The notes beneath the pieces were generated by a model. The model worked only from the letters and a program-made list of their open reading frames with translations, was not told the origin of the DNA and made no database searches. Positions 1-64,000 of a stretch of DNA of 64,000 nucleotides are shown here, piece after piece. Each line of letters starts with the position of its first letter. Positions within the stretch are counted from its first letter, which is position 1. The position numbers and the translations under genes were made by a program. Origin of the DNA: Rhodopirellula sp. (GTDB taxonomy: Bacteria > Planctomycetota > Planctomycetia > Pirellulales > Pirellulaceae); NCBI GenBank assembly GCA_024644085.1, contig JAHELS010000003.1:1-64000 (forward strand), written 5' to 3'.

Positions 1-2265
1 TCCCGACCTGTTGCTTGACTGGAACAACCGCGACTTCCGGGGGCTTCCGGAACTGCGCGACCATGTGCTGCGCCAGGCGGGGCTTGCGGGCATCTGCGCC
101 CCCCGCGACGTTTGAATCTCCGCAGCCCCAAGATCCATCGGCGGGCAACTGGTAGGATTCGGCCAATCGGGCATCAGCGCTTCGGACAACTGCCATTCAC
201 TCCGCAGTGCCCAAGCATCGGCGCGCCGCGCCATCCGCAAACTGGCATCGATGTCGCCGGCCCGGTACATCGGTTCGGTCTCGGCGAGCGTACGGTCGGC
301 TACTTCGATCAGATTTCCTGGTGCCTCGCGATCGGCAGCGCGCGTTGACGTGGCCGTGGTCCAGTGTTGGCGATTGCGACGCACCAATTCGCCCGCTAAT
401 TGCCACCGGTCCAGTCCGGCTTGGCGAGCGAAACGTTGTGCGGAAAGTCCGAGTTGCCCCCCAACGCTCGGATCACCGCTGAGCACAATGATTTCGACAG
501 CGTCGGGCGAAACGATTTGCAGCCGCGGACCCGAAGCCGACATTTGCGGCGAAACCCGCTCGGCAGAAAAATGAGTCAGCCGCCAGATCGTGCGTGAGGC
601 ATCGGCGGGCGTCAACAAGAGATCGAGCGACTCGCCATCCCCGGCCAGCACCTCGGAACCGCGCGTCGCCGTCGACGTCAGAATCAACATGTCGATTTCG
701 TTGGTCGTCAACCGAGAGCAGCGGTACGGCGCGCCGCTGACCCCGGGTGCAACCGCAGGTGTCGCAGCCGCCACCCAGGGCGCAATCATTGCGATCGACC
801 GATTGACGTAGCTCAGTGCCATCGCTCGCTGGCTGTCGAGCGGTGAACCCGATGAAAGTGGCCGCGTCGACCGAAACAGGATCGCCGATGGTGTCGATTC
901 GAGACTCCGCATTGCCTGCAACCACATGGCGTGCCAGCGAAAACTTTCGGGACGCGGAGCCCCGATGGAATCAGCGATTGCCTCGGCCTGGTCGAGAATC
1001 GTTTCGGGCGGCATGCTCAGAATCCCGACCGCCGTTTCAACGCGATCGCCGAGCCGACGACGAGTTTCGGTCATTTGGGCGACCTCCTCGCCAGCCCGGA
1101 TTCCCCGGACACGCGGCGGCAGGTCGTCGATGATCGCGTCCAATAACGGCGCGTAATTGTGCCATGTTTCCGACGGTGCACCGACAAGCGGTCGCTGCCA
1201 CCGCTGGGGCAGGGCGCGCAGCCGCTGTGAGGTCAGAGCGGTCGCTTCGACCTGGCGGCTGTCCAACGCCTCGCCCAACCCGATGAACCATCCGGCGACC
1301 GGTTCAAGCAGTGACTGTAGCGCCGGGTCGGGCGAGCTCGGTGGCGGGGCGTAAATCAACATGCGCGATCGTATCGCTTCGCTGAGGATCGCAGCATCGG
1401 GTGGCCCCGAGAGCAACACGGCGTCAAATCCAAGCGATCGAACCCAGGCAAGCGGCTCGCCGTTGTGTTGCAGGATCCGCGTTACCCTCCCCGCGGGGAA
1501 GGCTGAGATTCGCAGCGGAGGACCGACGGTTGTCGCGTCCTCGGAAACTCGCATCGATCGGGTCTGCGCTTCGGTCGCCGGCTTGTTTCCGGAAACAATG
1601 CCCTCGCCAATCGGGATCAATCCGTCGACCCGCAGCTCATCAAGCCTGAGTGCGGTAGTCCCCGGACCGCTGTATGCATTGATCACGACGCCGTCGACGT
1701 AAGCATCATCCAAATCGGCTGAACTACCATGTTCGCGCCGAAGCGCTACTTCCTTCAATCGCAATGGACGCTCAATCAGGCCGACACCGATTGATGCAAA
1801 CTCGCCGACCTTTTGGTAATCCGCACCATAAACATTGACCGACACAGGCCGCTGGGTTTCTGCGTCGCGAAGGTATGGATAACGCACACGAAAACCAATT
1901 CGCGCACCCCCTCGCGCGCTCATCACCGAAACGTTGGCCGTCAAATCGTCGAGAGGACGTACCGGTTCGATCGCGTAAACGATCAGAGCCTCGCTGCCAT
2001 GCGACGACGTCATCGTGATAGTTTCACAGGGGCCCCCTTCCACACCTCCGCTGGCCAAGTGTCCTTGGGAAAGCACCCGCGCGTCACAGTCGGATCGATC
2101 CAAATACCAACGCGGTGGATGGGAATCGAGCGAGTCGTGGATCTGGGCTCGAGCTGACGCGGCCGCGATCAAAACAACCGCGATTGACAGCACCGCCGGA
2201 CGCAATCTTTGCCGAGCCGTCACATCCGACGATCGATTTCGTGTGGATCTCAAATCGGCAAACAT
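1..2265 (-). CDS. Exported planctomycete-type hypothetical protein (partial, runs off the left edge)
   Basis: My own minus-strand translation from ATG at 2265 stays open to base 1: MFADLRSTRNRSSDVTARQRLRPAVLSIAVVLIAAASARAQIHDSLDSHPPRWYLDRSDCDARVL... (signal peptide) ... MYRAGDIDASLRMARRADAWALRSEWQLSEALMPDWPNPTSCPP. Not in the ORF track, probably because the stop lies outside the window. Confidence 0.75.
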   Translation of the reverse strand, partial: MFADLRSTRNRSSDVTARQRLRPAVLSIAVVLIAAASARAQIHDSLDSHPPRWYLDRSDCDARVLSQGHLASGGVEGGPCETITMTSSHGSEALIVYAIEPVRPLDDLTANVSVMSARGGARIGFRVRYPYLRDAETQRPVSVNVYGADYQKVGEFASIGVGLIERPLRLKEVALRREHGSSADLDDAYVDGVVINAYSGPGTTALRLDELRVDGLIPIGEGIVSGNKPATEAQTRSMRVSEDATTVGPPLRISAFPAGRVTRILQHNGEPLAWVRSLGFDAVLLSGPPDAAILSEAIRSRMLIYAPPPSSPDPALQSLLEPVAGWFIGLGEALDSRQVEATALTSQRLRALPQRWQRPLVGAPSETWHNYAPLLDAIIDDLPPRVRGIRAGEEVAQMTETRRRLGDRVETAVGILSMPPETILDQAEAIADSIGAPRPESFRWHAMWLQAMRSLESTPSAILFRSTRPLSSGSPLDSQRAMALSYVNRSIAMIAPWVAAATPAVAPGVSGAPYRCSRLTTNEIDMLILTSTATRGSEVLAGDGESLDLLLTPADASRTIWRLTHFSAERVSPQMSASGPRLQIVSPDAVEIIVLSGDPSVGGQLGLSAQRFARQAGLDRWQLAGELVRRNRQHWTTATSTRAADREAPGNLIEVADRTLAETEPMYRAGDIDASLRMARRADAWALRSEWQLSEALMPDWPNPTSCPPMDLGAAEIQTSRGAQMPASPAWRSTWSRSSGSPRKSRLFQSSNRSG

Positions 2266-2653
2266 TCGTTGTTGACCTTGGTCGCGAGTGACGGAACAAT
2301 CGCCCTCGAGCCGCCTCGGAATCGCACGCTGCGAACCATTCCCAGGTGTGCGCGAAGGAAGGTGTGCGGAGAACGCGACGTGGTGTTGAAAGAAAACCAC
2401 ATCGGATCGCGGTCCGGCACCGATGGCGTAAGGTCTTTCCATACCAAGATTTAGGGTTTTGGGCCAAGGTGAAACCGCGTTGCAAAAAAGCGACGTTTGG
2501 TTTTGACAACGGCGCCGCGGCAATCACCCTAAGTCGTTACAGGCAAAGACTTTTGGCGCGACGCTGGGTCTTGACCGGCCCTCGACGGCACCACAGATGC
2601 AATGGATGGCATGCAACACCACGAGCATCACGCAGAACCTTCGGAGCACCTGT

Positions 2654-2941
2654 ATGCCGAAAACATTCGGACCCGCCAAGCTGAACGACGAGACCCCGAT
2701 CGAGCTTCAAGAGATGGCCAAAGCGATTGACGCCTTGCCGGCCCGCTACCGTGACGCGGTCACACCGGCACTGCATCGCGTGATGGAATGCAGCACTCGC
2801 CGCCGCCGCATCTTGAACCTCGTCCAGGAAGCCCTTTCGCAATTGCGGCTCGACATGAAGTACTTGATCTTCGATCTTGAAGCGACACGCCGTGAGCGTG
2901 ACGAGTACCGCGAAATGCTTGAGAAAGACGGCCGGCTGTAA
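2654..2941 (+). CDS. Conserved-looking small hypothetical protein (95 aa)
   Basis: Internal ATG in ORF 2597..2941: MPKTFGPAKLNDETPIELQEMAKAIDALPARYRDAVTPALHRVMECSTRRRRILNLVQEALSQLRLDMKYLIFDLEATRRERDEYREMLEKDGRL; helical, charged, coding-like. Confidence 0.7.
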   Translation: MPKTFGPAKLNDETPIELQEMAKAIDALPARYRDAVTPALHRVMECSTRRRRILNLVQEALSQLRLDMKYLIFDLEATRRERDEYREMLEKDGRL

Positions 2942-2976
2942 TCATGCGGAATCGGAGTCGCCGCTCCGATCTTCCG

Positions 2977-4083
2977 CTAGGCCAGAAAACTCGTCGAGTT
3001 ATCCTGCGCTGCGCTGTTTTGATATTGCAGATGCGCCGCAAAACGGAAGTTACTTTGTTGGATCTGCGTCAAGTTGGCGCCGTCGCTTTCGCCCGGCGAC
3101 AAAGTCCGGATGACGCCATAGAACGACTGCACAAAACGAATTCGAACCTCAGTCAGCACCTCGCGAGCTGATTCTGCCGGGTCGACCGTCGGAGCATCAT
3201 CGCTTTCTTCGGTCGCCCCGGTATCGGCCACTTCATCGACACCCTCTGGGTCGGCGACATCGGATGACTCTCCGGTCGCCTCTTCGATTGCTTCGCCTGT
3301 TTCGCTGGTGGACTCGGCGGACTCGACCGCATTCTCCACCGCGGCTGCATCAGCGGCCGACTCAACTCCAGCCTCTGTGTACGCAATTGCCTCGGCCGCC
3401 GCGATCTGTGACTCCGCGTCGGATTGCGAAGATTCGCTCCCAGAGTCGGTCGGGGTGACCTCGATGGCTGGCGGCGATTCGCCCGCGCCTGTCTGGGTCG
3501 AAACCTCATTGAACAGCAGGTTGAATTCCTCGAGAACCGAATTCACAAGCGTATCGGCGTCGACAGTCCCATCATCAACGAACCCTGAGACCGCGTCATT
3601 GACGACATTCAGGAAGTTGTCGAGCGGACTACCCTCAGCAGAATTGCCACCGAGCAGCGGACGAACGCTTTCAGCGATGTCGCTCTGGATTAACGAAAAC
3701 TGCAACTTCACGCGTGTCTTGATCGCGATATCGCCATTCTCATCCAACGTCGCGGTCTGTTTGAACTTGGCGCGCGCGTGAAGCTGGATTTGTTGCCCGT
3801 CGTCGGTCTGCAAATCGTAGCGGAAGCGTAATTGCGTCTTGTTGGCGTATTGAACCGAGCCATCTTCGTGAACCCGAACCTCCGATCGTGAAGCAAGCTT
3901 GAATGCGAGTTGTGCTTCATTGCTCAGGGAAAGGCCTGACTCCGAGCTTTGCTGCAAGTTCACGGCGAGCGATGTCCGCTGCACTGACTGTGCAACGACA
4001 CCACCGTTGGCAACGTCTGAATCGCCGGGCCGGCGGCCGAAGTGCCGTGCCAGTGTTGCGTCGCTAGAAATGCCGCGTACCAT
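2977..4083 (-). CDS. Hypothetical protein with acidic low-complexity segment
   Basis: 368 aa ORF; a folded-looking N-terminal half (QLRFRYDLQTDDGQQIQLHARAKFKQTATLDENGD) followed by an Ala/Glu/Ser/Asp-rich stretch. Confidence 0.7.
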   Translation of the reverse strand: MVRGISSDATLARHFGRRPGDSDVANGGVVAQSVQRTSLAVNLQQSSESGLSLSNEAQLAFKLASRSEVRVHEDGSVQYANKTQLRFRYDLQTDDGQQIQLHARAKFKQTATLDENGDIAIKTRVKLQFSLIQSDIAESVRPLLGGNSAEGSPLDNFLNVVNDAVSGFVDDGTVDADTLVNSVLEEFNLLFNEVSTQTGAGESPPAIEVTPTDSGSESSQSDAESQIAAAEAIAYTEAGVESAADAAAVENAVESAESTSETGEAIEEATGESSDVADPEGVDEVADTGATEESDDAPTVDPAESAREVLTEVRIRFVQSFYGVIRTLSPGESDGANLTQIQQSNFRFAAHLQYQNSAAQDNSTSFLA

Positions 4084-4439
4084 CTTCTTGCCCTCGTACC
4101 GTACCGGTTTGCAGTGATTGACCAGCGAGCCATCCGGAAGGGACCCTGGTCATCAATCTGAATTCGATCCGGGTGCACCCGGTACGCTTCGCAAAATCGG
4201 CATTCTCTCCCTGGTTCAACACGTTACGGACGCACAACCGTTACAGTCGTTAAAGCCTCGCCAGCTTCCGGACATCGTTGCCAGCGTTGGCGAGCTTCGA
4301 TATCAATTACGTTTTCGCGCCCCGCACTCGGAAATACGGTTGTCCCCGTTGCGGTGACTGTGAAACTGCGGGTAGACGTTTCACGCATGCGACTGGATCG
4401 CCACCGATTCCTTATGACGCCGCAAATGAAGACCTTTTG

Positions 4440-4808
4440 ATGGACTGGAAACGTGCCCTGACGCAGAATCACGCGACGCTCGAACCGGATTCGGCTGAGC
4501 CCTTGCTGCGCCCGTTGGATCTCCCGGATTCGCCAAAAGAGATCGCCAACCAAATCGAGCGGTGGGCCGAACAACAACCGCGCTGGTCGGTCGAATCTCG
4601 CCACGATTCGGATTCAGCCGTCGAGCTTCATCTCACGCGGTCGACCAGAGTGATGCGGTTCGTTGACGACGTCCGTTTACGAATTGCGTGGGAAGGAAAC
4701 TCGAGTCGGATCGTTGCGGAAAGTCGATCGCGCATCGGAAAAGGCGATTTGGGACAGAACGCACGAAACTTGAAAGAATTGACCGGTCCACTGCGCCGCG
4801 ATCAATAG
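4440..4808 (+). CDS. DUF1499-like protein
   Basis: Internal ATG of ORF 4278..4808: MDWKRALTQNHATLEPDSAEPLLRPLDLPDSPKEIANQIERWAEQQPRW...RIAWEGNSSRIVAESRSRIGKGDLGQNARNLKEL, which resembles the DUF1499 C-terminal pattern (SRSRIGKGDLGQNxRN). Confidence 0.7.
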   Translation: MDWKRALTQNHATLEPDSAEPLLRPLDLPDSPKEIANQIERWAEQQPRWSVESRHDSDSAVELHLTRSTRVMRFVDDVRLRIAWEGNSSRIVAESRSRIGKGDLGQNARNLKELTGPLRRDQ

Positions 4809-4843
4809 AATTCCGCAGCCACTCGACACACCATGCGAATCAC

Positions 4844-6256
4844 ATGAAAGCTCGTAAACTAACTGACATACGTGTCCAATCTGTTGACCTGATGTACTTG
4901 CCGGTCACGATGCGCATGCCGCTGAAATTCGGACCCGAATCGGTCGACTCGGTGACCTGTGTCCGGGTCGCCGTGACTGTCGAGGACGAGCAAGGAACGG
5001 CTGCGACGGGATGGGGTGAAACACCGCTGTCGGTCACCTGGGCGTGGCCGAGCACCGAGATGTCGTACCAGCAACGTTTCGACGCGATGCAACAGTTCTG
5101 TGGTTGGCTTGCTCAAGCCTGGGTCGACAACGATGCCATCGGCCATCCGCTCGAGATCGGTCACGCCTTTATCGACCAACGATTACCGGAGATGTTGCAA
5201 ACGTTCAACGCGCATCGTGACGGTCCCCCGATGCCGCACCTCGCCGCATTGATCGCGGCAAGCGCGTTTGACATCGCGACCCACGACGCGTTCGGTGTCC
5301 TCCACGACGTTGACGTGTACGCCACCTACAACTCGCGTTATCTCTCCGACGATCTCTCGCATTACCTCAAGCCTGATGACGACTCAGTCTCGTTTACGGG
5401 CAAGTTTCCCAGCGACTTCCTGGTCGACGAGGTTCCCACCGAAATGCCAGTGTGGCACCTGGTCGGAGGGCTCGACCCGCTGGAAGAGGACGACAAGACG
5501 GGCAACGAACCGGAGGATGAATACCCCGTCACGCTGCGCCAATGGATCATCCGTGATGGATTGAAGTGTTTGAAAATCAAACTTCGAGGCAATGACCCAA
5601 CGTGGGACTACCAACGGATCGTTGACGTCGGTGAGATGTCGCTCGAGCTTGGTGCGGACACTTTGTCAGCCGACTTTAATTGCACCGTGACCGATCCCCA
5701 GTACGTCAATTCCATCTTGGATCGCCTGAGTTCGCAGCGACCAGAAATCTTCGAGATGATTCTGTACGTCGAACAACCGTTCCCCTACGATCTCGAAAAG
5801 AACCAGATCGATGTGCACAGCGTCTCGCAACGCAAGCCATTGTTTCTCGACGAGAGCGCGCATGACTGGAAATTTGTCTCGCTGGGCCGCAAGCTCGGAT
5901 GGACCGGCGTCGCCCTGAAGACCTGCAAGACTCAGTCCGGCGCGCTGTTGAGTCTTTGCTGGGCCAAGGCGCATGGAATGCCCTTGATGGTCCAGGATTT
6001 AACGAATCCGATGCTCGCGCAGATCCCTCACGTCCGTCTTGCCGCGCACGCCGGAACCATCATGGGTGTGGAGTCCAATGGCATGCAGTTCTATCCGGCG
6101 GCATCCGCGCCCGAAGAACAGATTCACCCCGGAATCTATCGACGCCGGCACGGAAAGCTCGACTTGTCGACGATCGCAGGCCCTGGTTTCGGCTATCGGA
6201 TCGGCGAAATCCATCGTGAACTGCCGGACTCTGTGACCTACCGGCGAGGGTCATGA
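4844..6256 (+). CDS. Enolase-superfamily (mandelate racemase/muconate lactonizing-like) protein
   Basis: Internal ATG of ORF 4688..6256; metal/acid motifs in order: LKIKL, SADFN, VEQPF, LDESA, ALKTCKTQSG. Confidence 0.8.
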   Translation: MKARKLTDIRVQSVDLMYLPVTMRMPLKFGPESVDSVTCVRVAVTVEDEQGTAATGWGETPLSVTWAWPSTEMSYQQRFDAMQQFCGWLAQAWVDNDAIGHPLEIGHAFIDQRLPEMLQTFNAHRDGPPMPHLAALIAASAFDIATHDAFGVLHDVDVYATYNSRYLSDDLSHYLKPDDDSVSFTGKFPSDFLVDEVPTEMPVWHLVGGLDPLEEDDKTGNEPEDEYPVTLRQWIIRDGLKCLKIKLRGNDPTWDYQRIVDVGEMSLELGADTLSADFNCTVTDPQYVNSILDRLSSQRPEIFEMILYVEQPFPYDLEKNQIDVHSVSQRKPLFLDESAHDWKFVSLGRKLGWTGVALKTCKTQSGALLSLCWAKAHGMPLMVQDLTNPMLAQIPHVRLAAHAGTIMGVESNGMQFYPAASAPEEQIHPGIYRRRHGKLDLSTIAGPGFGYRIGEIHRELPDSVTYRRGS

Positions 6257-7407
6257 GAATCGCCGTTTCGGGTTGCGGGATCGCCGGCGCGGCAGTCGCC
6301 TACTTGCTTGCCAAATCTGGGCACGAGGTCACCGTTTTTGAACAGTCGCCGGAGTGCAAACCGATTGGCGCGGGGATCATGTTGCAACCCAGCGGCCAAA
6401 AGATCCTCAAGCGGTTCGGCATTCTGGATCTGATTGAGAGGCAATCCAGCCGGCTTGAAGGACTCGATGCATTCTTACGCTCCGGCCGGCCGCTGATTCG
6501 ATTGCGGTATGCCTCACTCGACGAGCATTCCCACGCGATTGGCGTCCATCGCGGGCTGTTGTTCGATCAATTGCACCAGTTATGCGTTGCGGCTGGCGCG
6601 TCTGTGATCACTTCCGCGATGATCGTTGCGTACACATCGGATGAACGCGAGGTCCACCTGCGTGATCAAAGTGGTGGCGAGCATGGTCCGTTCGATTTCC
6701 TGATTGCGACCGACGGATCAAGATCGCTTCTGCGTAAAGTCTCGGGTATTCCCCATCGCGCCGTTGAATATCCTTATGCAGCGATTTGGACGACCGGCCC
6801 TTGCAGCACCGTCGACAACAAACTGTTCCAGGTCATTGACTCAACAACGCGGCTCGTTGGACTTTTGCCGATCGGCAGCGGGCAATGCAGTTTCTTCTGG
6901 GGTCTCAGGGCCGACCGATACGACGATCTGATCGAGCATGGCGTTGACGCCTGGAAAGAAAGCGTTGCCACCTTTTCACCCGCCGCGATCGGGCTGCTCG
7001 ATTCCATCACGTCGTTTGACCAAATGACCTTTGCGGGATACCGGCACGTGCGAATGCGGCGATGGTATGCCGACCGGATTGTGTTTCTTGGCGACGCCGC
7101 GCACGCGTCGAGTCCGCACCTGGGCCAGGGCGCCAACCTGGCACTCGAAGATGCGGTCTGTTTTGCCGACGCGTTGGCCGACTGCGACGACTTCGTGATC
7201 GCTTGTCACAACTACCAACGACAGCGTTGGCGAAAACTTCGTTATTACCAACAGTTAACGCGGTTGCTGTCACCCTTTTTTCAATCCGACGTGCCGTTAT
7301 TGGCCACCGGGCGCAACGGTGTCTTGCCGTGGATGCCGCATGTACCATGGCTGCGCCGTCGAATGCTCCGGACTCTCTGTGGTGAACAGCCCGGTTGGCT
7401 TGGGTGA
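6253..7407 (+). CDS. FAD-dependent monooxygenase (UbiH/PHBH-like)
   Basis: N-terminal Rossmann motif VSGCGIAGAAVAYLLAKSGHEVTVFEQ; FLGDAAHASSPHLGQGANLALEDA motif; 4-bp overlap with the upstream CDS. Confidence 0.9.
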   Translation: MRIAVSGCGIAGAAVAYLLAKSGHEVTVFEQSPECKPIGAGIMLQPSGQKILKRFGILDLIERQSSRLEGLDAFLRSGRPLIRLRYASLDEHSHAIGVHRGLLFDQLHQLCVAAGASVITSAMIVAYTSDEREVHLRDQSGGEHGPFDFLIATDGSRSLLRKVSGIPHRAVEYPYAAIWTTGPCSTVDNKLFQVIDSTTRLVGLLPIGSGQCSFFWGLRADRYDDLIEHGVDAWKESVATFSPAAIGLLDSITSFDQMTFAGYRHVRMRRWYADRIVFLGDAAHASSPHLGQGANLALEDAVCFADALADCDDFVIACHNYQRQRWRKLRYYQQLTRLLSPFFQSDVPLLATGRNGVLPWMPHVPWLRRRMLRTLCGEQPGWLG

Positions 7408-7431
7408 CTGTACCTCGACGGTGGGCATGAA

Positions 7432-8382
7432 TCACGAGCACTCGCGAATACTGACACAAGAATCCCTGGCGACGACAATGTGATCGAGGACGTTGATCCC
7501 GAGCATCTGCCCCGCTTCGGTCAATTGCTCCGTCACCATATGGTCCTCGCGACTCGGCGTCGGATCGCCACTGGGATGATTGTGAACCAGGATCACGGCC
7601 GCCGCGGCGTCTCGGATCGCCGGACGAAACACCTCGCGCGGATGCACCAGGCTGGCATCGAGCGTGCCGACTGTGATCCGGTGCGCCAGAATCGGCTTGT
7701 GCTTGGTATCGAGGGTGACAATGTGGAATTCCTCCTGTACCCCGTCGATCGCCAAACGCTGGAATTCCCGTTCACAGAAAGCGATCGCTTCGCTCGTGCT
7801 GGTAATCTTGACCGTATCGCGGGCTGCCTGTGCCTCGACCTGGGCGATGCGGCGGCCAAGTTCGATTCCGGCCATGATCTGGGCGTAACTTGATGCGGTC
7901 GCTGCGGGACTGATCTTTTTCAGTTCCGCGGCACTGCACTTTGGCAATTCGTCGATTCGAGATGAAAATCGGTTGGCGATTTTTTGCGCACCGACGATCG
8001 CCGATTCCTTTTGCACGCCAACCCGAATCAGGATGGCTAGAAGATCAGCGTTACTGAGTGCCGCCACGCCGTGTCGGGCCAACCGCTCGCGTGGCCGTTC
8101 CTGTGCGGGCGTTTCCTTCACCTGCACGCCATGAATCTGCCGATCGATCCATTCGCCGGGACGGAAATCACGTCTTGCCGTCGCGTTCCATCGGTAACGA
8201 ATCTCATCGTCGACATGCGACTCTCTGAGCAGGCCCTCACGGACTAACTGGCCTAACGTTCGGGTGACGTACGAAGGCTTTGCTTCACTGCATCGCCGCT
8301 TCGCCTCGTCGGACGAAAAGTCGTCGAGATCGACTAGGGGGTGAATGACCGACTCGAGTCGTTTGCGTCGCTGCTCGCTCAC
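7432..8382 (-). CDS. radC: RadC-family JAB/MPN-domain protein with N-terminal extension
   Basis: ERLARHGVAALSNADLLAILIRVG and HPREVFRPAIRDAAAAVILVHNHPSGDPTPSREDHMVT (JAMM motif). Confidence 0.9.
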   Translation of the reverse strand: MSEQRRKRLESVIHPLVDLDDFSSDEAKRRCSEAKPSYVTRTLGQLVREGLLRESHVDDEIRYRWNATARRDFRPGEWIDRQIHGVQVKETPAQERPRERLARHGVAALSNADLLAILIRVGVQKESAIVGAQKIANRFSSRIDELPKCSAAELKKISPAATASSYAQIMAGIELGRRIAQVEAQAARDTVKITSTSEAIAFCEREFQRLAIDGVQEEFHIVTLDTKHKPILAHRITVGTLDASLVHPREVFRPAIRDAAAAVILVHNHPSGDPTPSREDHMVTEQLTEAGQMLGINVLDHIVVARDSCVSIRECS

Positions 8383-8573
8383 GAAAGCCCCCGTGGTATG
8401 GCGAATGTAGCTCGTCGGTTCATGAAAACGTCGCCATCGGGCGCGGTGGATCGATTCCGCTGCGGATATGAATCAACCAGATCGGCATCGTCTTGTTAGA
8501 ATGATATCGCTAACTTGGGGGCGAGTCGCGTGGGGATCAACGCGGCATCAATTCAACACATCTCGGGCACTCG

Positions 8574-10166
8574 ATGGCGAACCAGTTTATCTCCGGACCC
8601 CAGATTCGCGGCGCCGCGTGGACGTTGGCTGCGGTCCTTGTCTCAGCTGCTGTGGCGGTTGCCGCGCTGACAGACCTGCCGAAACGCTGGGGCATTGCCG
8701 GGTCCGCCGCGGTTACCTCGCAAGATCCGCCGGGTCCGAACAAGGACCATGATCATGAAGGTCACGATCACGAAGGTGACGACCACGAGGGCCATGACCA
8801 CGGTGATGAGTCAAAACCGGGGGAAAACTTTGTTGAACTCTCGCCGCAGGCGCGCGGGAATCTTGATTTGCAAACCCGGGTCCTCGAGCCTTCCGCGTTT
8901 ACCCGGTACGTAACGATGCCGGGAACAATCATGGATCGCCCCGGACGGACGCATGTTTCCATCACCGCTCCCCTGACCGGCGTTGTGAATGCAATCTATG
9001 TGACACACGGGGAGTTGATTCGCAGCGGCCAATCGTTGTTTTCACTTCGGTTGACGCACCAGGATCTGGTCAAGGCCCAATCCGATTTTCTTGCGGCCAT
9101 GGGCCGCCTCGATGTCGAGAACCGCGAGTTGGAACGATTGAGATCGGTGACTCGCAGCGGGGCCATTGCGGGCAAGACATTGCTTCAGCGTGAATACGAA
9201 CGCGACAAATTGCTGGCACAGATCCGGGCCGATCGCCAGGCGATGCTGCTGCACGGGTTGACCGAGTCGCAGATCGCACGCATCGAAGAAGACCGCATGC
9301 TCGTCCGGGAAGTGACAATTTACGCGCCGATTCTCCACGGTGACGAGTCGCTGCACCATGAGTCGGACCACGATCACAGTCATGGCGATCCCTCGCTTCC
9401 ACCGGGTGCTGTACCTCAGGTCAGCCTTCCCGGTGCAATACGATTCGCGTCTTCCGAGACGGTTGCCAGTAGCGCCGACGAAAGTGATCCGATCAGCTCG
9501 AAATCGCGTGAACATCTCGAAGCCGAGTTTCTGGTCACGCAATTGAACGTCAACCGAGGTCAATCCGTTGAAGCCGGCACAGCACTCGGCCGCCTCTCGG
9601 ATTACTCGAGTGTATTGATCGAAGGGCACGCATTTCAAAAGGATGCCAAAGCACTTCGCACCGCTGCAACTTTGAAACTGCCACTTCAAGCTGTTTTTGA
9701 ATCCGCCGGCAGCCGTCCTGAAGTCATTGACGATTTGCAGATCTCCTACATCGGCAGCGAAGTGGAGCTCGATACCCGGGCGCTACCCTTTTTCGTTTCG
9801 CTCGAAAACAAGATTGAACGGAGCGAGCAGCGAGGAAATTTACGTTACGTCAGTTGGCGATTCAAACCGGGACAGCGGTTGCAAATCCGCGTCCCACTGC
9901 AACGCTTCGATGATGTCTTCGTCGTCCCGATTGATGCCGTTGCCGAGGAGGGGGCAGAACGATTCGTATTTGTCGACCGCGGCGCACGCTTCGAGCGACG
10001 CCCGGTGCGGGTCGTTGAGCGGGATGCTTATTCGATCGCGATCGCCGACGATGGTTCGATCCGAAGCGGCGAACAAATCGCAATCAATGCGGCTCACCAG
10101 TTGCAAATGGCGTTGAAGAAAGAATCGGGCGAAGTGATTGATGCCCATCACGGGCACAGCCACTAG
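8574..10166 (+). CDS. RND efflux periplasmic adaptor (CusB/CzcB-like), His-rich
   Basis: Membrane-fusion protein architecture (MPGTIMDRPGRTHVSITAPLTGVVNAIYVTHGELIRSGQSLFSL...); His/Asp-rich N-terminal, central and C-terminal segments; followed by the RND permease. Confidence 0.88.
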   Translation: MANQFISGPQIRGAAWTLAAVLVSAAVAVAALTDLPKRWGIAGSAAVTSQDPPGPNKDHDHEGHDHEGDDHEGHDHGDESKPGENFVELSPQARGNLDLQTRVLEPSAFTRYVTMPGTIMDRPGRTHVSITAPLTGVVNAIYVTHGELIRSGQSLFSLRLTHQDLVKAQSDFLAAMGRLDVENRELERLRSVTRSGAIAGKTLLQREYERDKLLAQIRADRQAMLLHGLTESQIARIEEDRMLVREVTIYAPILHGDESLHHESDHDHSHGDPSLPPGAVPQVSLPGAIRFASSETVASSADESDPISSKSREHLEAEFLVTQLNVNRGQSVEAGTALGRLSDYSSVLIEGHAFQKDAKALRTAATLKLPLQAVFESAGSRPEVIDDLQISYIGSEVELDTRALPFFVSLENKIERSEQRGNLRYVSWRFKPGQRLQIRVPLQRFDDVFVVPIDAVAEEGAERFVFVDRGARFERRPVRVVERDAYSIAIADDGSIRSGEQIAINAAHQLQMALKKESGEVIDAHHGHSH

Positions 10167-10242
10167 GCGACGAAGTTCTCGATAGACACGTACGGAAGCA
10201 AGCCCCGAGTGAGCAACAAGATTTGTCGAGACGGCAGGTGCC

Positions 10243-13200
10243 ATGCTTGATCGCATCATCCAATTCTCGTTGAGAAACCGCCTTCCCGTGTTGGCCCTAG
10301 CGGTTTTTTTGCTTGGGTTTGGAACGTGGCAAACGACGCGGTTGCCGATTGATGTTTTTCCCGATTTGAATCGGCCGCGCGTCGTGGTGATCACCGAAGC
10401 CCCCGGGATGGCGCCCGAAGAAGTCGAGGCTTTAATCACGTTTCCGCTCGAAACTGCCCTCAATGGCGCCGGTGGCGTGATGGAGGTCCGCAGCAGCAGC
10501 GGCAGCGGTATCTCGGTCATCTACGTCGAATTCGATTGGGATACGGATATCTACAACGACCGCCAGGTCGTCAACGAGCGATTGCAATTGGCCGCGGAGC
10601 GATTGCCCGAGGGGATCAATCCGACACTTGCACCCATGTCGTCGATCATGGGACAGATCTCGATGTACGGCATGTGGAGCGAAGGCGACTCAACGTCGGC
10701 GATGGAGGTGCGGACGCTGGCCGACTGGGTCGTGCGGCAAAGGTTGCTGGCGATCCCCGGAGTGGCACAGGTCTTCACGATGGGTGGCGAGCGGATGCAA
10801 TTCCAGGTGCTCGTCGATCCCGACGCGCTTCGCAATTTCGACCTGACCATTCACGAGGTGCGGGCCGCAGTCGAGGCCGCGAACTTGAACGCGACCGGCG
10901 GTTACCTCGACCAGCGGGGCGCCGACGAGTTGTTGGTCCGCGGGATCGGACGGGTGACCAGCCTGGATGATCTCAAGAAAGTGACTCTGACAGTGGGCGA
11001 TGGGCGACCCTTGACGCTCGACCAGATCGCGCGGATTATCCGTGCGCCGCAAGTCAAGCGGGGAGATTCCTCGGCATTCGTGCGAACCGACGATGGAACG
11101 GTCGAAGGTGGTCGGGCGGTCGTCTTGACGATCAACAAACAACCGGGCGCAGATACTCGAGGCGTTGATGAAGCGATTGAAAGTGCGATCGCGGACCTGA
11201 AGGTTTCGCTGCCGCCTGACATCCGCATCGCCAGCGTCTATTCGCAGCGGTCTTTCATCGACCGAGCCATCGAGAATGTCATCGAAGCGCTGGCCGATGG
11301 CGGCGTACTTGTTGTCATTATTCTGTTTATCTTTCTGCTGAATTTCCGCACGACCTTCGTGACATTGACAGCGATTCCCCTGTCGATCGTCGCCACGGCT
11401 TGCGTCTTCGCTCTGTTCGGCCTTTCGATCAACACGATGACGCTGGGCGGACTTGCGGTGGCCATCGGCGAGTTGGTTGACGATGCGATCGTTGATGTCG
11501 AGAACATCTTCCGGCGACTACGTGAGAACCGCCAGTCGACGACACCCGTGCGGCCGCTGCGCGTCGTTTTCGATGCGAGCAGGGAGATACGCAGCTCGAT
11601 CGTGTTTGGAACGGGCATCGTTGTTCTCGTATTCTTGCCGCTCTTTGCGCTCGAGGGCATGTCCGGGCGCGTCTTCATCCCGCTGGCAACCGCCTATGTC
11701 GTTTCGCTGCTCGTTTCGCTGCTCGTTTCGCTGACGGTCACACCCGCGCTAGCGTCACTGTTGTTGATTGGAAAGCGGGCATGGCACGTCGCGGTGCCGT
11801 TGTTGGCCGCCTGTATCGCGGGTCTGCTCGTTTTCTGGGTGATCCCAAGAATCACCGATGCGTTTCCAGGTGACTTCGCGTTGCCCGGAGCCCCTGCCTA
11901 CTGGGTGATCGCATTGACGCCACTGATCTGGATCGTCATCCAGGCCTTGGAGGGATTTCTTGCCGAAGAGACAGGCGAGGACGGGCGGCTGCTCAAGTTG
12001 CTGAAATGGTTGTCGTCGCTGGCGATTTCCTTCAGCACACGCATGCCCGGTCCGGTTCTCGGCGTCAGCCTCGTCATTGTCGCAGCCGCCGGGCTGGCAC
12101 TGATGCGGCTCGAGCGCGGATTCCTTCCCGCGTTCAACGAAGGATCGATTCAGGTCAATGCTCTGCTGTCGCCCGGCCGGTCGCTGGCAACCAGCAATCA
12201 AGTCGGCATGTTGGTCGAACGCCGCCTGCTGCAACTCGAAGAAGTCAAGACGCTGGTTCGACGTACCGGGCGCGCCGAACTTGACGAACACGCCGAGGGC
12301 GTGAACGTCAGCGAAATGGTGCTCGAGATTCATCCCGATGCCGACCGCGATGTGACCATCGAAAAAGTCCGATTGGCGCTCGCCGAAATTCCCGGCGTCG
12401 TCTCCAACACGGAACAGCCAATCCAGCATCTGATCAGCCACATGCTTTCGGGCGTCAAAGCGGACATCGGTATCAAGTTGTTCGGTGACGATCTCGATAC
12501 GCTGCGCCGCAAAGCGAAGGAAATGGAAGCCGCCATCGCGGACGTGCCGGGCTTGGTGGATCTGCAGGTGGAACAACAAACGAACATTCCCCAGCTAAGA
12601 ATCGAACTCAACCGAGACGCATTGGTGCAATACGGGTTGAGACCTGCCGACGTGATGGATCTGGTCGAAACGGCGATGAACGGCCAGGTCGTCAGCCACA
12701 TATTGCTGGGGCAGCGCACATTTGATCTCGTGGTTCGCCTCGACGAACGTTTTCGCGAAGACGAAACGAGATTACGTCGAATGGCGATCAATTTGCCCGA
12801 TGGCGGTGTGATTCCACTCGACAGCGTCGCGCGGATCTACGACAGCGAAGGCCCAAACACGATCAACCGGGAACAAGTCCGACGTCGGATCGTGCTGCAG
12901 GCCAACGTCAGCGGTCGAGGATTGGTCGACGTCGTGGAGGACGTCGAGGGGCGACTCGCAGAAATCGATTTGCCCTCGGGATACTTTCTCGAATACGGCG
13001 GTCAATTCGAGAGCGAACAATCGGCTTCGCGACGTCTGGTGATTCTCAGCTCGATCGCGCTCCTTGGAATCTTTTGCGTCCTTTTCTCGCTGTTTCGCAA
13101 CGCCAATTTCGCGTTCCAGGTGATGGCGGCTATCCCGGCTGCGCTGGTCGGAGCCGTCGCGGCGCTCTACCTCACCAACCAATTCTTGACCGTGGCCGCG

Positions 13201-13608
13201 ACGGTGGGATTCATATCGCTTTGCGGAATCGCGAGCCGCAACGGCATCCTGCTGCTCAACCATTATCTGCACCTGGTTCAACACGAAGGCGAATCGATCA
13301 CGCGATCGATGGTGGCACGCGCCGGCCAGGAACGTTTGGCTCCCGTGCTGATGACCGCGCTAACCAGCGGCATCGGATTGCTTCCGCTCGCACTCTCGGC
13401 AGGCGAACCTGGAAAAGAAATCCTGTATCCGATCGCTACCGTCATCATCGGTGGCTTGATCACCAGCACCCTCGCGGAATTCTTCGTCCGGCCAGCGCTG
13501 TTTTGGGTGATCGGCCGGGGCGCCGCGGAAAGCATTTTGCAGGCGCGCGGAGACGACAACCTCGACGACAACCTCGACGCCGGCCCGCGTCACCACGCGA
13601 GCGTTTGA
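10243..13608 (+). CDS. RND efflux permease (CusA/CzcA-like heavy-metal family)
   Basis: 1121 aa; RNRLPVLALAVFLLGFGTWQTTRLPIDVFPDLNRPRVVVITEAPGMAPEEVE; GELVDDAIVDVENIFRRLREN; C-terminal ASRNGILLLNHYLHL. Confidence 0.93.
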   Translation: MLDRIIQFSLRNRLPVLALAVFLLGFGTWQTTRLPIDVFPDLNRPRVVVITEAPGMAPEEVEALITFPLETALNGAGGVMEVRSSSGSGISVIYVEFDWDTDIYNDRQVVNERLQLAAERLPEGINPTLAPMSSIMGQISMYGMWSEGDSTSAMEVRTLADWVVRQRLLAIPGVAQVFTMGGERMQFQVLVDPDALRNFDLTIHEVRAAVEAANLNATGGYLDQRGADELLVRGIGRVTSLDDLKKVTLTVGDGRPLTLDQIARIIRAPQVKRGDSSAFVRTDDGTVEGGRAVVLTINKQPGADTRGVDEAIESAIADLKVSLPPDIRIASVYSQRSFIDRAIENVIEALADGGVLVVIILFIFLLNFRTTFVTLTAIPLSIVATACVFALFGLSINTMTLGGLAVAIGELVDDAIVDVENIFRRLRENRQSTTPVRPLRVVFDASREIRSSIVFGTGIVVLVFLPLFALEGMSGRVFIPLATAYVVSLLVSLLVSLTVTPALASLLLIGKRAWHVAVPLLAACIAGLLVFWVIPRITDAFPGDFALPGAPAYWVIALTPLIWIVIQALEGFLAEETGEDGRLLKLLKWLSSLAISFSTRMPGPVLGVSLVIVAAAGLALMRLERGFLPAFNEGSIQVNALLSPGRSLATSNQVGMLVERRLLQLEEVKTLVRRTGRAELDEHAEGVNVSEMVLEIHPDADRDVTIEKVRLALAEIPGVVSNTEQPIQHLISHMLSGVKADIGIKLFGDDLDTLRRKAKEMEAAIADVPGLVDLQVEQQTNIPQLRIELNRDALVQYGLRPADVMDLVETAMNGQVVSHILLGQRTFDLVVRLDERFREDETRLRRMAINLPDGGVIPLDSVARIYDSEGPNTINREQVRRRIVLQANVSGRGLVDVVEDVEGRLAEIDLPSGYFLEYGGQFESEQSASRRLVILSSIALLGIFCVLFSLFRNANFAFQVMAAIPAALVGAVAALYLTNQFLTVAATVGFISLCGIASRNGILLLNHYLHLVQHEGESITRSMVARAGQERLAPVLMTALTSGIGLLPLALSAGEPGKEILYPIATVIIGGLITSTLAEFFVRPALFWVIGRGAAESILQARGDDNLDDNLDAGPRHHASV

Positions 13609-13781
13609 AACAGTGACGTGCGGGCGTAGCGCAAGCCGTCAAGACTTTCGTCGCGTCGAACGCCACGATGGTAAACAGCACCCAACTTCGTGCAGATCGA
13701 AACTTGTCACGAGTCCCTCCGCGAGAAGGTTCGATCGGGCCAGGTCCCGCACGGCGCTTTTCGGCGTTTGCAATGACAGTA

Positions 13782-14654
13782 TCAGGAGGAAGCTTCTGGA
13801 AGCGGAGATTGCAGGCTTTGCAATGCGGCATCAATCGGAACTTCCCGACGCTCACGATTGAGAAACAAGCTCACATTGCGATAGCCGGCCTCGACGAGCA
13901 ATCCAAACGCCTGTTCGTAACCGTCGGCGACCCGATGCGGTTGGTGCGCGTCAGCACCCACGGTCACCGGAATCTGCCGCTTGTTCATTTCGACCAGCAT
14001 CGCAGGGAATGGATTCATCTCGGAAATCGTCTTGGACAAACCCGACGTATTCAATTCCATGGCAACGCCGGTAGCCGCGATCCGATCGAGCGCCGCACAA
14101 ATGTCATTCATGAGTGCTGCCGGATTCCACGCTGGTGCCGTGAAATTCTTGATCAAGTCGGGATGGGAAATCGAATCGAACAACCCGGTTTCCGCAGCCT
14201 GGGCCAGCAAATGAAAATAAGTCCGTTGGACTTGCACCAGGTCTTCCTGCCAATAGCGTTCGCGAAACTCGTTGATTTGAGGGTGCACAGAACCCAACAC
14301 GAAGTGAAAGTCAGCCGATCGCAGTTGTTTTTCGAGGTACGCTTCGTGACCGTCGAAGTAATCCGCCTCGAGCCCCAAACGAACGTCGACACGTCCGGCC
14401 CACTCGCGCCGGGCTCCCTCGACCAAATCGAGGTACCGGTCGAATTCCTCTTCCCTCATTCGAACGCGCTTCGAGAATCCGTCGGGCATCGGATTGTGAC
14501 AGGTCACAATCAGGCCTTTCAGTCCCCGTTTTTCCGCAATCGCGGCGTATTCACCGGGCTCGCCGTCGGCATGTCCGCAGAGCGGAGTGTGCGAATGGGA
14601 TTCATAGAGAATGCGTTCAGTCACAATTCTTGATATCTCCACGGCCGCGTGCAC
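13782..14654 (-). CDS. PHP-domain histidinol-phosphatase-like protein
   Basis: YESHSHTPLCGHADGEPGEYAAIAEKRGLKGLIVTCHNPMPDGFS...GLEADYFDG...GSVHP...ISHPDLIKNF; PHP metal-binding motifs. Confidence 0.85.
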   Translation of the reverse strand: MHAAVEISRIVTERILYESHSHTPLCGHADGEPGEYAAIAEKRGLKGLIVTCHNPMPDGFSKRVRMREEEFDRYLDLVEGARREWAGRVDVRLGLEADYFDGHEAYLEKQLRSADFHFVLGSVHPQINEFRERYWQEDLVQVQRTYFHLLAQAAETGLFDSISHPDLIKNFTAPAWNPAALMNDICAALDRIAATGVAMELNTSGLSKTISEMNPFPAMLVEMNKRQIPVTVGADAHQPHRVADGYEQAFGLLVEAGYRNVSLFLNRERREVPIDAALQSLQSPLPEASS

Positions 14655-14756
14655 GCGGACCGTTACGTGGCAAATCGGGCTTCACTAAACTACGCGGAGA
14701 AGCTTTGTTTGGCGAGACAGCCTCTTTGATGAAGCGAAACTCGAGGAGTTCCGAGC

Positions 14757-16214
14757 GTGAACCGATTGATTGGACTCGTTTTCGTGTCAGGACTCCTTTG
14801 GCCAACGAGCGTGCCGGCCGGCACGCCGCCTAATGTGCTGTTCATCGCCGTGGATGATCTAGCCTGCACGCTCGGGTGCTACGGCGATCTGGTGGCAAAG
14901 ACACCCAACATCGATCGCCTTGCCGCGACCGGTGTGCGGTTTGACCGAGCCTACAACCAGTTGCCGCTGTGCAACCCAACGCGGGCCTCTGTGATGACCG
15001 GGTTGCGTCCCGACACGATCAAGGTTTACGACCTCGATCGTCATTTTCGCCAGCAGGTTCCGGATGCGGTCACGATCCCGCAGGCGTTCCAGCGTGGCGG
15101 ATACTTCGCAGCCCGAGTCGGAAAGATTTACCACTACAACGTCCCGGCATCGATCGGAACGGATGGTTTTGATGACCCACCGTCGTGGAACCGGAGAATC
15201 AATCCGAAAGGCCGGGATAAAGATGACGAGGAACTTATTTTCAACGCGGAACCACACCGAAAGATCAGCGCCGCGCTGAGTTGGCTGGCCGCCGACGGCA
15301 GCGACGAAGAACAAACCGACGGCATGATCGCAACCGAAGCAATCAAGTTGCTCGAAGCAAAGGGCGACGAACCGTTTTTTCTCGCCGTCGGTTTCTTCCG
15401 CCCTCATACTCCGTACGTCGCGCCGAAGAAGTACTTCGACATGTACTCGGTCGACGAAATGCGACTGCCGTTTGCACCGGCGAATGATCGTGATGACATC
15501 CCCGTCGCGGCTTTCGCACATAACTGTCCAGTCCCCCATTACAACCTCGATCACGAAGTGCTGTTAAAAGCGACGCAGGCCTACTATGCCTGCGTTTCGT
15601 TCGTTGATTCGCAGGTGGGACGCTTACTGAACACGCTTGAACGCCTCGAACTTTCCGACAACACGATCGTCGTCTTTTGGAGCGACCACGGATATCACCT
15701 GGGCGAACATAACGGTGTCTGGCAAAAACGGACGCTGTTCGAGCAGGGCGCCAGAGCACCCTTGATCATCCGGTCGCCCGCTGCCCTGGGTAACGGACAA
15801 ACCAGTCCGCGCGTGGTCGAGTTTCTTGACATTTATCCGACGCTGGCAAGCCTCGCGGGCGTCGAGGCACCGGAAAATCTTGAAGGCCGCGACTTGTCAC
15901 CGTTGTTGCAGGATCCAATTTGCCAGTGGAATGGCTACGCGATCACCCAGGTGCTGCGACCAGCCGACGATCGTCTGGCGAAACCGGTGATGGGGTGCAG
16001 CATCCGTACCGAGCGATGGCGTCTGAGTGAGTGGGCCGAGGGGGATGCCGGCATCGAGCTTTACGATCACCAATCCGATCCGATGGAATTCGAAAATCTG
16101 GCCATCGACCCCGACCCATCTGCGGCGGCAGTGATCGATCGGCTGCGCCCGCTGCTCCGAGCCCGGGCTTCGGGCAAAGTACCGACCACACCCTTCAATC
16201 CGGCGCGGCTCTGA
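14757..16214 (+). CDS. Sulfatase (iduronate-2-sulfatase-like)
   Basis: GTG start; signal peptide; [10 protein letters not shown]; CxPxR formylglycine motif CNPTR in [30 protein letters not shown]. Confidence 0.92.
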
Positions 16215-16227
16215 CCGCCCGAAAACC

Positions 16228-17526
16228 ATGAATAAGACCGATCTGCGACAAGTCGTGCATCCTCGGGACGAGATCACCGAGACGATGCAGCGCATTTACC
16301 GCTACCGGATGACCACGACCTCGGGCGGAAATCTCTCCATACGCGACGACGATGGCGACATCTGGATTTCGCCTGCTCGAATCGATAAAGGCAATCTGAC
16401 ACGAAACGACATTGTGCGCGTCCGCGCCGACGGTACTTCGGACGGCCCCCATCGTCCGTCGTCGGAATTCCCATTTCACAAAGCGATCTACGACGCCCGT
16501 CTCGATGTGCGCGCAATCGTGCACGCCCACCCGGTGGCTCTGGTGGCGTTCAGCATTTGTCGCCAATTCCCCAACACGCGTTTGTTTCATCAGGCGCATT
16601 TTATGTGCGGTAACGTGGGCTTCGCACCCTACGCGTTGCCCGGCAGCGACCAGCTTGGTCGGCAAATTGCTTCGACCTTTATGGATGGCAACGACAGTGT
16701 GATTCTCGAGAATCACGGCGTCGTCGTCGCGGGAGACTCGCTGTCGCACGCCTTCCAAAGATTCGAAGCGTTTGAGTTCGCCGCAAAAACGTTGATCAAG
16801 GGACGTCATCTCGGTGAAATCCAGTACCTGTCCGACAGCCGGTTACGACAAGCACAGCGTCGCCAGGTCCACATGAAGCCATTCCAAGCCGGTACGGCGA
16901 GTCCTGATGAACGGGAACTCCGCGCGCAGCTTCGCGATTTCTTGCGCCGTGGCTGCAGGCAAAGGTTATTGATCAGCACCGAAGGAAGCTTTTCGGCTCG
17001 TGTAAGCGATGACGAGTTTCTGATCACTCCTTCACAGCGTGACCGCGAATCGATCGACATCGATGATTTTGTGTTGATCCGCGGCAACGAAGCCCAGGCC
17101 GGCAAGGAACCCAGCCGCGCCACCCGAGCGCACCAGGCGATCTACCGCGAACATCCAGAAATCGAAGCAATTGTGTTCGCGCACCCAGTCAACGCGACGG
17201 CCTTCAGTATCACCGATTCGTTTTTCGACTCACGAACAATACCGGAAAGCTATGTGTTTCTACGCGACGTCCAACGCGTGCCCTACGGAATCCAATACGG
17301 TGTCGATGGCCAAATTGCGAAGTACGTTTCGTCGCACTCCCCGGCGGCGATCCTCGAAAACGATGGCGTGCTGGTCGTTGGCAACAGCGTCCTGGAAACG
17401 TTTGATCGGCTCGAGGTGCTCGAAGCGACGGCCGAAGCAGTGATCAACGCTCGCACTCTCGGGGACGTCGCGTCGATGAGCGACGATGTGATCGAGCAAT
17501 TGAGAATCGCGTTCGGGCTTGGGTGA
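16228..17526 (+). CDS. Tandem class II aldolase/adducin-domain protein
   Basis: Two consecutive aldolase II modules: [24 protein letters not shown]...VHAHPVALV...[11 protein letters not shown] and [23 protein letters not shown]...VFAHPVNAT...[11 protein letters not shown]. Confidence 0.88.
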
Positions 17527-17550
17527 CCAAGCCAGGGCGATGAGGGGCGA

Positions 17551-19359
17551 TCACGCGCTGCGGTTCTGCCGCCTTCGGTCGCTTTCCTTCAGCAAGATCT
17601 TTCGTAACCGAATCGATTGCGGTGTGACTTCGACCAGCTCGTCCTCTTCGATGTATTCCAACGCAGCTTCGAGGGAAAGGTCACGCGGCGGTTTCAAAAT
17701 CACATTCTCGTCACTGCCGGCTGCGCGAATGTTGGTCAGCTTTTTCTCGCGGCATGGATTGACAGTCATATCGTTGTCCCGCGCATTTTCGCCGACGATC
17801 ATGCCTTCGTAGACCTCGGTCCCCGGAGGTACCAGCAACTCACTGCGATCCTGCAGCGAGAACATTGCAAAAGGCATCGCCTTGCCGCTGACCATCGAAA
17901 CCAGCACCCCATTGGCACGTTTGGGCACTTCGCCCTCGACCGGCCGGTAGCTGTCAAAACGATGATGAATGATTGCGGTGCCGCGAGTCGCATTGAGCAG
18001 CCTGGTACGCAGCCCGATCAGCCCACGCGACGGAATCAGGAATTTCAGAAGGCTGTAATCGCTCCGCTGTGACATCTCCTCGAGCTGTCCCCGGCGGAGT
18101 CCAACCAGCTCCATCACCGGACCCATTGTGTCGGTGGGAACTTCGACCCTCAAGATCTCAAAGGGCTCGTGCCGTTTTCCGTTGATTGTCTTGTAGATGA
18201 CACGCGGCTTGCCGACGCTCAGCTCGAACCCTTCTCGCCGCATCGTTTCAATCAGGATCGCCAGATGCAGCACGCCTCGGCCCTTGACCGCGTAAGCCTC
18301 GGTCCCTTCGACCATCTCGACTCGCAGCGCGACATTGCGTTCAAGTTCCTTTTCCAACCGAGCCTTGAGTTGCCGCGTTGTGACGTACTTGCCTTCTCGG
18401 CCAACCATCGGCGACGAATTCACGCTGAAGACCATCTCGAGCGTCGGTTCGTCGACGGTCAATCGAGGCAACGTGTTCCTGGCGTCCACGGCTCCGATGG
18501 TGTCGCCGATCTCGACACCACTCAGCCCTTCGATCGCAACGATGTCACCAGCCGTGGCCGTTTGAGCAGCAACGCGGCCTAGCTTGTCGAAGACGAAAAG
18601 CCCCGCAACTTTTTGTTTCTTGATCCCATCACGCTGGTGCAAATCGATCGTCTGTCCGGCCGAGACCGTGCCCGATTGAATTCGACCGACCGCGATTCGT
18701 CCAACGTACTCGCTCCAATCGAGCGTCGTCACCATCATCTGTAACGGGGCATCCGAATCGACCTCGGGTCCCGGCAGGGCATCGACGAGCAAGTCCAACA
18801 GCGGACGCATGTCGGTTGTCGCAAGGGCCGGATCGTTCGTCGCATATCCCTCTTTGGCACTGGTGAAAACGTAGGCTGCCGAATCAAGTTGCTCGTGGCC
18901 GCCGAGTTCAGCCAGCAACTCGAGTCCTTCGTCGAGGGCTTCGGCGGGGCGCCCGTCGGGACGGTCCACTTTGTTGACCACAACGATTGGCCGCACACCT
19001 GCCTGCAAAGCCTTTTCCAGGACAAATCGAGTCTGCGGCATCGGTCCTTCCGCCGCGTCGACCAACAACAAACATCCGTCTGCCATTTGGACGACCCGTT
19101 CCACCTCGCCCCCGAAATCGGCGTGACCGGGTGTGTCAATCAAATTGATTTTGACTCCGCGATAGGGAATCGCGATGTTCTTGGAGAGGATCGTGATTCC
19201 CCTCTCACGCTCGAGATCGTTCGAGTCAAGGATCCGTTCCCCCTTCAACTCGGCAGCTCGGAATTGCCCGCTCTGGCGCAGCAAGCAATCGACGAGGGTC
19301 GTCTTACCATGGTCAACATGAGCGATGATGACCACGTTTCGGATGTCGTCGCGACGCAC
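17551..19359 (-). CDS. typA: Translational GTPase TypA/BipA
   Basis: [58 protein letters not shown]. The ORF opens at 19482; an in-frame GTG at 19359 gives the usual (V/M)RRDDIRN N-terminus. Confidence 0.95.
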
Positions 19360-19526
19360 GGAGGGTGTACTTTGCAGAAAATTGGGCCGGAAACGCTGAG
19401 TCGCCTCGGCGCTCGCGGCCCCCTGAGAATTTGTTGCGCTGGGGCGCCTGAGAACATAGGGCAGGTGGTGAACACGTGGCAAGCCACGTTCCTATCGCAC
19501 GACTGCCCGAATCAACCACTCCAAAG

Positions 19527-20087
19527 CTAGTGGGCGTGATGCTCGACCTGGGCCGAGGCTTCACCCTCTTCGGTGGTGATGACCAATTTGGTATCGACCG
19601 CCTTTCCCATCTTGACGGCCGTCAACAACTCAGGACTGACGATCTGAAACACCGTCTTGCCTTCGATTTCTTTCTTCTCGAAATCGTAGACGGTTTCATC
19701 GCCTTCGATGTTCGTCTTCATCGCCACGGCGGTCACCGAATCGGGGTTCTCCGCGAAAACGGTGATCAAGTCATTCTCGTCGTCGTGAGCCCACTCGGCA
19801 TGGGCGCCTCCGCTGAGGTTGATCATGTGCCCACCATTGGGTCCATGCGCCGGATGGTCATGGTCGGCATGGTCATGGTCGGCGTGGTCATGGTCGGCGT
19901 GCTCGTCATGGTCGGCGTGTTCGTCGTGGTCGTGGCCATCGTGATCGTCATGCTCATGATCGTCCTGGCTGGTTGGCGGCGACGGTGGCGATGTATCGAC
20001 TTGGCCGCTGTTGGAACAGCCAACGAACGTGAGCGAGTAAGCACAGAGCACAACAACCGAAGCGAGGGAGGCGAGCGATTTTTTCAT
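19527..20087 (-). CDS. Lipoprotein with His/Asp-rich repeat
   Basis: Internal ATG in ORF 19527..20219: MKKSLASLASVVVLCAYSLTFVGCSNSG (lipobox-like) followed by DDHEHDDHDGHDHDEHADHDEHADHDHADHDHADHDHPAH. Confidence 0.85.
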   Translation of the reverse strand: MKKSLASLASVVVLCAYSLTFVGCSNSGQVDTSPPSPPTSQDDHEHDDHDGHDHDEHADHDEHADHDHADHDHADHDHPAHGPNGGHMINLSGGAHAEWAHDDENDLITVFAENPDSVTAVAMKTNIEGDETVYDFEKKEIEGKTVFQIVSPELLTAVKMGKAVDTKLVITTEEGEASAQVEHHAH

Positions 20088-20478
20088 GACTTGGAATTCT
20101 TCGTATGGAAAAATGGGGAAACGAGGGAAAGAGCTTGGATCACGGTATGACGCGAGGTTGATCTTGGCGGCACGCGCCAATTTGTACGAACGATCCCTCG
20201 ATGTGGATCGGATCTCCATTTGATGCGGAGATCGCTCTCCGCGTCACCCCAAATCATCATCCCGTAACCGCGATTTGCGGATCCAACGATCGCCTTATTC
20301 GCTGCCTGGATGAAATCTTGGTGCGAGGTCGTCAGTACCGTTGCCATCTCATGATGGCTGTGGCATATTCTGCGCTCCCGAAAGCCCGACTCGGATGTTG
20401 CGATTTACCAACGATTTCGGGTTCTCATTGGTTCGACGTTTGGCCCACGACTACCCCTGTCGCGGGCTTCAAGCACAG

Positions 20479-20508
20479 CCTACTTTGTGAAATTTATCAC
20501 AAAGTAGG
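20479..20508. promoter_or_regulatory. 12-bp perfect inverted repeat, CRP-family-like site (TGTGA-N6-TCACA)
   Basis: CCTACTTTGTGA-AATTTA-TCACAAAGTAGG; ends 12 nt before the nqrA ATG at 20521. Confidence 0.6.
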
Positions 20509-20520
20509 CATGACGCCAGC

Positions 20521-21879
20521 ATGATGACAGCGATGACGACGATTCGACAAGGACTTGACCTTCCCATTCTTGGCAGCCCTGAGCAACACGTGGAGGTTGC
20601 CAAACAGATTGGGCGCGTTGCCTTGTTGGGTGACGATTACATCGGCATGAAGCCGACGATGTTGGTTGGCGAGGGGGACCGCGTCCAGCTCGGCCAACGT
20701 TTGTTCGAGGACAAGAAAAACCCGGGCGTGTTCTATACGTCGCCGGCAACCGGGACGGTCGCGGAAGTCAATCGCGGCGCGAAACGGAAGTTCGAGTCGA
20801 TCGTGATCGACGTCGAAGACGACGAGCCGGTTGAGTTCACCGACGCCCAGGGCGCCGACCCGCAGGCTCTTGGACGCGATGGCGTGACGCGGCAATTGAT
20901 CGACAGCGGTCTTTGGACCGCGCTGCGGACACGTCCTTACGGAAAAGTCCCGGCGCCTGGGAACGTACCACATTCGATCTTCGTCCAGGCGATCGATACC
21001 AATCCATTGGCGGCCGACCCGGCGATCGCGATGGGCCCGCGTAAGGAACAATTCACTCTCGGTCTGCGCGTACTGACGCAACTAACCGACGGATCAGTTT
21101 ACGTTTGCAAGGCAGAGGGCGCAGAGATTCCCGGCGACGGGCTTGACGGAGTCCAGGTCGAATCATTTGACGGCCCGCATCCGGCGGGTCTGGTCGGCAC
21201 GGCCATTCACCTTCTCGATCCAGTGGGACCGACCAAAACGGTTTGGTACATCGGCTACCAGGACGTTTGTGCCATCGGCTCACTCCTGCAGACTGGAACG
21301 CTCGACGTGCGCCGCGTGATTTCGCTGGCCGGGCCAGTCGTCAATCAGCCGCGTTTGCTTGAAACACGAATGGGAGTTTGCATCAGCGATTTGATCGCCG
21401 ACCAGTACGACACCGACATCAAGATACGGCCGATCTCCGGCTCTGTTCTCTGCGGCCGGACCGCGTTGCCGCCCCACCATTATCTTGGTCGATACCACAC
21501 CCAGGTTTCGATTCTCGAGGAGGGTGACGAACGTGAGTTTCTCGGTTGGCAGAAACCGGGTGTCGACAAGTATTCGTTAACGCGCGTTTTTGCATCCTCG
21601 GCGACACCGAACAAGAAATTTGCGTTCACGACGAGCACTCACGGCAGCGAGCGTGCGATGGTGCCGCTGGGTACCTACGAGAAAGTAATGCCGCTGGATA
21701 TTCTGCCGACCCAGTTATTGCGGTCGCTGATTTACCGTGACACCGACGAAGCCCAGCAACTGGGTGTTTTGGAACTCGAGGAGGAGGACGTCGCGCTGTG
21801 TACGTTCGTCTGTCCGGGTAAGTACGAATATGGTTCGTTGCTGCGTGAGAGCCTGGCAACGATCGAACGAGAGGGCTGA
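20521..21879 (+). CDS. nqrA: Na+-translocating NADH:quinone reductase subunit A
   Basis: [46 protein letters not shown]; first gene of a contiguous nqrA-F order. Confidence 0.95.
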
Positions 21880-21914
21880 TCAACGATCCCGCGGCCGAGT
21901 GCGTCGCGGCTCGA

Positions 21915-23210
21915 ATGACAGGAAATGAAAAGATGAAACCACTTCGCGACTTCCTGGATAAAGTCCATCCCTGGTTCGCCAAAGGCGGGCCGCTGGAGAT
22001 GGCGTATCCGATGTACGAAGCGCTCGACACGTTCCTTTACACGCCGGGCGAGGTCGCCAGGGGCAGCACGCACCTGCGCGACGGAATCGATCTGAAACGG
22101 ATGATGATCACCGTCGTGATGGCGCTCGTTCCATGCGCGCTGTTCGGTATGTGGAACGTCGGCTACCAGGCCAACCAGGCGATCGAGAAGATGGAAGCGG
22201 TCAACATCGATCACGAGGGGGATTGGCACTACACCATCCACCAATCGATGGGTTTCACCAACGATTCGAGCAGTCACGCGGACAACTTTGTCCTGGGCGC
22301 AATCCATTTTCTGCCGATCTATATCGTTTGCATGTTTGTCGGCGGACACATCGAACTGGTCTTCAGCGTCCTGCGCGGGCATGAAATCAATGAGGGTTTT
22401 CTGGTAACCGGATTGTTGTTCCCGTTGACGTTGCCGCCCACGATTCCGCTGTGGCAGGTGGCACTCGGGATATCGTTCGGGGTGATCGTCGCCAAGGAAG
22501 TGTTCGGCGGGACCGGTCGTAACTTCCTGAACGTGGCGCTGACCAGCCGTGCCTTTCTTTACTTTGCCTACGCGGGTCAAATCAGCGGCGACAAGGTTTG
22601 GACGGCCGTGGACGGTTACAGCGGTGCGACGGCGCTTGGACAAATGGCCAACGCTCAACCCAACCCCGAGATCGCCAACCCGGCGATCGCGTCCCTCTCG
22701 GCTGTCGAATACGTCTGGCTCGAAGCCGAACCGATCCGGTGGTGGGATGCGTTCTTTGGCACGATCCAGGGTTCGATCGGCGAGACGAGCACGCTGATGT
22801 GTTTGATCGGGGCCGCAATCCTGATTGCCACCGGCATCGGCTCATGGAAAATCATGGCGGGCGTCGGCGGCGGTGTACTCGCCACATCGCTTCTGCTGCA
22901 AGGCGTCAATCCGGGAACCAACCCGATGTTCGGCGTTCCGTTCTACTGGCACATGGTGATTGGCGGTCTCGCTTTCGGGTTGGTGTTCATGGCGACCGAC
23001 CCGGTCAGTGCGTCGATGACCGACAAGGGCAAATGGATTTACGGAGGGCTGATCGGTTTCATGACGGTCTTGATTCGAGTCATCAACCCGGCGTTCCCCG
23101 AGGGCATCATGTTGGCGATCCTGTTTGGAAATGTATTTGCCCCGTTGATCGATTATTTCGTGGTTCAAGCCAACGTCCGCAGGAGGATGGCTCGCTATGC
23201 AACAACGTGA
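21915..23210 (+). CDS. nqrB: Na+-translocating NADH:quinone reductase subunit B
   Basis: Multi-[16 protein letters not shown] (FMN-Thr motif context). Confidence 0.95.
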
Positions 23211-24027
23211 TTCACTCGGCTTCACCCTGCTGGTGGCCGCGATCCTTTGCGTCGTCTGCTCGTTGGCGGTCAGCACCGCCGCGGTAGCGCTGCGTCCGCG
23301 CCAGGAAGCCAACGAGAAGCTGGACCAGCAGAAAAACATTCTTGATGCGACTGGTCTGGCAATTGGCGAATACGGCAAGCAGGCGGGCGATCTCGATTCC
23401 GCCCAAATCCAGGAACTCAACCAGTGGATCAGCGCCAAGCTGGTCAATCTGGAAACGGGCCAGTACACCGACGTCATCGACATCGATAATTATGACTTGA
23501 TCGAGGTGACCAGCAGCACGGCCAACAGCGTCGAGATCACCGATCCGGAATATGATCCCGGCGAGCCCCGCCGGCCCAACATCATGAAAGTCTTCTTCGT
23601 CAAACGCCCCGGATCGACCAAAATCCAACAGGTCGTCCTGCCGGTTTTCGGAAAAGGATTGTGGGGCACGCTCTACGGCTATCTGGCCGTGAAAAGCGAC
23701 CTGGAAACGATCCAGGGCATTACCTTTTACCAGCACAAGGAAACACCCGGCCTGGGCGGCGAAGTCGACAACCCACGATGGAAGGCGCAGTGGGAAGGCC
23801 GGAAACTTTACGACGCGGACGGCGATCCCGCTTCCCTCGTCTACAAAGGCCCTGCTCCGTCGGACAACCCATTTGCGGTCGACGGATTATCGGGCGCCAC
23901 AATTACCTCGCGAGGCGTTACGAATCTGATTCGTTACTGGGCCAGCGATGATGGTTACGGAACCTATCTCGATAAGCTCGCGGACGAAGTCGGCGCGGAA
24001 CCGCGCACGCGATCATCAGGAGAATAA
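23197..24027 (+). CDS. nqrC: Na+-translocating NADH:quinone reductase subunit C
   Basis: [21 protein letters not shown] covalent FMN motif; overlaps nqrB by 14 bp. Confidence 0.95.
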
Positions 24028-24029
24028 CG

Positions 24030-24653
24030 ATGTCGAACAAGCCTACCGATGTCCTGATGGACCCGCTGATCAACAACAACCCGATCGCGCTACAGATTCT
24101 CGGAATCTGCTCGGCGCTGGCGGTGACGACCAAGATGGAAACGTCTCTGGTGATGAGCATCGCCGTAATTGCGGTCACTGCGTTCAGCAATCTCGCGGTC
24201 AGCGCGATTCGCCAATTCATCCCCAGCAGCATCCGAATCATCGTCCAAATGACGGTGATCGCGTCGTTGGTGATCGTGGTCGACCAGATCCTCAAGGCCT
24301 ACCTTTACGACATCAGCAAGCAGTTATCGGTGTTCGTCGGTCTGATCATCACGAACTGTATCGTGATGGGACGAGCCGAAGGTTTTGCGATGAAGAACGG
24401 CACCTGGCTCAGCTTCCTCGACGGAATCGGAAATGGGATGGGCTACGGTCTCGTGCTGATGTTCGTGGCGTTCTTCCGCGAATTGTTCGGCAACGGATCG
24501 CTGTTCGGAATCGTGATCTTTGAACTTGATCGTAACGGTGGCTGGTACAACCCCAACAACCTGATGTTGTTGCCGCCGAGTGCTTTTTTCTTGATCGGAT
24601 TGATGATCTGGGCAATCCGTGCTTACAAGCCCGAACAAATCGAAGAGGCTTGA
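24030..24653 (+). CDS. nqrD: Na+-translocating NADH:quinone reductase subunit D
   Basis: Hydrophobic; [29 protein letters not shown]. Confidence 0.95.
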
Positions 24654-24660
24654 GAGAATC

Positions 24661-25296
24661 ATGGAACATTACCTGAGCATTTTCATTACCGCGGTGTTCA
24701 TCGAGAATCTGGCGCTCGCCTTTTTCCTCGGCATGTGCACGTTTCTGGCAATCAGCAAGAACGTCAAGACGGCGCTCGGTCTGGGGTTGGCGGTGATCGT
24801 GATTGAGGCAATCACGATTCCTGCGAACCAGCTGATCTATTACGGGCTGTTAAAGAAAGGCGCGATGTCGTGGGCCAATAACTTCATTTCGACCGAGACG
24901 ATTGACTTCGCCACCGTCGACCTGGCGTTCCTGAGTTTCATCAGCTACATCGGCGTGATTGCGGCGATGGTCCAGATCCTGGAGATGTTTCTCGACAAGT
25001 TCTTCCCACCACTCTACAACGCGTTGGGAATCTTTCTGCCGCTGATCACGGTGAACTGCGCCATCCTGGGCGGTTCGCTGTTCATGCAGGAACGCAGCTA
25101 CAACTTCCCCGAATCGGTCGTTTACGGGATCGGGTGCGGCGTCGGGTGGGCATTGGCGATCGCGGCGCTGGCGGGGATCCGCGAAAAGATGAAGTACAGT
25201 GATGTACCGCCGCCGCTTCGCGGTTTAGGTATTACGTTCATCACTGTTGGTCTGATGGCACTTGCTTTCATGTCGTTTGGCGGCATCCAGCTTTGA
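24661..25296 (+). CDS. nqrE: Na+-translocating NADH:quinone reductase subunit E
   Basis: Internal ATG of ORF 24619: [33 protein letters not shown]. Confidence 0.95.
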
Positions 25297-25350
25297 GAGC
25301 GTTTGTCCACCGATCCATTTTCGAGCTAACTTTCTGACGAGCTTGCAAAG

Positions 25351-26568
25351 ATGACTATTTTTCTCGGCGTCGCGATGTTCACGATCGTCGTGATCGCGTT
25401 GGTCCTGATCATCCTGGCCGCCAAGAGTCAATTGGTGGCCTCGGGGCCGGTCAAGATCATGATCAACGAACAGAAAGAGATCGAGGTCCCAGCCGGAGGC
25501 AAGTTGCTCGGGGCGCTCGCCGACGCGGGTGTTTTCGTCAGCAGTGCGTGCGGCGGTGGTGGAACGTGTGCCCAGTGCAAGGTCAAGATCCACGAAGGCG
25601 GCGGTGAAATCCTGGCCACCGAAAAGGATCATATCAACAAGAAAGACGCCGCCGAGGGCGAACGACTCAGTTGCCAGGTCGCGGTGAAGAACGACATGGT
25701 CGTCGAAGTCCCGGCCGAGGCATTCGACACCAAGAAATGGGTCTGCAAGGTCAAGAGCAACGGCAACGTCGCAACATTCATCAAAGAATTTGTGCTCGAG
25801 TTGCCCGAGGGCGAAGAGGTCGATTTCAAGGCCGGCGGATACATCCAGATCGAGTGTCCGCCGCACACGGTCGCTTACAAAGACTTTGTCATCGAAGATG
25901 AATACCGCGAGGACTGGGACAAGTTCGACGTTTGGCGTTACGTTTCCAAAGTCGACGAACCGGTCGTGCGCGCCTATTCGATGGCGAACTACCCCGGCGA
26001 ACAGGGAATCATCATGCTCAATGTGCGGGTCGCCAGCCCGCCGCCACGCATGCCCGATGTCCCCCCGGGAAAGATGAGCAGTTGGATCTTCAGCCTGAAG
26101 CCGGGCGATGAAGCCACGATCAGCGGGCCGTACGGCGAATTCTTCATCAAGGATACCGAGGCCGAAATGGTCTACATCGGTGGTGGCGCCGGAATGGCGC
26201 CGCTGCGCAGCCATATCTTCGAACTCTTCAAGCGGCAAAAGACCAGCCGAAAGGTTTCGTACTGGTACGGCGGACGGAGCCTGCGCGAGCTGTTTTACAT
26301 CGATCACTTTCGCGGCATCGAACAAGAGTTCCCGAACTTCCAATTCAACATCGCGTTGTCGGAACCTCAACCCGAGGACAATTGGGACGGCTATGTGGGA
26401 TTCATCCACCAGGTCGTTCTGGACAACTACCTCAAAAAACATCCCGCGCCGGAAGACATCGAGTATTACATTTGCGGTCCGCCGATGATGAATCAGGCTG
26501 TGTTCAAGATGCTCGATGACCTCGGCGTTGAACCGGAAAACATCGCATATGACGACTTTGGCGGGTAA
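25351..26568 (+). CDS. nqrF: Na+-translocating NADH:quinone reductase subunit F
   Basis: 2Fe-2S motif [20 protein letters not shown] reductase domain ([27 protein letters not shown]). Confidence 0.96.
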
Positions 26569-26674
26569 GCTAAAGGTTGACAGCATGCTGGATTCCCGTC
26601 CTGAGCCAGCACCGACCCGCTGATGCCATATCAACGGGATCGATTGATTTCTTTCCGGACCCTGGGTTGATTCG

Positions 26675-27985
26675 ATGGCACATTCTTGCGCCCTGAGAAG
26701 CCGAGTCGCGACCCTGTGCGTGATCGCATGCGTTTGGATCTCTTCCGCATCGGTCACCGCCGACGATCGGACCGTGGAATTCTCCGGGGAAACGATGGGC
26801 ACGGTTTATGTGGTCAAGATCCACGACCCGCCCGAATTCGACGTCGACGTTCGCTTCGAAGTCGATGCGGCGCTCCGCCGCGTGAACGACCAGATGTCGA
26901 CCTACCTCAAAACGTCCGAAATCGGTCGCTTCAATGACTCTGATTCGACCCAGTGGTTTGAGGTCAGTCGTGAAACCGCCGAAGTCGTCGAATTCGCCCA
27001 GGAAGTCGCCTCAAAAACCGATGGTGCTTTTGATATCACCGTCGCACCCCTGGTCAATGCATGGAGCTTCGGTGTTGCCGAGCGAACCAAGCAGGTGCCC
27101 GATCCAAAACGACTTGAAGAAATCAAAGCCTATGTCGGATACGAAAAGTTGTCGGTTCGAGTCGACCCTCCGGCGCTGCGAAAATCGCATCCAGAATTGC
27201 AGGTCGATCTCTCAGGCATCGCAAAGGGATACGGCGCCGATCGTGTGGTCGATGTGCTCAGCGAGCACGGAGCAGCGAACGTCTTCGTCGAAATTGGCGG
27301 CGAGGTCAGAACCAGTGGTTCAAAATCGGGACAGTGGTGGAAGGTCGGAATCCAGCTTCCCGATGCCGCGCGAAATACGGTCATGATCGCTCATTCACTC
27401 AGCACAGGCGGCGGAGATGATCAAGCGATGGCGACCTCAGGCGACTACCGTAATTTTTTTGAGGCAGATGGTACGCGGTACTCGCACACAATCGATCCGA
27501 GGACCGGATTGCCCGTGACGCACGATCTTGCTTCTGTCTCGGTCGTCAGCGATAGCTGTATGAAAGCTGACGCGTGGGCGACAGCGATCAATGTGCTTGG
27601 GCCCAATGCGGGGCTTGAGGCGGCGCGCCGCGAAGGCCTCCATGCATTGCTGATCCAGCGAAAGAATGACGGCGAATTCGAATTGCTCGGTACCGGCACA
27701 TTGGTGCAATACGCAACACAGGAGCGTGCGGTGCAGCCGGACCGCGCCGACGCTGCAGCCGGCGCTCCATTTGCCGTGATGGCAATCACTTTTGTCGCCT
27801 TCGCTGTTGTCCTTTTCGCGATGGCGGTGGGAGTGATGTTCGGTCGACGCTCGATCAGCGGTTCCTGCGGCGGCCTGGCAAATAGTCGAAACGAGGACGG
27901 GAGCGTCAGCTGCTCCCTATGCAGCAATCCTGCGGACGCCTGTAAGGAACTTCGACATCGTATGGAAGCGGGTACGCGAACCTAG
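26675..27985 (+). CDS. apbE: ApbE (FAD:protein FMN transferase) fused to a C-terminal NqrM (DUF539)-like module
   Basis: ApbE motifs: GETMGTVYVVKIHDP, DLSGIAKGYGADRVVDVL, GDYRNFFEADGTRYSHTIDPRTG. C-terminus: AVGVMFGRRSISGSCGGLANSRNEDGSVSCSLCSNPADACKEL, which matches the NqrM TM + Cys4 pattern. Confidence 0.9.
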   Translation: MAHSCALRSRVATLCVIACVWISSASVTADDRTVEFSGETMGTVYVVKIHDPPEFDVDVRFEVDAALRRVNDQMSTYLKTSEIGRFNDSDSTQWFEVSRETAEVVEFAQEVASKTDGAFDITVAPLVNAWSFGVAERTKQVPDPKRLEEIKAYVGYEKLSVRVDPPALRKSHPELQVDLSGIAKGYGADRVVDVLSEHGAANVFVEIGGEVRTSGSKSGQWWKVGIQLPDAARNTVMIAHSLSTGGGDDQAMATSGDYRNFFEADGTRYSHTIDPRTGLPVTHDLASVSVVSDSCMKADAWATAINVLGPNAGLEAARREGLHALLIQRKNDGEFELLGTGTLVQYATQERAVQPDRADAAAGAPFAVMAITFVAFAVVLFAMAVGVMFGRRSISGSCGGLANSRNEDGSVSCSLCSNPADACKELRHRMEAGTRT

Positions 27986-27995
27986 GAACAAGCTT

Positions 27996-29681
27996 GTGGA
28001 TTCTCAGCCGGATGACGAGGGCAAGGCACCGCCAGCTTCGGAGCCCGAAGAATCTCCGTCGTATCAAAGCGACAGGCGACCCAAATACCTTCTTTATGCA
28101 ACCGTCACTGCCGCCTTCGGCGTGATAGCCGTAGGATTGATTCAATCTGCCGCACCGGCAACCGATCACCAGATGGCGAATATCTTCAGTGTCCTCGCGG
28201 GCATGATCGCGTTCATTCTGGTCGCAATCACACTGCAACTCTGGGCGTGGCGGAGCGGCCAACCCCTGCTTGTGCCGGGTGTTCTCTTCGCCATCGCAGT
28301 GATGTTGGTGGGTGCATTTCAGTTCGACGGATTCAGCGGCGAGATGTGGCCGCAGTTCAAATTTCGTTTCGCAAGAAACGCTCCCGAATTGCGATCTGTA
28401 TCCGAAGCGTCTCGTGATTCCATCGACTCCTCCGACCCGTCGGCCGTCGCTATCGCGGATTCACTCGGTTTTCTAGGGAACGAACGAACGGGCGTGATCC
28501 ACGAGCGATTGTTCTCGATTCCCAATAGTGCGGAAGAGGTTCAAGTCCTCTGGGACCAGGGAATCGGCCAGGGATGGTCGTCATTCGCGGTCGCATCAGA
28601 TCGGGCGGTGACGCTCGAACAGCGTGACGACCAGGAATGCGTAACGTGCTACCGGCTCGCTGACGGCGAGCTCATCTGGATCGAACGCCATGAAGCGGAG
28701 CATTTCAATTCACTAGGCGGCACTGGACCCAGGAGCACGCCGACGATTCACGGCGGTCGCGTTTTCGCGCAAGGTGCAACCGGAAAACTTTGGTGCCTCG
28801 ATTTGGAAACCGGCGATACCCACTGGAGCGTTGACCTGCTTGAACTCGCTGGATGGGACCAGCTCAAATCGGAAACGGCGATAGCATGGGGTCGCGCCGG
28901 CTCGCCGCTGATCGTCGATGGCTTGTGCGTCGTTCCCTACGGTGGCCCGGATTCCATCAAGAACCAGGGGCGCAGCCTGATTGCGTTGGACGCGGAAACG
29001 GGCGAGATACGTTGGACATCGGGCGAAGACCAGATCAGCTATGCTTCCCCAGCGTTGATGACGCTCGCCGGCGTTCGGCAAATCGTCTCGGTCAATGAAA
29101 AAACAATTACCGGTCATGCGATCAACGACGGTACCGCTGTGTGGAGTTTCGATTGGCCGGGGCAAAGCAACGGCGGCGCGAATTGCGCGATGGTCATCCC
29201 CGCCGGCGAGAATCAATTCCTGATCGGAAAGGGATACGGAGGCGGCAGTGCGTTGGTGAAGATCCACGAAGACGACAGCAACGAATTGCACGCCGAAGCG
29301 GTTTGGGATTCCACGTCGGTGTTAAAGACCAAATTCACGCACGCCTGTGTCGATGGTGACGTCGCCTATGCGATTAGCAACGGCTCGCTCGAAGCAGTGA
29401 CCGTTGACAGCGGCGATCGACGATGGATCCAGCCGCGCAGCTCACGATTCGGGCAGGGCCAGATTCTGTTGGTCGCCGATACGATTGTGGCGCAGTCAGA
29501 ATCGGGCGACGTAGCGATGGTCGACGCCGACCCCACCAAATACAGCGAACGCGTTCGATTGCCCGCGCTGAGTTCCAAGACGTGGAATATACCGACCGTC
29601 GCGGGAAGGCACTTGCTCGTCCGTAACGATCGACAAGCCATCTGTTTCTTGCTGCCGCCCGTCTCCAACGCGGCAAACTAG
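27996..29681 (+). CDS. Membrane-anchored PQQ-like beta-propeller protein
   Basis: GTG start; N-terminal TM helices, then repeated propeller blades (GKLWCLDLETGDTHWSVDL, LIALDAETGEIRWTSG). Confidence 0.82.
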   Translation: MDSQPDDEGKAPPASEPEESPSYQSDRRPKYLLYATVTAAFGVIAVGLIQSAAPATDHQMANIFSVLAGMIAFILVAITLQLWAWRSGQPLLVPGVLFAIAVMLVGAFQFDGFSGEMWPQFKFRFARNAPELRSVSEASRDSIDSSDPSAVAIADSLGFLGNERTGVIHERLFSIPNSAEEVQVLWDQGIGQGWSSFAVASDRAVTLEQRDDQECVTCYRLADGELIWIERHEAEHFNSLGGTGPRSTPTIHGGRVFAQGATGKLWCLDLETGDTHWSVDLLELAGWDQLKSETAIAWGRAGSPLIVDGLCVVPYGGPDSIKNQGRSLIALDAETGEIRWTSGEDQISYASPALMTLAGVRQIVSVNEKTITGHAINDGTAVWSFDWPGQSNGGANCAMVIPAGENQFLIGKGYGGGSALVKIHEDDSNELHAEAVWDSTSVLKTKFTHACVDGDVAYAISNGSLEAVTVDSGDRRWIQPRSSRFGQGQILLVADTIVAQSESGDVAMVDADPTKYSERVRLPALSSKTWNIPTVAGRHLLVRNDRQAICFLLPPVSNAAN

Positions 29682-29812
29682 GCAATGTCCCGTAAATGAA
29701 GAAAAGCCGATGGTGAGCCGACGGCGCTAGCCGCGGGCCTCATAACTGAACCGTTCTCAACGCGACGCCCGACGCTAGCGCGTTCGGCTCACATTTACGG
29801 GACAGTGCCTAG
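29678..29812. repeat. Nested inverted-repeat element (REP/MITE-like)
   Basis: Outer arms CTAGGCAATGTCCCGTAAATG (29678-29698) / CATTTACGGGACAGTGCCTAG (29792-29812), 20/21 complementary; inner arms GTGAGCCGACGGCGCTAGC (29713-29731) / GCTAGCGCGTTCGGCTCAC (29774-29792), 17/19 complementary. Confidence 0.8.
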
Positions 29813-29935
29813 CAATTCGCCGGCGCCCTGAGCCCGGCGGGTTCCTGGAAGACGCACAACGGGGCAACTCCGTTGGTTCGTGTATACTCGTGTGCAACGG
29901 GCCCCTTTTCTCTCCAATCGATTCGAGGCCTTGAT

Positions 29936-30529
29936 GTGTCCGTGAATTCCGATGCCACGTCGATGAGTCTTCTGGGCCGCGCGGTCGAGGAGGACGAGCA
30001 AGCCTGGAACCAGCTTGTCCACCTTTACGGGCCGCTGGTCCAGCGGTGGTGCCGCCAGGCAGGTTTATCCGACGACGACACAGCCGATGTGTTTCAGGAA
30101 ACGTTTCAAGCGGTTGCGAGAAAGCTAGGAACGTTCAAGCCGCGACGCGATGTGGCCTCGTTTCGATGTTGGTTGAAAACGATCGTGCGGACCAAAACGA
30201 TTGATCATCATCGCAAGGCAAATCGCCAGGCCACCGGTGCGGGCGGAACGGACGCGCAGCTGCGGATTTCTGAGATCGCCGATCCTTTTTCCGAGGAGAG
30301 CGAAGAGCAAGCCGCAAGTGAGGATGCTTTCATTGTGCAGAGGGCGATGGACCTGATCGAAAAGGAATTTGATCCCAGGAATTGGTCGGCGTTCGAGCAG
30401 GTTGCCATGAAGGGACGCAGCGCCACCGATGTCGCGAAAGAACTCGGCGTTGAACCACAGACGATCCGCCAGGCCAATTACCGTATCCGCCGGCGTCTGA
30501 GACTGGTTTTGGAGGATTTGGTCGAATGA
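29936..30529 (+). CDS. ECF-type RNA polymerase sigma factor
   Basis: Region 2: LVHLYGPLVQRWCRQAGLSDDDTADVFQETFQAVARKLGTF; region 4: RSATDVAKELGVEPQTIRQANYRIRRRLR. Start uncertain; ORF track opens at 29873 with TTG, GTG at 29936 is plausible. Confidence 0.9.
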   Translation: MSVNSDATSMSLLGRAVEEDEQAWNQLVHLYGPLVQRWCRQAGLSDDDTADVFQETFQAVARKLGTFKPRRDVASFRCWLKTIVRTKTIDHHRKANRQATGAGGTDAQLRISEIADPFSEESEEQAASEDAFIVQRAMDLIEKEFDPRNWSAFEQVAMKGRSATDVAKELGVEPQTIRQANYRIRRRLRLVLEDLVE

Positions 30530-30634
30530 GGCGTTACACAGGAGCGTTCGACTCTCAGGCGGATCGCCCGGTGCCCAGCGACGTCCGCAATTTCGAAGTT
30601 CTCTGATGAAACCGGCCGAACACTCTTCCCAATC

Positions 30635-32863
30635 ATGACCACCGCCACGCCGACGCTCTGCCCCACGCCCGACCGATTGGCCCAGCTGGTTTCCGGCAGC
30701 CTGATCGAAGCCGAGGCAGATCGGCTGTTTGGGCACATCGATCGATGCACTTCCTGTCAGTTACAAGTCGATGAACTGGCCCGCCAGAAGGACCCCGTGT
30801 TCAAGGCCGCCGTATTCACGGCCGATGGGCGATCCAGGTCCAAGGCGACCCAGGACGAGCGGTTGTCGAGCTTGATTCAAACGGCGCAGAAATGTGTCTC
30901 CGCGGACGACACGCAAAGGCAACCGCAGTCGAAAACAAGATCAATCTCGGCGGTCGATTTCGTCAAAGGGCTGCGGCGCAGCGGATTGATCGGCGGCGAC
31001 GAATTGAGCCAGGTCCTCAACGATTTGAGCTGGGACGACAATGATCCCTCCGGTGACAGCGGCCGGCTGGCGCGGGCGCTGATACAGAACCAGAAATTAA
31101 CTCCCTTCCAGGCGAAGTTGTTGTTGCGTGGACGTTGGAAGGGATTGGTGCTGGGCAACTATGCGATTCTTGACAAGTTGGGGCAGGGCGGAATGGGCAG
31201 CGTGTTCGTTGCTCGACATACGAAGATGGGTCGAACGGTTTGTTTGAAAGTCGTCAACGCCGCAGGCCGCCAATCGCCCGAAGTCATCGACCGATTCCGA
31301 AACGAGGCACGCGCACTGGCCGCCCTCAGCCATCCAAACATTGTCGTGGCGCACGACGCGGATGAGGCAAAGGGGATTCCCTATCTCGTGATGGAATACG
31401 TGGACGGGGAAGATCTGGCCAAGCAAGTTCGAAAACAGGGAAAACTGCGTTCGGCAATCGCACTGGAAATTGGGATCCAAACCGCGCGCGCTCTCCGATA
31501 CGCCCACGCGAAGGGAGTGATCCACCGCGACATCAAGCCTCATAACATTGTCTCAAAGGTCGATCCCGCCACAGGCAAGGTCTCGGTGAAGGTTCTCGAC
31601 CTCGGACTGGCTCGATTTGACACTCTGATTACCGACAATCCCGATGCGTCCGTTTTGGCAGCGATGACCAACACCGGTGTCGTGATTGGGACCGTTGATT
31701 ACATGGCGCCGGAACAGGCGCTCGACAGCCGCAATGCCGATGCACGTTCGGACGTATACGGCCTCGGTTGTACGCTCTTCTTTCTGCTCGCCGCCCGCCC
31801 GCCGTTTTCGGGCGAAACCGTCATGCAACGATTGATCGCACATCGCGAACAAGTGGCACCTGATCTAAGCGTGCTCGTCGAGGACGTCTCGCCCGACTTG
31901 GATGCCGTCATCCACAAAATGCTGGCAAAGCATCCGTCCGATCGTTACCAAACGATGGACCAGGTGCTCGCGGATTTAGAAGCCGTATTGCGGGGACACG
32001 CCCCGAGCGTCCAGCCCACCGCGGCGAGCGAAAGTGGTCGATGGTTGGATTCGACCTCAGGCAACGCTGCAATGGTCGGTACGGAGGCATCAAGCCAAAG
32101 CCTGAGTCGAGAGTTGTCTCGCTTGAAGCCCGCCGATGACAAACGATTGCCGTTTCGACTCGGCTTGAGGCACCGCTTTGTTGCGGGCGTCGCGGCCACT
32201 GCATTGGTCATTTTCGCGGCGATCTACTTTGCACTTCCTCCGGGCGAGCGACTTGGATCCGATTCGAAAGAAACCGCCGCCCCCTTGACCCCGCCCCCGC
32301 GCGTCGGTGCCGCACAGGCCATTCGCAACGGCGGCGCGGGCCGCGCGCTGGTGTTGGTCTCATCAAAGCAATTCCGCGAGCAGGAATTCGTGGCTTTGGC
32401 ACAAGTCCTGGCTGATCATGATGTGAATCTCGTCGTCGCATCGTCCAAGTATGGAACGGGACAGGCGGAAGCCAGCATGGAATTGCGAGACACGTACCCG
32501 AATCTAAATCTCAGCGATGTCGATGCGACCGCATTTGACTCGATTTTTATTCTCGGTGGCGATAATCACGAACTGAGCCACAAGAATCCGAAGGCACAGC
32601 GACAGGTCATCCGGATCGTCGAGCAGGCTTTGCAAAACGATGTCATCGTTTCGGGATGCACCGAAGGATTTCATACAGTGCTCCGCGACACCGGATTGAT
32701 CTCGAAAAGAGAATACAACGACCAATCGTACAAGTTCGATCTGTGCAGCGCGCAGGAATTGGAAACCGAGGCAAGCCGAATATTTACCGACTTGAAAGGG
32801 CAGCCCCGACCTGCTGCAAAACCTCGCCCACTTTCTCCAAGTGAAACTTCATCTCGGCGGTGA
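30635..32863 (+). CDS. Ser/Thr protein kinase: zf-HC2-like N-terminus, kinase, TM, C-terminal DJ-1/PfpI-like domain
   Basis: HIDRCTSC zinc-finger-like motif; YAILDKLGQGGMGSVFVARH, VIHRDIKPHNIV, VLDLGLARF, DYMAPEQ; TM FVAGVAATALVIFAAIYFAL; C-terminal RALVLVSSKQFREQEFVALAQVLADHDVNLVVASS...FDSIFILGGDN...VIVSGCTEGFHTVL. Confidence 0.85.
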   Translation: MTTATPTLCPTPDRLAQLVSGSLIEAEADRLFGHIDRCTSCQLQVDELARQKDPVFKAAVFTADGRSRSKATQDERLSSLIQTAQKCVSADDTQRQPQSKTRSISAVDFVKGLRRSGLIGGDELSQVLNDLSWDDNDPSGDSGRLARALIQNQKLTPFQAKLLLRGRWKGLVLGNYAILDKLGQGGMGSVFVARHTKMGRTVCLKVVNAAGRQSPEVIDRFRNEARALAALSHPNIVVAHDADEAKGIPYLVMEYVDGEDLAKQVRKQGKLRSAIALEIGIQTARALRYAHAKGVIHRDIKPHNIVSKVDPATGKVSVKVLDLGLARFDTLITDNPDASVLAAMTNTGVVIGTVDYMAPEQALDSRNADARSDVYGLGCTLFFLLAARPPFSGETVMQRLIAHREQVAPDLSVLVEDVSPDLDAVIHKMLAKHPSDRYQTMDQVLADLEAVLRGHAPSVQPTAASESGRWLDSTSGNAAMVGTEASSQSLSRELSRLKPADDKRLPFRLGLRHRFVAGVAATALVIFAAIYFALPPGERLGSDSKETAAPLTPPPRVGAAQAIRNGGAGRALVLVSSKQFREQEFVALAQVLADHDVNLVVASSKYGTGQAEASMELRDTYPNLNLSDVDATAFDSIFILGGDNHELSHKNPKAQRQVIRIVEQALQNDVIVSGCTEGFHTVLRDTGLISKREYNDQSYKFDLCSAQELETEASRIFTDLKGQPRPAAKPRPLSPSETSSRR

Positions 32864-32867
32864 AGAA

Positions 32868-33908
32868 TCAAAGTTTGACGCGTTTGCCTTTTTCGGCGCT
32901 TTCATAGATCGCCCGGATCACTTCGACGCTGCGTCGCCCCTCGGGCCCATCGACGGTGGGTGATCGATTTTCGTTGATCGCCGCGACGAAATCTTGAAAC
33001 ACCATCGCGTGTCCGTGATGGTCAATCGCGGACGGGTCCGCTGCCCCGCCGCCCGATTCGGTTCTCCCTGCCATTCGCTTTCGGATGTCGTCGTCTTCCG
33101 AAGTTTCTTCGGCGAATTGCCAATCCTTGAGATCCTCTTCCTCGAGCACGGCGCTGCCGTGGCTTCCGCTGATCTCAATTCGCTTCAGTGCCCCGGGATA
33201 GGAAGTCGTCGTCGCCTCGATAACTCCCAGTGCGCCGGAGGCAAACTTCAGGTTCGCCACGGCAACGTCTTCCACTTCGATTCGCTCGTGCGTCATGGTT
33301 GCTGTCATTGCACTGATCTCAGCGACCGGCCCCATCAACCAAACGAGCAGGTCGACCGAGTGAATCGCCTGGTTCATCAGCGCACCGCCGCCGTCGAGGG
33401 CCCAAGTTCCTCGCCACGCACCGCTGTCATAGTACTCCTGGCTTCGATACCACTTCACGTAGGCGTCGCCCATCGTGACGGTCCCGAAGCGACCTTGCTC
33501 GATCGCCTGTTTCATCAACCGGCTCGATTCGTGGAACCTGCTTTGAAAAGTGACCGCCAACCTAACGCCCGCCTTCTCGCAAGCCTCGATGATTTGGTCG
33601 CACCGTTGGGTTGTGATTTCCAGAGGTTTCTCGACCACGATATGCTTGCCCGCCGCCGCGGCGGCAAGGGCCGGCTCGAGATGGGCACCACTTGGCGAAC
33701 AGACGGTGACGGCGTCGATTTCGGGATCGGCCAACATCGCTTCGAGCGAGTCGAAAGCGCGGCAATCGTTTTTCTCGGCAAACTTCGCCGCGAATTCCGG
33801 CATCCGATCGGCACAGCCAACCAAACGCGCCCCGTCGACGTCGCCGATCGCGCGGGCGTGGAAATTGGCGATCATGCCACAACCGATGATTCCGATACCA
33901 ATGCTCAT
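32868..33908 (-). CDS. Gfo/Idh/MocA-family oxidoreductase
   Basis: Internal ATG: MSIGIGIIGCGMIANFHARAIGDVDGARLVGCADR; CSPSGAHLEPALAAAAAGKHIVVEKPLEIT. Confidence 0.93.
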   Translation of the reverse strand: MSIGIGIIGCGMIANFHARAIGDVDGARLVGCADRMPEFAAKFAEKNDCRAFDSLEAMLADPEIDAVTVCSPSGAHLEPALAAAAAGKHIVVEKPLEITTQRCDQIIEACEKAGVRLAVTFQSRFHESSRLMKQAIEQGRFGTVTMGDAYVKWYRSQEYYDSGAWRGTWALDGGGALMNQAIHSVDLLVWLMGPVAEISAMTATMTHERIEVEDVAVANLKFASGALGVIEATTTSYPGALKRIEISGSHGSAVLEEEDLKDWQFAEETSEDDDIRKRMAGRTESGGGAADPSAIDHHGHAMVFQDFVAAINENRSPTVDGPEGRRSVEVIRAIYESAEKGKRVKL

Positions 33909-34126
33909 GGGAGACTCTTTTCGCTTTGCAAGATTCGTGTTGCCTGAGTTTATTGACCCGCGATAATTCCAACAACCAGCCACTTCATTGCGACGACGAG
34001 GCGCGTCGGACCGGAACACCGGAAATCCACATTGCGGTTCCCCTGCGGTGCTCCAGCGGATACGTTTTGCATTGACCGATTGGACTGCGGAACCACTTCC
34101 TTTTGGCAACCACAGCCGCAACGACC

Positions 34127-37100
34127 GTGAGCAAACTCGTTGACGTGCCTCGTCTGCTGGACGAGACCGCGGGGGTCAGCGCGCGCGTTGCCAAACATAA
34201 GCCAAGCGAGCGGCTAGCGTTTTCAGGTGTTTGGGGCGGCGTTCGCGCCGTGCTGGCCGCCGCGGTGGCGCGAAAATCTCCGCATATCTTGATGCTGCTG
34301 CCACAGGCGGCCGATGCCGATACGGTCGCTGGCGATGCCATCGCATTCGGGCTGACCGATGCAGTCGCCCTGCCACTCTCGGCGGGGGAATTCTCGGCTT
34401 CGTCGATTCGTGACGAAGACTACGCGGAACGGCTTCAGGTGCTGCAGCAACTGATGCAGCGGGATTTCGAATCGCCCAAGCCGCTGTTGGTGACCGCGTT
34501 CATCGGCGGCGCAATGCAATTGGTACCCACACCTGAGAAACTCGAGTCGTCGACCCGCAAAATGTCGGTGGGCGACGAAGTTGATCCGGAAGAAATTCGA
34601 CGTTGGCTTGCCGAAGCCGGCTTTTCAGCGACCACGGCTGTGGAATTGCCGGGCGAGTTCGCCGCGCGCGGTGGGTTGCTCGACATCTACTCGGCTGACC
34701 AGCCAAGACCGGTTCGAATTGAATGGTTCGGCGACGAGATCGAATCGATACGGCGGTTCGACCCCGGCTCGCAGCGGAGCATCGAGTCACTCGAGCACGT
34801 CGAAATCGCCGCGGTTGGCGTCACCGACGATCGGCTTGACGATCCCTACGCTCCGGCACAACCCGATTCCGGTCGGGCACCGCGCGAAAGTTCGCTGGGA
34901 CCCATCACGGATTATCTGCCCGATGACACCGTTGTGGTGCTGGTCGACCCGCAGGAATCGAAGCTTGCAGCAGAGAATCTGATCAAGCGAACGTCAGACG
35001 ACGCGCATTTGATCAGCTTCGACGACTTGATGAAGTCTCTTTCGGACTACCCGATGGTGACAGCAGCGACTCTGGCGCAAGGCGATCGCGATGAAGTTAT
35101 CGATTTGCACACCAGCACGGCGGATGCGTTCGCATTGTCGCTTGACGAAACAAAGTCAAGGATTGACTCCGTCGCAGCCGGACATGAAGTCATTCTCGTC
35201 GGCGATACCCCAGCCGACGGGCAGCGGCTGACGGAGCTGTTGGCTGACACCGCTGCGGCGCGTGAGGGAAGATTGCATCTGGTGGTGGCTGAAGTCAGCG
35301 GCGGGTTCCGCCTGATCGACGCCGAGGTCCTGGTGCTCACGGGCGCGGAATTGTTCCATCGCAGCCCGGTTCGCCGCGGGCGGTCGCGGGCTCGCGGTAA
35401 ACCGATCAGCAGCTTGATGCAGCTCGCGCCGGGTGACCTTGTCGTCCATCTTTCTCACGGGATCGGGTTGTATCGCGGCCTGAAGCATATTGAAAAGAAC
35501 GGCCAGCACATCGAGCATCTGACGCTCGAGTTTGATGGTGGCACCAAGATCTATGTGCCCGCCTCTCGGATCGGACTGATTCAACGGTACGTTGGCGGGA
35601 CAAAGACAAGGCCGAGACTTGCGAAAATCGGTGGCCAGAGCTGGGCCCGCCAGAAGAAGGCGGCTGAGTCGGCGGTGACCGATATGGCCGTCGAGCTGCT
35701 CGAAATGCAGGCGTCCCGGACCGCCCGTCGCGGGATCGTGTTTGATGCCGACAACCCGTGGCAGCGACAATTCGACGCCAGCTTCCCCTACGTCGAAACT
35801 CCCGATCAGGACAAAGCGATCGTGGCGGTCAAGGATGACATGGTTTCCCCCAAACCGATGGACCGACTGATCTGCGGCGACGTCGGCTTTGGCAAGACCG
35901 AAGTGGCGATGCGAGCCGCATTCAAGGCGGTCGTCAGCGGATACCAGGTCGCCGTGCTTGTCCCCACCACCGTGTTGGCGGAACAACACTATCACAACTT
36001 CCGGACACGGATGGCCGAGTTCCCGGTGGAAATTGCAAAGCTGAGTCGTTTCTGCAAACCGGCCGAGCAGCGTGAAACCGTCAAAGACCTGCGCCGTGGA
36101 AAGGTTGATATCGTCGTCGGAACGCATCGGCTGGCCAGCAAGGATGTTGATTTCGGCAACCTTGGGCTGGTAGTCGTCGACGAAGAACAACGCTTTGGCG
36201 TGGCGGTCAAGGAACGTCTTAAAACCTTGCACAGCAACGTCGACGTGATGACGCTTTCGGCGACACCCATTCCACGTACGCTGCACATGGCATTGGTCGG
36301 CGTTCGCGACATCAGCAATCTCGAAACGCCGCCAGCCGAAAGGCGCTCGGTGGAAACGAATGTGGTGCGTTGGGACGATAACCTGATTCGCCGCGCTGTG
36401 ATTCGCGAGTTGAATCGCGGCGGCCAGATCTTTTTTGTGCACAATCGAATCGGCGATATGCACACGGTTGCCGACAAGTTGAAAAGAATCGTCCCGGAAG
36501 CTCGGGTCCAGATCGGTCACGGGCAAATGGACGAAGGCGACTTGGAGCGGGTGATGGTCGATTTCATCGAGCATCGATTCGATCTGCTATTGGCCACCAC
36601 GATTGTCGAAAGCGGACTCGATATTCCGAACGCGAACACAATCTTCATCGATGACGCCGACCGTTACGGTTTGAGTGATCTGCACCAACTGCGTGGACGG
36701 GTCGGACGCTACAAACACCAGGCACACTGCTACTTGATTGTTGCCCAACACAAACATCTGTCTCCGGAAGCGACCAAACGGTTGCGGGCGATTGAAGAAT
36801 TCAGCCAGATGGGCGCCGGTTTTGCGATCTCCATGCGTGACCTGGAAATTCGCGGCGCCGGAAATCTTCTCGGAAGTCAACAGAGCGGGCACATTGCCGC
36901 GGTCGGCTATGAAATGTATTGCCAGTTGCTCGAGGATGCAGTGCGACAGGTCCAGAATCTTCCTCCGAAACTTTCGGCCGATGTCGACATCGATCTGCCG
37001 GTGGAAGCTTATTTGCCGGAAGATTACGTGCCGGATCTCCGGCATAAGATCGATCTTTACCGACGGATGGCGAAGATCAATTCACCCTCTGACATCGACG

Positions 37101-37411
37101 ACGTCCGCGATGAATTGAACGACCGGTTTGGACCATTGCCCACGCCCGCGAAGAGAATGCTTGAACTGGCCGAGTTACGGCTTGACGCCGCGGCATGGCA
37201 GATTGCGGCAATTACATCCGACGCGAGGTTCATTGTGTTGCATTACACCAACCGCCGTCAAATCGAACAGCTCGTCCACAAAAGCACGATTCCAATTCGC
37301 GTTGTGGACGCGCAACGTGCATACATTCCGACAAAGGATTACGACATGAACGTGGATTCGGTCGGTACCAGCTGGCTGCAACTGGCTCGCGCTGCGTTGC
37401 ACATCGGTTAA
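34127..37411 (+). CDS. mfd: Transcription-repair coupling factor Mfd
   Basis: DLVVHLSHGIGLYRGLKHIEK, LICGDVGFGKTEVAMRAAFKAV, VVDEEQRFGV, LSATPIPRTLHMAL, GRVGRYKHQAHCYL. ORF opens at TTG 34103; GTG at 34127 is a plausible start. Confidence 0.96.
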   Translation: MSKLVDVPRLLDETAGVSARVAKHKPSERLAFSGVWGGVRAVLAAAVARKSPHILMLLPQAADADTVAGDAIAFGLTDAVALPLSAGEFSASSIRDEDYAERLQVLQQLMQRDFESPKPLLVTAFIGGAMQLVPTPEKLESSTRKMSVGDEVDPEEIRRWLAEAGFSATTAVELPGEFAARGGLLDIYSADQPRPVRIEWFGDEIESIRRFDPGSQRSIESLEHVEIAAVGVTDDRLDDPYAPAQPDSGRAPRESSLGPITDYLPDDTVVVLVDPQESKLAAENLIKRTSDDAHLISFDDLMKSLSDYPMVTAATLAQGDRDEVIDLHTSTADAFALSLDETKSRIDSVAAGHEVILVGDTPADGQRLTELLADTAAAREGRLHLVVAEVSGGFRLIDAEVLVLTGAELFHRSPVRRGRSRARGKPISSLMQLAPGDLVVHLSHGIGLYRGLKHIEKNGQHIEHLTLEFDGGTKIYVPASRIGLIQRYVGGTKTRPRLAKIGGQSWARQKKAAESAVTDMAVELLEMQASRTARRGIVFDADNPWQRQFDASFPYVETPDQDKAIVAVKDDMVSPKPMDRLICGDVGFGKTEVAMRAAFKAVVSGYQVAVLVPTTVLAEQHYHNFRTRMAEFPVEIAKLSRFCKPAEQRETVKDLRRGKVDIVVGTHRLASKDVDFGNLGLVVVDEEQRFGVAVKERLKTLHSNVDVMTLSATPIPRTLHMALVGVRDISNLETPPAERRSVETNVVRWDDNLIRRAVIRELNRGGQIFFVHNRIGDMHTVADKLKRIVPEARVQIGHGQMDEGDLERVMVDFIEHRFDLLLATTIVESGLDIPNANTIFIDDADRYGLSDLHQLRGRVGRYKHQAHCYLIVAQHKHLSPEATKRLRAIEEFSQMGAGFAISMRDLEIRGAGNLLGSQQSGHIAAVGYEMYCQLLEDAVRQVQNLPPKLSADVDIDLPVEAYLPEDYVPDLRHKIDLYRRMAKINSPSDIDDVRDELNDRFGPLPTPAKRMLELAELRLDAAAWQIAAITSDARFIVLHYTNRRQIEQLVHKSTIPIRVVDAQRAYIPTKDYDMNVDSVGTSWLQLARAALHIG

Positions 37412-37441
37412 CCTGCGAGAAATCGCATCATTTCAATCCGC

Positions 37442-38635
37442 CTACGATTCGAGTTCCGCAATAATCGCGTCGGCAATCGCAAGCGAAGCCGTCGCCGCCG
37501 GCGACGGGGCGTTGAGCACGTGGACCGCGCGGTCGGTTTTCTCGATAAGAAAGTCGTCTACGAGGTTGCCGTCCGGCGCAACGGCTTGGGCACGAACTCC
37601 CGCCCGGCCGGGAACCAGATCCGATTCGCGAATCCGGGGAATCAGTTTTTGAAGTGCTTTGACGAACGCCGACTTGCTCAACGAACGATGGATCTCGCCA
37701 AGACCCATCCTCCAGTGTTTTGCAGCCAGCGACCGAAATCCTTTGAAGCCAATTGTGTCGAACAGATCTCCCGGGCTGATCTCGCTCCATCGGTAACCCG
37801 TTCGCGACAGCGCCAACACGGCGTTCGGTCCACATTCCACACCACCGTCGATCATCCGTGTGAAATGGACACCCAGAAAGGGGAATGAGGGATCGGGCAC
37901 CGGGTAAATCAGATTCCGGCAAAGTGACGCGCTATCGGATCTCAGCTCGTAATACTCGCCACGAAATGGAACGATCCGGATTTCGGGTTCGCCACCGGCC
38001 ATTCGGCATACGCGATCGCTGTGCAGTCCTGCACAATTGATCAAGCGATCTGCCTCGATTGTCGTTCCATTTTGACTTGTCACATTGATCGAACCGGCTT
38101 GCGATTGAATCCGCGTGACCTGGAATTCCAATTGAATCGAGCCGCCTTGCGCGCAAATCACGTCGGCCATCTTCTCGCAAACGTTGCGAAAATTCACGAT
38201 CCCGGTTTCCGGCACGTGCAATGCCGCCAAACCTGCAGCCGCCGGTTCCAGCTCTCGAAGCTGGTCACTGTGAATCCGCTCGAAGTCGACTCCGTTTTCG
38301 GTTGCCCTCTCCGCGATTCGGTCAAGCCGCGGCAACTCTTCGTCGGTTGTCGCAACGACGACCTTCCCGCATCGATCCCACGCGACGGAGTGTTCGTCAC
38401 AGAATCGCTCCATGGCGGCCTTGCCGGTCCGGCAAGTGACTGCCTTGCGTGAGCCAGGTCGGTAATAGATTCCCGAATGCAGAACTCCGGAGTTGTGCCC
38501 GCTTTGATGCTCGCTGACGCGCGGCTCCGCCTCGACGAGGGTGACGGACCGATCGGAGTACTTCTGGCCCAGCTTCATTGCGGTAGCCAGTCCAATGATT
38601 CCGCCTCCGATGATCACAAAATCCGATTTCTCCAT
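37442..38635 (-). CDS. lhgO: L-2-hydroxyglutarate oxidase
   Basis: DFVIIGGGIIGLATAMKLGQKYSDRSVTLVEAEPRVSEHQSGHNSGVLHSGIYYRPGSRKA; C-terminal VHVLNAPSPAATASLAIADAI. Confidence 0.92.
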   Translation of the reverse strand: MEKSDFVIIGGGIIGLATAMKLGQKYSDRSVTLVEAEPRVSEHQSGHNSGVLHSGIYYRPGSRKAVTCRTGKAAMERFCDEHSVAWDRCGKVVVATTDEELPRLDRIAERATENGVDFERIHSDQLRELEPAAAGLAALHVPETGIVNFRNVCEKMADVICAQGGSIQLEFQVTRIQSQAGSINVTSQNGTTIEADRLINCAGLHSDRVCRMAGGEPEIRIVPFRGEYYELRSDSASLCRNLIYPVPDPSFPFLGVHFTRMIDGGVECGPNAVLALSRTGYRWSEISPGDLFDTIGFKGFRSLAAKHWRMGLGEIHRSLSKSAFVKALQKLIPRIRESDLVPGRAGVRAQAVAPDGNLVDDFLIEKTDRAVHVLNAPSPAATASLAIADAIIAELES

Positions 38636-38858
38636 AGTTGACCCAACACGAAACGAATTAGGACACCGGCAAACCGGTGGATCTAACTCCGAGAATACTC
38701 AATATCGACACAACCGTAACCGGGGGCGAACCGCGGAGGCACCTAACAGCATGATCGGGGCGAATATTGCGCCCAAGTTTGTTTGGCAGTGCTCATTTTT
38801 CGCCCTAGGCTTGAGCCTAGGACTGTGTTTCTTACTCAGCGTCCTCGCGAAAGTAACC

Positions 38859-40106
38859 ATGGGGCAGGCAACCGTATCCATATCGATTGACGAGCTGCGC
38901 GTCGGCGTGACGTGCAGTCATCCGATTGAAGATGACAACGGTGTTCTTCTGCTCGGGTCCAACACATCGATCACGCACCAGTTGATCAATGGTCTGCGCG
39001 ACCGCGAAATTGACGTCGTCGAGATCGATCCTCGTGACCTCGCGGCTTTGCGAAATGCAAAGAAAAAACTACTCAGCAAGAAGGACCGCAAGAAGGACGA
39101 CCAGTGGGAGGAATCCAGGCCGGTCAAGGAGATGCTTGTTGACAGGCACGACGAGGGGCTCAATGAGGAGCGAGCCGAAGAGCTCAAGAACAGCATCTCA
39201 GCCGCCAAAAACCACTTCGACGAACTGAAAACGCTCATCACCGAAGAGAAGATTCGCTCCATTGGAATGTTGAGCAATCTGTCAAATAGCTACGCCCGGT
39301 CGATGGTCGATGACCACGACTTGACAGTCGGCGTCATTACGAACCTGTCAAGGTCTTCCGAACCGAGTGAACGCTCCGTAAAAATGGCGGTGCTGGGCAT
39401 GGCGGTCGCCATCGAATTGGGTCTCGACGGTCAACAGACTCTCGAAGTCGGTATGACCGCACTGCTCCATGACATCGGCCTTTACGCGATGGACGAAAGG
39501 TTTCTACAGCCGGTCGAATTGATGACCGAGGCCGAACGCTGGGAATATCGCAAACATCCATTCGTTTCCTTGCAGGTCGTTGCTGATGCGATGGAAGTTT
39601 CGTACAGCGTCCAATTGGCGATCCAACAGGTGCACGAGCAATTTGATGGATCGGGTTATCCTCGCGGGGTGAAGGGCCCGCGAATTCACGTCTACGCGAG
39701 AATCCTGAATGTCGTCGATACCTATCTGAGACTCACCTCGGCTACCAGCCATCGCCAGGCGATCGTCCCGCATGATGCACTTGGATTGATGCTTCACCAG
39801 GCGGCACGGGGAATCTTTGATCCAAAGGTTGTGCGCGCATTCCTGAACATCGAAACTCTGTATCCGCTGGGGAGCATGGTGGAACTCGATTCCGGGGAAG
39901 TGGCCCGAGTGATTCGTCGTCCGCGAAGCGGGTTCGCCGCACCAGTGCTGATTGATTCGAGCGGAAACCGAATCGAGCTCGAGTCGACGAATCAACGAGT
40001 CGTGAGGCCGGTTTGTGATCCAAGCGTCCCGCAGATGCGGATCACGCCCGACCTGATGCAAACCAGCAGCTGGCATCCTGCGCTGGGAACTCCGCTGACC
40101 GTCTGA
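38859..40106 (+). CDS. HD-GYP domain phosphodiesterase with DUF3391-like N-terminus
   Basis: MGQATVSISIDELRVGVTCSHPIEDDNGVLLLGSNTSIT; TALLHDIGLYAMDERF; VHEQFDGSGYPRGVKG. Upstream in-frame ATG at 38751 is an alternative start. Confidence 0.87.
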   Translation: MGQATVSISIDELRVGVTCSHPIEDDNGVLLLGSNTSITHQLINGLRDREIDVVEIDPRDLAALRNAKKKLLSKKDRKKDDQWEESRPVKEMLVDRHDEGLNEERAEELKNSISAAKNHFDELKTLITEEKIRSIGMLSNLSNSYARSMVDDHDLTVGVITNLSRSSEPSERSVKMAVLGMAVAIELGLDGQQTLEVGMTALLHDIGLYAMDERFLQPVELMTEAERWEYRKHPFVSLQVVADAMEVSYSVQLAIQQVHEQFDGSGYPRGVKGPRIHVYARILNVVDTYLRLTSATSHRQAIVPHDALGLMLHQAARGIFDPKVVRAFLNIETLYPLGSMVELDSGEVARVIRRPRSGFAAPVLIDSSGNRIELESTNQRVVRPVCDPSVPQMRITPDLMQTSSWHPALGTPLTV

Positions 40107-40189
40107 ATTCGGTCCTCTTCGAGGTCGCTCCGCGGCCGTCGCGAATCGATTATGATCGTGCAAGCTGACACGCTTCACACGAGATCGAC

Positions 40190-41650
40190 ATGCGACGATT
40201 CCTAACTTTTCTGTTGTACTGCCCCAGATGTTTGCTGTTCGCGGCAGCAGTTATGGTTGGCTCTGAACTTTGCGCGGCCGATAACGACCGCCCCAACATT
40301 ATCTACATCATGACCGATGATCTCGGTTACGGTGACCTGGGATGCTACGGCCAGGAGGTCATAAAAACACCGAACCTGGACAAACTGGCGTCCGAAGGGC
40401 TGAGGTTCACTGATCACTATGCCGGGCACACCGTCTGCCGCCCGTCACGATTGGTGCTTTGGACAGGGCAACACGTCGGCCACACTGGGCTGACGGGCAA
40501 CCGCTCGCGAAGCTTGTCCGGCAGCGAAACGACGGTCGCTCGCTTGCTGAAAGATGCGGGGTACGCAACCGGCGGCGTGGGCAAGTGGGCACTTGGTCAC
40601 GTCCAGGACGCCAGCGAAGTCAACAATCCGGGGCACCCGAATAACAACGGCTTCGATTACTGGATGGGTTATTTGAATCAAAGCAATGCCCACAACTTTT
40701 ATCCGACTTTTCTTTGGGAGAATCAGTCGCAAGTCAGATTGCCGGGCAACGTTATCGGGGATTTTCCCGACGGACGCGGCCGAGTCGCATCGAAGAAGGT
40801 GACTTATTCCCACGACGTGATGACCGACGCCGCTCTGCAATTCGTGCGCGACCACAAACACCAACCGTTTCTCCTGCATATTCATTGGACGATCCCGCAC
40901 GCGAATAACGAAGGCGGTCGCGTCAGCGGCGACGGAATGGAGGTTCCTGACTACGGACAATATTCCGAACAGGATTGGCCCAATCCGGAAAAAGGTTTCG
41001 CAGCCATGATTTCGCGCATGGACCGGGATGTTGGACGGCTCGTCGCCTTGCTGAAAGATCTATCACTTGACCAGCAGACCGTGATTTTTTTTACCTCGGA
41101 CAATGGACCGCACAACGAAGGTGGGCACGACCACGAGTTCTTCGACTCCAACGGGCCGTTGAACGGTTACAAACGCTCGATGCACGACGGCGGAATTCGC
41201 GTCCCGATGATCGCGCGATGGCCCGGCAAGATCGAACCGGGCACCGTAACCGATCATCCGTCCGCCTTCTGGGACTTTTTGCCAACCGCGTGCGAATTGG
41301 CGGGCGTAGCGCCACCGCATCCCTACGACGCGTCGCAGAGGATGGGAATCGACGGGATCTCCTATCTGCCGACACTCTTGGGCAAGCCGGATCAACAATC
41401 CAGGCACGAGTACCTTTACTGGGCAAGCCAGGAAGGTACCACTTCAATCGGTGTTCGGATGGGAACATGGAAGTTGGTCCAGTATCGTCAGAATAAACCT
41501 CGCGCGAAAGAGCCGCCGGACGACGAGTGGCGCCTGTACGACTTGAGCACCGACGTCGGCGAACAACGCGACGTCGCTGCGAGTCACCCTGAGGTCGTCA
41601 ATAAGATGCTCGGGCTGCTACAGCGCGACGGACTGTTGGAATCCCGCTGA
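40190..41650 (+). CDS. Sulfatase (arylsulfatase-like)
   Basis: NIIYIMTDDLGYGDLGCYGQEVIKTPNLDKLA; CRPSR motif; signal peptide. Confidence 0.93.
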   Translation: MRRFLTFLLYCPRCLLFAAAVMVGSELCAADNDRPNIIYIMTDDLGYGDLGCYGQEVIKTPNLDKLASEGLRFTDHYAGHTVCRPSRLVLWTGQHVGHTGLTGNRSRSLSGSETTVARLLKDAGYATGGVGKWALGHVQDASEVNNPGHPNNNGFDYWMGYLNQSNAHNFYPTFLWENQSQVRLPGNVIGDFPDGRGRVASKKVTYSHDVMTDAALQFVRDHKHQPFLLHIHWTIPHANNEGGRVSGDGMEVPDYGQYSEQDWPNPEKGFAAMISRMDRDVGRLVALLKDLSLDQQTVIFFTSDNGPHNEGGHDHEFFDSNGPLNGYKRSMHDGGIRVPMIARWPGKIEPGTVTDHPSAFWDFLPTACELAGVAPPHPYDASQRMGIDGISYLPTLLGKPDQQSRHEYLYWASQEGTTSIGVRMGTWKLVQYRQNKPRAKEPPDDEWRLYDLSTDVGEQRDVAASHPEVVNKMLGLLQRDGLLESR

Positions 41651-41751
41651 AATGCTCCGCGCGGAAGGCACAGCGACTTTACCGGAGGTCGAATCCCGAC
41701 AGGAGCCTGGCCTTTCCTGCCTGCGGGGCACATCGCGTAAGAGCGGAACGA

Positions 41752-42549
41752 ATGGCTGAATCGAACCTGCCCAGGACTGCGGATTGGTTCCAAAGTGGAT
41801 TCCATCGCTTTCTGCGTCCCTATCTGAAGCGCCACTTCGACGCGATCGCGGTCGAACGGCGATCGCTTGTCCAGTGCGTACCCGATCCAGAGGCTCCACT
41901 GATTGTTTACGGGAACCATCCCTCTTGGTGGGATCCACTGATCGCGCACTTTTTCAATCGAACGGTCTTTCCGAATCGACAGTTTTACGCGCCGATCGAT
42001 GCCGAAGCCTTGAAGCAATACCGCGTCTTTGAAAAACTCGGGTTCTTTGGCGTACAACTGGATTCCGCAAGTGGCGCGTCATCGTTTCTAAGCCGCTGCA
42101 ACGAAATCGTTGACAAAGGCGGCGCAGCCTCAATCTGGATGACGCCCGAGGGTCGTTTCTCCGATGCCCGCGACCATTCGGCCACCCTGATGCCCGGCCT
42201 GGCGCACCTTTGCGCGCGAATTGAATTCGGAAACGTTATGCCGGTCGCATTGGAATATGTCTTCTGGGACGAACGGCTTCCCGTCTGCTTGATCCAACTT
42301 GGAAACCCGATTGAGATTCACCGGCAGAGTGAACTGAACAAGACTCAATGGAACGATCTGCTCACGACCCGTCTGCGGCAGTGCCAGAGAGACCTCGCGG
42401 TCCTTGCGATCGCACGTTCGTCTGGGCCATTTCACAACCTGATGAAGGGAAGCCCGGGTGCGGGTCTCGTTTACGATACGATGCGGCGAATCAAGTCGGC
42501 TGTAAGTGGGAAATCGTTTCGCGCCCAGCACGGAGACCAGTTCGAATGA
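41752..42549 (+). CDS. 1-acyl-sn-glycerol-3-phosphate acyltransferase-like (PlsC family)
   Basis: LIVYGNHPSWWDPLIAHFF (NHxxxxD) and IWMTPEGRFSD motifs. Confidence 0.85.
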   Translation: MAESNLPRTADWFQSGFHRFLRPYLKRHFDAIAVERRSLVQCVPDPEAPLIVYGNHPSWWDPLIAHFFNRTVFPNRQFYAPIDAEALKQYRVFEKLGFFGVQLDSASGASSFLSRCNEIVDKGGAASIWMTPEGRFSDARDHSATLMPGLAHLCARIEFGNVMPVALEYVFWDERLPVCLIQLGNPIEIHRQSELNKTQWNDLLTTRLRQCQRDLAVLAIARSSGPFHNLMKGSPGAGLVYDTMRRIKSAVSGKSFRAQHGDQFE

Positions 42550-43673
42550 TTCTGGCCCTGTCCATCGCCGGAGTATTATTCGCGTTGCTGCCGGCTGCAG
42601 TTTTCATGGCGAATCTACCGCTATTTAAATTCGATCAGGCGATACCCGACTGCGAGGGCGCCGGGACACCCGTTTCCGTGCTGATCCCAGCTCGCGACGA
42701 AGAACTTTCGATCGGCAGGAGTATCGAAGCGGCGCTCTCAAGCAACGGCGTCAGCGTCGAAGTGGTCGTTCTTGACGACGATTCGCAAGATGCGACCGCT
42801 GATGTCGTCCGGCGGTATGCCGATTCCGACATCCGTGTCCGATACGTCGCCGGGAAACCCCTGCCGGCCGAATGGAACGGCAAACAGCACGCATGCAAAC
42901 AACTCGCCGGAGCAGCGTCACACGAACGATTGCTTTTTGTCGACGCCGATGTCCGCCTGGAACCCATGGCTCTGGTCCGGCTGGTCGCTTACCAGGACGA
43001 ACACGATCTTGCGCTGTTGAGTGCGTTTCCGCGGCAGGAAACAGGCACGTGGTTGGAAAAGTGGATCATTCCGCTGATGCATTTCATTCTGCTCGGTTTC
43101 TTGCCGATGGCTCGAATGCGTTCGAGCACACATCCCGCCTACGCCGCCGGCTGCGGGCAATTATTCATGACTCGTCGGGACGATTATGAACGAGCAGGTA
43201 CCCACGCGCGAATCCATGATTCGAGGCATGACGGTGTAAAACTTCCACGCATCTACCGTCACGCCGGATTGATGACGGATGTTGTCGACGGAACAGAGCT
43301 GGCTCGATGCCGCATGTACCACAATGCATCGGAAGTCATTCGGGGCGTTCTGAAGAACGCCGTCGAGGGAATCGCGAATCCTCGCTTGATCACTTTTTTC
43401 TCGGTGGTATTGATCGGCGGCAGCGTGATGCCTGTTGTCACATTCGCGTTGGCAATCAGTACAGGGCACCACGTGGCTGCAATTGTTTCTTTGGTCGGCG
43501 TCATACTGGGACATCTACCACGTGCGCTCGCCGCTGTGCATTTTCGACAATCCGTCAGCGGGGTTCTTTTCCACAGCCCCGCGACGCTGGTTTTCGTTTC
43601 TCTGCAATGGATGGCGCTCGCGATTCGTATCGCCGGGCGAAAAATTGCCTGGCGCGGCCGAACCGACACCTGA
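42546..43673 (+). CDS. Family 2 glycosyltransferase, membrane-associated
   Basis: Internal ATG of ORF 42348 overlapping the upstream stop by 4 bp; PVSVLIPARDEELSIGRSIEAAL, VVLDDDSQDATADVV, FVDADVRL, multiple C-terminal TM helices. Confidence 0.88.
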   Translation: MILALSIAGVLFALLPAAVFMANLPLFKFDQAIPDCEGAGTPVSVLIPARDEELSIGRSIEAALSSNGVSVEVVVLDDDSQDATADVVRRYADSDIRVRYVAGKPLPAEWNGKQHACKQLAGAASHERLLFVDADVRLEPMALVRLVAYQDEHDLALLSAFPRQETGTWLEKWIIPLMHFILLGFLPMARMRSSTHPAYAAGCGQLFMTRRDDYERAGTHARIHDSRHDGVKLPRIYRHAGLMTDVVDGTELARCRMYHNASEVIRGVLKNAVEGIANPRLITFFSVVLIGGSVMPVVTFALAISTGHHVAAIVSLVGVILGHLPRALAAVHFRQSVSGVLFHSPATLVFVSLQWMALAIRIAGRKIAWRGRTDT

Positions 43674-43724
43674 CGGTTCGGGTATCATCGAGTGCTCCTT
43701 TTCCATCGGCGGAGTCACGACGCT

Positions 43725-45212
43725 ATGTTTCGGACGGGTTACTGTGCCGCGCTTCTTTTAACTTTTACGATTCTCGCTGTCGCGCAGACCCCCGACGCGC
43801 AGACCCCCGATGCCCCTCCGAATATTGTCATCGTGCTTGCCGATGACCTGGGTTACGGGGACCTTCGGTGCTATGGCCACGCGACAATCCAGAGTCCCAA
43901 CATTGACCGTTTCGCTGCTGATGGGATTCGGCTGACAAGTTGCTATTCCGCACACCCGAATTGTTCGCCCGCGCGTGCCGGACTGATGACCGGGCGAACC
44001 CCGTTTCGAATCGGGATCTACAACTGGATCCCGATGTTTTCTCCGATGCACGTTCGCCAAGAGGAAACGACGATTGCAACATTGTTGCGCAACGCTGGAT
44101 ACGACACCTGCCATGTCGGAAAATGGCACCTCAATGGTGATTTCAACAAGCCAAACCAACCGCAACCATCCGATCACGGATTCAATCACTGGTTCTCGAC
44201 GCAAAACAATGCGCTGCCGAACCATCGGAACCCAGAAAACTTCGTGCGAAACGGAAACGAAGTAGGGCCTCTCGAGGGGTATTCCGCCCAGCTCGTAGCG
44301 TCCGAAGCGGCCAAGTGGTTGACCGACGGACGCGATACGGAAAAACCCTTTTTCCTCTTTGCCTGTTTTCATGAACCGCATGAGCCGATCGCCTCGGCAC
44401 CGGAATTCACGCAGCGGTACTCATCCGACGATCCAAGCTTTGCCGCGCATCACGGAAATGTCACACAGTTGGATGATGGCTTTGGAAGGATTCTCGCTGC
44501 GCTGGACAGCCTCGATGTGCGAATGAATACGCTGGTGTTCTTTACCAGTGATAACGGTCCCGCAATCACACCGATGCACCCGCATGGCTCAGCCGGCCCG
44601 CTGCGCGACAAGAAGGGTGCAATTTACGAAGGTGGCATTCGCGTCCCGGGAATTATTCAATGGCCCGGGCACATCCAGCCCGGTACGACCAATGACACCC
44701 CGATCAGCGGCGTCGATCTTTTGCCAACGCTCTGCGAGATTGCCGGCATCGATTTGCCCAAGGAGACCGTGCTTGATGGAACGAGCATTGTTCCCGTTTT
44801 CCAGCAGAAGCCGATTCAGCGGTCTAAACCTTTGTATTGGCAATTCAATCGCGCCAAAAGCAGCGTGAAGGTCGCTGTTCGTGAGGGAAAATGGAAATTG
44901 GTTGCCGGGCTGACCCAAGCGGGCCCCGACCGTGGTGCTGATCTGACCGAGCAGGAGATGGCCCAGATCAAGTCCGCCGAGCTGATCGGTTTTGAACTTT
45001 ACAACCTGCAGGATGACATCGGCGAATCGACGAACCTGGTGAATGTAGAGAAAGCGGTATTCGAGGCACTGAAGAAGGAAATGTCATCAATCTTCGACGA
45101 GATCCGGTTCGATCCCGTCGAATGGCCGTCATGGGAATGGCCGCGGTATGAGTCGTCGCGAATTGAGTGGCCTGAGTACTGGTTGAATCGCAAGCAGCTC
45201 AAGCAAAAGTGA
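43725..45212 (+). CDS. Sulfatase
   Basis: Signal peptide; PPNIVIVLADDLGYGDLRCYGHATIQSPNIDRFA; CSPAR motif in NCSPARAGLMTGR. Confidence 0.93.
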   Translation: MFRTGYCAALLLTFTILAVAQTPDAQTPDAPPNIVIVLADDLGYGDLRCYGHATIQSPNIDRFAADGIRLTSCYSAHPNCSPARAGLMTGRTPFRIGIYNWIPMFSPMHVRQEETTIATLLRNAGYDTCHVGKWHLNGDFNKPNQPQPSDHGFNHWFSTQNNALPNHRNPENFVRNGNEVGPLEGYSAQLVASEAAKWLTDGRDTEKPFFLFACFHEPHEPIASAPEFTQRYSSDDPSFAAHHGNVTQLDDGFGRILAALDSLDVRMNTLVFFTSDNGPAITPMHPHGSAGPLRDKKGAIYEGGIRVPGIIQWPGHIQPGTTNDTPISGVDLLPTLCEIAGIDLPKETVLDGTSIVPVFQQKPIQRSKPLYWQFNRAKSSVKVAVREGKWKLVAGLTQAGPDRGADLTEQEMAQIKSAELIGFELYNLQDDIGESTNLVNVEKAVFEALKKEMSSIFDEIRFDPVEWPSWEWPRYESSRIEWPEYWLNRKQLKQK

Positions 45213-45364
45213 ATCGGCGTCCGCCGCTTGCTAGCATTGGATCAGGCTGGTTTGGCTTTCGGCATTTCGCTACAAGACGTGCCCGGGATGGCATGTCGAT
45301 TTGACGGCGATTCGGTAGTCCCGGCGAGAGAAGCCCCCAGACTCGTCAAGGATGACGAAAACTG

Positions 45365-47359
45365 ATGACGGATTTCGGTCGCGTATTGAGATTGGCTGCC
45401 CGCAAGCGTTGGTCGCTGGCCGGAATCCTTTTGAGTTCGCTGATCGTTGCCGTTCTTTGGGGCGCGAACATTGGCACGCTCTATCCGTTGGTGGAAGTCG
45501 TTTTCAAGGGCGACAGTCTGCCCGACTATGCGGCTCGCAAGATTGACGAAGCCGACCTGCGGCTGATCGAACTGGATGACAAGATCTGTGAGCTCAGCAG
45601 CCAGTTGGCCGAATCCACGGGCCAAACTGCGGACGATATCCGATTGAAGATCGAGTCGGCCGAAGTCGAGCGCAAGGTCGTTGCTGATTCGGTCTACTAC
45701 GTCACTCGAATGCAACCTTCGATTACCAAATATGCACCTGAAGGTGCCTACGCGACACTGCTGGTGATCGTCGGCGCGTTGATAGCCGGAACCGCGATCA
45801 AGCTGGTCGCTCTGATGGCCAACTTGATGCTGGTCCAGTACGTCGCAGAGAAAACTTCGGTGGAACTGAGGTCTATTTTTTTCCGCAAGGCACTCCACCT
45901 GGACTTGGACTCGTTCGGCGAAAATGGATCCGCGGAATTGACGGCGCGTTTGACCAATGACATCACGCACGTCTCGACAGGAATCACTGTACTGTTCGGA
46001 CGTCTGCTACGTGAACCGTTGAAAATGCTTGTCTGCCTGGGCGGGGCGATGTTTGTGTGTTGGCGACTCCTGTTGCTCGTCATGATCGTGACGCCGTTGG
46101 TCGCGTTGGTGATGCATCACCTGAGCCGTGCGATCCGTCGTGCCAGCCGCCGGGCCATGGAAGAGATGAGCCAGCTATACGGGATGTTGAACGATGCCTT
46201 CGCCGGCATTCGCGTCGTCAAGGCGTTTAACACCCAGGCGTTTGAGCGGGCCAAGTTCAATCAGGGAACAACCGCGTTTTATCGCAAGTCGATGAAGATG
46301 GCGTTTTATAACACGCTGGCCCGCAGCAGCAGCGAGATGTTGGGAATGACAACCGTTGGCCTGGCGATCCTGGCGGGCGGGTACCTGGTCGTCAACCAGA
46401 AAACTCACTTGCTCGGCATCCAAATGAGTCCGCAACCGTTGAATGTCGGCCAGGTTCTGATGTTCTTTGGATTTCTGATTGGCGCGTCCGATCCGGCGAG
46501 AAAGCTGACGGATGTTTGGAGCGGACTGCAGCGAGGGATTGCGGCAACGACGCGCGTTTACCAGGTCATCGACCAGCCGGTGCGCGTGCGCGACATTGAG
46601 AACCCACGTTCGACGCCGCGCCCGCACAAAAAGATCACATTCAAAAACGTTGCTTACCAATATCCCTCGGGACCGATCGTTCTGCGCGGTATCGACTTGA
46701 CAATCCAGCACGGCGAAACGATCGCGGTCGTAGGACCCAACGGCAGTGGCAAAAGCACGCTGGTTAGCTTGTTGTGCCGATTTGACGACCCGCAATCGGG
46801 TAGTGTCTGCCTTGATGACGTGCCAGTGCCCGAATTACGGATGCGAGACTTGCGTCGGCGGATCGCCTTGGTAACCCAGCGGACTGTGTTGTTCGACGAC
46901 ACGATCGAGAACAACATTCGTTACGGATCGCCCGGCGCCGATGCCCACGCGGTCGTTCGTGCAGCCAAGCTCGCGTTTGCGGACGAATTCATTCGTCGAA
47001 AAACACCCGATGGCTACCAAACGATTCTCGGAGCTGGCGGAATGCGGCTGTCCGGCGGGCAAATGCAGCGGATTGCACTCGCCCGCGCCTTCTTGCGACA
47101 GCCCGACATACTGATCCTTGACGAAGCGACGAGCCAGATCGACTTGGAGAGCGAACGGTTGATTCATCAGGCGCTCGAGAAATTCCTCGTGAATCGGACC
47201 GGCGTCATGATTACCCACCGCGGCACCAGCTTGGCGATGGCCGATCGCGTCGTCGTGATCGAAGGAGGACGAATTGCGGACGACGGGCGGCATGCGGACC
47301 TGGTTCAGCGAAACCGGTTCTATCAGAGTCTGTGCGGCGAAATGCGAAAGAGCGCCTGA
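45365..47359 (+). CDS. ABC transporter, permease-ATPase half-transporter (MsbA-like)
   Basis: VVGPNGSGKSTLVSLL Walker A, RLSGGQMQRIALARAFLRQPDILILDEATSQID signature/Walker B; six-TM exporter domain. Confidence 0.92.
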   Translation: MTDFGRVLRLAARKRWSLAGILLSSLIVAVLWGANIGTLYPLVEVVFKGDSLPDYAARKIDEADLRLIELDDKICELSSQLAESTGQTADDIRLKIESAEVERKVVADSVYYVTRMQPSITKYAPEGAYATLLVIVGALIAGTAIKLVALMANLMLVQYVAEKTSVELRSIFFRKALHLDLDSFGENGSAELTARLTNDITHVSTGITVLFGRLLREPLKMLVCLGGAMFVCWRLLLLVMIVTPLVALVMHHLSRAIRRASRRAMEEMSQLYGMLNDAFAGIRVVKAFNTQAFERAKFNQGTTAFYRKSMKMAFYNTLARSSSEMLGMTTVGLAILAGGYLVVNQKTHLLGIQMSPQPLNVGQVLMFFGFLIGASDPARKLTDVWSGLQRGIAATTRVYQVIDQPVRVRDIENPRSTPRPHKKITFKNVAYQYPSGPIVLRGIDLTIQHGETIAVVGPNGSGKSTLVSLLCRFDDPQSGSVCLDDVPVPELRMRDLRRRIALVTQRTVLFDDTIENNIRYGSPGADAHAVVRAAKLAFADEFIRRKTPDGYQTILGAGGMRLSGGQMQRIALARAFLRQPDILILDEATSQIDLESERLIHQALEKFLVNRTGVMITHRGTSLAMADRVVVIEGGRIADDGRHADLVQRNRFYQSLCGEMRKSA

Positions 47360-47475
47360 GTGGGCAGCATTCATTTTTTTGCGTTCGCCCTCGCCGCGGT
47401 CGGAGTTCTGGTATTTCCTCGAATCGACGCTTTTGGCTATACGATTCGTGGTCACTTGCCCAGAGAGAACGCAGG

Positions 47476-48177
47476 ATGAACAACACTCCCACCACGCCTA
47501 CCTTTTCGGAAATCATCCGCTCCTACCCGTTTCGGGTCGGGATCTACGCTGTGATCACCTTTGCCCTGTTTGAATGGGTCTATTGGGCGGTTGGAACTCG
47601 AGGTGCCGACGCGATTGGCAAAGAAAACGGGCCCGTCGAGATGGCACAGGTCGTGTTGGCGGTGATCGGCGCAGTGGGTCTTTTCTGTGCCGCGCGATGG
47701 ACAATGATTGGCCGCGCCGGACTGATTGTCTGCGCGTCAGTGGTAACCTATGCCGCCGCGCGTGAATCGGATGCGGTTTTCGAGGCCTTGCTGTTCGACG
47801 ACGCGTACAAGTGGGTCGTAGGTCTGCCGCTGGGAGTGCTTTGTTTCTCGGTGATTTATGCCGAGCGACGTCAATTCATGGCCGACACGATGTGGCTGAT
47901 GCGACACCCCGCTGCAACGTTGTTCGCAATCGCCGGTGTGTATTTGTGTTTCGTGTGCCAAATCCTCGATCGGCCGAACATGTGGACGACCGTCGGCGAT
48001 GCCGAGGCTGTTGGGACTGCAAAGGCCTTGGTGGAAGAATTCGCGGAACTGTTCGCCTACCTGCTGCTGGCGTTTTCCGGATTTGAAGCCGCGGTGCTGG
48101 CTCGACGTGGCCAAATGATTGCGAGTAAGGCTAAACGCACCATGGCACCAGTCGAAATCTACAAGATGGCGGCATGA
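47476..48177 (+). CDS. Multi-TM hypothetical membrane protein
   Basis: MNNTPTTPTFSEIIRSYPFRVGIYAVITFALFEWVYWAVG... with several hydrophobic helices. Confidence 0.75.
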   Translation: MNNTPTTPTFSEIIRSYPFRVGIYAVITFALFEWVYWAVGTRGADAIGKENGPVEMAQVVLAVIGAVGLFCAARWTMIGRAGLIVCASVVTYAAARESDAVFEALLFDDAYKWVVGLPLGVLCFSVIYAERRQFMADTMWLMRHPAATLFAIAGVYLCFVCQILDRPNMWTTVGDAEAVGTAKALVEEFAELFAYLLLAFSGFEAAVLARRGQMIASKAKRTMAPVEIYKMAA

Positions 48178-48188
48178 CGCCACTTCGC

Positions 48189-48536
48189 TCAAGCTGCGGT
48201 TTCGCCACCGTTTTCGGATCGCGGCATCGGTAACCGCCGACCGACGAGCCAGCATCCCAACAGCACCATGCTGAGTGTGACCAGGATTCCCGTATCCAAC
48301 TCAATTACCGGGGCCGTCCATTGGCTCGGACCGATTTGCTCGCGTTGAAACGATTCGATGTAGGCCGCCTTGAAAGAATACGCCATCAGCGCAGTCGCAG
48401 CGTGCCAAGCGAATAAAAGCGTAAAGAGACCCATTCCGAGACTTGCCCGCTTCCAGGCATAGAGGCCGGTGATCAGGACCCCAGCAGCGCAAAGCACCAG
48501 CACGACAACCGTCCACGATAGTAGAGTGAATCCCAT
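48189..48536 (-). CDS. Small membrane protein
   Basis: MGFTLLSWTVVVLVLCAAGVLITGLYAWKRASLGMGLFTLLFAWHAATALMAYS...; about 3 TM helices. Confidence 0.65.
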   Translation of the reverse strand: MGFTLLSWTVVVLVLCAAGVLITGLYAWKRASLGMGLFTLLFAWHAATALMAYSFKAAYIESFQREQIGPSQWTAPVIELDTGILVTLSMVLLGCWLVGRRLPMPRSENGGETAA

Positions 48537-48638
48537 TTGATGAACCAGTTCTCAGGACAGGTTGTTGCTTCCCCGGGCCGTCATTCGCCACAAAAAGGAC
48601 AGTCTTGTTGTTTGCCACACATATCCATCGAATGTTAT

Positions 48639-49022
48639 CTATTGAGCGAACACAAGTCGGACCAATCCCATCGTGAGTGCAAAAACGAACCCGTAAGAAA
48701 ACCGATCGAGCATCATCCTCTGCTTACCCTTCGCCTCACGATATTTTCCGGTCCACTCAAATGCCAACCCCAGCAGGATGGGAGTGATCGCGAGATTCGC
48801 GTACTGAACGATCGGGTTATCGATCAGGTGCCTGGGCATGAGCAGCAGGCTGAGTGCCCCGCCGACCAGTCCGAGCATGAAATAGGCGAAGAGAACGAGA
48901 CCCTTGTGGAACTTCTGCTCTTTGCGAAACGGTTCCAGAAGCGAGCGAAAGCCAAACTCGAACAAGGCTTGAACGAGCACTTCGCCAACCAACTGCAGCA
49001 GCAATTCGAAAATCAATTCCAC
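48639..49022 (-). CDS. Small membrane protein
   Basis: MELIFELLLQLVGEVLVQALFEFGFRSLLEPFRKEQKFHKGLVLFAYFMLGLVGGALSLLLMP...; about 3 TM helices. Confidence 0.75.
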   Translation of the reverse strand: MELIFELLLQLVGEVLVQALFEFGFRSLLEPFRKEQKFHKGLVLFAYFMLGLVGGALSLLLMPRHLIDNPIVQYANLAITPILLGLAFEWTGKYREAKGKQRMMLDRFSYGFVFALTMGLVRLVFAQ

Positions 49023-49089
49023 GCAAGCTTCCTGTCACGCCGGCGCGGGGCGCACCACCACGCCGGACTGTGGAATTCACCAAGATTGT

Positions 49090-50031
49090 CTAGAGGCCGA
49101 GGTCGCCGAAGAGTGGCGTGCTGAGATATCGTTCGCCAAGGCTGCACATGATCGTAACGATCCGTTTGCCCTTCATGTCTGGCCGAGCGGCGACCTGGGC
49201 GGCAGCCCAAAGGTTCGCACCGCTGCTGATACCGGCTACGATCCCTTCTTCTTTGGCAAGCTTCCGGCCCCATTCGAACGCGTCCTCGTCGTCGACCTGG
49301 ACAACGTCGTCGACGATCGATGTGTCGAGGTTTTTGGGGACAAATCCAGCTCCGATTCCCTGGATGCGGTGCTTGCCGGGATCACCGCCGCTGATGACCG
49401 GCGAATGTTTCGGTTCCACGGCAATCGCCTTGAAATCCGGATTGTGTTTCTTGATGAACCGGGCGACACCGGTAATCGTCCCGCCTGTACCCACCCCGGC
49501 GACGATGGCGTCGATATTCTGTCCGCTGTCTGCCCAAATCTCAGGCCCTGTCGTCGCTTCGTGAATGGCCGGATTGGCGGGGTTCTCGAACTGCTGAGGC
49601 ATGAACGAATTGTCGGTGGTTTCAACCAACTCGGCCGCGCGATTGATGGCACCTTTCATGCCTTCACCGGCAGGCGTCAAGACAAGGTTTGCCCCCATCG
49701 CGCGCAACAGCGCCCGGCGTTCGACAGACATCGACTCGGGCATCGTCAATGTCAATTTGTAACCCTTGGCAGCACAAACAAATGCCAGCGCGATGCCCGT
49801 ATTGCCGCTGGTCGGTTCGATGATATGCGTATCCTTGTTGATGTTTCCGTCTCGCTCGCCGGCTTCGATCATCGCGACGCCGATACGGTCCTTGACGCTG
49901 TTGAGCGGTTGAAAGAATTCGCACTTGGCAAAGATCGTCGCTCCACCTTCGGGGCCAAGGCGATTGATTTGAATCATCGGCGTGTCACCGATCGCTTGCG
50001 AAGCGTCGGCGTAGGTTTTGTCGCGGGGCAT
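49090..50031 (-). CDS. cysK: Cysteine synthase A
   Basis: NSVKDRIGVAMIEAGE (PLP Lys), EPTSGNTGIALAFV, GTGGTITGVARF. Confidence 0.95.
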   Translation of the reverse strand: MPRDKTYADASQAIGDTPMIQINRLGPEGGATIFAKCEFFQPLNSVKDRIGVAMIEAGERDGNINKDTHIIEPTSGNTGIALAFVCAAKGYKLTLTMPESMSVERRALLRAMGANLVLTPAGEGMKGAINRAAELVETTDNSFMPQQFENPANPAIHEATTGPEIWADSGQNIDAIVAGVGTGGTITGVARFIKKHNPDFKAIAVEPKHSPVISGGDPGKHRIQGIGAGFVPKNLDTSIVDDVVQVDDEDAFEWGRKLAKEEGIVAGISSGANLWAAAQVAARPDMKGKRIVTIMCSLGERYLSTPLFGDLGL

Positions 50032-50293
50032 GAGGACCTCAGGGGACAGTTGACAGTTTGGTGTGACGGAAAATCGCTCAGGACTCAGGCGTGTTAAAGA
50101 GTGTGAATCGATTTCACAGGCGTGATGATCTCTTCAACGATGGCTGACATCGCGTCATTGTTGATGAGTTTCAGCCGGGCTGCAATGCAGGTTCAAGTCC
50201 GCGACCCGACGACACAACCGATCGCAAGAGCGGACTCAGAAACATTGCCGTAGGCGTAGAGATCGCACGGCCTGGAAAAGATCGTGGCCAACG

Positions 50294-51304
50294 TCAATTG
50301 ACGTCCCACGTGTCTCCGGAGTGGAACAGGACGTCGAGGTCGCCGTCGCCTCTGGTCTTTTTTGCGTGTTCGACCTGGGCGTTGATCTGTTCGTCATAGA
50401 TCGAAACGCCCTCAACAGCTCGGAGTACGCCAATCGGCTCGGGCATCGAAGGATACGTCATCCGCGACAACATCATATGAATCGACGGATTCGGGTCCTT
50501 TTCATCATGAATCAGCAGATCGTCGGCCGGCACATCGTCCGTGCTGACGACCTCCAAGTGCGTGCCGACCAAGCGAATTCCTTTTTTACCACCGGCAAAT
50601 ACGAGCGGTTTGCCGTGCTCAAGCTCAACGACATTTTCGTCGCGTTGTTTCTTTTCCTGAGCGTAGGCCATCGCACCATCATTGAACACGTTGCAATTCT
50701 GGTAGACCTCGACGAGCGATGCCCCCTTGTGCGCCGCGGCACGCTTGAGCGTCTCGCCGAGATGTTTGACGTGGGCGTCGATACTTCGGGCTACGAACGT
50801 CGCTTCCGCGGCCAAAGCGATCGACAGCGGGCTGACCGGATGGTCAATCGAACCCATCGGTGTACTTTTGGTAACCTGGCCCTCAGTGCTCGTTGGGCTG
50901 TATTGGCCCTTGGTCAATCCGTAGATGCGGTTGTTGAACAGGATGATGTTGATATCGAGATTTCGTCGCAGCGCATGGATGAAGTGGTTTCCTCCGATCG
51001 ACAACGCATCTCCATCGCCGGTGATCACCCACACCATCAGATCAGGACGCGTCGATTTGAGTCCGGTTGCGAACGCCGGGGCCCGACCGTGAATGCTGTG
51101 CATCCCATAGGTGTTCATGTAGTAGGGAAATCGGCTGCTGCAGCCGATCCCGCTGACAAACACAATCTTTTCGCGCGGGACGCCAAGATCCGGCAGCACC
51201 TTTTTCATTTGGGCCAGGATCGAGTAATCGCCGCAACCCGGGCACCATCGAACATCCTGGTCCGAGGCGAAATCAGCAGGTTTCAGAACGGGTAACGTAG
51301 ACAT
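50294..51304 (-). CDS. korB: 2-oxoacid:ferredoxin oxidoreductase, beta subunit
   Basis: DVRWCPGCGDYSILAQMKKVL, GIGCSSRFPYYMNTYGMHSIHGRAPAFATG, VITGDGDALSIGGNH (TPP). Confidence 0.93.
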   Translation of the reverse strand: MSTLPVLKPADFASDQDVRWCPGCGDYSILAQMKKVLPDLGVPREKIVFVSGIGCSSRFPYYMNTYGMHSIHGRAPAFATGLKSTRPDLMVWVITGDGDALSIGGNHFIHALRRNLDINIILFNNRIYGLTKGQYSPTSTEGQVTKSTPMGSIDHPVSPLSIALAAEATFVARSIDAHVKHLGETLKRAAAHKGASLVEVYQNCNVFNDGAMAYAQEKKQRDENVVELEHGKPLVFAGGKKGIRLVGTHLEVVSTDDVPADDLLIHDEKDPNPSIHMMLSRMTYPSMPEPIGVLRAVEGVSIYDEQINAQVEHAKKTRGDGDLDVLFHSGDTWDVN

Positions 51305-51338
51305 GGTCAGGTTGTCGTTTCAGATTGGCAGTGATCAA

Positions 51339-51383
51339 TTTCCAGTGCGGCCGTTTCCAGTGCGGCCGTTTCCAGCGCGGCCG
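51339..51383. repeat. 15-bp tandem repeat, 3 copies
   Basis: TTTCCAGTGCGGCCG x2 + TTTCCAGCGCGGCCG, in the korA-korB intergenic gap. Confidence 0.9.
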
Positions 51384-51406
51384 TGCCGCCGGTGCCCTTA
51401 TGGCTT

Positions 51407-53305
51407 CTATCCAGCTCTACTCTTCGCCCGGACCGGTTTCGACTCTCGGCGGGCGGGAGCATGTGCCTCGATTGCTTCGACCAACTCGGTCACCGTGAAC
51501 GGTTTCCCCTGGACCTTGTTGACCCCGATACAGTCAACCAGGTACGCCGCGCGAAGCAACATCCGCAATTGACCGGTATTCAATTCGGGAACCAGAACGG
51601 TCCGGTAAGAACGCAACAGGTCACCCAGATTCGCCGGCAGCGGATTCATGTACCGCACATGCGCATGGCTGACGCTGAATCCGGAGCTTCGACAGCGCTG
51701 GACAGCCGTGTGACAGGCGCCGTAGGTGCCTCCCCACGAAACCACCAACACGTCGCCGGATTCTTCGCCGAAAACGTCCTGGGGCGGAATCCGCTCGGCG
51801 ATTCGACTGACTTTCGCTTCCCGCGTGTCGGTCATGTGTTGGTGATTGGCGGGATCGTAGCTGACGTTGCCGGTCACGTCTTCTTTCTCCAGGCCTCCGA
51901 CACGGTGCATCAGACCGGGCGTTCCGGGGATCGCCCAAGGTCGCGCCAGGTACTCGTCGCGCGCGTAGGGCATGAAAGGCTCGTCGGTATCGACGCCGTC
52001 GGGATGCTCAATTCGAATCGGGGCGAGACTCGCCATATCAGGAATTCGCCACGGCTCACTACCATTGGCGATGTACCCGTCGGACAGAATCATGACCGGC
52101 ACCATGCACTGGGTCGCGATCCGCCAGGCTTCGATTGCTACGTCAAAGCAATCAGCCGGGGAGCGGGGCGCCAAGATGGGCAATGGCGATTCGCCGTTGC
52201 GGCCGAACATCCCCTGAAGCAAATCACTTTGTTCCGTTTTTGTCGGAAGACCGGTACTCGGTCCGCCGCGTTGTACGTTGATGACGATCAGCGGCAACTC
52301 GAGAATCATCCCGAGGCCCATCCCTTCGGCCTTGAGCGCGATCCCGGGACCGCTGCTGGCCGTGACGCCCATCGTGCCACCGAACGCGGCGCCGATCGTC
52401 GCACACACGGCTGCGATCTCATCCTCGGCCTGGAACGTTCTCACACCAAAATGCTTGTACTTGGTCAGCTCATGCAAGATGTCGCTTGCCGGGGTAATCG
52501 GGTAGGTCCCGTAAAACAGATCTTTTCCACTTAATTTCGAAGCCGCGATCAATCCCCATGCCAGCGCCTGGTTCCCCATGATGTTGCGGTACGTACCCGG
52601 ATCCAACTCCGCAGCCTCGACCTGGTAACTTTCGCCGAAGGCTTCGGTCGTTTCACCATAGGCCCATCCGGCGCGAAGTGCCGCCTCGTTCGCCTGGGCA
52701 ACTTCGGGTTTCTTGCCGAACTTGTCGTTGATGAACCGCAGCGTTGGTTCGAGCGAACGACCGAACAGCCAATACACCAGCCCCATTGCAAAGAAGTTCT
52801 TGCAGCGGTCGGCGATCTTGGTGCTCAATCCATATTCGGCAACTGCTTCTCGCGTCAATTTCGTCATCTCGACGCGGACAACACGGTACGTCTCTTCGAT
52901 CACGTCCGCATCCAACGGGTTCGATTCGACCTTGGCGAGTTTGAATTCCTTGTCGTTGAACCCATCGTCGTTGGCGATCAGGATTCCGCCTTTTCGCAAG
53001 TCATCGAGGTTGGTGACCATCGCCGCCGGATTCATCACAACCAGCGCGTCAAGCGTGTCGCCCGGCGTGAAAATTTCCTCGCTGGCAAATTGCACCTGAA
53101 ACCCGGACACGCCTGCCCGAGTTCCGCGCGGTGCCCGAATCTCGGCCGGAAAGTCCGGAAAGGTGGCAACGTCGTTGCCGGCCAGGGCACTGGTGTTGGT
53201 CAACTGCGTGCCCAGCAGCTGCATCCCGTCACCCGAGTCGCCGGCAAGTCGAACGGTGATACCGGAGACAGACTGAATGTCTTTTGAAGTGTTTTGGGAG
53301 GCCAT
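51407..53305 (-). CDS. korA: 2-oxoacid:ferredoxin oxidoreductase, fused gamma/alpha subunit
   Basis: VRLAGDSGDGMQLLGTQLTNTSALAGNDVATFPDFPAEIRAPRGTRAGVSGFQV (gamma), GNQALAWGLIAASKLSGKDLFYGTYPITPASDILHEL (alpha). Confidence 0.94.
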   Translation of the reverse strand: MASQNTSKDIQSVSGITVRLAGDSGDGMQLLGTQLTNTSALAGNDVATFPDFPAEIRAPRGTRAGVSGFQVQFASEEIFTPGDTLDALVVMNPAAMVTNLDDLRKGGILIANDDGFNDKEFKLAKVESNPLDADVIEETYRVVRVEMTKLTREAVAEYGLSTKIADRCKNFFAMGLVYWLFGRSLEPTLRFINDKFGKKPEVAQANEAALRAGWAYGETTEAFGESYQVEAAELDPGTYRNIMGNQALAWGLIAASKLSGKDLFYGTYPITPASDILHELTKYKHFGVRTFQAEDEIAAVCATIGAAFGGTMGVTASSGPGIALKAEGMGLGMILELPLIVINVQRGGPSTGLPTKTEQSDLLQGMFGRNGESPLPILAPRSPADCFDVAIEAWRIATQCMVPVMILSDGYIANGSEPWRIPDMASLAPIRIEHPDGVDTDEPFMPYARDEYLARPWAIPGTPGLMHRVGGLEKEDVTGNVSYDPANHQHMTDTREAKVSRIAERIPPQDVFGEESGDVLVVSWGGTYGACHTAVQRCRSSGFSVSHAHVRYMNPLPANLGDLLRSYRTVLVPELNTGQLRMLLRAAYLVDCIGVNKVQGKPFTVTELVEAIEAHAPARRESKPVRAKSRAG

Positions 53306-53481
53306 TTATCGGAGGCGTCGGCCGACGCCTCAATGCGCGTGATTGGGTGGGAGTTTAGGGATTGTATCGATCCTTACGAATCCGAAACTTACCGAAATTC
53401 TATAAATGAAACAGAGAAACGTAACTGCCACTAAGGAACTAAACGCGGTTTTTAAGCAGAAACCCCGATTCAGGCACCCCT

Positions 53482-54156
53482 TCAGGCCTGGTCCAGTACA
53501 GCCTCACCCCAAAGGCTCGGGTCGTCCATCACCGGGTATTCGGGTCCAAGGGCCAAAGTTTGCCATCCGAGTTCGCGGTCGACCACGCAATAAAACATCC
53601 CAATTCGAGGTTGTTCGCCAGGGTCAAAACCGGTCAAAGCGGCGGCCGGGATCCATCCCGAAAGCTCATAACCATCATGCCGCGGAAACGCCGCGATTCT
53701 CAATTTACCCGCCGGGACACTCCGGGGATGGCTCCTCGCGCGATTGATCGGCACCAACGCCACGACGGGAGCGTCACGTTTCGGCCCGCCACCAGCGGGC
53801 ATCCAAAGAAAACGGTGGCAATACTGGGTGGCCCGGTGAATCCCCGGACTGCATCGGGTGTCGATCCACAGGTGAAATCCGTCACTTTCGTCGAGCCGCG
53901 AATCGCGACACCACGGCAATTGGCGTTTTCCGTTAACCAACACGTGCACACCGATTCCTTCGGTGCTCCAAGCCATCCGGACATCGGCAAAAACCTCGCG
54001 GTCGGCCAGTGCTCCGAAGGAAGGCAGACGGCAGCGGGTCGGTAATTTCAACCCCTTGTCGGTCCAGGTGCAGGCGTGCTTGCGAATCGCGACCTCAAAT
54101 CGGAACAGGAACGTGCAATCGATCAATTGCGAGGATGCCATGGCATGCTGAATCAA
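53482..54156 (-). CDS. Hypothetical protein with CBM9-like sugar-binding fold (tentative)
   Basis: FADVRMAWSTEGIGVHVLVNGK...DGFHLWIDTRCS...DGYELSGWIPAAALTGFDPGEQPRIGMFYCVVDRELGWQTLALG, a pattern seen in CBM9-like domains. Confidence 0.7.
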   Translation of the reverse strand: MIQHAMASSQLIDCTFLFRFEVAIRKHACTWTDKGLKLPTRCRLPSFGALADREVFADVRMAWSTEGIGVHVLVNGKRQLPWCRDSRLDESDGFHLWIDTRCSPGIHRATQYCHRFLWMPAGGGPKRDAPVVALVPINRARSHPRSVPAGKLRIAAFPRHDGYELSGWIPAAALTGFDPGEQPRIGMFYCVVDRELGWQTLALGPEYPVMDDPSLWGEAVLDQA

Positions 54157-54215
54157 GAGGAACGTTGCGGCCTCAGCCGCGGAAAACCAATCATCCGTCG
54201 ATTTGCCCGTGCTCG

Positions 54216-55730
54216 TTACGGGCGGCCCGAATGAGCGTCAAACAGACCCTCGACATCCTCGGCCCAGCGGCTGATCGATTCGAGATCCAGCTTGCGATCC
54301 TCGACCTTCGGCTGCAGGGCGTGATACAGAAGGTCCCGCAATTCGTCGCTGGCGTTCACCGCAGGCCAATCGTCCGACGGTTGACACTGACGTTTGAGCT
54401 CAAACATTTCCATCCAGTTGCTTCCTGCGAAAAGTATGGATCCCGTCAACATTTCATAAACGAGGCAGCCAAGAGCATACCAGTCCGACTCGATTCCAAC
54501 ACTCTCGGTGCGGAATTGTTCGGGCGGCATATACGAAGGAGTCCCCACCGCTTTGCCGTCGGGCACTTCGGCTTCGATCAACTTGCTCAATCCGAAGTCG
54601 GTCAATTTGACCGTACCGCAGCGGTCCACCAGCACATTACCCGGTTTCAAATCACGGTGAATCACACCCGAGTTGTGGGCGTACAGTAGGCCTTGGGCAA
54701 TTTGACCCAGGATAGCGCGAACTGTCGACTCGTCCATCGGGCCTCGAATTCTCAGCAAACGGTAAAGGTCCGCGCCATCGCACAGCTCAAGAACCAGAAA
54801 TCGCGTACGGTAGGCCAGGAAATGATCGTGGAATGCGACGATGTTGGGATGCAACAAGCCCTCGAGCAGCTGTGCCTCCTGGTCAAATCGGCTTTGCATC
54901 TGGTCGTCGTAAATGAATCGATGCCGAAGCATTTTCAGTGCTACCCTCTCGCCGCTGCCGATTTTCTGCGCCTCGTAAACGACACCCATTCCCCCCCGGC
55001 TGATGCAACGAACCATTTGGTAGTCGCCAATCGTTTTGCCGCAAAGTGCATCGTGCTGGCGACCGCCGAGACGATCGCTGACCAATTGGCTCAGCGCAAT
55101 CTCTACTTCAGGATGTTCCGCCTTGAGTTCACGGTAACCCTCGATCGACAATACCAAGGCGTCAACGTCCTTTGTCGCGATGACCTCGGCCGAGCAGGGT
55201 TGGCCTGTCAACAGGGACATCTCGCCCAGCACCGAGCCGGCACCATCGCAATCGATACGTTCGCCCGTGGTCGTATCCATGATGTCGACCGAACCACTGA
55301 GGATCAGGTAGAGTCCTCGCGCCGGTTCTCCCTGGCACAGAAGCTTCGTACCGGTGGAGAACGACTTGGGTTCAAGTTCCTGCTGCAGCGACCTGACCGC
55401 GGCTTTGGATAATCCATGAAAGGTACTGCATCCCTCGACCGCCCTGTCGTGAAACAAATCATCGGTCGAAAACAAACTCTCGTCCGTGGTACCACATCCG
55501 ATCACCGCATCGGAAGCGAAGACGCGCGTTTCCACCGATTCCGGCGGGGTATCGCATCGACATTTTTCCAGCGCGGCGCGAAGCTCATCCTGAACCGATT
55601 CCGGTACCTGCTGGACCCAAACGTCCAAACTGTCGAGCGTTTCCCCGGCGCACAGTGCTGCCTCGAATCGATGGACAATCATCGCGATTTGAGTTGCCCA
55701 CTCAATCGTTGTGTCTGCGTTTGGCCTCAT
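54216..55730 (-). CDS. Ser/Thr protein kinase with N-terminal cyclic-nucleotide-binding-like domain
   Basis: FSTGTKLLCQGEPARGLYLILSGSVDIMDTTTGERIDCDGAGSVLGEMSLLTGQPCSAEVIA (cNMP-like) then YQMVRCISRGGMGVVYEAQK, VIHRDLKPGNVLVD, LTDFGLSK. Start at internal ATG 55730 is a guess; ORF opens at 55793. Confidence 0.88.
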   Translation of the reverse strand: MRPNADTTIEWATQIAMIVHRFEAALCAGETLDSLDVWVQQVPESVQDELRAALEKCRCDTPPESVETRVFASDAVIGCGTTDESLFSTDDLFHDRAVEGCSTFHGLSKAAVRSLQQELEPKSFSTGTKLLCQGEPARGLYLILSGSVDIMDTTTGERIDCDGAGSVLGEMSLLTGQPCSAEVIATKDVDALVLSIEGYRELKAEHPEVEIALSQLVSDRLGGRQHDALCGKTIGDYQMVRCISRGGMGVVYEAQKIGSGERVALKMLRHRFIYDDQMQSRFDQEAQLLEGLLHPNIVAFHDHFLAYRTRFLVLELCDGADLYRLLRIRGPMDESTVRAILGQIAQGLLYAHNSGVIHRDLKPGNVLVDRCGTVKLTDFGLSKLIEAEVPDGKAVGTPSYMPPEQFRTESVGIESDWYALGCLVYEMLTGSILFAGSNWMEMFELKRQCQPSDDWPAVNASDELRDLLYHALQPKVEDRKLDLESISRWAEDVEGLFDAHSGRP

Positions 55731-55860
55731 CCACACCGCCCGGCACGGTTTGGGGTAAGTTGCCGCGCACATGCTGCGGCGGTTCCAATGCACGGATTAT
55801 ACGCGGTTTCCGCGTCCAACCGGCTCCGATCGCCGAGGCATCGGCATTGGTCGCAGGTCT

Positions 55861-56250
55861 TCAGCGTTTTAAGTCAAAGACGCCGCGGTCTTTTCGACTT
55901 GAAAAGGTCGCGTAAAACCGATTTCCCGTGATGGACGCCGTCATCTGGTAGGTGCCCATCAGCGGCAATCTCTGGCTCGATCGATAGCAGTTGCAGGTCC
56001 CTGGCACGCGTGTCAGCGAGGCCGGGTAAATGAATGGGACGACGCCGGCGAATCTGCCCACGAAAACGGCCCGGTAATTCCCATTGCCGGTCTCGCGAAC
56101 TCGGGCTTTGAGTGGACCCCGATGCCCGGTCGTCTCGCTCGACCAACTGCCACGCCACGAACCACTCGGCGAAGCGGCATTGGTGTCTCGGGCACCAGAA
56201 AAACTGAGCGACAAGAGAGCGCAGGCAATCAGGAGAGCGCGCGTGTTCAT
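55861..56250 (-). CDS. Small exported hypothetical protein
   Basis: MNTRALLIACALLSLSFSGARDTNAASPSGSWRGSWSSETTGHRG...; signal peptide and beta-rich body. Confidence 0.7.
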   Translation of the reverse strand: MNTRALLIACALLSLSFSGARDTNAASPSGSWRGSWSSETTGHRGPLKARVRETGNGNYRAVFVGRFAGVVPFIYPASLTRVPGTCNCYRSSQRLPLMGTYQMTASITGNRFYATFSSRKDRGVFDLKR

Positions 56251-56414
56251 ATCTGGGTGAGCTTAAAAAAAGGGGGGGCGGGGAGAATTGCGCCGGACGG
56301 GTCGCTTCACTCTTCCCCAGCCTAATCACTTCTCGGCGCAAAACAAAAAAACGCACCCCGACTGGAAAATAAGTCGGTAGAGTCATCGACCGATCACGTC
56401 CTTTTGCGCTGCCC

Positions 56415-56675
56415 TCAGGACTTCACGATGTCCTTCATTTTGGGCTCCAGGTAAGCCACCGTGGAACTCATGCTGGCGAGATTTCCATATTCCTCTTCAG
56501 GGATTTGAACGCGATGACGCTTGCGCAACTCCATCACGATGTCGAGGAAGTCCATGCTGTCCAATTCCAATTGATCTCGAAACGCAATTTCATCGTCCAG
56601 ATTATCGAGATCCTCGTCCGGCGAGATGTCCTCGAGGATGTCCAGAATTTCTTCACGTATTTCAGCAGGCGACAT
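56415..56675 (-). CDS. Acyl carrier protein
   Basis: Internal ATG of ORF 56415..56849: MSPAEIREEILDILEDISPDEDLDNLDDEIAFRDQLELDSMDFLDIVMELRKRHRVQIPEEEYGNLASMSSTVAYL; DSMD phosphopantetheine site. Confidence 0.9.
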   Translation of the reverse strand: MSPAEIREEILDILEDISPDEDLDNLDDEIAFRDQLELDSMDFLDIVMELRKRHRVQIPEEEYGNLASMSSTVAYLEPKMKDIVKS

Positions 56676-56728
56676 GGATATTGCAGCTCCGGATGATTTC
56701 TGATGTGTGTTTCGGTTTGGCTCACAAA

Positions 56729-57988
56729 CTAAACGCGACCGATGATCACGACCGAGTTGATACCTAGCATTCCAAATGAATTGTTCAAAACATAGTCGAC
56801 GCGTTTTGATTCCTGAACTTCGTTCAGGACCAATCCGGGCAAATCGCACTCGGGATCGAGTTGGTCGACGTTGATCGTGGGATGGACGACGTGGTCGCGA
56901 AACGACGAAAGGTTTCCAGCCAGTTCCAGCGCACCGGCCGCGCCCATTGCGTGCCCGATGTAACTTTTGGTGTTGTTGATTCGTGTGCTTTGGCAGTTAC
57001 CGAAAACGGTTCTCAAGGCGGCGCACTCCTGGGTGTCACCACTGCTCGTTCCGGTCGCGTGCGTGCTGACAATGTCGATCTGGTCGGGCTCGAGTCCGGC
57101 CCGTCGCAACGCCATCTGAATGCATTCGGCTTGGCGCTGCGGATTGGGCAGCACGAAATCGGTGGCATCGGTATTCATCGCGTATCCAACCAATTCGCCG
57201 TAAATTTCCGCACCCCGGGCCTTGGCATCACTCAACCGTTCCAACACGTACAGGCAACCTCCCTCGGCAACCACGATCCCATTGCGATCGACATCAAATG
57301 GACGTGATGCCTGTGCCGGATCGTCGTGCGTCGCCAGCGCGTTCTGGCTGTTGAAACTGGCGAAGATACCAAAGGTGTGGATACTTTCGCTGGTGCCGCC
57401 CGCGATCGCAACGTCGCACTCATCCAAACGCAACATTTGGGCACCTTGGATGATTCCCGCGTTGCCCGCCGCGCAGGCCGCCCCAATCGTGTAGTGGGGC
57501 CCCGTGATCCCCATATTCAACGCGATTTCGCCGGCCGGGTTGTTCGCGACAGTGCGAGGATTGTGGTGATGTGACCAACAACTCGTGTCGTAGTCGAAAC
57601 CCTTGATCACGTAAATCTCGTTCTCCGTTTCGACATTCCCGTGTTCAGTCACGCCAATGTAGATGCCGACGCGTGACTTGTCCGTATTATCCCAGTCAAT
57701 TCCGGAATGCTTGACTGCCTCGTTCGCGGCATACACGCCGACGCTGCCGGCACGCGTGCCACGTCGAACCTCTTTTTTCTTCTGGTAGCGCGTTGTCTCG
57801 AAGTCGCACACTCCGGCCAACGTCTCGCCGAAATAGCGAATCTCGTATGGCTTCACGCCACTTCGCTTTTCCAACAACGATTGTCGAAAACTTTCCCAGT
57901 CGTTTCCGTTGGGAGCCGTCAACCCGATCCCGGTGATCACGATGCGTTGGTCGTCGGGCAATTGCGAGGCACGATTGGGAGCAATCAC
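56729..57988 (-). CDS. Beta-ketoacyl-ACP synthase (KAS II/FabF family)
   Basis: RIVITGIGLTAPNGNDWESF; active Cys in GAACAAGNAGI; His in STHATGTSSGD and KSYIGHAMGAAG. Confidence 0.93.
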   Translation of the reverse strand: MIAPNRASQLPDDQRIVITGIGLTAPNGNDWESFRQSLLEKRSGVKPYEIRYFGETLAGVCDFETTRYQKKKEVRRGTRAGSVGVYAANEAVKHSGIDWDNTDKSRVGIYIGVTEHGNVETENEIYVIKGFDYDTSCWSHHHNPRTVANNPAGEIALNMGITGPHYTIGAACAAGNAGIIQGAQMLRLDECDVAIAGGTSESIHTFGIFASFNSQNALATHDDPAQASRPFDVDRNGIVVAEGGCLYVLERLSDAKARGAEIYGELVGYAMNTDATDFVLPNPQRQAECIQMALRRAGLEPDQIDIVSTHATGTSSGDTQECAALRTVFGNCQSTRINNTKSYIGHAMGAAGALELAGNLSSFRDHVVHPTINVDQLDPECDLPGLVLNEVQESKRVDYVLNNSFGMLGINSVVIIGRV

Positions 57989-58130
57989 GGTTCTAACAGT
58001 CGTACTGGCATACGGAGACCCACACCAATCGGTCGGGGCAGAGAAACGGGGTTGGGAAGGAGTGTCGTGACACGGCCCAACCCACGCAAAAGACTAACAA
58101 TTCGACGCAATCGGGACAACGACCGGCGAT

Positions 58131-59192
58131 TCAAGGTCGCGGCATCGGCTCGCTGGAATCACGTGATTTCCATGCATTTCGGAGCCGATCGAGCCCTTCG
58201 AGCATCGAGACGCGGATGCGGTATCCCAAACTGTCCTTCGCCCCAGAGATGTCAAAATAGTGGTCTCGGGCAAGCTGTGCGGCGACAAACCGGGTCATCG
58301 GTGGCTCGCTCCGTCGACCGGTGACACGGTAGGCCAGCTCGAGCCCGGCCCCGAGCGCGTAGGCGGCACGAAAAGAGATTCGCTTTTCCGGAGGCTCGAC
58401 GCCGCCGATTTCGCAGATCTCGCGGATCCAGTCCCAACAATTCACCGGTTCGTCCTGGGTGATGAAGTATGCCCGACCGGCTGCGGCGGATGGATCGCGA
58501 CTCAGCGCATCCAACGCGTCCACGTGGGCGGCCGCTGCGTTGATGACATGGACGGTGTCGACCCGGTTGGTGCCGTCACCAACGATCCGCAATTGCCCGC
58601 TGCGAGCGCGCTCCAGCATCCGCGGAAGGATATGGGGATCATTCTCGCCCCAGATCAAATGGGGCCGAAGTGCCACGGTGTTCAACTCTCCCGTGACGTT
58701 GGCCGCCAAGACTGCCTTTTCCGCGAGCGCCTTGGTGTGCGGATAATGACACAACCAACGAGTCGCGTAAGGCTCCCTCTCGTCGACACCGCGCTGGTGT
58801 TGGCCGTTGAAGGTCACGCTGGGACTGCTGGAAAAGACGAGATGCCCAACCGAGTTGGCGCGGCACGCCGTTATCACGTGATCGGTGGCGATCTTGTTGA
58901 TCGAATGGAAATGATCCCACGGACCCCACACGCCGGCGACTGCCGCGGTGTGGATGACGGCGTCGACGTCCGCCACCGACGTTCGCGTGAACGACTCCTC
59001 ACGCAGGTCACCCCTGCGATGCAACATCCCGTAATCAACAAGTTCGGGATAGGCGCGCCGCGATACACCAACGACTTCTTCGCCGCGATCGAGCAGCTGA
59101 CGCACAATCTCGCTGCCAAGAAAACCTCCGCATCCAGTCACCAATACGCGCACTCGATCTCCCACCCGCAAGTATTCAGCCCCCACCACCAT
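58131..59192 (-). CDS. NAD(P)-dependent 3-beta-HSD/epimerase-family reductase, OleD-like
   Basis: VLVTGCGGFLGSEIVRQLLDRGEEVVGVSRRAYPEL...SSSPSVTFNGQHQRGVDEREPYATRWLCHYPHTKALAEKAVLAAN...VALRPHLIWGENDPHILPRML; resembles bacterial OleD sequences from memory. Confidence 0.8.
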   Translation of the reverse strand: MVVGAEYLRVGDRVRVLVTGCGGFLGSEIVRQLLDRGEEVVGVSRRAYPELVDYGMLHRRGDLREESFTRTSVADVDAVIHTAAVAGVWGPWDHFHSINKIATDHVITACRANSVGHLVFSSSPSVTFNGQHQRGVDEREPYATRWLCHYPHTKALAEKAVLAANVTGELNTVALRPHLIWGENDPHILPRMLERARSGQLRIVGDGTNRVDTVHVINAAAAHVDALDALSRDPSAAAGRAYFITQDEPVNCWDWIREICEIGGVEPPEKRISFRAAYALGAGLELAYRVTGRRSEPPMTRFVAAQLARDHYFDISGAKDSLGYRIRVSMLEGLDRLRNAWKSRDSSEPMPRP

Positions 59193-59302
59193 CGCTGGTG
59201 TATCATAATGCCGCGCGCGGATTCTAGCGCGGCCAGCCCGCGACGAGTATGTTAGGGGCCGTCCACATTCACTTCTCAGATTCACGGCTTGGGGGACGCA
59301 AC

Positions 59303-60148
59303 ATGAACTTTGGACGCGAGCACGTCATCGAACCGGGCAGCAATGTTCGATTGAGCAAGATCAAGTCGCAACAGACCGGACCGTTCGAGGGGAAGGACGC
59401 GGCCCGCGAATTCACTGCCGAGACGAACGACCAAATTCGCGACCTCCAGTACCGATTGTTCGTCGAGCAGAAGCAATCACTGTTGGTGGTCCTGCAGGCA
59501 CCCGACGCCGCCGGCAAGGACGGGCTGATCCGAAAGGTACTCGGCCGGATGAACCCACAGGGTTGTCGGACTTACCCATTCAAGGTTCCCACCAAGGAAG
59601 AACTCGCCCACGATTTTCTGTGGCGTATCCACAAATGCACGCCCGGCAAAGGCCACGTGTCGGTGTTCAACCGATCCCACTACGAGGACGTTTTGATCGT
59701 CCGCGTGGAGGACCTCGTGCCCAAGAAGGTCTGGGACCGTCGCTTCGAGATTATCAATCATTTCGAGGAAAACCTGGCCTGTGCCGGCACCCGCATTCTC
59801 AAGTTCTATCTGCACATCAGCCTTGAAGAGCAGCTTGAACGCTTCAAAAAACGATTGGACAATCCCGAAAAACATTGGAAACTGAATACAGGCGATTATG
59901 CCGCCCGGGACAAATGGAATGCCTATCGCGAGGCGTACGAGGACGCGATCACAAAATGCAACTCCAAAGACGCACCCTGGTTCGTAATTCCCGCCGATCA
60001 CAAGTGGTACCGTGACGCCGCCGTCGCCGGAATCGTCCGTGATACGTTGGAGGAAATGGATCCAAAAATGCCGCCGGTGGAGGAAGACCTTGATGAGATT
60101 CGCGCTCTGTACGAGCGGGAACTCGCGGAGTTAGAAGGTAAGAAATAA
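59303..60148 (+). CDS. Polyphosphate kinase 2 family protein
   Basis: LLVVLQAPDAAGKDGLIRKVLGRMNPQGCRTYPFKVPTKEELAHDFLWRIHKCTPGKGHVSVFNRSHYEDVLIVRV (Walker A/B and lid). Confidence 0.93.
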   Translation: MNFGREHVIEPGSNVRLSKIKSQQTGPFEGKDAAREFTAETNDQIRDLQYRLFVEQKQSLLVVLQAPDAAGKDGLIRKVLGRMNPQGCRTYPFKVPTKEELAHDFLWRIHKCTPGKGHVSVFNRSHYEDVLIVRVEDLVPKKVWDRRFEIINHFEENLACAGTRILKFYLHISLEEQLERFKKRLDNPEKHWKLNTGDYAARDKWNAYREAYEDAITKCNSKDAPWFVIPADHKWYRDAAVAGIVRDTLEEMDPKMPPVEEDLDEIRALYERELAELEGKK

Positions 60149-60185
60149 CCGCAATGCATGCCGATTCGCCGAGAAGGTTTTACCG

Positions 60186-60863
60186 ATGTCGATCCGACGC
60201 GTAACGTGCCCCGCCTGTGGTGCAGCCGCTAACGCGCCCGCCGCCATGGCCAATGTGAAATGCCCGGGCTGTGGAACCGTTTGGAATGTCAACAACCCGG
60301 TCGTTCCGAAGAAACAGGCGGCCCAGGCGGAAGCGGGTGAAAAAACCGAGCCCGAAGGCAAGAGCGAAGTCACCGTCGCCATGTTTGCTGGCCTGGTCGG
60401 TGGCGTGATGTTGTTGATGATGATGATCGGATTGTTCGTTTTTCTTCTCGGCGGCAAGCCCGACCCTAAATCTTCAACGGCGGAGGCGCAAGTCGAAGAT
60501 ACAATCAAGCCAGCGATCCCCGAAGAGTATCGCGTTGTTAATTTGCCCGAAGAGGCTCGTAAGCGGCTGTACGACGACTACCGCAAGGTTGCACGTACCA
60601 CCGTCGAAAAGCCGCTGATCCTGCCCCAAGGGACAAGGCCGCGTCAAAGTCTCGAGGACATGCTTCAAAAAACGTTCGATCGTGAACTGATGCGATTCGC
60701 CGCTCTTCATGACATCTCGGTTGACGACGTTAAGGAGGTGATCAAGGAAGGTGACGCGAAACAGTGGGATGACCGGCCGCGCAGCCACGCCGTCCGTGAC
60801 GGAAGACGCGTCTATCCCGAAGAGATGAGTGAGGGCTGGGAGAAAAACCCAAACCGAAAATAG
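60186..60863 (+). CDS. Zinc-ribbon membrane protein, hypothetical
   Basis: Two CxxC pairs (CPACGAAANAPAAMANVKCPGCG) then TM VAMFAGLVGGVMLLMMMIGLFVFLL. Confidence 0.8.
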   Translation: MSIRRVTCPACGAAANAPAAMANVKCPGCGTVWNVNNPVVPKKQAAQAEAGEKTEPEGKSEVTVAMFAGLVGGVMLLMMMIGLFVFLLGGKPDPKSSTAEAQVEDTIKPAIPEEYRVVNLPEEARKRLYDDYRKVARTTVEKPLILPQGTRPRQSLEDMLQKTFDRELMRFAALHDISVDDVKEVIKEGDAKQWDDRPRSHAVRDGRRVYPEEMSEGWEKNPNRK

Positions 60864-60871
60864 GTATTGAA

Positions 60872-61612
60872 TTGATTGAATCATGGACACGCGAACAATC
60901 AGTCCAGCGGCTGAGCTTCATTTCGGACCTGCACCTCTTCAGTAACCGCTGCAACGTCTCCGAACATCAGGATTTGATCGAGCATTCGATCGAGAACTGT
61001 GACCTATGTGTGTGGGGTGGCGATCTGTTCGACTTCCGATGGAGCCGGGTTGGAAGCGAATCCAAATCGGTCGGCCGCGCGCTCGAGTGGCTCGAAGAAT
61101 GGTACGAAGCGTTTCCTGATACCGAATTCGTGTATCTCGATGGCAACCATGACGCCCACGCGGCTTTCGCACGAGAACTGGTGAAATGGTCCGACGAACG
61201 GTCAAGGTTCCAATGTGGGCTCGATTGTGTTCGCGTCCACGACACACTGCTGTTGCATGGCGACGTGATCGAAGGCAAAGGATGCGCCGATAAATTCGCG
61301 GAATATCGCGGCCGTTGGCAGGACAAGCCGGTTGCTTCGCAAATTGCCAGCAACTTTTACGATGTCGCGATCGCGGCGCGGGTGCATAAGGCGGCTGCGC
61401 TCGCAGCCCATCGCCGCCGCGCCACCTGCATTCGGTTGCTGCATTGGATGAACTCCCAGCCCGAGAAGGCGACCGAAGGGGTCAGTCGTATTGTGTTCGG
61501 TCACACGCACCGCCGGATCGAAGGATATCGGCTTCGCGGTATCGAGTTCTACAACGGCGGTGCCGCGATTCGGCATGTGCCTTTCATGCCCGTAATCCTC
61601 GAATTCGACTGA
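60872..61612 (+). CDS. Calcineurin-like metallophosphoesterase
   Basis: SFISDLHLFS, VWGGDLFDFR, LDGNHDAH, LHGDVIEG, VFGHTHRR. Confidence 0.87.
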   Translation: MIESWTREQSVQRLSFISDLHLFSNRCNVSEHQDLIEHSIENCDLCVWGGDLFDFRWSRVGSESKSVGRALEWLEEWYEAFPDTEFVYLDGNHDAHAAFARELVKWSDERSRFQCGLDCVRVHDTLLLHGDVIEGKGCADKFAEYRGRWQDKPVASQIASNFYDVAIAARVHKAAALAAHRRRATCIRLLHWMNSQPEKATEGVSRIVFGHTHRRIEGYRLRGIEFYNGGAAIRHVPFMPVILEFD

Positions 61613-61639
61613 ACGGGCGTCGGCATGCTCAGTGGCGTG

Positions 61640-62887
61640 CTACGTGGATGCCAGGATCTTTCTCAACCATGCCATGCCCGCCTTGGCGATTCGCGGATGC
61701 AGGATCTCGGGGTGCCCACCCATCGAAACCTTTGTCGAATAGATTCGCGGTTCGCGACCTGCAACAACCAGTCGAAACTCCGACGCCCCCTGCGGAGCGG
61801 TAGCCGTTTTCTCGAGTGCCGGATAACCGTCGACCATCAGAATCCAGTCGGCGTCGAATCGATCCAAAGCCGCGGCGAATGCATCGTCTTCTGCGGTTGC
61901 CGCAAACATCTTTTGGAAATCTTCCACATCCGAAAACGAGAGACCGCCACGATAAGCGGGTGAATCGCCAAGTGAAGCAAACCAGTCGCCCAGCGGCGCG
62001 GCCCGACCGAGTTCGACCACGACCATCGATTCGTCACGCTCGCGAAGCAACGCATCGATTGCGTGGTACTGCTCAAAATCCTCTCCATCCCCAAAGTAAA
62101 GTTCCGGCACAAGCTCGAGAATCTCAGCTCGTGTCCGTTGAATCATCGCGTCACAGGCTTCATCCGTTTCGCCGGTCGCGGTGATCCTCAGCGAAATCGT
62201 TGCGGCGCTGACCGTGATCCCGACACGAGGCTGTCGCTGGCGCGAGATCATCTCACCGAGACGCTGCTCCATGTCACTTTCACCCGTACCAAAGAACTTC
62301 ATCACCAGGTGACGAATGCGAGTCGCTCCGCCCGATTGTGCGAGAATTCGCGGCGCGACGGTGTCGTCAAACATTCGCTTCATTTCGGCTGGAACGCCGG
62401 GCAGCGCGTAAATTCGGCTCGGTGGCCGCTCGGCACGACCGACCGACATGTCAATCCCAGGCGCCGTCCCCTGCGGGTTGAAGATCTCATCGCTGCCGGA
62501 GGGAAACATCGCCTGGACGCGATTACGCTGCGGCATTTCACGTTTGCGGCGTGCGAAAAGCGATTCAATGTGCTTCATCGCTGACTCGCGGAACTCCAAC
62601 TCGCATCCGACGAGCGCGGCCAGCGCTTCACGAGTCAAATCGTCTCGTGTCGGTCCGAGCCCACCGGTGCTGACCACCACGTCGGCGCGGGCGGCGGCGG
62701 CGCGATAGACGTCAATGTTGTGCGCGAGGGTGTCACCGACCGTGCTGTGGAACTCGACGGTGATACCGAGTTCTCCCAAGCGCCGGCTCAACCACTGTGC
62801 GTTGGTATCAAGTCTGGCGCCACTTGTCATTTCATCGCCGATCGAGATGACTTCGGCGATCAGGCGGCGGGGCGGAGGGTGCGTCAT
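61640..62887 (-). CDS. cinA: CinA-family protein with atypical C-terminal region
   Basis: AEVISIGDEMTSGARLDTNAQWLSRRLGELGI, VVSTGGLGPTRDDLTREALA, NPQGTAPGI, LPGVPAEMKRMF; C-terminal half lacks the ESCTGG motif. Confidence 0.88.
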   Translation of the reverse strand: MTHPPPRRLIAEVISIGDEMTSGARLDTNAQWLSRRLGELGITVEFHSTVGDTLAHNIDVYRAAAARADVVVSTGGLGPTRDDLTREALAALVGCELEFRESAMKHIESLFARRKREMPQRNRVQAMFPSGSDEIFNPQGTAPGIDMSVGRAERPPSRIYALPGVPAEMKRMFDDTVAPRILAQSGGATRIRHLVMKFFGTGESDMEQRLGEMISRQRQPRVGITVSAATISLRITATGETDEACDAMIQRTRAEILELVPELYFGDGEDFEQYHAIDALLRERDESMVVVELGRAAPLGDWFASLGDSPAYRGGLSFSDVEDFQKMFAATAEDDAFAAALDRFDADWILMVDGYPALEKTATAPQGASEFRLVVAGREPRIYSTKVSMGGHPEILHPRIAKAGMAWLRKILAST

Positions 62888-63350
62888 CTTGAGCTTGATC
62901 CAGTCGGGCTTTCGGCCGGCCGATTGTAAGGGTCAACGAGCGGCGTGGCACTTGGCCAAGGATCAGAATTCGATTCGTAAACCCTTCCTCGCGTTCAAAC
63001 ATCATCCGCTGCTCGATCCAAACCGGCATCTTTTGATTCTCCGGCTCGATTTCGAAGTACCACCAGACGTGCGAGCCCTCCTCGTCGCGGCCGACCCAGC
63101 GGTACCGGCTACGCTCGCGGCGTGTTGGCGAATCAATTGCATCGACGCGAAAGTTGCGGCGCAAATAGCCGACCGCCCACGACGAGATATCGTCTTCACG
63201 TCCGTGCTGTTTGCGCAGCCATTGTTCGTCCAAGGCGTCCAGCCGCACGGCGACTTCGAGCACCTTGGTCTGCTCATTCCACTCGATCTCCGAGAGCGTC
63301 TCGTGCACGGGGTGCAATAGAGCGGCAGCGGTCATCAAGAATGCGAACAT
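62832..63350 (-). CDS. DUF6702-like exported protein (tentative)
   Basis: MFAFLMTAAALLHPVHETLSEIEWNEQTKVLEVAVRLDALDEQWLRKQHG...RRNFRV; 56-bp overlap with cinA. Confidence 0.75.
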   Translation of the reverse strand: MFAFLMTAAALLHPVHETLSEIEWNEQTKVLEVAVRLDALDEQWLRKQHGREDDISSWAVGYLRRNFRVDAIDSPTRRERSRYRWVGRDEEGSHVWWYFEIEPENQKMPVWIEQRMMFEREEGFTNRILILGQVPRRSLTLTIGRPKARLDQAQDDAPSAPPPDRRSHLDRR

Positions 63351-63383
63351 CAGCAGATCCTGTGCATGTTTTGGAGGCTGAAC

Positions 63384-64000
63384 CTACGATTTCTTATCCG
63401 GAGCATCTTCGTCCTCGTCATCGTCCTTGTCTTCCGGTTTCTCTTTTTCCTCTCCGTTGGCCTTCTGCATCGGATTCTTTGGTTTCTTATCCTTGAACAG
63501 CTTGAACCGGCTCGGCACCAACTTGGGCGGCCAATGATTGTTGGACTCCTCGGTATCTGCCGTTTCGCGGCGTGGGTCGAGTTGCAGACGAACAATCTCC
63601 TTGTCCGAGAGGAACAGCTTATCGACGTGTTGGCTGTTTCCGCGCCAGATCTCGGCTGGAATGTGGACCAGTTCGCTGGAATCGTCGCCGTAGTGGATAC
63701 GTACGATAACCGGCATCACCAAACCGCCGACGTTACTGAAGCGAACGACGTAGAAGTTCGTCGTTCGGCTGAGCATCGCCCGCTCGTCGTCCTCCAGGCT
63801 TTCCAGAAATTTCTGGAAGGATTTGCGAGCCGATTCCTCAACAGTGAGTTCGTCGTACGCCGGGCTGTTGTAAAAGTCTTTCAGGCCCGGTTGCCAATCG
63901 ATTCGCTTCGGCAATTCCGCGTTGCGTTGTTTGCTGAGCGTTGGTTCTCGGGCATCGCGTTCCTTGCGTTTCCGCTCGGCGTCATCGTCGGGATCGCCGC
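63384..64000 (-). CDS. C-terminal part of an M1-family metallopeptidase-like protein (partial, runs off the right edge)
   Basis: Frame stays open upstream of listed TTG 63914 to the window edge (GDPDDDAERKRKERDAREPTLSKQRNAELPKRIDWQPGLKDFYNSPAYDELTVEESARKSFQKFLESL...YVVRFSNVGGLVMPVIVRIHYGDDSSE). Confidence 0.7.
   Translation of the reverse strand, partial: GDPDDDAERKRKERDAREPTLSKQRNAELPKRIDWQPGLKDFYNSPAYDELTVEESARKSFQKFLESLEDDERAMLSRTTNFYVVRFSNVGGLVMPVIVRIHYGDDSSELVHIPAEIWRGNSQHVDKLFLSDKEIVRLQLDPRRETADTEESNNHWPPKLVPSRFKLFKDKKPKNPMQKANGEEKEKPEDKDDDEDEDAPDKKS

Follow-up and report, generated by a model that had tools for sequence, protein, structure and literature searches.

We identified, in the 64,000-nucleotide stretch of Rhodopirellula sp. 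DNA analysed here (the window), a two-gene unit consisting of an ECF sigma factor gene and a gene for a membrane-spanning Ser/Thr kinase whose C-terminal domain is homologous to DJ-1/PfpI proteins. The alignment register of this domain places threonine, not cysteine, at the nucleophile elbow; the linkage of the kinase to the ECF gene is conserved, and the two genes are either both present or both missing. The interpretation that we favour, with moderate confidence, is that of a receptor and its sigma factor, in which a DJ-1-fold pseudo-enzyme would act as the ligand- or partner-binding sensor of an anti-sigma-like kinase controlling the neighbouring ECF. The features on which the analysis is based are the following.

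29873..30529, + strand: ECF-type sigma factor gene (Pfam Sigma70_r2, 2e-12; NCBIfam sigma70-ECF, 3e-20, over the cut-off)
30635..32863, + strand: gene for a 742-aa transmembrane Ser/Thr kinase that ends in a DJ-1/PfpI domain (ATG start)
30659..30760, + strand: N-terminal segment C9...H35-x3-C39-x2-C42, zinc-finger-like and similar to zinc-binding anti-sigma domains of the zf-HC2 type
31160..31969, + strand: kinase domain, residues 176-445 (PF00069, 165 bits), with GQGGMG loop, HRDIKPHN, DLG and APE
32177..32236, + strand: single transmembrane helix, residues about 515-534 (hydropathy), with KRLPFRLGLRHR directly before it
32318..32860, + strand: DJ-1/PfpI-like domain, residues 562-742, predicted extracytoplasmic (PF01965; profile against PDB; Foldseek)
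32384..32386, + strand: Glu584, equivalent of DJ-1 Glu18 (alignment with six PfpI proteins)
32657..32659, + strand: Cys675, one position ahead of the nucleophile elbow, at the end of the beta strand (family-level alignments, models)
32660..32662, + strand: Thr676, at the nucleophile-elbow position, which is Cys in canonical DJ-1/PfpI (family-level alignments)
32744..32746, + strand: Cys704, a position at which Cys recurs in several homologues in one alignment, its register being uncertain

The kinase domain was recovered by Pfam from the complete protein with an E value of 2.5e-48, and its catalytic motifs together with the transmembrane helix identify a Hanks-type transmembrane Ser/Thr kinase. 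DLG stands where DFG is usual; the set of motifs is complete, and the kinase is therefore predicted to be active. All the motifs listed in the earlier note on this DNA are present in the sequence, including HIDRCTSC (residues 35-42), FREQEF, ILGGDN and VSGCTEG. The Arg/Lys-rich stretch preceding the helix, read by the positive-inside rule, places the N-terminus inside and the C-terminus outside, which supports the extracytoplasmic position that the note had proposed for the sensor and that we likewise infer from the sequence.

The assignment of the C-terminal domain to DJ-1/PfpI, also proposed in that note, was borne out by both profile searches and fold prediction. PF01965 matched residues 570-693 of the whole protein with 36 bits (E 6e-9) and the isolated domain with 40 bits (E 4e-10), above the Pfam gathering cut-off of 26.6 bits. 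When a profile built from nine kinase-fused domains was compared with the PDB, 71 distinct sequences were retrieved at E < 0.01, and the best 60 of these were almost all DJ-1/PfpI family proteins; the best match reached 7e-14, followed among others by Arabidopsis DJ-1d (8e-14), YhbO (7e-13), PH1704 (4e-11) and human DJ-1, the Parkinson-disease protein (about 1e-6). The genome's own ordinary DJ-1/PfpI proteins were likewise retrieved by a profile of eight kinase-fused domains. The retrieval of these structures and proteins by the family profile rules out a chance match to PF01965.

Structural prediction yielded a flavodoxin-like fold with a strand-elbow-helix arrangement, in models of moderate to low confidence. 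The single-sequence AlphaFold2 model of the domain was weak (pLDDT 54.5, pTM 0.54), and among its highest-ranking Foldseek matches were DJ-1/PfpI proteins together with the large-catalase domain that resembles DJ-1 (E about 2e-3). A second model, for which six PfpI proteins from viral-collection contigs were aligned, had a mean pLDDT of 56.6 and an improved core with blocks at 80-83; its best Foldseek match was PfpI (1.4e-5, probability 1.0, TM about 0.5), a test whose independence is limited by the PfpI proteins in the alignment of the model. Domain positions 128-181 are unreliable in the models, whose pLDDT values are too low for reading a pocket or a dimer interface.

The domain shares with YhbO, PfpI/PH1704, SAV1875 and human DJ-1 the common fold core, the GG turn, the strand-elbow-helix and the equivalent of Glu18, and differs from them in lacking the elbow cysteine, in being fused to a membrane kinase and in its predicted extracytoplasmic location. 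Accessory domains of this type are found at the C-terminus of large catalases (HPII/KatE, Neurospora Cat-1 and Cat-3), where, however, they belong to a haem enzyme and not to a receptor. The fold is likewise used as a sensor, and not as an enzyme, in AraC-type regulators that carry a DJ-1/PfpI (GATase1-like) domain at the N-terminus, but these are cytoplasmic one-component DNA-binding proteins, unlike the membrane kinase of the window.

The elbow bears on the mode of sensing. Whereas the canonical elbow reads A-I-C-H-G, the window has S-G-C-T-E-G, so that Cys675 falls at the canonical Ile and Thr676 at the canonical Cys. This register, anchored on the invariant Gly678, was the same in comparisons with the kinase homologues, with the six PfpI proteins and with the PDB sequences aligned to the family profile. 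In both models, domain position 113-114 is the last of the strand and 116 the first of the helix, which makes position 115, that is Thr676, the turn. The cysteine that the earlier note had set at the elbow thus lies one residue too early, and the nucleophile typical of catalytic or redox DJ-1 enzymes is replaced by threonine. The register rules out the elbow cysteine as the sensor residue. Thiol, aldehyde or redox sensing through this residue, as the note had envisaged, therefore does not hold for the window protein, and non-conservation of the cysteine, which the note had named as refuting its reading, is what the clade shows: an elbow cysteine is found in 9 of the 17 fusions that we collected (G165, G104 second copy, G266, G256, G139, G101, G096, G177 and G572) and in none of the members of the window clade (G000, G029, G104 first copy, G060 and G111). 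The sister clade mostly keeps it (AICGG, AICKG, SICLG), and redox sensing is possible there. Glu584 aligns with a glutamate that is invariant in the six PfpI proteins and mostly Asp in the other kinases; it corresponds to the conserved glutamate near the nucleophile in catalytic or redox DJ-1 proteins, and its retention, unexpected in a fully degenerate site, counts against a pseudo-enzyme.

A receptor for oxidants or electrophiles, in which oxidation or adduction of a reactive DJ-1-domain cysteine switches the kinase, could still operate through Cys675 and Cys704, perhaps as a disulfide. These are exactly the two cysteines of the window domain, two are also present in L043, L044 and L045 at partly different positions, and one alignment shows a recurrent cysteine near the last strand in several homologues; both Glu584 and the mostly intact elbow of the sister clade are in keeping with such chemistry. 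Against it stand the threonine at the elbow, a clade without a single elbow cysteine, the absence of a Cys704-type position from the G029 domain, a second alignment in which Cys704 is out of register, and domain identities too low (16-22% within the clade) to speak for conserved chemistry. We consider this mechanism unlikely, and the Cys675/Cys704 disulfide only a weak rival because the register of Cys704 differs between alignments. Since the reactive position has been lost, sensing in the window protein is probably by binding and not by redox chemistry.

The 17 kinase-DJ-1 fusions were obtained from 16 genomes by searching the family, the order and the phylum of the window and inspecting the loci; inspection was confined to the top-ranking loci of each search, which makes this count a lower bound. 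Fifteen of the 16 genomes belong to the order of the window, and G572 comes from a different class within the phylum. No fusion is present in the 21 further genomes of the genus. On the kinase-domain tree, the fusion label needs at least three changes, and fusions occur in a group formed by the window with G029, G104 and G111, in another large clade, one member of which lacks the fusion, in the pair G063 and G256, and in G572, whose placement on a long branch is unsure. With the family profile, no DJ-1 C-terminus was detected on the kinase relatives from the genome-contig scan, the one weak match lying in a separate ORF of L080, and a scan of viral contigs for DJ-1 relatives was unproductive. 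The G060 copy (L044 / L164 / L250) contains an in-frame TAG, indicative of either a decayed gene or an assembly error. No described kinase-DJ-1 receptor was known to the earlier note, and our search agrees, as neither such a protein nor such a receptor is described in the searchable literature, in which the planctomycete surveys are represented in part; novelty is for this reason likely rather than shown.

Within the window clade, identity to the window protein is 54-60% for the kinase and 57-59% for the ECF, against the 16-22% of the DJ-1 domain. This very fast divergence could mean that the domain is largely vestigial or structural, serving for dimerisation or as a periplasmic anchor while specificity comes from elsewhere; a C-terminal part that is modelled with low confidence and appears shortened, and the in-frame stop of the G060 copy, would fit. 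Such a role is nevertheless improbable, given that the domain is retained in all clade members and in further kinase lineages and that PF01965 is still recognisable above the cut-off. Combined with the loss of the elbow cysteine, the fast divergence suggests binding or dimerisation over conserved chemistry.

The nearest non-kinase relatives of the sensor domain are mostly exported or lipoprotein-like, and hence the sensor was probably recruited from a protein of this type. In G101 (L152 / L172), the genes for an ECF, a kinase-DJ-1 fusion and an exported, LEPRxLL-anchored DJ-1 protein that contains calcium-binding-type repeats are consecutive on one strand (L172:5525-10766), and in L244 a similar exported protein comes after a LamG-type kinase. 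LEPRxLL-type exported DJ-1 proteins are common in the family of the window; the large ones in L136-L139, L142, L143 and L145-L151 keep an intact AICHG-type elbow in their DJ-1/PfpI domains, of which some proteins have two. In other classes of the phylum, stand-alone DJ-1 proteins carry signal peptides or lipoboxes (FRDEE, AICIAP; L204-L212, L215-L223), and in G069 (L047 / L153) a secreted protein without a kinase joins a DUF1080/LamG-like domain to a DJ-1 domain whose elbow reads AALCNG. DJ-1 proteins outside the cytoplasm thus seem widespread.

Planctomycetes possess dozens of kinases, many of them beside ECF genes. In the window, the ECF stop lies 105 bp before the kinase start, the ECF gene itself probably starting slightly after the TTG at 29873; the matches to Sigma70_r2 and sigma70-ECF confirm the upstream sigma factor reported in the earlier note. 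That note had also called for a search for the fusion and its ECF linkage across Planctomycetota. An ECF gene adjoins the fusion at 12 of the 16 loci in the order, a count that leaves out G572, and is upstream and co-oriented in 11 of them and convergent in one. Homologous ECF genes adjoin homologous kinases, and the distance matrices of the two across 11 pairs are strongly correlated (r = 0.90, Mantel P = 0.0002), although this value partly reflects two separate clades; the correlation with the DJ-1 domain is weaker, at 0.49 for the ECF and 0.48 for the kinase. The linkage is not specific to DJ-1, because many planctomycete kinases adjoin ECF genes. Kinase-linked planctomycete groups listed in PMC8999054 include ECF59, ECF61, ECF62 and ECF217, which the window resembles in the adjacency of an ECF and a Ser/Thr kinase, although its ECF could not be placed in any numbered group; no DJ-1 sensor is mentioned for these groups in the searchable texts.

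The surroundings of the locus show that the pair behaves as a unit. Just upstream, at 26675-29681, an ApbE-type flavin transferase is followed by a PQQ-repeat protein, an arrangement that is syntenic in at least three congeners. In G005, G006 and G009, the order ApbE, PQQ-repeat protein, Gfo/Idh oxidoreductase and mfd is the same without the ECF-kinase pair, and the PQQ and Gfo/Idh stops are separated by 47, 117 and 426 bp, respectively, against 3186 bp in the window, where the interval is filled by exactly the two genes; the ECF and the kinase therefore come or go together. The nearest ECF genes elsewhere in the genus show only 35-41% identity, whereas those from other genera of the family reach 57-59%, so that the pair has been acquired or lost as one. 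A binning artefact was ruled out by the neighbouring genes, as mfd shares 74-83% identity with its congeneric counterparts, where the full or nearly full length was matched, and Gfo/Idh 78-79%; the contig belongs to the genome.

Fingers of the zf-HC2 type are typical of zinc-binding anti-sigma domains. The H-x3-C-x2-C signature, with Cys or His upstream, is found in 14 of the 17 fusions, and 4 of the 8 N-termini tested, all four from homologues, passed the zf-HC2 cut-off; the window copy has the motif and no profile match. From these motifs we infer a putative anti-sigma role for the N-terminus of the kinase; PMC7406223 deals with class I anti-sigma domains.

The mode of control can be compared with that of ECF43, where the ECF partner of a kinase has lost the acidic motif of region 2.2 and is activated by phosphorylation (PMC13147305, PMC8103513). 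To this group belong the PknT-EcfP pair of Vibrio parahaemolyticus and the PknS-EcfK pair of Xanthomonas citri, in which a transmembrane Hanks-type kinase likewise stands beside an ECF and has been shown to control it. In the window, by contrast, the kinase bears an anti-sigma-like finger and a DJ-1 sensor, and the ECF keeps D-T-A-D instead of an uncharged replacement of the DAED-type motif, which rules against ECF43-style activation. Phosphorylation of region 2.2 to supply a missing negative charge is thus unlikely despite the adjacency of the two genes, the threonine within D-T-A-D and the published precedents, since the outer acidic residues are retained in 12 of 12 linked ECFs and phosphorylation is not needed there.

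The mechanism that we propose is the following. The receptor would be a membrane-spanning Hanks-type kinase with a cytoplasmic zinc-binding anti-sigma-like finger and an extracytoplasmic C-terminal DJ-1/PfpI fold, which in the window clade kept the fold, lost the nucleophile-elbow cysteine and would thus be a pseudo-enzyme. This domain would most likely have a small metabolite or a protein as its binding partner, or else shift its dimer state, with dimer-based activation as the possible outcome; the change would be passed through the membrane to the kinase, which might then, itself or by way of its finger, release or activate the neighbouring ECF sigma factor. The fused finger suggests a way for the kinase to hold and release its sigma factor.

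At the level of the phylum, we tentatively suggest, as a possibility somewhat short of even, an undescribed Planctomycetota receptor family, made up of anti-sigma finger, kinase, transmembrane helix and exported DJ-1 domain and inherited with its ECF as a two-gene unit, in which the clade with the nucleophile may sense extracytoplasmic electrophiles or oxidants and the window clade may be a non-catalytic binder. If true, this would be the first DJ-1 protein to serve a receptor kinase as its external sensor, and it would place DJ-1-type domains outside the cytoplasm, where they have been little studied. An enzyme-derived sensor with and without the catalytic cysteine in sister lineages would provide a natural comparison between the reactive and the binding modes of DJ-1.
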